A program made the position numbers and the translations under genes. From Hyphomicrobiaceae bacterium (GTDB lineage Bacteria > Pseudomonadota > Alphaproteobacteria > Rhizobiales > Aestuariivirgaceae), in NCBI GenBank assembly GCA_900298995.1, contig OMIC01000004.1, positions 1 to 38,557 of the forward strand: a stretch of DNA of 38,557 nucleotides, read 5' to 3'. Below are positions 1 to 38,557 of the stretch, one piece after another (the stretch's first letter is position 1; each line of letters starts with the position of its first letter). The notes under the pieces were generated by a model. The model worked only from the letters and a program-made list of their open reading frames with translations. It ran no database searches and was not told the DNA's origin.

Positions 1-1205
1 CCAACCTTTTCGCCCGGGGCGATCCTGAGGTTGAGATGTTCCAGAACCGAGCGTTCGTCCGCGCGCAGCGGCTTGCCATAATTGAAACTGACGTCCTCGA
101 AGGCAATCGCGCCCTCGCTCACCACCAGCGGCCTTGCATCGGCGGGATCGCTGATCGCCCGCTCGCGTGCGATGGTCTCGATGCCGTCCTGGATCACGCC
201 GACATTCTCGAACAGGCCGGCGACCTCCCAGATGATCCACTGCGACATCGCCTTGATGCGCAGCGTGAGGCCAATGGCGAAGGCGATGGCGCCGGTGGTG
301 ATCGCGTCGAGATGCCAGAGCCACACCGACATGGCGGACATGCTGAAGATCAGCACGCCCGACAGCACATGCAGCGTCGTCGTCATCAGCGTCGACATGC
401 GCATCGAGCGGTTGACCGAGTCGAGCATCATGCCCATGCCTTCCCTGGCGTAGATATCCTCGCGGTCGGCATGCGCGAAGAGCTTGACGGTCGGGATGTT
501 GGTATAGCTGTCCACCACGCGCCCGGTGACCAGCGAGCGCATGTCGGCCTGTTCGGCCGAGAGCTTCGCCAGTCGCGGGATGAAGTACCAGCAGGCCACG
601 AGGTAGCCGGCGAGCCACAGGAGCAGGGGAATCATCAGCCAGCGGTCGGCGCTGGCCACGAGCACGAGGGCGCCCACGAAATAGACCGAGATATAGACCA
701 TGACGTCGGTGAACTGCATCACAGCGTCACGCACGCCGAGCGCGGTCTGCATCACCTTGGTGGCAACCCGGCCCGCGAAGTCGTTGGCGAAGAAATCCAT
801 GCTCTGGCGCAGCACATAGCGGTGCGCCACCCAGCGGATGCGCATGGCGTAGTTGCCGCGCAGACCCTGATGCGAGACGGCCTCGGCAAAGAAATTGAGA
901 ACCGGCAGCGCGATCAGGGCAATCCCGCCCATCACCATCAGCAAGGCGCCGTGATCCTCCCAGAAGGTCGCCCGGTTGGCACCGGTGAGCAGGTCGACGA
1001 GATCGCCCAGGAAGGCAAAGAGATAGACCTCGATCAGCGCAATGGCCGCCGAGAGCAGCATGGAAGCCACGAGGAGCGGCCAGAACGGCTTCGTGTAATG
1101 CCAGCAGAATCCAAAAAACGACCGCGGCGGCATGGTTGGCCGCGCAGGCGGGAACGGGTCGACCAGCGACTCGAGCCAGGTGAAGAAACGGTCAAACAAG
1201 GGCAT
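1..1205 (-). CDS. ABC transporter, fused permease/ATPase, exporter type (partial, C-terminal ATPase outside window)
   Basis: The minus-strand frame is open from an ATG at 1205 to the window edge, giving about 401 residues of an unfinished protein. It begins MPLFDRFFTWLESLVDPFPP and then shows several long hydrophobic segments typical of a six-helix type I exporter domain (for example around the stretches ending LIEVYLFAFLGDL and VYISVYFVGALVLVAS). It ends in APGEKVG, the strand and loop that run straight into the Walker A of the nucleotide-binding domain, so the ATPase half lies beyond base 1. A good ribosome site (CGGAG) precedes the ATG. The gene follows icd in the same direction with a 75-base gap. 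The family (MsbA/multidrug/lipid exporter-like half transporters) is clear from architecture; the substrate cannot be told. Confidence 0.9.
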   Translation of the reverse strand, partial: MPLFDRFFTWLESLVDPFPPARPTMPPRSFFGFCWHYTKPFWPLLVASMLLSAAIALIEVYLFAFLGDLVDLLTGANRATFWEDHGALLMVMGGIALIALPVLNFFAEAVSHQGLRGNYAMRIRWVAHRYVLRQSMDFFANDFAGRVATKVMQTALGVRDAVMQFTDVMVYISVYFVGALVLVASADRWLMIPLLLWLAGYLVACWYFIPRLAKLSAEQADMRSLVTGRVVDSYTNIPTVKLFAHADREDIYAREGMGMMLDSVNRSMRMSTLMTTTLHVLSGVLIFSMSAMSVWLWHLDAITTGAIAFAIGLTLRIKAMSQWIIWEVAGLFENVGVIQDGIETIARERAISDPADARPLVVSEGAIAFEDVSFNYGKPLRADERSVLEHLNLRIAPGEKV

Positions 1206-1228
1206 GCTCCGGGTGAGGCGGGCTTATA

Positions 1229-1247
1229 GCCCCCCCGGGCGGGGGGC
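1229..1247 (-). terminator. GC hairpin between icd and the ABC transporter gene
   Basis: Six C (1231-1236) face six G (1241-1246) across a four-base loop GGGC. It lies 34 bases downstream of the icd stop on the minus strand. There is no clear U-run after the stem, so it may be an attenuating hairpin or a weak terminator rather than a full stop. Confidence 0.35.
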
Positions 1248-1280
1248 GCAAAGGCCTCTTGCCGTATCTGGCCCCGGCGG

Positions 1281-2492
1281 TCAGCCCATGGCGGCCTTGA
1301 GGCGCGCATCCACCGCGTCGAGGAAGCCTTCGGTCGAGAGCCACCCCTGATCAGGGCCAACGAGGACCGCGAGGTCCTTGGTCATCTGGCCTGCCTCGAT
1401 TGTTTCCACGACAACCTTCTCCAGAGTTTCGGCGAAGCGTGTGAGTTCGGCATTTCCGTCGAGCTTGGCGCGGTGCCTGAGGCCGCCCGTCCAGGCGAAG
1501 ATCGAGGCCGCGGAATTGGTCGAGGTCTGCTTGCCCTGCTGGTGCAGGCGGTAATGGCGGGTGACGGTGCCGTGCGCGGCTTCGGCCTCGACGGTCTTGC
1601 CGTCGGGCGTCATCAGCACCGAAGTCATGAGGCCCAGCGAACCGAAGCCCTGCGCAACGATGTCGGACTGCACGTCGCCGTCGTAGTTTTTGCAGGCCCA
1701 GACATAGCCGCCGGTCCATTTCAGCGCCGAGGCGACCATGTCGTCGATGAGCCGGTGCTCATAGGTCAGGCCCCTCTTGTCGAATTCGGCCTTGAACTCG
1801 GCGTCGAAAATCTCCTGGAAGAGGTCCTTGAAGCGCCCGTCATAGGCCTTGAGGATGGTGTTCTTGGTCGAGAGATAGACCGGATAGTTGCGCATGAGCC
1901 CGTAGTTGAACGAGGCGCGCGCGAATTCGCGGATCGACTCATCGAGATTGTACATCGCCATGGCCACGCCGGAGCCGGGCGACTTGAATACTTCCTTTTC
2001 GATCACCGTGCCGTCCTCGCCCACGAACTTGATGGTGAGCGTGCCCTTTCCCGGGAAGGTGAAGTCCGTGGCGCGGTACTGGTCGCCGAAGGCATGGCGG
2101 CCGATGACGATGGGCTGCGTCCAGCCTGGCACGAGGCGCGGAATGTTGCTGCAGATGATCGGCTCGCGGAAGATGACGCCACCCAGAATGTTGCGGATCG
2201 TTCCGTTGGGCGACTTCCACATCTGCTTGAGGCCGAATTCCTTCACGCGCGCCTCGTCGGGCGTGATGGTCGCGCATTTGACGCCGACACCGTATTTCTT
2301 GATGGCATGGGCGGCATCGACAGTCACCTGGTCGCCGGTCTTGTCGCGGTTCTCAACCGAGAGGTCATAGTAATGCAGATCAACGTCGAGATAGGGCAGG
2401 ATCAGCTTCTTCTTGATCAGGTCCCAGATGATGCGGGTCATCTCGTCGCCGTCGAGTTCGACAACCGGGTTTGCGACCTTGATCTTCTTCAT
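1281..2492 (-). CDS. icd: NADP-dependent isocitrate dehydrogenase
   Basis: The 403-residue product converts isocitrate to 2-oxoglutarate and CO2 with NADP in the TCA cycle. It belongs to the homodimeric, eukaryote-like IDH family usual in alphaproteobacteria. The start [20 protein letters not shown] is the characteristic N-terminus, followed by the substrate loop around [12 protein letters not shown], the conserved [14 protein letters not shown] region, the metal-binding aspartates near YDGDVQSD and the [19 protein letters not shown] nucleotide-binding region. Length matches the family (about 403-405). The frame stays open upstream to 2723, but that extension overlaps the divergent MFS gene and has no family counterpart, so the ATG at 2492 was chosen. 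It is divergent from the MFS gene at 2620; a candidate promoter lies at 2536-2564. Confidence 0.97.
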
Positions 2493-2535
2493 GGGAGGGG
2501 CCCTCTGTTGCGATGCGAAATATTCTTGTGCGCCG

Positions 2536-2564
2536 CCTATAGCAGCCCGCCTTGAGGGCGGCAA
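2536..2564 (-). promoter_or_regulatory. candidate sigma-70 promoter for icd
   Basis: On the minus strand, TTGCCG (complement of 2559-2564) and TATAGG (complement of 2536-2541) are separated by exactly 17 bases, placing the start of transcription about 35 bases upstream of the icd ATG. The spacer holds a small inverted repeat, CCGCC CTCAA GGCGG. This is a prediction from sequence only. Confidence 0.5.
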
Positions 2565-2619
2565 TTCAGACTGTTGGCGGAGGCTTTGACTTCCGCCCCC
2601 GGCAATGGCAGGGGGTGGC

Positions 2620-3855
2620 ATGACCACGTTGCGCGCCTCCGCCGAAGCCAATGCGCTCCGGCATCCCAAATTCGTGCTGTACTGGCTGGCGGTGGGCTGT
2701 GCCTCCTTTGCGGTCCAGATCATGTCGGTGGCGGTGGGCTGGCAGATCTATGACATCACCCGCGATCCGCTGGATCTGGGCTATGTGGGGCTGGCGCAGT
2801 TTCTGCCTGCGCTCTTGCTGGTGCTGGTCACCGGTCTGGCGGCGGACCGTTTTAACCGCCGGTTCATCATGGCCGCGTGCCTCCTGCTGGAGGCGGTCTG
2901 TGCACTGGGTCTGGTGATGTTCACCCTGTCAGAGCCCAGCGTGGTGACACCGGTGTTCGGCATTCTCGTGGTGCTTGGCGTGGCGCGGGCCTTTCTCAAC
3001 CCGGCCTCCGATGCACTGGCGCCCAATCTGGTGCCCAGGGAAGCGATTGCGCACGCAATTTCGCTGACCACGCTCATCTGGCAAACCGCGACCATCGCCG
3101 GGCCCGTCGCCGGCGGGCTCCTCTATGGGCTGGGCGGCGAGGTGGCCTATGGCATGGCGCTGGCGCTGGTGATTTCAGCCGCAGGTCTGGTCCTGGCCAT
3201 TGGTCGGGTTCCGCAATCCGCCAGCACCTCGGAGGAGACGACGCTGGGGTCCCTGTTCGCCGGCTTTGCCTTCATCCGGCGGCAGAAGATCGTTCTCGGC
3301 GCGATCTCGCTCGATCTCTTCGCGGTGCTGCTGGGAGGGGCCGTGGCGCTGCTTCCCGTCTACGCCCGCGACATTCTGGATGTCGGGCCGTGGGGCCTTG
3401 GCCTGTTGCGCTCGGCACCGGGCGTGGGCGCGGTGGCCATGGCGCTTGTCCTTGCCCGCCGCGGCATCCGCGACCGGGCGGGCGTCATCCTCTTCGTCTG
3501 TGTGGCGGTCTTTGGCTTCTTCACGCTGGTGTTCGGCCTCTCCACTTCGGTGCCCCTGTCGATTGCCGCGCTGATCCTGATGGGCGCGACCGACATGGTG
3601 AGTGTCTACATCCGCGAGACGCTGCTCCAGCTTTGGACGCCCGACGAGGTGCGCGGCCGCGTCAACGCGGTCAACCGCGTGTTCATCGGCGCCTCCAACG
3701 AACTGGGCGAGTTCCGGGCGGGTGTCGTGGCCCGGCTCATTGGAACCGTGGGGGCGGTGGCCATGGGCGGGGCAGGGACCATGGCGGTGGCCTTCCTCTG
3801 GTCGCGCTGGTTTCCCGAGCTGCGCACCGCGAGGCGGCTGGACGGGCGCAGCTAG
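2620..3855 (+). CDS. MFS transporter, EntS/MFS_3-like exporter
   Basis: This integral membrane protein of 411 residues has about twelve hydrophobic segments. The N-terminus carries [21 protein letters not shown] followed by [20 protein letters not shown], and the loop between helices 2 and 3 has [13 protein letters not shown], the MFS motif A equivalent. Overall it resembles the EntS/DUF894 group of efflux permeases. The ATG at 2620 was preferred over the one at 2605 because AGGGGGT lies at ribosome-site distance before it. It is the first gene of a plus-strand set with the tRNA methyltransferase and murI (18-base gap to the next gene). Substrate unknown. Confidence 0.85.
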
Positions 3856-3873
3856 CGCAGCTATTTCCTGCCC

Positions 3874-4701
3874 ATGGCCGGAACCGACAAGACCAGGAAT
3901 CAGCAGCTTGGGGCAGCACCCGTCGCGGTGCTGGTCAACCCGCAACTGGGCGAGAATATCGGCACGGCTGCCCGCGCCATGGCGAATTTCGGCATTCATG
4001 AGTTGCGCCTCGTCGATCCGCGCGACGGCTGGCCAAATGAAAAGGCCCTGACCTCCTCGTCGGGTGCAAACTGGATCATCGAAAAGGCCACAGTCCATGA
4101 AAGCCTCGCCGGGGCGGTGAGCGACATGAATTATGTCTATGCCACGACGGCACGCCCGCGCGGCATGGTCAAGGAAGTGATCACGCCCGAGCAGGCCGGC
4201 CATGACATGCGGGCCCGCGTGGCACGCGGCGAGCGCGTGGCCATGCTGTTCGGACGCGAGCGCACGGGCCTCACCAATGACGAGATTTCACTCGCCGACG
4301 TGATCGTGACGGCGCCCGTCAACCCGGCCTTCGCCTCGATCAACATCGCGCAGGCGGTGCTGCTCATGGGCTATGAATGGTACAAGGACCAGGCCGGAAC
4401 GCTTGGCCAGCAGACGCCGGAGCTGCCCGCGCTCGAGGGTCCCGGCCTCCAGACGCCCGACACGCGACCTGCGACCAAGGAAGAACTCTACGGCTTTTTC
4501 GGCCATCTCGAGGAGGAGCTCGATGCCGCCGGGTTCTTCAAGACAGAGGACAAGAAGCCCGGCATGCTGCGCAATATCCGCAATCTCTTTGCGCGCGCGG
4601 CACTGACCGAGCAGGAAGTGCGCTCGCTGCGCGGCATCGTCTCATCCCTTACCCGCATGCATGAGCGCCGCCGCCAGGCGCGGGAACAGGGCGAGCCATG
4701 A
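3874..4701 (+). CDS. trmJ: TrmJ-type tRNA (Cm32/Um32) 2'-O-methyltransferase
   Basis: The 275-residue SPOUT-fold RNA methyltransferase is expected to methylate the ribose at position 32 of the tRNA anticodon loop using S-adenosylmethionine. Visible motifs are motif 1, NPQLGENIGTAARAMANFG with the catalytic-arginine region, then MLFGRERTGLTNDEI (motif 2) and NPAFASINIAQAVLLM (motif 3), which form the knotted cofactor site. The C-terminal part (about residues 200-265) is the helical extension typical of TrmJ, with RNLFARAALTEQEVRSLRG. No good ribosome site precedes the ATG at 3874, but the N-terminus fits. Its stop overlaps the murI start by four bases (ATGA). The exact target base is inferred from the family; some members act on other positions. 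Confidence 0.88.
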   Translation: MAGTDKTRNQQLGAAPVAVLVNPQLGENIGTAARAMANFGIHELRLVDPRDGWPNEKALTSSSGANWIIEKATVHESLAGAVSDMNYVYATTARPRGMVKEVITPEQAGHDMRARVARGERVAMLFGRERTGLTNDEISLADVIVTAPVNPAFASINIAQAVLLMGYEWYKDQAGTLGQQTPELPALEGPGLQTPDTRPATKEELYGFFGHLEEELDAAGFFKTEDKKPGMLRNIRNLFARAALTEQEVRSLRGIVSSLTRMHERRRQAREQGEP

Positions 4702-5516
4702 GCACGGCGCGCATCCTGCTGTTTGATTCCGGCATGGGTGGGCTCACCGTCGCGCGTGCGGTGCGCCATGAACTGCCCTTCGTACATCTGGTCTATGCGG
4801 CCGACAACGCCGCCTTTCCCTATGGCGCCTGGGCCGAGACGGCGCTTGTCCGGCGCATTCTCGGCGTCATGGCTGAACTCATCGCGCGCGTCGATCCCGA
4901 CATCGTCGTCATCGCCTGCAACACCGCCTCGACGATCGCCCTTGCGCAGCTCCGCGATACATTCGGTGTTCCCTTCGTAGGCACGGTTCCGGCGATCAAG
5001 CCTGCCGCCGCGCAAACCAAATCTGGCATCATTGGCGTACTGGCCACGCCCGGCACGGTGCGCCGCGAATATACCCAGACCCTGATCCATGACTTTGCGG
5101 CGCATTGCCGGGTCGAACTCCATGGCGCCCCGCGCCTTGCCGAGATGGCGGAACGCAAGCTCAAGGGGGTGGCCGTTGATCTGGCTGCACTGAAGGACGA
5201 GATCTCGCCGGTCTTTGTCGAGGCTGGTGGACGGCGCACCGATGTGGTGGTTCTGGGATGCACCCATTATCCGCTGCTCACTGATGAACTGGCGAAGGTC
5301 GAGCCCTGGGTTGTGCGCTATATCGATCCCGCACCGGCAATCGCCCGGCGCGTGGCCGACGTGCTGGGGAGCGTCGTGACCCGCCCGCCGGGCAGGGAGG
5401 TTCCGCCGCACAATTCGGTTCTGCTCACCTCGCGCCGGCCCGAGGCCGAGGATGCCCTGCCGGCTTATGCAAAGATGGGCTTTCACCTGCCGGAGTTTCT
5501 GGGAATGGCGGTCTAG
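4698..5516 (+). CDS. murI: glutamate racemase
   Basis: This 272-residue enzyme interconverts L- and D-glutamate in the cytoplasm, supplying D-Glu for peptidoglycan. It shows the N-terminal LLFDSGMGGLTV motif, the first catalytic cysteine in IACNTAS (Cys74) and the second in LGCTHYPLL (Cys188), the two residues that act as general bases. Length is normal. Translation is probably coupled to the upstream methyltransferase by the ATGA overlap. Its TAG stop overlaps the stop of the convergent permease gene: the two genes share the palindrome CTAG at 5513-5516. Confidence 0.96.
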   Translation: MSTARILLFDSGMGGLTVARAVRHELPFVHLVYAADNAAFPYGAWAETALVRRILGVMAELIARVDPDIVVIACNTASTIALAQLRDTFGVPFVGTVPAIKPAAAQTKSGIIGVLATPGTVRREYTQTLIHDFAAHCRVELHGAPRLAEMAERKLKGVAVDLAALKDEISPVFVEAGGRRTDVVVLGCTHYPLLTDELAKVEPWVVRYIDPAPAIARRVADVLGSVVTRPPGREVPPHNSVLLTSRRPEAEDALPAYAKMGFHLPEFLGMAV

Positions 5517-6361
5517 CCCTGGCCGAGGCCCATCGTCAGTCCACGGACGAGATGGCGCTGGACAAGCAGGATGAAGACCAGCGCGGGCAGCAGGCTTGCC
5601 ATGCTGAGCGCAGCGGTGAAGCCCCATGTCGTGGTGACGACGAGGCTCAGCTGGATGGGCATAAGGCGCACATTGGCTCCGGTGAGGAACAGCGCCATGA
5701 GGAATTCCGTCCACGACAGGATGAAGCAGAGCACGGCCGTGGTGGCGATTCCGCCCCGGATCAGCGGCAGGTCGATCCAGAGGAGGCGCCCCAGCGGCGT
5801 CGCGCCATCGAGTGTTGCGGCCTCGGCCACCTCGCGGGGCACATCCGCGAAGAAGGATTTGAGCAACAGCACCGCAAAGGGCAGGTTGGCGGCGGCATGG
5901 GCGAGGATGACGCCAGTGCGGGTGTCGCGGAGCACTGCGTGGTGAAAGATCAGGACCATCGGCACGAGGACGGCAATCGGCGGCAGGATGCGCTGGAACA
6001 GCACCCACAGGACCATCACGCGGTGCGCGCGGAAGCTGAAATTCGCCAGCGCATAGGCGGCGGGCAGCGCCGCCAGGAGGCAGAGGGCGGCGGAGCCCGT
6101 GGCGACGATCACCGAGTCGAGAATGGCCTGCCTGGAGGCGAACAGCGCCGGTCCCTCGGCTGCCAGTGTTACCCGATAATTGGCGAAAGTGGGCCTGAAG
6201 TCGAACCAGTTGGTGGTGTTCAGTTCGAAAATGGCATGGGCTGGCTTGAGCGAAGTGAGCCCCCACCAGACCAGGGGAAACAGGAAACACCCGACGGTGA
6301 TCACGGCCGCAGCGTCGCGGAGCAGGCGAAGGGGAAGGGGAAGGGGAAGGTTCGGGTTCAT
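5513..6361 (-). CDS. carbohydrate-type ABC transporter permease (MalG/CUT1-like), orphan
   Basis: The 282-residue inner-membrane protein has six predicted transmembrane segments. A binding-protein-dependent transport permease EAA loop is visible as EVAEAATLDGATPLGRLLWI, about two thirds along, the site that contacts the ATPase. The N-terminal start and the periplasmic loop (LKPAHAIFELNTTNWF) are typical of the second permease of sugar or polyol importers. A matching first permease, binding protein or ATPase is absent on both sides, since it lies between murI and rpsD. Residues 3-10 read as Asn-Leu followed by Pro-Leu repeats, encoded by a tandem hexamer at 6326-6350. The ATG at 6361 has only a weak ribosome site. 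Function in isolation is uncertain; it may partner with components encoded elsewhere. Confidence 0.85.
   Translation of the reverse strand: MNPNLPLPLPLRLLRDAAAVITVGCFLFPLVWWGLTSLKPAHAIFELNTTNWFDFRPTFANYRVTLAAEGPALFASRQAILDSVIVATGSAALCLLAALPAAYALANFSFRAHRVMVLWVLFQRILPPIAVLVPMVLIFHHAVLRDTRTGVILAHAAANLPFAVLLLKSFFADVPREVAEAATLDGATPLGRLLWIDLPLIRGGIATTAVLCFILSWTEFLMALFLTGANVRLMPIQLSLVVTTTWGFTAALSMASLLPALVFILLVQRHLVRGLTMGLGQG
6326..6350. repeat. tandem hexanucleotide repeat inside the permease N-terminus
   Basis: Three perfect copies of GGGGAA (6331-6348) are flanked by partial copies GCGAA and GG. On the coding (minus) strand this reads as alternating CTT and CCC codons, giving Leu-Pro repeats. 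The unit is six bases, so gain or loss of a copy would keep the frame. Confidence 0.85.
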
Positions 6362-6415
6362 CCGGACCCACTTTGGGCAGGCGGCGAGGCGGCGGCAAGG
6401 GCCATCCGGCGGTAT

Positions 6416-6444
6416 TTGACAGGCCCGGCGGCTTCCCCTATATG
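6416..6444 (+). promoter_or_regulatory. strong sigma-70 promoter of rpsD
   Basis: A perfect -35 box TTGACA (6416-6421) and a -10 box TATATG (6439-6444) are separated by 17 bases. Transcription would start near 6450, leaving a leader of about 117 bases before the rpsD start codon. It is the best promoter match found in the window and fits a ribosomal protein gene. Confidence 0.8.
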
Positions 6445-6449
6445 CGCCA

Positions 6450-6566
6450 CGTCACGGGGCTTCAGGGCCCCGTGTTTGCTTGCCCGCGCCCGTTCATCGG
6501 GCTGTCGGCCGGGAGACCGGTGTCCAGGAGGGTGGGTTCTCATCAGACGTCAATCGGAGACCGTAA
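6450..6566 (+). promoter_or_regulatory. structured rpsD mRNA leader, possible S4 autoregulatory element
   Basis: Four hairpins can be drawn. The first has an 8-bp perfect stem CACGGGGC/GCCCCGTG (6453-6460 with 6467-6474). The second is GCCCG-TTCAT-CGGGC (6488-6502). The third is CCGG-GAGA-CCGG with a GNRA-type loop (6509-6520). The fourth pairs GGT(T)CTC (6535-6541) with GAGACC (6557-6562) and covers the ribosome site GGAGA. The octamer GGAGACCG occurs twice (6512-6519 and 6556-6563), the second copy being the ribosome site. S4 is a known autogenous repressor in other bacteria; that this leader is its target is inference. Confidence 0.45.
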
Positions 6567-7184
6567 ATGACGAAGCGCGCCAACGCGAAATACAAGATCG
6601 ACCGCCGTATGGGCGAAAACATCTGGGGCCGCCCCAAGAGCCCCGTCAACAAGCGTGAATATGGCCCCGGCCAGCACGGCCAGCGCCGCAAGGGCAAGAT
6701 GTCGGACTTCGGCACCCAGCTGAAGGCCAAGCAGAAGCTCAAGGGCTATTACGCCAACCTCTCGGAGCGCCAGTTCCGCAAGGTCTACGAGGAAGCGACC
6801 CGCATGACGGGCGACGCCTCCGAGAACCTCATCGGCCTGCTGGAGCGCCGCCTCGACATGGTGATCTACCGTGCCAAGTTCGTGTCGACGGTCTTCGCCG
6901 CCCGCCAGTTCGTGAGCCATGGCCACGTCAAGGTGAATGGCCGCCGCGTCACCATCGCCTCGATCCGCCTGCGTGTCGGCGATACTGTGGAACTCTCGGA
7001 CAAGGCCAAGGGCCTTGCCGCAGTGCTCGAGGCAACCCAGCTCGCCGAGCGCGACACGCCCGACTACATCGAAGTCGATCACAAGGGCATGACCGCGCGC
7101 ATGGTGCGCATTCCTGCACTCTCGGATGTGCCCTATCCGGTCCAGATGCAGCCCAACCTGGTCGTGGAATACTATTCACGTTAA
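6567..7184 (+). CDS. rpsD: 30S ribosomal protein S4
   Basis: The 205-residue product is a primary 16S rRNA-binding protein that starts assembly of the small-subunit body. The N-terminus [20 protein letters not shown] and the block [15 protein letters not shown] are diagnostic for alphaproteobacterial S4. The S4 RNA-binding domain follows (about residues 93-155: [29 protein letters not shown]). The ATG at 6567 lies just after CGGAGACC. The gene stands alone between an oppositely directed permease and a convergent marC, so it is monocistronic under its own promoter (6416-6444). Confidence 0.99.
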
Positions 7185-7509
7185 TGCTGAGAGCCCGCAG
7201 GTACGTCAGTGCTTGCGGGCGCAGACTTGGGCGCAGACCGCAACCCGCGACGTCTCAAGCTGTGCCAGGGTTGCTGACGTCTTGCGCGTTGCTTTGCGAA
7301 GCGGGCATTCCGAACGTGTGTTGAGCTCGTGGGATCGCAGTTGTTGGGCGGACGCCCCGTTCTTTCTGTGACACCTCGGTTCATCGGTGAGACAAGCGCC
7401 TGCGCAAGATGTCAGGCCAGCACACTTCTGCGCGAGTCTCTCACTTCATCACCGGTATGACCCGCAGTGGCCCTCCAATCTGGGCCTTCCTGATCTGGAG
7501 CTGGAATGC
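7185..7509. other. 325-base convergent intergenic region after rpsD
   Basis: No gene was found here. Its contents are a possible rpsD terminator stem GCCCGCA/TGCGGGC (7193-7199 with 7214-7220, 14-base loop, no U-run), two direct copies of GGGCGCAGAC (7217-7226 and 7229-7238), and a small GGGC/GCCC hairpin near 7346-7357 followed by CCGTTCTTTCT. I scanned for cloverleaf tRNA features and saw none. It is less GC-rich and less codon-like than its surroundings. Confidence 0.5.
7193..7220 (+). terminator. stem-loop directly behind rpsD
   Basis: A seven-base perfect stem (7193-7199 with 7214-7220) begins nine bases after the rpsD stop. It lacks a T-tract, so it is only a candidate 3'-end structure. 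Confidence 0.35.
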
Positions 7510-8142
7510 TCATGGTGCCGACCATGCCTGCCAGCCGTCTGCCATCATCTCGACGCCAAGAGCAACCTGCAGCACGCCGAACACTGCCCCCAGAACGAGA
7601 AGGGGTGTCATGCCCACCTTTTCCATGAAGCTTTGCGCATAGCGCATGCCCACCAGATTGAGGAGCATCATGAGCGCGGCCACCAATGCGACGGTGAGTT
7701 TGCCCTCGATCGTCGGGAAGAACGCAACGAAGATGATCAGAACCGCCACCGCCTTGGGTGTCACCATGGTCGGAAAAGCCAGCGGAGACACGGCAAGCTG
7801 CATTGGCGACTGGCTGGATGCCCCTGCCGATCCGCCCTGGCCGACGCCAACCGAGGCAATCGGCAGCAGGGCGGTGAGCAGCACGATGATGCCACCCGCA
7901 AGCATGAGTGAGCCCTTGCTGATGCTCCATGCGTCAAGCATCACAGCGCCCAGGAAGACCGCGACGACAAGCGCGATCAGCCCCATCAGGGCCGCCCTGC
8001 GCGCCACCGCGCGGCGCGTGGGCTCGTCCATGGCGGCGGTCAGGGCGGCAAAGGCCGGAATGAGGCCGATCGGCCCCATCATGTTGAACATGAGCGGAAA
8101 GAGTTTTCCGGCCATTTGCAGCAGGCTCATTCCTTGTTCCAT
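7510..8142 (-). CDS. MarC family integral membrane protein
   Basis: The 210-residue multi-pass inner-membrane protein belongs to the MarC/UPF0056 family, whose biochemical role is still unsettled (the early link to antibiotic resistance was not confirmed). It shows the family marks: MMGPIGLIPAFAALT in helix 1, LMLAGGIIVLLTALLPI in the middle, PLAFPTMVTPKAVAVLI, and the C-terminal GAVFGVLQVALGVEMMADG. The start at 8142 was chosen because GGAG lies nine bases upstream; that ribosome site sits inside the end of the preceding barrel gene, whose stop is only two bases away, so translation is likely coupled. It is the last gene of a four-gene minus-strand unit. Confidence 0.88.
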   Translation of the reverse strand: MEQGMSLLQMAGKLFPLMFNMMGPIGLIPAFAALTAAMDEPTRRAVARRAALMGLIALVVAVFLGAVMLDAWSISKGSLMLAGGIIVLLTALLPIASVGVGQGGSAGASSQSPMQLAVSPLAFPTMVTPKAVAVLIIFVAFFPTIEGKLTVALVAALMMLLNLVGMRYAQSFMEKVGMTPLLVLGAVFGVLQVALGVEMMADGWQAWSAP

Positions 8143-8144
8143 TT

Positions 8145-9878
8145 TCAGAGACTCCAGTAGAGGCTGAGTTGAAGCGTAGTCCAGGGCTTGTCGGCGCCGA
8201 TGTCGCGCAGGGCTTCGCCGGGCAGGGCATAGGATGCAATGCCCTGGAGATAGAGGTTTCGATTGAGCGCCCAGCGGCCTGAGAGGGTGAACTCCTGGCC
8301 GATGTCGTGTGACATCAGTTCGCTGAGGGCTGGGTTGGAGCCCAGATTGTTGAGTTCGGGGGCTGTGAGCTTGTGATAATCGAAGGTGACGTTCAGCGCC
8401 TCCAGCGGCACGACGTTCAATTGTACGCGCTGGGTGGCCAGGTTCGAGTTGGCGAACAGCTTGCCGAAGGAGATGCCCTGAAGCCAGATGCCGAGGCCTG
8501 TGGACAGCAGCGAGTCGAAGCGCTCATAGGTTCTCGTGTCGGGGTCGTCGCCCGAGAACACCGCATAGCGATAACTGATGCTTGGCGTCCACGGAGCCTT
8601 CCGCGCGATGTAGCCCAGCGTGCCATATCCGGCCCAGGCCGACATGGCATAGTCGGGATGGCTTTGGTGTGCGAGCTCACCCTCCGCGAAGACGCCCTCG
8701 ACAGGAAGGTCGCGCCACTTGAGATGAGCGGACAGGGTGTTGAGCCCCTGCCTGTCGAGCGTCAGCCCATAGGGGTTGGCATAGGTGGACTTCGAGGTCG
8801 GCAGCGTGATGAAGGTTCCATCGAGCGACACACGATCGTTGAAGGCATAGCCAAGATTGGCGCCGAGATAGGTGCTGTCAGTCTCCAGGTACTCGAGTTC
8901 GTCCGGGTTGATGTAGAACACCGCCGCACTCCAGGGACCGACCCGCCCGTCGGCAAGCACCGAGAAGTCGTTGGCAAGGCGGGGGCCGAGATACGTGGCG
9001 CCCCGCGGCCCGACATTGGTCGAGCCCTTGACGAGGTTGACGAGGAAGCTATCGTTCAACGTGTAGGTTTGGCGGCCCACCGAGAACTTGAAGCGGTTGC
9101 GGGTCTCGGTGTTTGCGTAGAGAAAACCGGCATAAGCCTTCTCTATGGCGTCGAATACCCGAGTGTCGTCGCGGTAGATATCCTGGCCGATGCTCCAGGT
9201 GGTCATGCCGGTGAGCGCCCCGAAGGCGTAGATCGGCAAGTCGTCGAGTTGTGCGGCAAAGCCGCCACCATATTCCAGGCTGCCTTCCGTCCAGCTTGCC
9301 TCCCGCCCGGGAAGATGCCCGGCGATCGGGCTGGACTTGTTGAAGAGTTCAGGTTGTCCGAACCAGGGGTTGCTGTCCGAGTAGCCACCGAGGCCGCCTG
9401 CCACGATGGCTGTCAACAGGCTCCGGCCATCCTTGTAGAGGACGGGGAAGTCGCGAAGCTCACCCGTGAGGATCCCTTCGGGCGCCCCTTCGCCGCGCGG
9501 TTTTGCCGCCGCATCTACCAGGAACAGCACCCGTATGCCATTGGGGCCGTCGGGAAGCAGCCTGTAGGTGACCCGCGCCACCGCTGCCTCACGTGTGATG
9601 CGCGCCACGACCTTCGATACTTCGATGGGGTTGAAACCCCGGCCGGTCAGAAAGGCCGCAAACTTGCGCGCGGCGGCGAGCGCCACCTCGTCCTGGCCGC
9701 TGTCACCGGAACTCTTGGACAGCCTGACGATAACGCTGTCGATGGGAACGTCGTCAGCCTGGAGCGACTGTGGCAGGTAATTCGGGTGCGAGGACGATTC
9801 CTGCGCCAGAGCGGGTCCGCCAGACAACGCCGCCACCATCACAGCGGTGGCGCATGCCCAGCGGACCCAAGTCGTCAT
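8145..9878 (-). CDS. alginate-export-type outer-membrane beta-barrel with N-terminal periplasmic domain
   Basis: The protein has 577 residues. A signal peptide (about residues 1-25, ending GGPALA-QESS) directs export. Residues about 35-130 form a mixed alpha/beta domain (VPIDSVIVRL, ARKFAAFLTGRGFNP, GIRVLFLVDAAA) reminiscent of a POTRA-like fold, by eye only. From about residue 170 on, alternating amphipathic strands lead to a barrel: YRYAVFSGDDPDTRTYERFD is close to the hallmark of Alginate_exp/AlgE-like porins, and the C-terminus LQLSLYWSL is a terminal barrel strand. An in-frame extension to 9971 overlaps the upstream SDR and was rejected in favour of the ATG at 9878. It sits eight bases behind the SDR stop. 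It probably serves as an outer-membrane channel for the substrate or product of the two dehydrogenases; substrate unknown. Confidence 0.75.
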   Translation of the reverse strand: MTTWVRWACATAVMVAALSGGPALAQESSSHPNYLPQSLQADDVPIDSVIVRLSKSSGDSGQDEVALAAARKFAAFLTGRGFNPIEVSKVVARITREAAVARVTYRLLPDGPNGIRVLFLVDAAAKPRGEGAPEGILTGELRDFPVLYKDGRSLLTAIVAGGLGGYSDSNPWFGQPELFNKSSPIAGHLPGREASWTEGSLEYGGGFAAQLDDLPIYAFGALTGMTTWSIGQDIYRDDTRVFDAIEKAYAGFLYANTETRNRFKFSVGRQTYTLNDSFLVNLVKGSTNVGPRGATYLGPRLANDFSVLADGRVGPWSAAVFYINPDELEYLETDSTYLGANLGYAFNDRVSLDGTFITLPTSKSTYANPYGLTLDRQGLNTLSAHLKWRDLPVEGVFAEGELAHQSHPDYAMSAWAGYGTLGYIARKAPWTPSISYRYAVFSGDDPDTRTYERFDSLLSTGLGIWLQGISFGKLFANSNLATQRVQLNVVPLEALNVTFDYHKLTAPELNNLGSNPALSELMSHDIGQEFTLSGRWALNRNLYLQGIASYALPGEALRDIGADKPWTTLQLSLYWSL

Positions 9879-9886
9879 GGCGGACG

Positions 9887-10681
9887 TTACTTGCCGAACA
9901 GCCTGACGACGTTGCCGCCACCATGCACGTTGATGATTTGGCCGCTCACCCAGCTGCTGGCCGGCGAGCACAGCCAGAGCATGGCGTTGGCGATATCCTC
10001 GGGCGAGCCGCTGCGCCCGATCAGATTGTCGGGGTGCTTGAGCTTTTCCTGCATGGCGGGGTCGATGCCGGCGTCGCCATAGCCCTCGGTCATCACGGTT
10101 CCGATCAATACGCTGTTGACCCGGACCTTCTTGGCCAGCATGTGGGCGATCGACACCATCATCTGGTTCAGTGCCGCCTTGGCCGTGCCATAGGCGAGAA
10201 TGTCATAGGCCGGCGTCGCCGATGAGAACGATCCCGAGTTTGTGATCGTGGCGTTCTTCGATTGCAGCAGATGCGGCAGGCAGGCCATGCTCATGCGATA
10301 GGCGCTGATGGTGTTGAGCTTGTAGGACTTCACGAAATCCTCTTCCGTGATCGCGGTTGGATCTTCGTGGCGGCCACCCCAGCCAACATTGTTGACGAGC
10401 GTCGATATGCCCCCGAAGGTCTTAGCCGCCGTGGCGACAACCGCGTTGATGTCGTCAAGAGATGTCACGTCGCATTTCATGCCATGACATTCCTGCCCGG
10501 TCTCCCCCTGGATGGAGGCCGCAGTTTCCTTGGCCTTGTCGCCGTTGAGGTCGGCGATCAGCACCTTTGCGCCGACGCTCGAAAGGGCGCGGGCGATCCC
10601 GGCGCCGATGTTCTGCGCGCCGCCGGTTATGACGACATTATGCCCCGTCATCTTGAAGGCATCGAGTGCATTGTAGGCCAT
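9887..10681 (-). CDS. short-chain dehydrogenase/reductase (SDR)
   Basis: The 264-residue classical SDR is cytoplasmic and NAD(P)-dependent. Cofactor motif TGGAQNIG (residues 19-26), ADLN after strand 2 (acidic residue favouring NAD), NNVG (97-100) in place of the usual NNAG, and the catalytic Ser151, Tyr164 and Lys168 (YGTAK) are all present. Its C-terminal CSPASSWVSGQIINVHGGG closely resembles that of its neighbour at 10769-11536, suggesting an old duplication. AGAGGA is the ribosome site before the ATG at 10681. It lies 87 bases behind the hdhA-like gene and 8 bases before the barrel gene, so it is in one operon with them. The substrate is unknown; a hydroxysteroid or similar alicyclic alcohol is an inference from the neighbour. 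Confidence 0.85.
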   Translation of the reverse strand: MAYNALDAFKMTGHNVVITGGAQNIGAGIARALSSVGAKVLIADLNGDKAKETAASIQGETGQECHGMKCDVTSLDDINAVVATAAKTFGGISTLVNNVGWGGRHEDPTAITEEDFVKSYKLNTISAYRMSMACLPHLLQSKNATITNSGSFSSATPAYDILAYGTAKAALNQMMVSIAHMLAKKVRVNSVLIGTVMTEGYGDAGIDPAMQEKLKHPDNLIGRSGSPEDIANAMLWLCSPASSWVSGQIINVHGGGNVVRLFGK

Positions 10682-10768
10682 GATTGTCCTCTGGGTCTGG
10701 GTGTTAGGGATAATGCTTCGGTCTATTGGTCCGTCAGGAGGCGGTTGGGTGAGCGTTCGCCAGCCTCG

Positions 10769-11536
10769 TCAGTCGAGTTCCTGGACGCCGCCGCCCGAAA
10801 CCGTGAGCACCTGGCCACTCACCCAGCTTGCCGCGGGCGAGCAGAAGAACAGCGCAGCATTGGCAATGTCATCGCCTTCACCCAGACGGCCGAGCGGCGT
10901 GTGCTTCAGCATCGTCTTTTCGATTTCGGGTGTAAGCACCTTCGCCAGCGCGTCGGTCTTGATGGCGCCAGGCGCGATGCAGTTGACGCGGATACCCATC
11001 GGGCCAAGGTCGAAGGCAATGTTGCGGGTGAGATGATTGACTGCCGCCTTGGACGAACTATAGGACGCCATCCGGATATTCTTGTTCTCTCCGGCCATCG
11101 ACGAGATGTTCAACACCGCGCCCCCGCCGGCTTTCTGCATGTGCGGCGCGGCAAGCTGTGTCAGCCGGAAGAGGGCAAAGACATTCAGCTGGTAAGCCCA
11201 CTCGAAATCGCTCATCGGCATGTCGAAGGGCTTGGGACCACCGCCTCCGGCGTTGTTGACCAGGATGGTGAGCTTTCCGAAGTTCTTCAACGCTGCCGCA
11301 ACCGCCGCCTCAAGTTGATCTTCCTTCGTGACATTGCATTCGAGGCCGACTGCCTTGCCGCCCTGCTTGGTGATTTCAGCGGCGACCGCCTGGGCGCCAT
11401 CGAGCTTCAGATCGGTCACGACAACCGAAGCGCCAGCTTCAGCGAAGAGCCTGGCGATCGCCTTTCCGATGCCCGCCGCAGCGCCGGTCACAATGGCGAC
11501 CTGTCCTCCCAAACCAAACCTGTCTGTAACTGTCAT
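10769..11536 (-). CDS. hdhA: 7-alpha-hydroxysteroid dehydrogenase-like SDR (HdhA family)
   Basis: The product is 255 residues, the same length as E. coli HdhA, which oxidises the 7-alpha hydroxyl of bile acids with NAD. The match to that protein as I know it is strong across the chain: LVNNAGGGGPKPFDMPM, ENKNI, IRVN-IAPGAI-TDAL, TPEIE--ML-HTP and the C-terminus CSPAASWVSGQVLTVSGGG. Cofactor motif TGAAAGIG is at 17-24; the catalytic Ser146, Tyr159 and Lys163 fall on exactly the numbers of the E. coli enzyme. AAGGA precedes the ATG at 11536; the longer frame to 11716 has no family support. It is the first gene of the unit hdhA / SDR / barrel / marC. The true substrate may differ from bile acids in an environmental species. 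Confidence 0.85.
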   Translation of the reverse strand: MTVTDRFGLGGQVAIVTGAAAGIGKAIARLFAEAGASVVVTDLKLDGAQAVAAEITKQGGKAVGLECNVTKEDQLEAAVAAALKNFGKLTILVNNAGGGGPKPFDMPMSDFEWAYQLNVFALFRLTQLAAPHMQKAGGGAVLNISSMAGENKNIRMASYSSSKAAVNHLTRNIAFDLGPMGIRVNCIAPGAIKTDALAKVLTPEIEKTMLKHTPLGRLGEGDDIANAALFFCSPAASWVSGQVLTVSGGGVQELD

Positions 11537-11930
11537 GGCTGCAATCCTTGCTGAATCAGATTCTCTAAAAACGGCATCAAGGATATTCACGAAGAACCAG
11601 GGATGCACAACAGAGAATTGTATCAAAAACGTAATTCCAAGGAGAAGCTCGATGGTCTCGCAGAAGCAACTTTTGAGGGCAAACATCGAGTCTTGCAGCT
11701 CAGAGTTGCCCGGCAACTCGTGAATAGGCGCGTCGGCCTGATTGTGGTTGGGTGAAAAGGATGCAGGCTCTGCCCAGTGTCGTGGCGTGAAGCAAGGCCT
11801 TTTCGACTTGCCTCATTCCCTGAGTCAGTTTCGTGTTCTTATGTGCTTCGGCGCTTGCGTCCTTGACTGGCATGATGGCGTACGGCAGCCGGTCAGGGGA
11901 TCGGTGGCCTTTCGGACTTCTCCGCAGAGC
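11537..11930. other. 394-base intergenic region upstream of hdhA
   Basis: No convincing gene is present; the short open frames here have no recognisable composition or motif. The half next to hdhA (about 11540-11660) is AT-richer than the rest of the window and probably holds the operon promoter, but no clean -35/-10 pair was found. A perfect 17-base inverted repeat sits at 11703-11719. No terminator with a T-tract was seen behind the mscS-like gene that ends at 11931. Confidence 0.5.
11703..11719. promoter_or_regulatory. perfect inverted repeat, candidate operator upstream of hdhA
   Basis: GAGTTGCC and GGCAACTC are perfect 8-base arms around a single central C. The size and symmetry fit a site for a dimeric repressor (TetR-, GntR- or LacI-like). 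It lies about 167 bases upstream of the hdhA start. It is too compact for a stable terminator hairpin and has no T-tract. No regulator gene is adjacent. Confidence 0.4.
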
Positions 11931-13325
11931 TCAGACGGTGCCCTGGCGCCGGATGCGGTGTGAGACGTTCTTGATGACCTTGTCGGCCAGCTCCGAGTTG
12001 GTGACGCTGATCAGTCCGCCGTCGTCGCTGCGGATGCGTGTCGAGCGCATGCCGATATCCTCGATGGTGCCGGACAACCCGCTGGATTCGATGGTGTCGC
12101 CCACCTTGATGGAAGCATCGAGAAACAGGATCACACCTGCCAGGATGTTCTCGAGCGTCGGTTTCGCGGCGAGCGCGAAGGCGAGGCCGCCGACACCGAA
12201 GCCCGCGATGATGCCGTAGACCGGAACACCTGCCGCGCTGATGCCATAGATGATGACTGCGAGGGCTGACATCACCGACACGACCCGCGTTGCGAGCCGG
12301 ACGATGCTGGTGTCGAAGGTCTTGTCCTTTGCCTGCTGGATTGCCGAGACCCAGTTTCCGGCCCATTCACCGGCAATCAGGATGCACACGACGATGGCGC
12401 CGTTGTGGAGGGCAAGAAACACCAGTGTCATCACCGTCGCGCCGCCGCCCGACAGGCCTGCCTGATCGATCACCACGCCGGAGGCATGGTTGGCGAGCAG
12501 TCCTGTGGTCGCCGCCTGGCTGAACCAGCGCAGGCTGCGCGAGCCGATGAACCTGCTCACAAGCGGCGGGATGAGCAGAACGGCCACCAGGATCAACATC
12601 GTGATCAGCCACTGGAAAATTGTATTGGAGCCCAGTTCCCAGCGGAGGAAATCCGGCAGCTTGTGCGCAACGCCCGCCCAGCGCGGCGGTTCCAGGCCGC
12701 CGGGCGTCTCGGTAAAATAGCGATAGGCGTTGAAGCCATCACCGACCCGGCTTGCGCCGCTGATCTGGTAGAGTGACGGCACGTTCGCCACCGTTTCGGC
12801 CGTGAAAACGACATCGCCCATGCGGATGCCGGAGGCGATCATGCCAACCTGGACATAGGTGCCGGGTATCACCCACAGTCCGTCACGCAGCTGCTTGAAG
12901 GGCGTGTTTGCCGTGACGTTTTCGCGACGGAAGATCTCGCGCAGCATGAGCGCCGTCTCGAGGCCGGCAGATTCGCGGCGCCAGTCCGGGAAGGCCGTCA
13001 GATCCATCGAGTCGAGAATCTGCTCCTTGAGGAGCGTGAGTTCGGCGGACTCGGCTTCCGTCGTGGGAGGATAGAGCCAGGCATCCTCGAGCTGGCGGGC
13101 CTGTTCGCGGGCTTCGAGATGCGCAACGCTGCGCTCCACGGCGGCGAGGAATGTCTTCAGATGATGTTCCGGGGTCGAGCGGTCGACCGTCAGGTCAGTG
13201 TAGAATGCTGCATCGGCTTCTGCGCGGACAGGCGCAACGGCAAGCGCTGACCACAGGAACAGAATGGCCCCGAGTGCGCCCAGCACGGGCCTGCCCAATC
13301 TTGCATACCGGATCATCTTCCGCAT
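11931..13325 (-). CDS. MscS-family mechanosensitive channel, lacking the C-terminal cage domain
   Basis: The product is 464 residues. A signal-like N-terminus (about 12-35) is followed by a periplasmic domain of some 200 residues (helical, then VIPGTYVQVGMIASGIRMGDVVF). Transmembrane segments lie about 237-258, 296-320 and 340-364, then the pore helix and MscS beta-domain: VYGIIAGFGVGGLAFALAAK, NILAGVILFLDASIKVGDTI, GTIEDIGMRSTRIRSDDG and VTNSELADKVIKNVSHR. MscS proteins normally continue here with an alpha/beta C-terminal domain of about 80-100 residues; this one stops ten residues after the beta-domain. The other two frames downstream do not restore that domain, so a simple frameshift is unlikely. 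It starts 44 bases behind the cyclic-nucleotide/ZIP gene and is presumably co-transcribed with it. The alternative start is 13316. Confidence 0.85.
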   Translation of the reverse strand: MRKMIRYARLGRPVLGALGAILFLWSALAVAPVRAEADAAFYTDLTVDRSTPEHHLKTFLAAVERSVAHLEAREQARQLEDAWLYPPTTEAESAELTLLKEQILDSMDLTAFPDWRRESAGLETALMLREIFRRENVTANTPFKQLRDGLWVIPGTYVQVGMIASGIRMGDVVFTAETVANVPSLYQISGASRVGDGFNAYRYFTETPGGLEPPRWAGVAHKLPDFLRWELGSNTIFQWLITMLILVAVLLIPPLVSRFIGSRSLRWFSQAATTGLLANHASGVVIDQAGLSGGGATVMTLVFLALHNGAIVVCILIAGEWAGNWVSAIQQAKDKTFDTSIVRLATRVVSVMSALAVIIYGISAAGVPVYGIIAGFGVGGLAFALAAKPTLENILAGVILFLDASIKVGDTIESSGLSGTIEDIGMRSTRIRSDDGGLISVTNSELADKVIKNVSHRIRRQGTV

Positions 13326-13369
13326 GGTCGGACCCTGAATCGCATCTCTGCATCGCGCTCGCGTCCTGC

Positions 13370-14770
13370 CTACGCGGATGCTCTGGTGTAATCAAGCCGG
13401 TGACCCGTGATGACCGGTTGCATCCCTTCCTCATGGTATCCCGACGAAGTGGTGCCCGGCTCGGTTTTGCGCATCTGTGCCTCCTCGATTGCGAGGTAGA
13501 GCGCGAAGAGGAAGCCCAGAACGACAGGCATCACCGAGATCGAACCGCCCTTGTGGATGGCCTCGGGGATCATGGCATGGCTCACCATGGCGAGAATGGC
13601 GCCCGCGGCTATCGCCTGCATGACGATGGCGAAGAGCGAATCCGGGTCGCTGATGAACAGCTTGCCAGCGATGGCCGAGACAACGCCCGCGAGGATCACG
13701 GTGGACCACATGCGGTAGACCGCCGCCGTCGAATAGCCGGCCCTTTTCAGAAGGGTGGCACTCGCGGCGGATTCCGGGATTCCGCCCAGGAACATGCCCA
13801 CCATCAGCGTGGCCGACATGTTGTCGAAGCTGGAGAACTTGGCGCCGATGACCAGGCAGCCGGGGATGGTGTCGAGGATGTTGCCGAAGATGATGGCGAG
13901 GCCGATGCCCTTGCCCTTGCTGACCTCCGCAGTCTCGCCCGGCATCCCGCTCTTGCCCTGTGCCGCATGATAGATGCGCGCCCACAGCGAGTGATCTGCG
14001 TTCGAGCCTTTCAGGTTGGCCAGAGAGCGTTTGCGGGCCAGTTCGTGAATTTCGCCTCTCAGCGCCTCGTCCTTCTCGGCGAGAAGCTCGAACCCGGCCT
14101 TGTCGATTTCTAGAAAGGTGGCTGCGCCGGAGGCGATCACGGTGGCGCTGCGGCGGCGGCCGTCGATCAGCGCCATTTCGCCGAAGACCTCACCCGGGCC
14201 GAGTGTGGCCAGTGCATGGCCATTGGTATCCTCCACATCGACGCTGCCCTCGACGATGATGTGGAGCGTGTCACCGCTGTCACCCGCGCGGAAAATCGTG
14301 TCGCCTGCCTGGTGCTGCCTGGTTTGCATGTGCGGGAGCAGCAGCTTGAGGTCATCGGGATTGAGATGCTTGAGCAGCGCGCATTTGGCCAGCATGCCGA
14401 TGCGGGCGTCGGCGGGCTTGGTCGCCGTCAGCCGCGTGTATTCCATCAGGCGGCGGCGGAAGCGCAGCGCTGCGCCGTGGGATTCGAGGAACACCGACGC
14501 GACATAATAGATGATCGCTCCCAGCGCGAAGCCACTGGCCATGGTGATCCATGCCAAGCGCAGGCCGAATCCTTGGGTCAGGAGGGCCTCGGCCCCGTCA
14601 TAGGATAAATCGATTGCAAGAGCGGCGATGAGCGAACCTGCGGCAAAGGCCAGTATGCCCGACAGCAGGCGTTCTGGCAGCGAATAGAACAGGCCGACAT
14701 AGGCGCCGATCAGCACTGACATGGTGGTGAACAGGCCCACGAGGCCGACGGCAAGGATCTCATAGGTCAA
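13370..14770 (-). CDS. ZIP-like metal transporter interrupted by a cyclic-nucleotide-binding domain
   Basis: The protein has 466 residues in three parts. Residues 1-95 hold three membrane helices with the ZIP-like AFAAGSLIAALAIDL. Residues about 125-245 are a complete cNMP-binding domain; its phosphate-binding cassette is FGEMALIDGRRRSATV (196-211) with the key Glu198 and Arg207. Residues 288-432 hold the remaining helices: GLAIIFGNILDTIPG, FLGGIPESAASATLLKRAG and MVSHAMIPEAIHKGG, matching ZIP helices 4, 5 and after. The domain therefore replaces the variable cytosolic loop between helices 3 and 4. By eye, the metal-site histidines of canonical helices 4 and 5 (HN..E and HE.PE) read GN..D and GG.PE. 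The start is TTG at 14770, since an in-frame stop lies just upstream and GGGGA precedes it. Role: probably a nucleotide-gated transporter; substrate uncertain. Confidence 0.8.
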   Translation of the reverse strand: MTYEILAVGLVGLFTTMSVLIGAYVGLFYSLPERLLSGILAFAAGSLIAALAIDLSYDGAEALLTQGFGLRLAWITMASGFALGAIIYYVASVFLESHGAALRFRRRLMEYTRLTATKPADARIGMLAKCALLKHLNPDDLKLLLPHMQTRQHQAGDTIFRAGDSGDTLHIIVEGSVDVEDTNGHALATLGPGEVFGEMALIDGRRRSATVIASGAATFLEIDKAGFELLAEKDEALRGEIHELARKRSLANLKGSNADHSLWARIYHAAQGKSGMPGETAEVSKGKGIGLAIIFGNILDTIPGCLVIGAKFSSFDNMSATLMVGMFLGGIPESAASATLLKRAGYSTAAVYRMWSTVILAGVVSAIAGKLFISDPDSLFAIVMQAIAAGAILAMVSHAMIPEAIHKGGSISVMPVVLGFLFALYLAIEEAQMRKTEPGTTSSGYHEEGMQPVITGHRLDYTRASA

Positions 14771-14789
14771 GACTGCGGTTCCCCATTTG

Positions 14790-14814
14790 GCTCAAACCAA
14801 GGATTCGCTTGAGC
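14790..14814. promoter_or_regulatory. inverted repeat upstream of the cNMP/ZIP gene
   Basis: GCTCAA (14790-14795) and TTGAGC (14809-14814) are perfect six-base arms separated by 13 bases. They sit 20-44 bases upstream of the TTG start, in the region where a regulator or leader structure could act. Short arms make chance possible. Confidence 0.25.
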
Positions 14815-14819
14815 AAAAG

Positions 14820-14855
14820 CCATCTTGTCCGATGAAGGCGTGCTTCACAAGATGG
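14820..14855 (-). terminator. likely Rho-independent terminator of usg
   Basis: On the minus strand the arms CCATCTTGT and ACAAGATGG form a nine-base perfect stem (complement of 14847-14855 and 14820-14828), with an inner GAAG/CTTC pair in the loop. The stem is followed at once by CTTTTG. It starts just after the usg stop, which fits a terminator separating usg from the transporter gene. The T-tract is short, so read-through is possible. Confidence 0.6.
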
Positions 14856-14860
14856 GGCGC

Positions 14861-15130
14861 TCAGTGCAGTGACCACTCGCCCCCGATGTGGCGGATGTCG
14901 AGAGGCCGCAGGATGCCCGCGTGCGCAACGCGCACCTCGGCCAACGGGCCATCAAGATTGTGGGCCCAGAAATCGAGAAACTTGATCAGGCGTGGAAAGT
15001 GCGGGGCGATGTCATAGTCCTGCCAGATGAAGCTTTGCAGCAGGTGCCGGTAATCCGGCATGCGATAGGTGATTTCGGCAGTGGTCAGGCTCCAGCCGTC
15101 CAGTTGCCGGGTGAAGTCCGTGTCCTGCAT
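14861..15130 (-). CDS. usg: Usg family protein
   Basis: This small soluble protein of 89 residues occurs in alphaproteobacteria; the name comes from a gene near trp genes, and its function is unknown. Recognisable features are LTTAEITYRMPDYRHLLQSF, the aromatic-rich WQDYDIAPHFPRLIKFLDFW and LDGPLAEVRVAH. The ATG at 15130 was chosen over 15148 and 15190 because GAGGAGG sits six bases before it. Upstream, 15195-15235 is strikingly AT-rich for this window (it contains AATATATTAG) and probably holds the promoter. A hairpin terminator lies at 14820-14855. Confidence 0.85.
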   Translation of the reverse strand: MQDTDFTRQLDGWSLTTAEITYRMPDYRHLLQSFIWQDYDIAPHFPRLIKFLDFWAHNLDGPLAEVRVAHAGILRPLDIRHIGGEWSLH

Positions 15131-15256
15131 GAGTGGCCTCCTCGACATGTGACTCGCGGTGATGCTGCCAAGGCCGATTGCGAGGGTCAACGGAAGAAGG
15201 GGCGTTATATCAACAAAAACAATATATTAGCAGCGTTGTTGGAAGGCTGCTGCCAA

Positions 15257-15625
15257 TCATGGGGCGAGGCGCGCCAGCTTGGCGTCGGCCACCGCGAAGC
15301 AGCCTGCGATCACCGGGCTGATGGGCAGGTCGCGGTAGGCGCCGAGAGCGCCCGCGCGTGTGAGCCGTCCCGCGAGGCCCGGCTCGTCGCCGGCAACAAC
15401 CCAGATGAACCCAAGCCCGCTTGGCCGCACCACCCGCGCTCCGGCCTGTGTCAGGCCGGCGAAGGCCTCATCCTCGCTGGTGCCGGGTTCGAAGACCGCG
15501 AGCATCAGTCCGCTGGCCTCGGGCGGCAGCGCCGCGTGGCGCATGATGATGGCCATGGCCGCGAGCCAGATTGCCAGCACCGTGACAAAAAGCATGAGGG
15601 CCAGATGGTGGGCCGAGGCGCGCAT
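15257..15625 (-). CDS. hypothetical membrane-anchored protein (122 aa)
   Basis: The family is not recognised. The product has one N-terminal transmembrane helix (about residues 8-27, LALMLFVTVLAIWLAAMAII) and a soluble part of about 90 residues with two short beta-like runs (LMLAVFEPG and GLGFIWVVAG) around a helix, suggesting a small ferredoxin-like fold. The ATG at 15625 lies seven bases behind the MFS stop, so it is probably the last gene of the DMT/MFS operon and may be a small accessory protein; that role is inference. The longer frame to 15751 overlaps the MFS gene and was rejected. Confidence 0.6.
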   Translation of the reverse strand: MRASAHHLALMLFVTVLAIWLAAMAIIMRHAALPPEASGLMLAVFEPGTSEDEAFAGLTQAGARVVRPSGLGFIWVVAGDEPGLAGRLTRAGALGAYRDLPISPVIAGCFAVADAKLARLAP

Positions 15626-15632
15626 CGCACGA

Positions 15633-16865
15633 TCAGGCGGGGGCGAAGCGCGTCGCGCGCTGCTCGCGGATCGGCAGATGCACGATGAAGGCGAAGACGC
15701 CCAGCGCGACGCTGAGCCACCACACGATGTCATAGGAGCCGTACTGGTCATAGAGCCGCCCGCCCAGCCAGACGCCGAGGAAGGAGCCCAGCTGATGGCT
15801 CACGAACACGAATCCATAGAGAGTCGCCATGTAGCGTGTGCCGAACATCACCGTCACCAGTCCCATGGTGAGAGGCACGGTCGAGAGCCACAGGAGGCCC
15901 ATGGAAATGGTGAAGGCCAGGGTGGTGAGGTTGCTCACCGGCAGCAGCACGAAAGCCGCGACGATGCCCGAGCGCAGGAGATAGATGAAGGCAAGGGGCA
16001 CATGCTTCTGGTGGCGTCCGCCGATGATCCCTGCGGCGTAGGAACCGATGACGTTGAACAGCCCGATGAGTCCCATGGCGAAACCGGCGAATTCCTTCGA
16101 GATGCCATGCTCCGTCAGGTAGGGAGGCATGTGAACGACGATGAAGGCGAGCTGGAAGCCGCAGACGAAGAACCCCGATACCAGCAGCAGGTAGGAGCCA
16201 TGACCGAAGGCTGTGCCGATCGCCTGGCGCATGGTGAGGTCGGCCTCGCCTGCGGTGCGTGGCGCCGAGGAGGTATTCTGGATCATCAGCGGACTGGCGA
16301 ACAGGATGATCAGAAGGGAGAGCCCGGCCAGTATGATGAGCGCGTTCTGCCAGCCATAGGCCGAGATCAGGGCCGCGCCCAGCGGTGCGAAGATGAACTG
16401 CCCCATCGAGCCTGAGGCCGTGGCGATGCCGAAGGCCCAGCTCCGCCGCTCCGGAGGCACGATGCGCCCGAGTGCCGCCATGACGATCGAGAAAGAGGAG
16501 AAGGCAACGCCGACGCCTACCAGAAGCCCGCCGCCCACATTGAACATGAACGGTGTCTCGGTGAAGGCCATCATCAGCACGCCGATGCAGTAGATCACCG
16601 CACCGGCCATCAGCACGCGCGCCGAGCCGTAGCGATCGGCCAGCATTCCGGCCACGGGGGTCGCAAGGCCCCAGACCAGGTTGTGTACCGCCATGGCGAA
16701 GGAGAAGATCTCGCGTGGCCAGCCATGTGCGTCCGAGATCGGCACGGTAAAGAAGCCGAAGGTGGAGCGCACGCCGAAATTGACGATCGCCACGAGACAG
16801 CCTGCAACGATCAGGGCCGTCGTCGTCTGATACCAGGAGAGGGCGCGGGAGGCTGGTGTGCTCAT
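15633..16865 (-). CDS. MFS transporter, OFA/monocarboxylate-like
   Basis: This 410-residue inner-membrane protein has about twelve helices. The N-terminal half shows FGVRSTFGFFTVPISDAHGW followed by GLATPVAGMLADRYGSARVL (MFS motif A position), a pattern common in bacterial relatives of monocarboxylate and oxalate:formate transporters. The C-terminal half has SHQLGSFLGVWLGGRLYDQYG. Its ATG at 16865 overlaps the stop of the fused DMT gene by four bases (ATGA), so the two are translationally coupled. Substrate unknown; organic acids are a family-based guess. Confidence 0.87.
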   Translation of the reverse strand: MSTPASRALSWYQTTTALIVAGCLVAIVNFGVRSTFGFFTVPISDAHGWPREIFSFAMAVHNLVWGLATPVAGMLADRYGSARVLMAGAVIYCIGVLMMAFTETPFMFNVGGGLLVGVGVAFSSFSIVMAALGRIVPPERRSWAFGIATASGSMGQFIFAPLGAALISAYGWQNALIILAGLSLLIILFASPLMIQNTSSAPRTAGEADLTMRQAIGTAFGHGSYLLLVSGFFVCGFQLAFIVVHMPPYLTEHGISKEFAGFAMGLIGLFNVIGSYAAGIIGGRHQKHVPLAFIYLLRSGIVAAFVLLPVSNLTTLAFTISMGLLWLSTVPLTMGLVTVMFGTRYMATLYGFVFVSHQLGSFLGVWLGGRLYDQYGSYDIVWWLSVALGVFAFIVHLPIREQRATRFAPA

Positions 16866-18667
16866 CCCGCTTCCCTAACCGGGCCGGTGTCGTCGTTCAA
16901 ACGCGTTCTCTGCATGCGGGGTCCGAACTGGGCGATGGCAACGCCCAGGATGATCATCCCGCCGCCTGCCAGCAGCGGCCAGGTGAGTTGCTCGCCGAGA
17001 AGCAGCATGCCCCCCAGCGCCGCCACCACCGGCTGGACATAGAGGAAGACACCGGCGACCGCGCTTTCCATCCTGGACAGTCCGAAATTCCAGGCCGCCG
17101 TTGATAGAAAGGTTCCGAAGACCACAACGAAGCCCACGGCGAGCCAGTCGGTGGCGTCCATGCCAGCTAGCGCGAGCGGGAAAGCGGGCGTCACGAAGAT
17201 CGGCATCGGCAGGGCCGAGATGGCCATGGCGAGGCAGGCCACCGGCAATGCGCCATATTTCTGCGTGGAGGGCCGGATCACCACCGTGTAGATGCCCCAG
17301 CCCATGGTCGAGAGCGTCACCAGCACCAGCCCGAGCAGCGAGACATCACCCGATGGCGTGAGCGTGCTGCCCAGCATCAGGGCAGCCGTACCGAGCACCG
17401 CCACGCAGAGCCCGGCGATCAGCCAGCCGGTCAGGCGTTCGCCGGTGAGCAGCACGGCGAACAGCGCGATGAACACCGGCTCGAGACCAAACAGCAGGCC
17501 GGTCCAGCTGGCCGGCACGCTTTGCATGCCATAGGCCGCGAGGATCTGATAGCCGAGATTGCCGGCGAGGCTGGCAATGGCGATGCGCAGCCAGTGGCGC
17601 CAGGCGATCGGCCTCACACCCGTGAACAGCACGACGACCGCCGCCAGAAGTCCTGCCGGATAGAGCCGCAGCACCATCGCCGTCTGGGGCGAGAGTTCAG
17701 TGATCAGATGGCGCATGGCGACGGGGATCAGTCCCCACATGGTGACCGCGAACAGAACCGCTGCGAGTGCCGCGAGCCGGCCGCTCATCTTCATTCGCCC
17801 GCCGAACTGCGCCACCGCTACGCCGGTGAGGATCAGGCCGCCGCCGATTACCATGCCCGGTGTCACCCGTTCGCCCAGCATCAGCGCGCCCGCCAACACG
17901 CCGATGGGCGGCACCAGATAGAGGAAGGCGCCCGCCGCCGCGGCTGGCAGCCGTGCGGAGCCATAGTTCCACGTCACCATGGTGAGCGCCGTCACGAACA
18001 CCACGAGATAGGCCATTTCCAGCCACAGGCGCGGGGTCATCTCCGCAAGGGTCGTGAGCGTTGCGGGCCGGCCAAGCAGCAGCACCAGCGCCAGCGAGGT
18101 GATGACCACCGACAGCGCCGTCGTGGGCAGCGAGCCATAGCGTTGCGCCAGCGGCTTGCTGGCCACCGCATAGATCGCCCAGCAGGTGCCCGAGACGAAG
18201 ATCATGGCGCAGCCCGTGAGGAACTGCAGGGGCTCGCCCGTCATGCCGAGGTCATTCCAGACGAGGAACACGATGCCGGCAAAGCCGATGGCCAGCCCCG
18301 CCGTTGTGGCGGGGGTCAGGCGCTCGCCGGCAGCGAGCGTGCCGATGAGCGCGATGAGCAGCGGCTGGGTGCCGATGATGAGGCTCCCTGTTCCGGCGTT
18401 GATGCGCTCGAAGCCGAAGGCCGAGCCAAGATTATAGGCCGTGAACCCGGCGAGCGAGACGAACAGCATGCGCGGCCAGTCGCGCCGCGCGATGCGCCAG
18501 CCGCCCGTCGTCACCAGCACGATCAGGAACAGCACGCCGACCAGGGCATAGCGGATAGCGAGGTGATCGGCCGGGCCCAGCGCCAGCGACAGCGAGCGGA
18601 AGAACACGGGGCTCACGCCCCACACGATCATGGTGAAGAGCAGGGCGAGAATTGCGGGGAACTGCAT
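16862..18667 (-). CDS. double EamA/DMT transporter: two complete ten-helix units fused in one protein
   Basis: The 601-residue frame contains two full drug/metabolite transporter units, four EamA domains and about twenty helices. Unit 1 (1-291) begins MQFPAILALLFTMIVWGVSP and ends GVAVAQFGGR; unit 2 (292-601) begins MKMSGRLAALAAVLFAVTMW and ends GVAIAQFGPRMQ. There is no linker: the end of one unit runs directly into what looks like the start of the next, with ATG codons at 17794 and 17788. Most family members have about 300 residues, so this looks like two adjacent genes joined by loss of a stop codon. Internal initiation giving a separate 310-residue second protein is possible, but no strong ribosome site is seen. 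The gene starts four bases behind the third DMT gene. Likely an exporter of metabolites or amino acids; substrate unknown. Confidence 0.85.
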   Translation of the reverse strand: MQFPAILALLFTMIVWGVSPVFFRSLSLALGPADHLAIRYALVGVLFLIVLVTTGGWRIARRDWPRMLFVSLAGFTAYNLGSAFGFERINAGTGSLIIGTQPLLIALIGTLAAGERLTPATTAGLAIGFAGIVFLVWNDLGMTGEPLQFLTGCAMIFVSGTCWAIYAVASKPLAQRYGSLPTTALSVVITSLALVLLLGRPATLTTLAEMTPRLWLEMAYLVVFVTALTMVTWNYGSARLPAAAAGAFLYLVPPIGVLAGALMLGERVTPGMVIGGGLILTGVAVAQFGGRMKMSGRLAALAAVLFAVTMWGLIPVAMRHLITELSPQTAMVLRLYPAGLLAAVVVLFTGVRPIAWRHWLRIAIASLAGNLGYQILAAYGMQSVPASWTGLLFGLEPVFIALFAVLLTGERLTGWLIAGLCVAVLGTAALMLGSTLTPSGDVSLLGLVLVTLSTMGWGIYTVVIRPSTQKYGALPVACLAMAISALPMPIFVTPAFPLALAGMDATDWLAVGFVVVFGTFLSTAAWNFGLSRMESAVAGVFLYVQPVVAALGGMLLLGEQLTWPLLAGGGMIILGVAIAQFGPRMQRTRLNDDTGPVREAG

Positions 18668-18671
18668 CGCG

Positions 18672-19565
18672 TCAGCGCCGCGCGAGCTTCGGGCCGAACT
18701 GCACGGCGGCCACGCCCGCGAGCATGATGAGGCCGCCCGCCACCACATGTACGGTCACCTGCTCGCCGAGCATCAGCGCGCCGGCCGCCACCGCCACCAC
18801 CGGGATGATATAGAGGAACGATCCCACGGCCGTGCTCGGGAGATGTGCGGCGCCATAGTTCCACAGCATCGTGCCGCCGAGCCCCGTCGCCGTCACCAGA
18901 TAGGCGACCTCCAGCCACTGCCGGGCGTCGAGCCGCAGAGCCAGCCGGGGCAGGGGTTCGCTGGCCAGCCCGAGCATCAGGGGTGCTGCGATGAGCATGG
19001 TCACCGCCGTCACGGTGAAGCTGCTGTGGCGCGTGAGCAGCGGCTTGGTGGCGATGGTGTAGATGGCCCAGCCGAGGCAGCACAGCACGAGATAGATGAT
19101 GCCGCGGCCCGGCACCGCCTGCGGCGTTGCGGCGGTGATGTCGGGCCAGAACAGCACCAGCGAGCCCATGATCGCGATTGCCACTCCGGCCAGCACATGT
19201 CGGTTGAGTTTCTCGCCCAGCACCAGTGCCGCCAGCAGGGCGATCATCAGCGGCTCGATCATGGTGACGAGCGTACCCACCCCGGCGGGCACCAGTTCGA
19301 AGCCGGCATTCACGAACCAGTTGTAGCCAGCCATGCCTGCGAGGCCTGCGATCAGGAAGCGTGGCCAGTCCCGGCGCGGAATGCGCCAGCCGCCGGTCCA
19401 CGCCAGTCCCGCGGCATTGATCGCCGTCAGGAACACATAGCGCATGGCGAGCGAGTTTTCCGGGCTGAGCGACAGCGCCAGCGTGCGCATGAACACGGGC
19501 GAACAGCCCCACAGCACCATGGCGGCGGTGAGGGCGAGGACGGCGCGTGTGCGGGTGCTGGGCAT
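18672..19565 (-). CDS. EamA/DMT family transporter
   Basis: This 297-residue inner-membrane protein has ten helices in two EamA repeats. It starts MPSTRTRAVLALTAAMVLWG and ends GVAAVQFGPKLARR. It shares the loop GGWRIPRRDWPRFL with unit 1 of the next gene (GGWRIARRDWPRML), and all three units end in GVA..QFG, so they arose by tandem duplication. An in-frame TTG at 19616 would add 17 residues with no family counterpart; the ATG at 19565 gives the normal length. It is the first gene of the DMT / double DMT / MFS / small protein operon and is divergent from the TPR gene at 19664. Confidence 0.87.
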   Translation of the reverse strand: MPSTRTRAVLALTAAMVLWGCSPVFMRTLALSLSPENSLAMRYVFLTAINAAGLAWTGGWRIPRRDWPRFLIAGLAGMAGYNWFVNAGFELVPAGVGTLVTMIEPLMIALLAALVLGEKLNRHVLAGVAIAIMGSLVLFWPDITAATPQAVPGRGIIYLVLCCLGWAIYTIATKPLLTRHSSFTVTAVTMLIAAPLMLGLASEPLPRLALRLDARQWLEVAYLVTATGLGGTMLWNYGAAHLPSTAVGSFLYIIPVVAVAAGALMLGEQVTVHVVAGGLIMLAGVAAVQFGPKLARR

Positions 19566-19663
19566 GAACAGTCCGGTGGGACTTCGTTCCCTGCCCGAAC
19601 TGTCCGCTGCGGTCAACCAGTGCCTGCTTGCGCGCCATGCGGCATGGGGCTAGCAGGAGGGCG

Positions 19664-20182
19664 ATGAGGACACGTCTCGCAAGCCTGGCCCTGTTCGCCT
19701 GCCTTTCCGCCGCCTGGGCGGGCGATGCGGCCGGTGATCTCGCAGCCGGGCGTCAGGCCCTCGAGCGCCGCGACGTGGTGGCGGCGATGGAGGCCTTCAC
19801 GGCGGCGCTGGAGGTCGATCCCGGCAATGCCGAGGCCGCCTATGAGCGTGGCCGCCTGCTGGCGCTCATCGGGGAGCCTGCCCGTGCGGTCGCGGATTTC
19901 ACCGCCGCCATCCTCAGCCGGCCGGATTATGGGCGCGCCTATGTGGGTCGCGCCGAGGCAAAGCTCACGCTCAAGGACGGCAAGAGCGCCATCGCCGATT
20001 TCGACCGGGCGATCGAGGTCGCGCCCGGCGATGCCGATGTCCATGTCGCGCGCGCCACCTTCCGCCTCAGGATCGGCAACCTGCCCGGCGCGCGCGCGGA
20101 TCTCGTCGCGGCCCGGGCCGTCGCCGACCCGGCGACCGCTGCGCGCATCGACGTCATGCTGACGAAACTGGGCGGCGGCTAG
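19664..20182 (+). CDS. secreted tetratricopeptide-repeat protein
   Basis: The product has 172 residues. A signal peptide (about 1-20, LASLALFACLSAAWA) is followed by about three to four TPR units, for example AMEAFTAALEVDPGNAEAAY, AVADFTAAILSRPDYGRAYV and AIADFDRAIEVAPGDADVHV. It is probably a periplasmic protein-protein interaction scaffold. The ATG at 19664 was chosen because AGGAGG stands at ideal distance before it and the signal peptide then begins at the N-terminus; an upstream TTG (19628) has neither. It is a single gene between divergent DMT and convergent uvrD genes. Confidence 0.85.
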   Translation: MRTRLASLALFACLSAAWAGDAAGDLAAGRQALERRDVVAAMEAFTAALEVDPGNAEAAYERGRLLALIGEPARAVADFTAAILSRPDYGRAYVGRAEAKLTLKDGKSAIADFDRAIEVAPGDADVHVARATFRLRIGNLPGARADLVAARAVADPATAARIDVMLTKLGGG

Positions 20183-20189
20183 TCCCGCC

Positions 20190-22541
20190 TCAGGCGCGGG
20201 TGACGAAGCTGTCGATCACCCGCTTCTCGCCCGCCTTGTCGAAGTCGATGGTGAGCTTGTTGCCCTCCACGGCGCGGATCAGGCCATAGCCGAACTTGTC
20301 ATGGAACACCCGCTCGCCCGTGGCGTAGCGCACGGCCTCGCTGTCGCGCGCCACCATCTCGCCCGCGCCGAAGCGCGGCGTCGAGCGCGCCGATGTGCCG
20401 GCACTCCAGCGCGCCTGGGCGCGCTGCCAGCCCGGGGTCTCGTAGCTGGCGTTGAAGGGCTGCGTCACATCGTCGAAGCGGCTCTGGCCATAGCTGCCCA
20501 GCCCGTGCCCGCCATAGCTCGTGGCCATCGCCGCCACTTCCACATGGGCCTCGGGCAGTTCGTCGATGAAGCGCGAGGGTAGGGCCGATTGCCAGAGATT
20601 GTGCACCCGTCGGTTCTGCGCGAAGGAGATGAAGGCGCGCGCCTTGGCGCGGGTGATGCCGACATAGGCGAGGCGGCGCTCTTCCTCGAGTCCCGCGCGG
20701 CCCTTCTCGTCGAGCGAACGCTGGCTGGGAAACAGGCCTTCCTCCCATCCGGGCAGGAACACGGTTCCGAATTCGAGCCCCTTGGCGGCGTGCATGGTCA
20801 TGATGTTGACCTTGTCCTCCTCGGCGGATTGTTCCACATCCATGACCAGCGCGATGTGTTCCAGAAACCCGCCGAGATTCTCGAACTCGCCCATCGAGCG
20901 GACGAGCTCCTTGAGGTTTTCGAGCCGGCCCTGCGCCTCGGGGCTCTTGTCGGCCTGCCACATGCCGGTATAGCCGGATTCATCGAGCACGATCTCGGCA
21001 AGCTCCGTGTGCGGAAGCGTATCGGCCATCTGCCGCCAGCGGCCAAAACTGTCGATGAGCTGGCGCAGCGCGGTGCGGGTCTTGGCGGGCAGTTCGGCGG
21101 TGAGGCTGATCTCGTCCGCCGCCCGGTAGAGCGGCAGGCCCCGGGCGCGGGCCAGCGCGTGCATGCGCTTGACCGAGCTCTCGCCGATGCCGCGCTTGGG
21201 CACATTGATGATGCGCTCGAAGGCGAGGTCGTTGTCGGGCGAGGCCACGATCTTGAGATAGGCCAGCGCGTCACGGATTTCGGCACGTTCATAGAAGCGC
21301 GGGCCCCCGACCACCCGGTAGGGCACGCCCAGCGTGATGAAGCGGTCCTCGAAGGCGCGCATCTGGAAGGAGGCGCGCACCAGGATCGCCATGTCGTTCA
21401 GCCGCTCGCCCTTGCGCTGGAGGCTTTCGATGTCGTCACCGATGACCCGCGCCTCCTCGTCGCCGTCCCAGTGGGCGCGCACGCTCACCGTCTCGCCGTT
21501 CTCGCGGTCGGTGTGCAGTGTCTTGCCCAGCCGGCTCTCGTTCCTGGCGATGAGGCCGGAGGCCGCACCGAGGATCTGCGGCGTCGAGCGATAATTGCGT
21601 TCGAGCCTTATGACGCGCGCGCCCGGAAAATCCTTCTCGAAGCGCAGGATGTTGTCCACCTCCGCGCCACGCCAGCCATAGATCGACTGGTCGTCATCGC
21701 CCACGCAGCAGATGTTGCGGTGGCCCTGGGCGAGCAGCCTGAGCCAGAGATATTGCGCCACGTTGGTGTCCTGATACTCGTCCACCAGCATGTATTTGAA
21801 GCGCCGCTGATAGTCCTTCAGCACCTCCGGGTGCTCCTGGAAGATGCGCAGCACCTCGAGCAGCAGGTCGCCGAAGTCGGCCGCGTTGACCACCTTCAGG
21901 CGCTGCTGGTACTCGCCATAGAGCTTGGCGCCGAGGCCGTTGGCGAAGCCCTGGGCCTCGCCGTGGGGCACGCGCGGCGGCGTCAGGCCGCGGTTCTTCC
22001 AGCCGTCGATCATGGCTGCCAGCTGGCGGGCGGGCCAGCGCTTCTCGTCCACGTCATGGGCCTCCAGCAACTGCTTGAGCAGCCGGATCTGGTCGTCTGT
22101 GTCGAGTATGGTGAAGCCGGAACGCAGGCCTGCCAGTTCGGCATGGTTGCGCAGGATCTTGACGCCGATCGCGTGGAAGGTGCCGAGCCAGCCCATGCCC
22201 TCCACCGCGCCACCGATCAGTGCGCCGATCCGGTCGCGCATCTCGCGGGCCGCCTTGTTCGTGAAGGTGACGGCGAGGATCTGCGAGGGCCAGGCCTTGC
22301 CGCTCGCGAGGATATGGGCCAGCCGGGTGGTCAGCACGCGGGTCTTGCCGGTGCCCGCCCCGGCCAGGACCAGGAGCGGCCCCTCGGTCACTTCAACCGC
22401 CGCCCGCTGTTCGGGGTTCAGCCCCCTGAGATAGGGGGCGTCGGCCTGGGCAAGCGCACGCTGCGCCAGCCCGCCGGGCCGGATCACGGGGGCGGGTGGC
22501 TCGTCGCCAAAGTCGCCGAGGTCGAAGGGCTTGCTGCTCAT
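20190..22541 (-). CDS. uvrD: UvrD/PcrA-type ATP-dependent DNA helicase
   Basis: This 783-residue SF1A 3'-5' helicase acts in nucleotide excision and mismatch repair and in clearing stalled forks. Visible motifs in order are the Q motif LNPEQRAAV (41-49), Walker A LAGAGTGKT (to residue 67), Ia AVTFTNKAAREM, Walker B LVDEYQDTN (252-260), motif III GDDDQSIYGWRGA (from 281), motif IV RLERNYRST, motif V TMHAAKGLEF and motif VI RRLAYVGITRAK. The C-terminal 60 residues form the Tudor-like polymerase-interaction domain (VFHDKFGYGLIRAVEGNKL). A TATATA box-like element lies about 25 bases upstream of the ATG. The N-terminal 40 residues are an acidic, proline-containing tail. UvrD and PcrA are hard to tell apart here. 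Confidence 0.95.
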   Translation of the reverse strand: MSSKPFDLGDFGDEPPAPVIRPGGLAQRALAQADAPYLRGLNPEQRAAVEVTEGPLLVLAGAGTGKTRVLTTRLAHILASGKAWPSQILAVTFTNKAAREMRDRIGALIGGAVEGMGWLGTFHAIGVKILRNHAELAGLRSGFTILDTDDQIRLLKQLLEAHDVDEKRWPARQLAAMIDGWKNRGLTPPRVPHGEAQGFANGLGAKLYGEYQQRLKVVNAADFGDLLLEVLRIFQEHPEVLKDYQRRFKYMLVDEYQDTNVAQYLWLRLLAQGHRNICCVGDDDQSIYGWRGAEVDNILRFEKDFPGARVIRLERNYRSTPQILGAASGLIARNESRLGKTLHTDRENGETVSVRAHWDGDEEARVIGDDIESLQRKGERLNDMAILVRASFQMRAFEDRFITLGVPYRVVGGPRFYERAEIRDALAYLKIVASPDNDLAFERIINVPKRGIGESSVKRMHALARARGLPLYRAADEISLTAELPAKTRTALRQLIDSFGRWRQMADTLPHTELAEIVLDESGYTGMWQADKSPEAQGRLENLKELVRSMGEFENLGGFLEHIALVMDVEQSAEEDKVNIMTMHAAKGLEFGTVFLPGWEEGLFPSQRSLDEKGRAGLEEERRLAYVGITRAKARAFISFAQNRRVHNLWQSALPSRFIDELPEAHVEVAAMATSYGGHGLGSYGQSRFDDVTQPFNASYETPGWQRAQARWSAGTSARSTPRFGAGEMVARDSEAVRYATGERVFHDKFGYGLIRAVEGNKLTIDFDKAGEKRVIDSFVTRA

Positions 22542-22721
22542 CAGGTCCGATTCTCTCGGGACCTATATAGCAACGACGGGAACGAAATGCGAAACCGGGG
22601 GGCGGGGGATCGGCACGAATGCCTCGCCCCCTTCACCCCCGGGCGTCGACCCGGGGTTTTCTTCAGGATCAGTTGCCGCTGGCGTGCTGCGTGGCCGAAG
22701 GTGTGGGGGCTCGGATCCCCG

Positions 22722-22910
22722 TCAGGCGGCCCGCGGGGTCGGGGTCTGGCCGATGCGGCGCACGGTTTGCTGCACCTCGCGCCAGGCTTCGGCGATTTCC
22801 ATGTCGCCCATGCGCTCGCTCATCAGCGCGTGCCGGGCCGCCTCTGACTCCGCATATTTTCCGTGCACGAAAACAAGGGCTTCAGCAAGAATGTTCAGAT
22901 TGCCGTTCAT
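22722..22910 (-). CDS. small hypothetical protein (62 aa)
   Basis: The family is not recognised. The product is predicted all-helical, soluble and charged: MNGNLNILAEALVFVHGKYA, then SEAARHALMSERMGDMEIAE and AWREVQQTVRRIG. GGGAGA stands nine bases before the ATG at 22910. A start at 22976 would add 22 residues of poor composition. It lies between the thioesterase and uvrD in the same direction, 84 bases behind the former. The heptad-like pattern suggests a helical hairpin. Nothing was found in 22542-22721 between it and uvrD besides the uvrD promoter area. Confidence 0.55.
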   Translation of the reverse strand: MNGNLNILAEALVFVHGKYAESEAARHALMSERMGDMEIAEAWREVQQTVRRIGQTPTPRAA

Positions 22911-22993
22911 GATTTGCCATCTCCCGTGATTCGATGTCGATGCAGCCTTGATGGCCTCCGGGGATTGCGGGAACATGACGAAGTCGTGAGCGA

Positions 22994-23479
22994 TTATGGC
23001 TTCTTCGGGATCGCAATGCGGTGGCCGACCTGGGGCGGCACCGGCAGCGACCGGTGGGCGTCGCGCATCGCCGCGATGTTCTGCTGGATATCCTGCGGAA
23101 ATGGCGCGGATTTCTTGAGGCGCATGTCGATGTGCATGATGATGATCTCGACCACGCAGGCCAGCCAGCCCTCGCGGGCGTGGTACATCTGCTGAACGTA
23201 GTGGACCCGCTTGGCGTCATGGTCAAGGAACTGGCTCTCGACCCGCACCTCGTCCCCGGCGTGCAGTTCGCGCACATAGGTATTGTGGCATTCCAGCGTG
23301 AAAAACGAGCAGTTGCGCTCCCGCACATAGTCGGCCCCGAGGCCCACGGCCGCGAACAGCTCATCGGCCGCCCGGTCGAACAGCACGTTGTAATAGGCCA
23401 TGTTGAAGTGGCCGTTGTAGTCGATCCAATGCTCCTCGACCCGCTGTGGGCGGCTGACGAAGGGGGCAGGATAAGCCAT
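22994..23479 (-). CDS. hotdog-fold acyl-CoA thioesterase
   Basis: The 161-residue protein belongs to the 4HBT-like single-hotdog thioesterases that hydrolyse acyl-CoA in the cytoplasm. The hallmark active-site stretch is HWIDYNGHFNMAYYNVLFD, with the catalytic aspartate and the NGHFN loop that caps the central helix. Then come the strands YVRELHAGDEVRVESQFLDH and GWLACVVEIIIMHIDM. This variant is seen in carnitine- and betaine-related catabolism as well as alone, so the substrate is open. The ATG at 23479 was chosen; the longer frame overlaps the divergent flavoprotein gene, only 35 bases away. Confidence 0.82.
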   Translation of the reverse strand: MAYPAPFVSRPQRVEEHWIDYNGHFNMAYYNVLFDRAADELFAAVGLGADYVRERNCSFFTLECHNTYVRELHAGDEVRVESQFLDHDAKRVHYVQQMYHAREGWLACVVEIIIMHIDMRLKKSAPFPQDIQQNIAAMRDAHRSLPVPPQVGHRIAIPKKP

Positions 23480-23514
23480 CGCAAAATCTCCGGTTTCTGC
23501 TAGTTTCCGAGTCC

Positions 23515-24906
23515 ATGGATACTCCCGCGACCAAGACCAGCACAACCCGAACCATCGCCGAGCTGCGCAGCTGGCTGGGCGAGCGGCTCTCAACCGCCCC
23601 CGCCGTCCGCGAGCAGCATGGGAAGGACCAGACCTGGAATCCCGGCGCCCCGCCCGATGCGGTCGCCTTCGTGACCGGCACCGCAGAGGTTCAGCGCATC
23701 GTCGCCACCTGTGCCGCCAACGGCACGCCGGTCATCCCCTATGGCACCGGCACCTCGCTCGAGGGACATTTCTCCGCCCCCCTCGGCGGCATCTCGATCG
23801 ACCTTTCGGGCATGAACCGCATCCTCGAGGTCAATGCCGCCGATCTCGACTGCCGCGTCGAGGCCGGGGTGACGCGCAAGCAGCTCAACACCCATCTGCG
23901 CGACCAGGGTCTCTTCTTTCCGGTTGATCCCGGCGCCGACGCAAGCATCGGCGGCATGACCGCGACACGTGCTTCGGGCACCAACGCCGTGCGCTACGGC
24001 ACCATGCGTGAGAACGTTCTGAACGTCACCGCCGTCATGGCAAATGGCGAGATCATCCGCACCGGCAGCCGCGCCCGCAAGTCTTCCGCCGGCTATGATC
24101 TGACACGGATTCTGGTTGGGTCCGAGGGTACGCTGGGCGTCATCACCGAGGTGGCGCTGAGGCTCTATGGCATTCCGGAATCGATTGTTTCCGCAGTCTG
24201 CCCGTTCCCGAGCGTTGAGGCCTGCTGCACCGCCACCATCACGGCGATCCAGATGGGCCTGCCGGTGGCGCGCATCGAACTGGTTGATTCTGAACATGTA
24301 AAGGCGTTCAACGCCTATTCCAATCTCGACCTCGCGGTTGCCCCGACCCTGTTCCTGGAGTTTCACGGCACCGCGGCGTCGGCGCAGGAACAGGCCGAGA
24401 CCTTCATGGCCATTGCGCAAGACCTGGGCGGCGGACCCTACCGCATGGCGACGCGGGAAGAAGACCGGCAGAAGCTCTGGCAAGCCCGTCATGATGCCTT
24501 CTGGGCAACCAAGGCGTTGATGCCCGGCAAGGAGTCGTTTGCCACTGACGTCTGCGTCCCGATCTCGCAACTCGCTGAATGTGTTACGGAAACTCAACGC
24601 GATCTGGCAGCCAACGGGCTGTATGGCCCGATTGTCGGGCATGTCGGCGATGGCAATTTTCATGTTGTCCTCTATTGCGACCGCAACGATGCCGAGGAGT
24701 TCCGCCGCGTGAAGGAGGTCTATGGCCGGATGATCGAGCGGGCCATCGCCATGGGCGGCACCTGCACCGGCGAGCATGGCATCGGCTCCGGAAAGCGCGC
24801 CTATCTTGAACGTGAACATGGTCCGGCGCTGGCCTTCATGCGCGAAGTCAAGCGTGCCTTCGACCCCGGAAACGTCATGAATCCGGGGAAGAACGCGGCC
24901 ATCTGA
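23515..24906 (+). CDS. FAD-linked D-lactate dehydrogenase (cytochrome)-type oxidoreductase
   Basis: The 463-residue protein has an N-terminal PCMH-type FAD-binding domain: PYGTGTSLEGH (75-85) binds the pyrophosphate, then PVDPGADASIGGM, RYGTMRENVLNV and YDLTRILVGSEGTLGVITE. The C-terminal FAD-oxidase domain has VGHVGDGNFHV (metal-binding histidines) and GTCTGEHGIGSGKR. This is the architecture of eukaryote-like D-lactate dehydrogenase and of GlcD/D-2-hydroxyglutarate dehydrogenases. GMTATRASGTNAVRYG favours the DLD group. It oxidises a D-2-hydroxyacid and passes electrons to cytochrome c or the quinone pool. Substrate assignment is by family resemblance. Confidence 0.85.
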   Translation: MDTPATKTSTTRTIAELRSWLGERLSTAPAVREQHGKDQTWNPGAPPDAVAFVTGTAEVQRIVATCAANGTPVIPYGTGTSLEGHFSAPLGGISIDLSGMNRILEVNAADLDCRVEAGVTRKQLNTHLRDQGLFFPVDPGADASIGGMTATRASGTNAVRYGTMRENVLNVTAVMANGEIIRTGSRARKSSAGYDLTRILVGSEGTLGVITEVALRLYGIPESIVSAVCPFPSVEACCTATITAIQMGLPVARIELVDSEHVKAFNAYSNLDLAVAPTLFLEFHGTAASAQEQAETFMAIAQDLGGGPYRMATREEDRQKLWQARHDAFWATKALMPGKESFATDVCVPISQLAECVTETQRDLAANGLYGPIVGHVGDGNFHVVLYCDRNDAEEFRRVKEVYGRMIERAIAMGGTCTGEHGIGSGKRAYLEREHGPALAFMREVKRAFDPGNVMNPGKNAAI

Positions 24907-24937
24907 TCGACAAAATGGACAGGCAACGGGTCTGGGC

Positions 24938-27900
24938 ATGAAGCTCTGGAAATCGCCGGTCTTTCATTTTGGAATTCTCCTGGTGGTGGCCGTGGTTGGC
25001 TTGCTGCTGGCGCCTTTCGTCATTGACTGGAACAGCTACCGGTCCGACCTCGAGGCCTACGGCCGCAAGCTGACGGGCCGCACGGTGACCATCTCCGGAC
25101 CTGTCTCGGCGCGGCTCTTCCCCTGGCCACGCCTGTCCGCAGAAGCCATCAGCATCGCCAATCCGACCGGGCTTTCGGGCCCTGATTTCGCGACAGTCGA
25201 GCGCATCACCATCCGCATGACGCTGGCCGGCCTGCTGCAGGGCAATCTCGATGTCGAAAGCATCGATGTCGAAGATCCCGCGATCCATCTCGAGCGGCTC
25301 GCAACCGGCGGCGGCAACTGGCTCTTCACGCCCGATGCCAGCGTTGTGGCAAGTGATGTGCTGTCGCGCGTGAGGCTCGACAAGATCACCTTCAATCGGG
25401 GTTCCGTCAGCTTCAGCGATGTCCGCAGGGGAGAGACGATCCGGCTGACGGGCGTCAATGCCGAGGCGGCCTCACCCGGGCTTGAGGGACCATGGCGTCT
25501 GCGCGGTCTCGCGCAGTTGAATGGGCATCCGCTCGATATTGCCGTCAACACGGGGCGCCACGAACCAGGGCAACCCTTCATGTTCGGCATCAAGCTCTCC
25601 TCAGCGGATCATTCAGGCTATGTCCTGAGTTTCGACGGCGCCTCCGGCGGGCAGGGTGTGGCGGGTACTGTCCGCCTCGAGCCCGCGGCGGCCGAGGATG
25701 GCAAGACCGATGCCGAAGGGCGCATTCGTCCGCTGGTGTTCACGGCACAGGCGGAGGGTAATTTCGACAGGGTGAAACTCACGCAGATCGAACTGGCGCG
25801 GCTGGACGGGGGCACATCGGATCCGGTCGCCAGCGGTACGGCAGAAGTTTCCCTCGGCCAGCGCATTGCAGCGACGATCGACCTCGAAGCGGCGATGCTG
25901 GATCTTGATGAACTCGCCGGCGCCAAATCGCGAAGCCTGCTCCGCGAGGCTGGAAGTCTTGCGCTCGCCAACAGTCTTCTGGCGCAGCTTCCCGACCAGA
26001 TGACCGTGACCGGTGATTTCCGGGTGACGGCGCTGAAGGCCGAGGGCCAGACCTTCGACAGTGTCAACCTCGCGCTCGAAGCCGATCGTGAACGCTTGCG
26101 CATCACGCGATTTGCAGCGGGTCTTCCAGGACGCTCATCCATGCTGTTCACGGGAGCCTATTTCCCGGGGCTGGGTGGCGGCGAGCTGAACGGTGATCTT
26201 GCCCTCGAAACCGATGACCTGCGTGGTCTCACGCTTTGGCTGTGGCCAGAGGGCCGTGCACGGCTCGAGGGAACCTGGACGGGCAGCCGCGGCCGATTCA
26301 AGATGCAAACGGGGCTCGGCATGACGGCGTCCGATCTGCGCCTGTCACCCGCCGCCTTCGAACTCGATGGTCAGGGCGGAACAGCGTCGTTGACGCTCAA
26401 TGCCGCCGGACGTGGTGCGGTTGATCTGACGCTCGAGAGTGGCCGTTTTGATTTCGATGCCTATGCTCCGCAGGGCATTCCGGCGCTGCCAGCAGTCGCC
26501 AGTCAGGGTGTTGGCGCCTTGCTGACGCTGGCGCTGCCGCGTGATACCGCACCCGACCTGCGTCTCAAGGTCAAGGCCGGTGAAGTGTTGCTCAATCGCG
26601 TGACCGCGAGCGATGTGGCGCTGGACCTGCAGTCGAGTGCGAGCGGCCTGGATCTGCGCGCTCTTCGCATTGGCGCGGTGGGTGGTGCCGTTGTCGAGGC
26701 TGCGGGGCTCATTCTCGATACAGGCAAGGGGCCAGACGGCGCGGTGAGCCTGGACGTGACCGCGAATGATCCGCATGAGCTGATCAGGCTTGCCGGTCTT
26801 GCGCCCGCCGATGCGTTTCCTGTCTGGGCGCAACAACTGGGGCCCACCCGTCTGCGTGCGGATCTCGGCGTATCGGCGGGGGACGGCGGGCCGGAAATGG
26901 TCGTGAAGCTTGATGGCAAGGCGGGAGATATCAGCCTCACGGGTCAGGGGCGGTCGACAAGCGGCAATGGCCTGTCGGGAGCTGTCAGGCTGGACGCGCC
27001 GCGCTCCGCTCCCATTCTGGCCTTGTTCGGCGTGGAGACAGCTGCGGGAGACATGTTCCCGGGCAGCCTGTCGCTTCAGGTCTCCGGGAACGCCGAACAG
27101 GGCTTCACGGGAACGGCGGCGCTGCAGGGTCTTGGCGCAAGTCTTGATTATGAGGGGCGGCTGAACCCGCAAATGCCGGGCTTCGGGCTGGATGGCAAGT
27201 TGCGGCTTCGCTCCACCGACTCTGCTCCGCTGGTGGCAGCAGCCGGACTCCCTGCCAGCCCCGGCGCGGGAAGTGCCCTGGTCGTTGAGGCACCCGTCAG
27301 CTGGTCGGGTGGCAAGTGGCAACTCACGGATCTGTCGGGCCGTCTGGGCCTCGAGGAATTCACGGGCGCCTTCAACGTGACGCCGGATGGCGTGCTCGAC
27401 GGTCGTTTTGCGAGCGGTCCGTTGACCCTGCGCGATGTGCTGGCGGTTTCCTTCCTCGAATGGTCGGGATCGGCAGTCGGCCTTGAGACCGGGTTCGCGG
27501 ATCAGCTGCCATTTGGACTGACGGGTCAGGTCTGGCTGACACCCGCGATACTGACGCTCTATCCCGGTCGGGAGATCCGGACGCCGGAAATCGGGCTCGA
27601 GGCGTTGGCCGGGTCCATGCATCTCGTGATCCGCGGCAAGGATTCCGATGGGGGTGATGTTGCCGTGGAGGTTCGATCCGAGGGTGAGGGGGCCAGCCGC
27701 AATCTGAATGGTGCGCTGTCGCTGCCGCTTGATCTGCCAGGCCTGCTCTCGCTGTCGAGCGGAACGCCGGTTGCGCAGGGCAGGGGGCAGATCGATCTCG
27801 GCTTCACGAGCGAGGGCCGCAGCCCCGCAGCGGCGTTGGCGTCGGCGCGTGGCGAAGGCTCTTATCGCTTCGAGGATTTCCGGCTCACCGATGTCACCCC

Positions 27901-28693
27901 GGCTGCCTTTGCGCAGGCGCTGGCATCCGCCAAGGACGCTGCTGGTGTGACCCAGGCTTTCACCGCTCTCCGCGGCGGGGCCGGTATCGGGTTTGGCGCG
28001 ATCTCCGGCACAATTGGAATTGCAAATGGCGAGATGAATTTTGCGCCGATCGAACTCAGGGATGAGGCGGCAGATGTGAGCGTCCGGACAATCGCCGATC
28101 TCGCCAGTGGCGGGATCGACATGGAAGCCACTCTGCGCTTCAAGACGCGTCCCGGCCTGCCGCCCATGAGTGTCGCCTTTGCGGGGCCGCCGGGCGAGCT
28201 TGTCCGCTCCGAAGACAACTCCGCCCTTGCCACTGCGCTCGGTGTGACACTCATGCAGGAAGGGCTTGTGGAACTCGAGCGTCTGCAGGAGGAGCAGGCG
28301 CGCCTTGCGAAGCAGGAAGAAGAGCAGAGAAAGGTCGATGAGGCACGGCTCCAAGCCTATTATGCGCAGCGTGACGAGTTGCTCCTGCGCAAGCGCGAGT
28401 TGCGGGTTCACGGTGAGTTGCAGGCTGAGGCAGCGGATCGGTTGCGGCGGCAGATCGAGGCCGAGCGGGCGGCCAATGCCGAAATCAACAAGGCTGAGCT
28501 TCGTCAGCGTCTCCGCGAACTGAAGACCTGGCGTCGCATCGCGCAGAATGCCGCCGAGCCGCCACCGGCGAGGAAAACGGCACCACCGAAGCCGCCGCCG
28601 CGCCCGAGCAAGCCGGGCCCGGTCATTCTTGAAAAGCCGCCGGGGGCGCCGGTCGTGATATCCCCCGCGCCCGGTTCAGCGCCCTCGCAGTAA
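24938..28693 (+). CDS. large AsmA-family envelope protein with C-terminal coiled coil
   Basis: The product has 1251 residues. An N-terminal membrane anchor (about 8-30) is followed by the AsmA N-domain (FVIDWNSYRSDLEAYGRKLT, TISGPVSARLFPWPRLSAEA). A long periplasmic beta-rich region follows, and the C-terminal AsmA_2-like block (ISGTIGIANGEMNFAPIEL, LRFKTRPGLPPMSVAFAGPP) ends near residue 1100. AsmA-like proteins are thought to form bridge-like grooves that move phospholipids to the outer membrane. Unusual additions are a highly charged coiled coil (about 1105-1200) and a Pro-rich tail (about 1205-1251, KPPPRPSKPG). It lies 31 bases behind the dehydrogenase gene. Its end overlaps the convergent RHH gene by 18 bases. 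The frame is uninterrupted. Confidence 0.9.
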   Translation: MKLWKSPVFHFGILLVVAVVGLLLAPFVIDWNSYRSDLEAYGRKLTGRTVTISGPVSARLFPWPRLSAEAISIANPTGLSGPDFATVERITIRMTLAGLLQGNLDVESIDVEDPAIHLERLATGGGNWLFTPDASVVASDVLSRVRLDKITFNRGSVSFSDVRRGETIRLTGVNAEAASPGLEGPWRLRGLAQLNGHPLDIAVNTGRHEPGQPFMFGIKLSSADHSGYVLSFDGASGGQGVAGTVRLEPAAAEDGKTDAEGRIRPLVFTAQAEGNFDRVKLTQIELARLDGGTSDPVASGTAEVSLGQRIAATIDLEAAMLDLDELAGAKSRSLLREAGSLALANSLLAQLPDQMTVTGDFRVTALKAEGQTFDSVNLALEADRERLRITRFAAGLPGRSSMLFTGAYFPGLGGGELNGDLALETDDLRGLTLWLWPEGRARLEGTWTGSRGRFKMQTGLGMTASDLRLSPAAFELDGQGGTASLTLNAAGRGAVDLTLESGRFDFDAYAPQGIPALPAVASQGVGALLTLALPRDTAPDLRLKVKAGEVLLNRVTASDVALDLQSSASGLDLRALRIGAVGGAVVEAAGLILDTGKGPDGAVSLDVTANDPHELIRLAGLAPADAFPVWAQQLGPTRLRADLGVSAGDGGPEMVVKLDGKAGDISLTGQGRSTSGNGLSGAVRLDAPRSAPILALFGVETAAGDMFPGSLSLQVSGNAEQGFTGTAALQGLGASLDYEGRLNPQMPGFGLDGKLRLRSTDSAPLVAAAGLPASPGAGSALVVEAPVSWSGGKWQLTDLSGRLGLEEFTGAFNVTPDGVLDGRFASGPLTLRDVLAVSFLEWSGSAVGLETGFADQLPFGLTGQVWLTPAILTLYPGREIRTPEIGLEALAGSMHLVIRGKDSDGGDVAVEVRSEGEGASRNLNGALSLPLDLPGLLSLSSGTPVAQGRGQIDLGFTSEGRSPAAALASARGEGSYRFEDFRLTDVTPAAFAQALASAKDAAGVTQAFTALRGGAGIGFGAISGTIGIANGEMNFAPIELRDEAADVSVRTIADLASGGIDMEATLRFKTRPGLPPMSVAFAGPPGELVRSEDNSALATALGVTLMQEGLVELERLQEEQARLAKQEEEQRKVDEARLQAYYAQRDELLLRKRELRVHGELQAEAADRLRRQIEAERAANAEINKAELRQRLRELKTWRRIAQNAAEPPPARKTAPPKPPPRPSKPGPVILEKPPGAPVVISPAPGSAPSQ

Positions 28694-28900
28694 CGACTGC
28701 GCATCAGTGAGGAGCCACACACGGACGGCGCTCGACAGGTTGCGGCTGCCCCGCGTCTGGTCGATCTCTGCGACCAGTGCGGATACTGGAATCCCCCGAC
28801 GTGCCGCGACGTCCTGGAGTGCCTGCCAGAACTCGGGCTCAAGCGACAGCGACGTGCGGTGCCCGGCGATGCTGAGCGAGCGCTTGAGGTCCCTTGCCAT
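28676..28900 (-). CDS. ribbon-helix-helix DNA-binding protein
   Basis: The product, about 74 residues, begins MARDLKRSLSIAGHRTSLSL. RTSLSLEPEFWQALQDVAAR forms the beta-strand and first helix of an RHH fold, and IPVSALVAEIDQTRG the second helix, as in the RHH_4 family common in alphaproteobacteria; these bind DNA as dimers. The ATG at 28900 overlaps the stop of the DUF4169 gene as TGATG, so translation is coupled. The gene runs 18 bases into the 3' end of the convergent AsmA gene. Its target is unknown; co-transcription with fumC is inferred from the unbroken overlaps. Confidence 0.8.
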   Translation of the reverse strand: MARDLKRSLSIAGHRTSLSLEPEFWQALQDVAARRGIPVSALVAEIDQTRGSRNLSSAVRVWLLTDAQSLLRGR

Positions 28901-29076
28901 CAATCCTCACGGCGATGGCCGTCAAGGTCCTGCCTTGCCTTGTCGGCCTGCGCCTTGGTCAATTCCGCTTCGTCCTTTGAACGTCCGAAGGCGGCACGGT
29001 TCTCCGCAGCCTGTCGCTCGCGATCGTCGCGTGCCTTGCGCTTGCGGTGGAGCTTGAGGCTGACGATGTCGCCCAT
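28900..29076 (-). CDS. DUF4169 family small protein (58 aa)
   Basis: This very basic and acidic small protein begins [20 protein letters not shown] and continues RQAAENRAAFGRSKDEAELT, matching the DUF4169 pattern (GDIVNLR..RK...R....). It has no membrane segment and is probably helical. Its ATG overlaps the fumC stop (TGATG at 29074-29078 on the complement) and its TGA overlaps the RHH start in the same way, making a tightly coupled three-gene set. Function unknown; the family is typically found next to fumC and an RHH gene in Hyphomicrobiales. Confidence 0.8.
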   Translation of the reverse strand: MGDIVSLKLHRKRKARDDRERQAAENRAAFGRSKDEAELTKAQADKARQDLDGHRRED

Positions 29077-30464
29077 CACCTGGGCCCGATCATGTCTTCC
29101 GGCCTTACGATCCTGTCAAAGTCGTCGGCCGGAATGCCATCCTTGACCGCTTCCTCCCGCAGGGTGGTGCCGTTCTTGTGGGCCGTCTTGGCGATCCTTG
29201 CGGCGCGGTCGTAGCCATATTTTGGTGCGAGCGCCGTGACCAGCATCAGCGAACGCTCGAGGGCGAGCCGGATGTTGTCCTCGCGGGCTTCGATGCCGGC
29301 CACGCAATTGTCGGTGAAGCTCATGGCCGCGTCCGAGAGCAGGCGTACAGACTGCAGGAAGTTATACGCCATGACCGGATTGAAGACGTTGAGCTCGAAA
29401 TGGCCCTGCGATCCCGCAAAGCTGATCGCCGACTGATTTCCGAAGACCTGGACGCACACCATGGTCAGCGCCTCGCATTGTGTCGGGTTCACCTTGCCCG
29501 GCATGATCGAGGAGCCGGGTTCATTTTCTGGAAGCGCGAGTTCGCCGAGCCCGGAACGGGGCCCGGACCCGAGGAAGCGGATATCGTTGCCGATCTTGAA
29601 CAGGGAGACCGCGACGGTGTTGATTGCGCCATGCGTCATGACCATGGCGTCATGGGCGGCCAGAGCCTCGAACTTGTTGGGCGCCGAGGTGAAGGGCATG
29701 CCCGTGATGGCGGCGATCTTGTCGGCCACCATCTCGGCAAAGCCCACGGGGGCATTGAGGCCAGTACCGACGGCCGTTCCGCCCTGCGCAAGCTCCATCA
29801 GCATCGGCATGGTCATCTCGATGCGTCTGATGCCGTTCCAGACCTGCGTGGCGTAGCCGGAAAACTCCTGGCCCAGCGTCAGGGGTGTTGCATCCTGGGT
29901 ATGGGTGCGGCCGATCTTGATGATGTGCGTCCACTGCCGCGCCTTGGCGTCAAGTGCCTTGTGGAGATGGCGCAACGCCGGGAGGAGCCGGTGCTGCACC
30001 TCCTCCGCACAGGCAATGTGCATCGCCGTTGGATAGGTGTCGTTCGAGGACTGGCTCATGTTGACATGATCATTGGGGTGGACGGGGTTCTTCGAACCCA
30101 TCACCCCGCCCATCATCTCGATGGCGCGGTTCGAGATGACTTCATTGGCGTTCATGTTCGACTGTGTTCCGGAACCCGTCTGCCATACGACCAGAGGGAA
30201 ATGCTCATCAAGCTTGCCGTCGATGACCTCCTGCGCAGCCCTGATGATGACGTCGCCCACGTTGCTGTCGAGCCGGCCCAGCGCCATGTTGGTTTCGGCC
30301 GCCGCGCGCTTCACGATGCCGAGGGCGCGCACGATGGGGGCGGGCTGCTTCTCCCAGCCGATCCTGAAGTTGCCGATTGAGCGCTGGGCCTGTGCGCCCC
30401 AGTAGCGGGACGAGTCCACTTCGATCGGGCCAAACGTATCAGTCTCGGTGCGGGTCTTCGTCAT
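29076..30464 (-). CDS. fumC: fumarate hydratase class II
   Basis: The 462-residue homotetrameric, iron-free fumarase interconverts fumarate and malate in the TCA cycle. Conserved regions are [47 protein letters not shown] with the catalytic histidine, and the superfamily signature [11 protein letters not shown] with the catalytic serine loop. The start [20 protein letters not shown] at 30464 gives the normal length; the frame to 30524 adds 20 residues without support. It leads the fumC / DUF4169 / RHH set. The 88 bases upstream, behind the MFS gene, hold no clear promoter. Confidence 0.96.
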
Positions 30465-30552
30465 GCGCGTCTCGAACTCTGGGGGCTTGGGTTGAGACTG
30501 CTTGCTAACACGTCCGAACTTCACCCGCCAGTCTGACAGGAGACGGATGGTG

Positions 30553-31752
30553 TCAGCTGCGATCGTGGCTGCGGGCCAGAAGGACCATGGTCATGAAGGA
30601 GAGGAGAGCCGTAATGCCCATGGCCAAAAGGGCCATCTGGGCGGGGGCGACATCAAGGAGCAGGGTAAACAGCAGCGGCGCGGCAGCATTGAGGATGAGG
30701 TTGGGCGTGGCGATCACGCCCAGCACCTCGCCATATCCCTTGGTCCCGAACAGCATGAGCGGCACCGCGCCCTTGGCGATGGTGACGAGCCCGTTCGAGG
30801 CCCCGTACAGGATTCCGAAGAGAATGGCCGCGCTCCATGAGAAGCCCAGGAGTGCGAAAATTCCGATGGCTGCGGGAAGAAGTCCGAAGGCGAAAAGACC
30901 CAGCTGGATCGCGGTGAACCGCCGTCCCATCATGATCTCGCCGAGGCGGCTCGCCACCTGTGAAGGGCCGATGAGGGCCGCCATGAGCACCGCCTCGTCA
31001 CCCGGGAAGCCCAGTCCGGCGAAGAGCGGCAGCACATGCGCCGAGATTGCCGAGAACACCAGACCGTTGAGAGCAACCGCCGTCGCGAACAGGATCATGG
31101 CCCGCCGCCGTGCCGGGCCGGGAGCGAGGCTTGGCGCCACGGTCGTGGAGGCCTCGTTGGGTCCATCGCCCAGGGCGCCGCCGAGAACGGCCCAATGGAT
31201 CGGCAGGCAGACGATGAGATGGAGCGCGGCATAGACAAGGAGGGTCTCTGCCCACCCCACGGACAGGGACAGGTAATGGCTGACGGGCCAGAACACGGTG
31301 GAGGCCAGACCGCCGAACAGCGTCAGGTAGGAGATGGCGCGGCGCGCGCCGCTGCCCGCAATCTGTGTGAGACTGGCAAACGCGGCGTCATAGGTGGCAA
31401 AGCGCATGGCGACGCCCAGCAGCAACCAGCCCATGGCGTAGGTGACGGTGCTTGGGAACCCGCCCATCATGGCCAGTCCGGCGGCAGCGAAGACCGAACC
31501 CGTCATCATCACACGGCGTCCGCCGAAGCGGTCGGTGATGCGGCCCGTCCAACGGGAAATCAGGCCGCTCAGCAGAAGGCTCGCTGAAAAAGCGCCAAAG
31601 ATCAGGGCTTCAGGCCAACCGGTGGCGCGGGCGATGTCGCCGGACAGGGCTCCCAGCATGTAGTAGGTTGTGCCCCATCCGATGATCTGGGTGACCCCGA
31701 GCCCGCAGATGACCAGCCACAGGGGAACGTGTTTCAGCGCAGTTGGTCCCAC
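30553..31752 (-). CDS. MFS transporter
   Basis: This inner-membrane protein of about 399 residues has twelve helices. It begins near [20 protein letters not shown] and carries motif A as [14 protein letters not shown]. The [17 protein letters not shown] stretch is common to a group of uncharacterised bacterial MFS proteins of monocarboxylate-porter type. No ATG is available near the N-terminus: a GTG at 31752 gives a sensible start and overlaps the end of the PHP gene by 19 bases, while the GTG at 31812 would overlap it by 79. The start is therefore uncertain. Substrate unknown. Confidence 0.82.
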
Positions 31753-32666
31753 CAGATCGGATTGCTCCAGGCGCGGCGTCCGGCGTGGTCGATGGCCACG
31801 ACCCGGAACCACGGGCTCGGCCTTTTCACAAGCCAGCCCCTTTCAAGCTTTGTGAGATCGAAGCTTGCCTCGGTAATCGCCCGTCCGTTCCGTACCGCCG
31901 AGCGCGAGTTGCCGCAGATCACCGTGATCGTGTCGACGGGTGAACAGGAGATAGCGATATCCTTGCCCTCGATCTCGATTGCGTGGAACTGGGGCCCCAT
32001 GCTCGAATAGTAGTCACCGCGCTTGAGGCTCGCCAGGAGGTCCTCGGGGTCGAGGCTCTCGGCCTTCACATGCACCCAGCCGCCGAAATGATCGGGCGTC
32101 TTGAAATGGGCATCGTCCGTCGCGAAGGCGGAAAGACGGCTACCTTCGGTCAGCATCTGATCGAGAAGATACCAGCCGTCACCCCGGTCATTCTCTATTG
32201 CGCAGCCGTGATTGTAGATCTCGACGGCGTGTGCGCTCGCAATGGCGCGCCCATCCTCGATCGTGAGTTGTGACCAGGCGGGATGTGCGATGCCGATGAA
32301 GGCGCCCGCCTCGCGGGCGCGCTGGGCAACGCCAGCACCGGTTTCGCCAGGCAAATTGCGCGGGAAGTCGAGTGGAAGGCCTGCCGCCACGATGTGCCAG
32401 AGTTCGCCCACCACCGTTTCGGGCGCGTGAAGCTCGGCGCCGAGGAGTGTCGTGAAGCTGTTCGAGCGGAAGGAACGGGTATCAGCGATGGGATAGTCGA
32501 AATGCTCGATGAAATGCTCGGAGAGTTGCATGAAGTCATAACCGGCAGCCTTGTAGGCATCGACAACAGCTTTGGGCTCCAGCGCGCCATCCGACAGGTT
32601 GGAGTGGGTGTGAAGGTTGCCGCGCCAGAAGCGGCCAGGGGCTGAGAAAGGGGTCAGCAGAGCCAT
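31734..32666 (-). CDS. PHP-domain metal-dependent phosphoesterase
   Basis: The 310-residue protein shows the PHP signature GNLHTHSNLSDG (residues 17-27) with metal-binding His19 and His21, the second histidine set in SEHFIEHFDYP, the IAHPAW motif and DDAHF near the C-terminal end of the barrel. These bind a multinuclear metal site used for phosphoester hydrolysis. A beta-rich C-terminal extension of about 70 residues follows (ITVICGNSRSAVRNGRAITE). AGGA precedes the ATG at 32666. It lies 21 bases behind kup and overlaps the MFS gene downstream. The substrate is unknown; related proteins act on nucleotides or histidinol phosphate. Confidence 0.85.
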   Translation of the reverse strand: MALLTPFSAPGRFWRGNLHTHSNLSDGALEPKAVVDAYKAAGYDFMQLSEHFIEHFDYPIADTRSFRSNSFTTLLGAELHAPETVVGELWHIVAAGLPLDFPRNLPGETGAGVAQRAREAGAFIGIAHPAWSQLTIEDGRAIASAHAVEIYNHGCAIENDRGDGWYLLDQMLTEGSRLSAFATDDAHFKTPDHFGGWVHVKAESLDPEDLLASLKRGDYYSSMGPQFHAIEIEGKDIAISCSPVDTITVICGNSRSAVRNGRAITEASFDLTKLERGWLVKRPSPWFRVVAIDHAGRRAWSNPIWWDQLR

Positions 32667-32687
32667 GATCGTCCTACCGTTGTTGAC

Positions 32688-34574
32688 CTAGACACTCATC
32701 TGCATGCCGAGTTCGACCACACGGTCCGGCGGAATGCGAAAGAACTCGATGGCGCGGGAGGATTGATTGGCCATCATGATGAAGATGCGCTGCTGCCAGT
32801 AGGGCAGGGATGAATGCGCCGACATGCGGATGACCCGGCGGCCGAGGAAGTAGGAGGCCTGGCGCGGGTCAATCTCGAGGCCGAAGGATGCGCAGGCCCG
32901 GAGTGCACCGGGAACATCGGGTTGTTCCATGTAGCCGAACCGGGCCTCGACCAGCCACGCGCCGAGCGGCAGCCGTTTCACCTCGACCCGGGTCTCGTTG
33001 TCGATGCGTGGTTCGCTCGTCGTCTCCGCCGTGATGAAGACCAGCCTGTCATGGAGGACGCGGTTGTGTTTCAGGTTGTGCATGAGTGCGCTGGGCGCAT
33101 AGAGGGGGTCTGTCTGCAGGAAGACGGCGGCGCCTGCGACGCGCGTCGGCTGACGGCGTTCAAGGCTCTCCAGCAGGGGCACCAACTCGACCGAGTCTTT
33201 CTTGAGCTTGTCGGTGAGCGCCTTGCGTCCCCGCATCCATGTGACCATCAGGAGTATGATGGTCGACCCCAGCAGAACCGGCATATAGCCTCCATCATCG
33301 AGTTTGAGGCCGTTAGCGGCCAGAAATGTCGCTTCGATGACAAAAATCAGCACCAGCGCTGGCAGCACGATGAAACGCGGCAGGTTGCGCGATTTCCAGA
33401 AGAAGATGACGGCAAGGATGGTGTCGACAATCATCGAGGTGTTGACGGCAATGCCGTAGGCGGCGGCGAGATTGCTGGAGGACTGGAAGACAAGGACCAG
33501 AATGATCACGCCAACCAGCAAGAGCCAGTTGATCTGGCCGACATAGATCTGTCCCAGTTCCGTCTCGCTGGTGTGGGTGATGCCCATGCGCGGGAACAAG
33601 CCGAGCGACATGGCCTGCTGGGCGATCGAAAATGCTCCGGTTATCACCGCCTGTGAGGCGATGACCGTCACGGTTGTGGCCAGCAGTACGAGGGGTATCA
33701 CAAGCCACCCTTCGACCATGAGAAAGAAGGGGTTGGAGACCGACTGTGGGTGGGAAATGATGAAAGCGCCTTGCCCGAGATAATTGAGGATCAGTCCGGG
33801 GAACACCACCAGCAGCCATGCGAGCCGGATGGGTTTGCCTCCGAAATGACCCATGTCGGCGTACAGCGCCTCGCCGCCAGTCACGGCGAGGAACACGCCG
33901 CCGAACACCAGCAGGGCGAGTCCGGGCTGATCGATCAGCATGGAGATGCCATGCATCGGATTGAAGGCATGAAATATCTGGAGATCGTCGCTGATGTGGA
34001 CAATTCCCATGACACCCAGCGTAGCGAACCAGACAACGGTGATGGGCGCGAAGAGTGACGCGACGCCGGACGTGCCCTTGTACTGGAATACGAAGAGTGT
34101 GATCAGAATAGCCAGCGTCAGTGGCACGACGACGGGTTCGAAACCGGCATTGACGACTTTGAGTCCCTCCACAGCCGACAGTACCGACATGGCCGGTGTG
34201 ATCATTGCATCCCCGAAGAAGAATGCGGCGCCGATGATACCGAGAGCAAGCACAAGCCCGCCCTTCTTCTTGAGCAGCGTTTCGACCAGCACGACCAGAG
34301 ACAGAATGCCCCCCTCGCCTCGGTTGTCGGCGCGCATCAGGAACACGACGTACTTGAGGGTCACGATCAGGATCAGGGCCCAGATCAGCAGTGAAGCCAC
34401 GCCCAGCACGGCGGCTCTGATGTCGCCGCCAGCGGCAACCACCGGGTGCAGCGCCTCGCGCATGGCGTAGAGCGGGCTGGTGCCGATGTCGCCGAATACC
34501 ACGCCCAGCGCAGCGAAGGCGAGCCTCAGCGTGTTCTTGGATCCGCCGTGCGGCGTTGATGTAGCAGCTTGCAT
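32688..34574 (-). CDS. kup: Kup-type potassium uptake protein
   Basis: The 628-residue K+/H+ symporter of the KUP/HAK/KT family has about twelve membrane helices (residues about 15-460) and a C-terminal cytosolic domain of some 160 residues. Diagnostic stretches are LGVVFGDIGTSPLYAMREAL at the N-terminus, FFFGDAMITPAMSVLSAVEG, GGEALYADMGHFG and LNYLGQGAF. Length is normal. The ATG at 34574 is followed by MQAATSTPHGGSKNTLRLAF. It lies 43 bases behind mepA and 21 bases before the PHP gene. No c-di-AMP riboswitch-like leader is present in the short gap upstream. Confidence 0.96.
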   Translation of the reverse strand: MQAATSTPHGGSKNTLRLAFAALGVVFGDIGTSPLYAMREALHPVVAAGGDIRAAVLGVASLLIWALILIVTLKYVVFLMRADNRGEGGILSLVVLVETLLKKKGGLVLALGIIGAAFFFGDAMITPAMSVLSAVEGLKVVNAGFEPVVVPLTLAILITLFVFQYKGTSGVASLFAPITVVWFATLGVMGIVHISDDLQIFHAFNPMHGISMLIDQPGLALLVFGGVFLAVTGGEALYADMGHFGGKPIRLAWLLVVFPGLILNYLGQGAFIISHPQSVSNPFFLMVEGWLVIPLVLLATTVTVIASQAVITGAFSIAQQAMSLGLFPRMGITHTSETELGQIYVGQINWLLLVGVIILVLVFQSSSNLAAAYGIAVNTSMIVDTILAVIFFWKSRNLPRFIVLPALVLIFVIEATFLAANGLKLDDGGYMPVLLGSTIILLMVTWMRGRKALTDKLKKDSVELVPLLESLERRQPTRVAGAAVFLQTDPLYAPSALMHNLKHNRVLHDRLVFITAETTSEPRIDNETRVEVKRLPLGAWLVEARFGYMEQPDVPGALRACASFGLEIDPRQASYFLGRRVIRMSAHSSLPYWQQRIFIMMANQSSRAIEFFRIPPDRVVELGMQMSV

Positions 34575-34617
34575 GGATTGGCGCCCGTGGCGCTGCTCCC
34601 TGTCTATTGCACGGTGT

Positions 34618-35574
34618 CTATTCGGCCGTCACGACGGCGCGGCATTCAGCAGGAAGGGCGCTGAGAGTCAAGGGTGGGGCCGGTTTGACCGGTTTGGTCG
34701 GTTTCTTGCTCGGCGGCGGCTTCTCGATGCGGCGCCAGGGTGCGTCACCCAACCAATAGGCGAGCTCTTCGCCACAACCCGTACCATCCTTCGGACGGGG
34801 CTCGGGCTGGTTCTTGCAGGAGGGTGATCCCTCGGGGCAACGCATGCGGATATGGAAGTGGTAGTTGTGCCCGTAATAGGGCCTGACCTTGGCCAGCCAC
34901 GACCGGTCACCTTTCGCCCACTTGCACAATTCCTTCTTGATCGGCGGATGAACGAAGATGCGTGCCACCTCGGGATAGGAGGCGGCGCGCCTGATGAGCC
35001 GGGCATGGGCATCGGTCCACACCGAGGGATCAATGCTCTTGCGGTCTTTCACGACCACTGTTGGCTTGATGTCCTCGCGGGCCTTGCCGTCGAGGCGCGC
35101 CTCAGGCATGGGCGTGAGCCAGATATCGGCATCAAGTCCAACCTGGTGGCTGGCATGACCCGACGGCATGGGACCGCCCCGCGGCTGCGACATGTCCCCC
35201 ACCAGGAGCCCGTTCCAGCCGTCCTTTTCCCTGGCGTCCGCAGCGAGTTTCTCGAGCAGTTCCACAAGCTGTGGCTGTCCCCAGTAACGGTTGCGTGACA
35301 GTCGGATCACCTGCCACGCCGGACCGTCGACCGGCAGGGCCTTGCCGCCCGACATGCAGCCGCGCGCATAGAAGCCGATGGCCCGGGATTTCATGGAGGC
35401 TGCCGGTGTTACCTGCGCACTGAACACTTTCTTGGCCGGAAGCTTCATCAGCTCCTTGTCGCTCAGAGCGGCCAGGGCACGGGCATCGGTTGCCGACTGT
35501 GCTGCGGCAGGGAGGCAAGGCGCCAGCAGGAGCGCGGCGGCAATCAGCACGCGTGGGATCATGGTGATGGTCAT
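34618..35574 (-). CDS. mepA: penicillin-insensitive murein endopeptidase
   Basis: This 318-residue periplasmic zinc enzyme of the LAS (MepA, M74) family cleaves D-Ala-meso-DAP cross-links in peptidoglycan. Signal peptide about 1-25 (PRVLIAAALLLAPCLPAAAQ). The zinc and active-site motifs are PSGHASHQVGLDADIWL and, near residue 240, YYGHNYHFHIRM. Conserved cysteines (GCMSGG, ELCKW, MRCPEG, PSCKN) suggest disulfides, as in E. coli MepA. The C-terminal 60 residues are Pro/Lys-rich (PPPSKKPTKPVKPAPP), which is longer than usual. The ATG at 35574 overlaps the sspB stop as ATGA. Confidence 0.93.
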   Translation of the reverse strand: MTITMIPRVLIAAALLLAPCLPAAAQSATDARALAALSDKELMKLPAKKVFSAQVTPAASMKSRAIGFYARGCMSGGKALPVDGPAWQVIRLSRNRYWGQPQLVELLEKLAADAREKDGWNGLLVGDMSQPRGGPMPSGHASHQVGLDADIWLTPMPEARLDGKAREDIKPTVVVKDRKSIDPSVWTDAHARLIRRAASYPEVARIFVHPPIKKELCKWAKGDRSWLAKVRPYYGHNYHFHIRMRCPEGSPSCKNQPEPRPKDGTGCGEELAYWLGDAPWRRIEKPPPSKKPTKPVKPAPPLTLSALPAECRAVVTAE

Positions 35575-36074
35575 TTCTTGCGGAACTGATCCAGCGACAC
35601 GACCTTGGGGGGCGCATCCGGCGAATGATCCTCGGCCGTGGCTTCAGGCGAAGGGGCAGGTTCGGCGGTCGCCGCCGCCGCGGGCGTCGCGACGTCCGCA
35701 GGGCGGGGCTTGTCCGGTGACTGGCTCTCGAACTGCAGGCCGAACTGAACCGCCGGATCAAGGAAGCCCTTCACGGCGTCAAAGGGCACGACCAGGTGCT
35801 CGGGCACATTGTCGAATGACAACTCAACCTCGAACCTGTCATCGTGGACGTGGAGGTTCCAGTACTGGTGCTGGAGGACGATGGTCATCTCGCGCGGGTA
35901 GCGCTGGCCAAGCTTCTGGGAAATCTGCACCCCCGGATGCCGGGTGTTGAAGGCGATGTAGAAATGATGCTCGCCGGGCAGACCCGTGCTCTCCGCGATC
36001 TTGAGCGCATCGCGCACCACGCCCTTCAGGGCGTTCTGGGCGAGCAGATCGTAGCGCATCAAATCTTCAGGCAT
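35571..36074 (-). CDS. sspB: SspB, ClpXP adaptor (alphaproteobacterial type)
   Basis: The 167-residue adaptor delivers ssrA-tagged and some other proteins to the ClpXP protease. The folded domain (about 1-115) starts MRYDLLAQNALKGVVRDALK and has HHFYIAFNTRHPGVQIS, YPREMTIVLQHQYWNL and FEVELSFDNVPEHLVVPFDA. A flexible Ala/Pro/Glu linker follows, ending in the ClpX-docking tail VVSLDQFRKK. The ATG at 36074 was chosen because the frame continues upstream to 36335 without similarity and would overlap the kinase gene. The gap to the kinase gene is 85 bases. It is translationally coupled to mepA. Confidence 0.93.
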   Translation of the reverse strand: MPEDLMRYDLLAQNALKGVVRDALKIAESTGLPGEHHFYIAFNTRHPGVQISQKLGQRYPREMTIVLQHQYWNLHVHDDRFEVELSFDNVPEHLVVPFDAVKGFLDPAVQFGLQFESQSPDKPRPADVATPAAAATAEPAPSPEATAEDHSPDAPPKVVSLDQFRKK

Positions 36075-36159
36075 CGGCGGGTCCGGGCTTTCAGGCGAAG
36101 CAGGCGCGTAGCATAGCCGGGGCGCGGAGGCAAAGCCAGACGCCGCCTGGTGGAAAACC

Positions 36160-37545
36160 TCAAAAAGCGGGGGTTTCGAGTTGGCTGTCATCCTGCGCGC
36201 CTGACGCAGCCGGCAGGGGCAAGGACACTTTGAGGCCACCTGTCGGCGACCTGGAAAAGCCCACAGTGATGCCGTAGGCATCAGCGATGTCCTTGACGAT
36301 TGCCAGTCCGATACCGGTGCCCTGTGTGCGCTCATCGAGGCGGCGTCCGCGCTCCGTAATCAGCGCGATTTCGCTGTCGGCGACCCCGGGACCGTCATCG
36401 CAGATCTTCAGCCGTACATCATGGTCTGCTCCCTCAAGCTCGACGACGACCAATGACGAGGCCCACTTGCGAGCATTGTCGAGGAGGTTGCCGACCATTT
36501 CCGTGAAGTCCTCCCGGTCGATCTGGGCCGACCGGTTGGCGGGAATCCGGTTCTCGAAGACGATCCTGTCACCCCGTGGCAGGCGCTGAATGGTGGAAAT
36601 GAGTTCGTCCACCGAAACCCGCATGTCGGCCACCGCCGCGCCATGGCCTGCCGCCACTTTCGTTCGGGCAAGTTCGCGGTCCGCCAGTTGCCGCAGGGTA
36701 GCCGTCTGGGAGGCGATCTCGGACGCCACTGGCTCCAGACCAGCCTTCCGCAGGTCGGTCAGGAGAATGTCGATGATGGTGAGAGGGGTCTTGAGGCTGT
36801 GTGCAAAATTGCCCGCCCGCGCCCGCGCTTTCTCGATCTGTTTCTGCTGCTGAAGGAGAAGAAGGTTCAGTTTGTTGGAAAGCGGGGCGATTTCGACCGG
36901 ATAATCCCCGATCACGCTGCTGGCACGCCCGTCACTGACATCACGGACATTGCGCCGGAGGCGGTCAATCGGCGTCATCACGATCCGGAACTGCACCGCG
37001 CTCACCAGCAGGAACGTCACGCCCAGAACCGCGAGAGATGCCGCAAGAAAAAGTGCGAACCGCGCCAGTGGCGTATGGATCTCATCTGCATTGATCCCGA
37101 CCAGCACCCGCAGCTGGCGATCGTTGGGCGCCTCCCCAACATTGATGACCTTGGCTTCGATCAGGACAGGTTCGTCGAATGGTCCCGGGAATTCCTCCGG
37201 CGTCTCCATTGTCATCCAGGCCTGACCAGGCGTCTCGAGGGTCGCATCCCAGAGCGAACGCGATCGGAGCAAGGTGCGGTCACGGGAATCGACCTGCCAG
37301 TAGAGACCGCTCATCGGCTGCCCGAAGCGAGGCTCCGCCAGCGCGGCTGAGTTGGTAATTTCGCCGGAGGAATCAAGATCGATGCCGCCGATCAGCTGAA
37401 AAAGGTAGCTCCGGATCTCAGCGTTCTGCCGTGTCGTCACATAGCCCTGGAACAGCGCGTAGAGAACGACTCCAGCCGCCAAGAGTGCCACCAGAGTGAC
37501 GCCCGTTGAAATCACCAGGAACCGGCGACGGATCGAATGGCTCAC
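36160..37545 (-). CDS. two-component sensor histidine kinase, PhoQ/FeuQ-like
   Basis: The 461-residue membrane sensor has TM1 about 10-32, a periplasmic domain of about 130 residues, TM2 about 163-188, HAMP and a kinase core. H-box NFAHSLKTPL with His249, N-box NLLDNARK with Asn357, G1 DDGPG (383-387) and G2 GTGIGLAIVKD (409-419) are all present, so it should be active. The SLKTPL version of the H-box is typical of PhoQ-like kinases. The start is GTG at 37545, overlapping the regulator stop as GTGA. Gene order PepSY protein / regulator / kinase resembles the rhizobial feuNPQ locus; that link is inference. The signal is unknown. Confidence 0.9.
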   Translation of the reverse strand: MSHSIRRRFLVISTGVTLVALLAAGVVLYALFQGYVTTRQNAEIRSYLFQLIGGIDLDSSGEITNSAALAEPRFGQPMSGLYWQVDSRDRTLLRSRSLWDATLETPGQAWMTMETPEEFPGPFDEPVLIEAKVINVGEAPNDRQLRVLVGINADEIHTPLARFALFLAASLAVLGVTFLLVSAVQFRIVMTPIDRLRRNVRDVSDGRASSVIGDYPVEIAPLSNKLNLLLLQQQKQIEKARARAGNFAHSLKTPLTIIDILLTDLRKAGLEPVASEIASQTATLRQLADRELARTKVAAGHGAAVADMRVSVDELISTIQRLPRGDRIVFENRIPANRSAQIDREDFTEMVGNLLDNARKWASSLVVVELEGADHDVRLKICDDGPGVADSEIALITERGRRLDERTQGTGIGLAIVKDIADAYGITVGFSRSPTGGLKVSLPLPAASGAQDDSQLETPAF

Positions 37546-38210
37546 GGCATCTCCCGGCCCGGAAAGATATATCCGAATCCCCGCCGTGTACCCACATAGT
37601 CACGGCCGATCTTGCGGCGCAAGCGACCGATGAGCACCTCGACGGCATTGGTGTCGCGCTCGTGGTTGTGGGAGTAGATATCGTCCGCCAGTTCCGATGC
37701 GGTAATGATCTTTCCCCGGTTGACGACGAGGTGGTGAAGGAGCCGGTACTCCATCTGCGTGAGGTCGACCGCCTGGCCGTTCACCGTCACGGTCGCCGAC
37801 AGCGGATCAAGCTCAAGACCGCCGGCGCCCAGTTTCTCCGCAACCGTGCCGGTACTGCGCCGGATCAGAGCCTCGACGCGCGCGATGAGTTCTTCCATCT
37901 CGAATGGCTTCGGAAGGTAGTCATCCGCACCGGCCTTGATGCCTGCGACGCGCTCGCTCCAGCTGCCGCGGGCGCTCAGGACGAGAACGGGCGTTGCGAC
38001 GCCCTCCGAGCGCAGGCGTTTCAGAACTGATAGGCCGTCGAGGCCGGGCAAGCCCAGATCCAGAACGATGGCTGCGTAGCTCTGCGTTCCAGCCCGGAAC
38101 CAGGCATCTTCCCCGTCAAGGGCGGCGTCCACGGAAAAACCGGCACCCTTCAGGGCCTTGGCCACTGCCCGCTGAACCTTTGCCTCGTCTTCAACAACCA
38201 GGATCTGCAT
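37542..38210 (-). CDS. OmpR/PhoP-family response regulator
   Basis: The 222-residue DNA-binding regulator has a receiver domain (1-115): acidic Glu7/Asp8, phosphorylation site Asp51 in VLDLGLPGLDG, Ser79 and Lys101 (LPKPF). A winged-helix output domain (about 125-222) has LTQMEYRLLHHLVVNRGK, the recognition region around DTNAVEVLIGRLRRKI and the wing GTRRGFGYIF. It is coupled to the kinase downstream by a four-base overlap and lies five bases behind the PepSY gene. It is of the PhoP/FeuP type; the regulon cannot be told from here. Confidence 0.94.
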   Translation of the reverse strand: MQILVVEDEAKVQRAVAKALKGAGFSVDAALDGEDAWFRAGTQSYAAIVLDLGLPGLDGLSVLKRLRSEGVATPVLVLSARGSWSERVAGIKAGADDYLPKPFEMEELIARVEALIRRSTGTVAEKLGAGGLELDPLSATVTVNGQAVDLTQMEYRLLHHLVVNRGKIITASELADDIYSHNHERDTNAVEVLIGRLRRKIGRDYVGTRRGFGYIFPGREMP

Positions 38211-38215
38211 TCGGT

Positions 38216-38557
38216 CTATCGAGCGCTGATGAGTTTCTGGGTGGTGGCATTGATCTTCAGAAAGCGCAGGTTGCCGCTCTTTTCGATGATCTTGATGCGA
38301 TAGACGATGACACCGCCCTCCTGGCGCAGTCGGATGTCGACGATGTCGCCCGGAACCAGCTTGTTTGCGATGCGCTGGATCTGTCGAACCGAGGCAATCT
38401 TTCCCTGATAGCGGGCCGCCAGCTCGCCGTCACGCAACTGGGCGTCGTCACCGGCCCTGCCGCGCGCTGAACTCTCGCCACTGTGGCTTCCGCCGTTGCC
38501 GCCATGGTCATCTCCGCCGCCGTTTCCGCCACCACCACTGTTGCCCCCGCCGTCGCC
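38216..38557 (-). CDS. PepSY-domain periplasmic protein (partial, N-terminus outside window)
   Basis: The minus-strand frame is open to the window edge, giving the last 113 residues. A Gly/Asn/His-rich low-complexity stretch of about 25 residues (GDGGGNSGGGGNGGG at its start) leads into a PepSY domain: GKIASVRQIQRIANKLVPGD, then IVDIRLRQEGG and VYRIKIIEKSGNLRFLKINA. PepSY domains inhibit or sense near envelope proteases and kinases. It lies five bases upstream of the response regulator and so likely co-transcribed, and may be the periplasmic negative regulator of the kinase (as FeuN is for FeuQ in Sinorhizobium); inference only. An internal TTG at 38437 is not needed as a start. Confidence 0.75.
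   Translation of the reverse strand, partial: GDGGGNSGGGGNGGGDDHGGNGGSHSGESSARGRAGDDAQLRDGELAARYQGKIASVRQIQRIANKLVPGDIVDIRLRQEGGVIVYRIKIIEKSGNLRFLKINATTQKLISAR

Follow-up and report, generated by a model that had tools for sequence, protein, structure and literature searches.

Can a membrane protein of the ZIP fold be placed under the direct control of a cyclic nucleotide? The question is raised by a gene at 13370..14770 (minus strand) of the window, the 38,557-nucleotide contig OMIC01000004.1 of a Hyphomicrobiaceae bacterium (assembly GCA_900298995.1). The gene, defined by its open reading frame, Pfam matches and relatives, encodes 466 aa from a TTG start codon; an aligned TTG is also present in the relative L033. 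According to Pfam, profile searches and an AlphaFold2 model, three ZIP-type helices are followed by one cyclic-nucleotide-binding domain (cNBD) and then by C-terminal ZIP helices. An initial annotation had read this protein as a ligand-gated ZIP with an altered metal site.

ZIP helices 1-3 occupy residues 2-97 (14480..14767, minus strand, as are all features of the gene), the cNBD residues 124-250 (14021..14401) and the C-terminal ZIP helices residues 287-436 (13463..13912). A basic linker with 7 K/R and 2 D/E residues (residues 98-123; 14402..14479) leads from helix 3 into the cNBD, and its composition is consistent with a cytosolic insert; a second linker (residues 251-286; 13913..14020) leads out of it. 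The AlphaFold2 model (mean pLDDT 71.8) contains helices 2-28, 33-65 and 70-97, a beta-roll domain, and helices 287-311, 320-343, 348-372 and 379-436, the last of which is read as helices 7 and 8 modelled as a single run. Residues 99-119, 250-288 and 437-466 have pLDDT below 50, so that both linkers are of low confidence. The model and the common insertion point of 22 proteins bear out the initial placement of the insert between helices 3 and 4. Since 22 distinct proteins share the layout, an assembly or frameshift artefact is ruled out.

The ZIP-like membrane domain proposed initially is confirmed as homologous to known ZIPs. Pfam Zip matches with an E-value of 1.8e-7 (best stretch 276-424), at 31.2 bits, short of the curated 35.1. 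A profile of the C-terminal half, built from 14 relatives, finds BbZIP, the ZIP of Bordetella bronchiseptica, among PDB sequences (best E 7.4e-10); five of the six PDB sequences listed are BbZIP, and the sixth is a non-ZIP protein (E 0.028). Aligned by hhalign with ordinary ZIPs, the N-terminal half gives E 5.9e-6 and the whole length of the window subclade E 6e-6, each with a probability of 85%; in the latter alignment the cNBD is taken up by gaps. The comparison of a predicted structure with the bacterial ZIP, suggested at the outset, gave a divided answer: the helix layout fits the three plus five helices of a ZIP and its loop from helix 3 to helix 4, but the fold matches to BbZIP are not significant. 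With the C-terminal-half model (pLDDT 65.8), BbZIP takes Foldseek ranks 1-6 at E 0.38-1.2. The full model is uninformative on the ZIP part, since each of the best 50 among its 1036 PDB matches (E up to 10) is a cNBD protein. The sequence profile is the stronger evidence of kinship with BbZIP. A search of the window genome for the Zip family returned this gene and one very weak place (E 0.045, internal stop).

The cNBD is regular. Pfam cNMP_binding matches residues 151-233 with an E-value of 3.3e-21, its 75.5 bits exceeding the curated cut-off of 27.5, and PDB sequence and fold searches place the domain nearest to solved domains of the PKA, PKG and MlotiK1 types, with 34-37% identity to MlotiK1 among the fold matches listed. 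Its phosphate-binding cassette, FGEMALIDGRRRSATV (residues 196-213; 14132..14185), is intact, with Glu198 and Arg207 present as initially described. The cassette Glu and Arg are kept in 20/22 insert-bearing proteins (19/21 tabulated, and L165). Tandem cNBDs, in the same loop as in the window protein, are seen in L113 (1540-3531, minus strand) and L140 (1495-3330, minus strand); all four of these domains lack the cassette Glu, Arg or both. Nucleotide binding is therefore not universal among the relatives, the insert being kept in L113 and L140 with degenerate cassettes. At E-values up to 10, the Pfam matches of the window protein are limited to cNMP_binding, Zip and, weakly, the CNNM cNBD (E 0.045); no channel pore domain is among them. 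PADLOC matched the cNBD part only, weakly and through five models of Pycsar effector cNBDs (E 2e-13 to 4e-5), and a reading as a defence system was rejected. One class III cyclase domain is encoded in the window genome, in a search covering class III.

A search for further ZIPs split by a cNBD, as the initial annotation had proposed, yielded 22 distinct insert-bearing proteins with a common insertion point, counting that of the window (the others are L033-L042, L113, L114, L133-L140 and L165). They come from Alphaproteobacteria, Cyanobacteria and one groundwater bacterium. In a scan of genome contigs, which used two short patterns, one of them within the cNBD, and so was not exhaustive, ten loci match over most of the query among the best 80 of 325 loci encoding a relative: one in Rhizobium sp. 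Q54 (57% identical), one in a groundwater bacterium and eight in Cyanobacteria. Genome surveys with the C-terminal-half profile, in which the insert type was assigned with a cNBD profile, show a patchy distribution within genera and families. Counting the window genome, matches were found in 12/372 genomes of the class (insert in 3), 9/297 of the order (insert in 2) and, at a stricter E limit, 4/299 of the window's own phylum (insert in 1). The family of G791 gave a match in 1/30 genomes, with insert, and the phylum of a Coleofasciculus genome matches in 18/244, with insert in nine and fragments only in three. Among 41 genomes (the window's own, 24 of its genus and 16 of its order), a full-length match is confined to the window genome and G019. 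In plasmid searches, no record contained 80% of either query at a single location. A branch annotated as ‘ZIP family zinc transporter’ is plasmid-borne at L152:2686-3429, L154:1662-2426, L155:1752-2453, L158:1671-2426 and L159:1668-2426.

Do the insert-bearing proteins descend from one insertion? In a tree of the ZIP part with 44 rows they did not form one clade (two changes; 0% of 200 bootstrap trees), and an extremely long ordinary row, L147, fell among them. After removal of the long branches L147, L118, L119 and L121 and the near-duplicates L037 and L138, the insert-bearing rows of the remaining 38 formed one clade (72/92; 68% of bootstrap trees), and so they did in the best tree, to which L165 and four more insert-less rows had been added (43 rows; 88/91; 90% of 200 bootstrap trees). 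A single insertion event is thus favoured by the trees, though not proven. Subclades of the best tree are the window protein with L033 and L165 (100/100), L034 with L113, L114 and L140 (96/98), and 13 cyanobacterial rows (100/100). Conservation between the window protein and L033 is highest in helices 4-8 (80% identical; dN 0.13, dS 0.65), followed by helices 1-3 (64%; dN 0.26, dS 1.06) and the cNBD (41%; dN 0.57, dS 1.50); the linkers are 26% and 31% identical. Because dS differs between the regions too, the contrast does not reflect selection on the protein alone.

The metal site sets the window subclade apart. The binuclear centre of BbZIP, as listed in the available part of PMC9873690, comprises M99, H177, N178, E181, Q207, D208, E211 and E240; the alignments pair these with L47, D300, T301, G304, G329, G330, E333 and G362 of the window protein, where, by that list, one residue of eight is identical (Glu333) and Asp300 replaces His177. 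Profile and multiple alignments locate the helix-4 site DTIPGC (residues 300-305; 13856..13873) in place of HNxPEG, the helix-5 site GGIPE (residues 329-333; 13772..13786) in place of QDVPE, and helix-7 HAMIPE (residues 398-403; 13562..13579), whose His398 aligns with BbZIP H275. Gly had initially been assigned to the metal-site His positions of both helices 4 and 5; this holds for helix 5 (Gly329, at the Gln207 position, which is His in 2/8 HN-type comparison rows), but the same alignments rule it out for helix 4, where Asp300 lies at His177. An altered site was nevertheless rightly proposed, and the change goes deeper than claimed: the E181, Q207, D208 and E240 positions are all Gly in 3/3 rows of the window subclade.

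Residue counts over 43 rows, from which the six rows removed from the trees were also left out, show how these changes are distributed. The E181 position is Gly in 3/3 subclade rows and Glu in the other 40/40, the D208 position Gly in 3/3 and Asn in the other 40/40, and the two site glutamates are kept in 17/17 other insert-bearing rows. Asp occupies the H177 position in 33/33 rows of the branch (3 subclade, 17 other insert-bearing and 13 insert-less), and His in 8/8 HN-type ordinary rows; since Asp is also found in two other ordinary rows, it is not branch-specific. By the alignments, the larger site changes are those at the E181, N178, D208 and E240 positions. BbZIP S106 appears to take part in metal chelation in an outward-facing model, according to the accessible part of PMC9873690; the S106 position is acidic (Asp/Glu) in 32/33 branch rows and is Asp54 of helix 2 in the window protein (14609..14611). 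The H275 position is His in 3/3 subclade rows, and the E276 position is Ala there. DTIPGCLVIG and GGIPE are invariant in the three-member subclade alignment, and the unusual site looks maintained and not decaying. With one identical ligand of the eight listed, Asp300 and the outer Asp54, the cargo in the window subclade would therefore probably bypass the usual two-metal site. Likewise, in the plasmid-borne branch Asp replaces the helix-4 His, a helix-2 residue is acidic and E240 is missing, so that zinc as cargo is an assumption for that annotated branch too. Two features that define ZIPs are affected in the window protein: its Pfam score lies below the cut-off, and the HNxPEG motif with the binuclear-centre ligands is not found (DTIPGC). 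For these reasons it is classed as a divergent homologue of ZIPs, one with a regular cNBD, and not as a canonical ZIP metal transporter.

An MscS-like gene (11931-13325, minus strand; 464 aa; Pfam MS_channel_2nd, E 2e-18) starts 44 nt past the stop codon of the ZIP-cNBD gene, and an operon of the two is possible. A conserved operon with MscS is unsupported: ten neighbours were profiled across six loci with a homolog (L034, L037, L038, L039, L041 and L042), and none is an MscS, one of them, at L041, matching nothing; the neighbours of L165, L113, L114 and L033 were catalogued as open reading frames. Two cyanobacterial ZIP-cNBD genes have a divergently oriented DUF4126 gene upstream (L038:4974-5591 and L042:5122-5712, both minus strand). 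The stretch that separates the ZIP-cNBD gene of the window from the Usg-like gene contains, at 14790-14870 (minus strand), a perfect 9-bp inverted repeat and then a T-rich stretch; folding of this region is not unusual (z -1.22), and promoter and terminator scans gave values near chance. Elsewhere, 16862-18748 (minus strand) is a single 628-aa open reading frame with four EamA-type stretches, apparently a head-to-tail fusion of two EamA transporters.

How might the insert act? In the portion of PMC9873690 available, BbZIP helices 1/4/5/6 move against a scaffold of helices 2/3/7/8, and on metal removal the cytosolic end of helix 4 swings off helices 3 and 7. With helix 3 static and helix 4 moving, as described there for BbZIP, an insert between them would tie the fixed to the moving part and is therefore well placed for gating. 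Tethered in this way between scaffold and transport domain, the cNBD would shift its helices on binding nucleotide, most likely cAMP, and change the relation of helices 3 and 4; the shifted domain could then ease or impede the sliding of helix 4 along helix 3 and so switch transport on or off. That the protein is a ZIP-fold elevator under the control of a cytosolic cyclic nucleotide, most likely cAMP, is the reading to which we lean, by a little over an even judgement; it predicts that the domain binds cAMP, that binding gates the protein and that the cargo is a divalent cation. The shared insertion point, the formation of one clade, the basic first linker, the intact cassettes, the MlotiK1-like cNBD, the cyclase domain in the genome and the conserved helices 4-8 speak for a gated elevator; the sub-cut-off Zip score, the 1/8 site residues, the fast cNBD, L113 and L140, the first tree and the weakly modelled linkers speak against it. 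The more specific proposal, in which the gating cNBD lies across the hinge between scaffold and transport domain and the replaced two-metal site of the subclade serves a different cargo or a gated channel-like path, is tentative and rather unlikely.

The loss from the subclade of the E181-position Glu that the other 40/40 rows keep, together with the MscS gene start 44 nt downstream on the same strand, would suit a transport-inactive ZIP turned receptor, whose membrane part is an anchor or a sensor of the membrane or of an ion, while the cNBD signals to a partner, for example the MscS-like channel. We consider this unlikely: membrane helices that are the best conserved part (80%) and site motifs that do not vary within the subclade would fit a new, active site, MscS is absent among the ten profiled neighbours, and the other insert-bearing rows retain two site glutamates (17/17). 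An ordinary constitutive transporter, in which gating has been lost and the cNBD serves structure or localisation, is quite unlikely given a cassette intact in 20/22 proteins and an insert spanning the elevator hinge (as described in the accessible part of PMC9873690), even though L113 and L140 hold degenerate cNBDs at the equal position and insert-less relatives share the branch signature without any regulator. Very unlikely, finally, is that the domain gates the protein in response to a ligand other than cAMP, whether a nucleoside or a cyclic nucleotide such as cGMP. In a trypanosome PKA, the cNBD binds nucleosides in place of cyclic nucleotides (PMC10959531, in the part available), and the weak PADLOC matches are to Pycsar effectors; the nearest solved domains, of PKA, PKG and MlotiK1 types, and the class III cyclase domain in the genome point the other way.

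If the cNBD does gate a ZIP elevator, bacteria have direct and fast second-messenger control over this transporter fold, and an elevator state that can be set by added nucleotide would offer a direct test of ZIP motion. The conserved loss of residues from the transport site of one subclade would likewise reveal the extent to which a ZIP fold can leave two-metal chemistry behind.

The initial annotation had asked whether the protein belongs to a well-described family. Other orders, and the Cyanobacteria, do have homologs, yet no description of a ZIP-cNBD fusion was found in the open-access literature, as represented by titles and the starts of abstracts (the best 10-20 of longer lists). A 2007 survey of 30 cNBD families gives, in the part available, a bacterial channel family of the mechanosensitive type, and ‘zip’ and ‘zinc’ are absent from its main text (PMC2246266). 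The cyclic-nucleotide terms sought are likewise absent from the available parts of two works on ZIPs, a preprint of 2026 (PMC13192868) and a pan-domain analysis (PMC5751234).

Among known systems, BbZIP (PDB 5TSA, 5TSB and 8CZJ) shares with the window protein homologous C-terminal helices, Glu at the E211 position and a loop between helices 3 and 4; it lacks a cNBD, and the window protein differs from it at 7/8 of the binuclear-centre residues listed in the accessible part of PMC9873690. The ‘ZIP family zinc transporter’ branch that lacks the insert (Deinococcus, Pantoea, Sphingomonas and Rhizobium plasmid records) likewise has Asp for His177, an acidic S106 position and no E240, but its members are of ~230-290 aa without a cNBD, with the E181 position occupied by Glu and the D208 position by Asn. 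The closest bacterial cNBD type among the matches listed is that of MlotiK1, a K+ channel gated by cyclic nucleotides. Its cNBD forms the C-terminus of the channel, whereas that of the window protein interrupts a ZIP-type domain. CNNM metal transporters and the SOS1 antiporter are also ion transporters with a cNBD-like domain, located after the membrane part, and their membrane folds are unrelated to ZIP. MscS-type channels with a cNBD (‘Channel_Bact’ in the available part of PMC2246266) are, like the window protein, fusions of a bacterial membrane transport protein with a cNBD; their membrane fold is unrelated, and the window encodes its MscS in a gene of its own, in which Pfam finds no cNBD.
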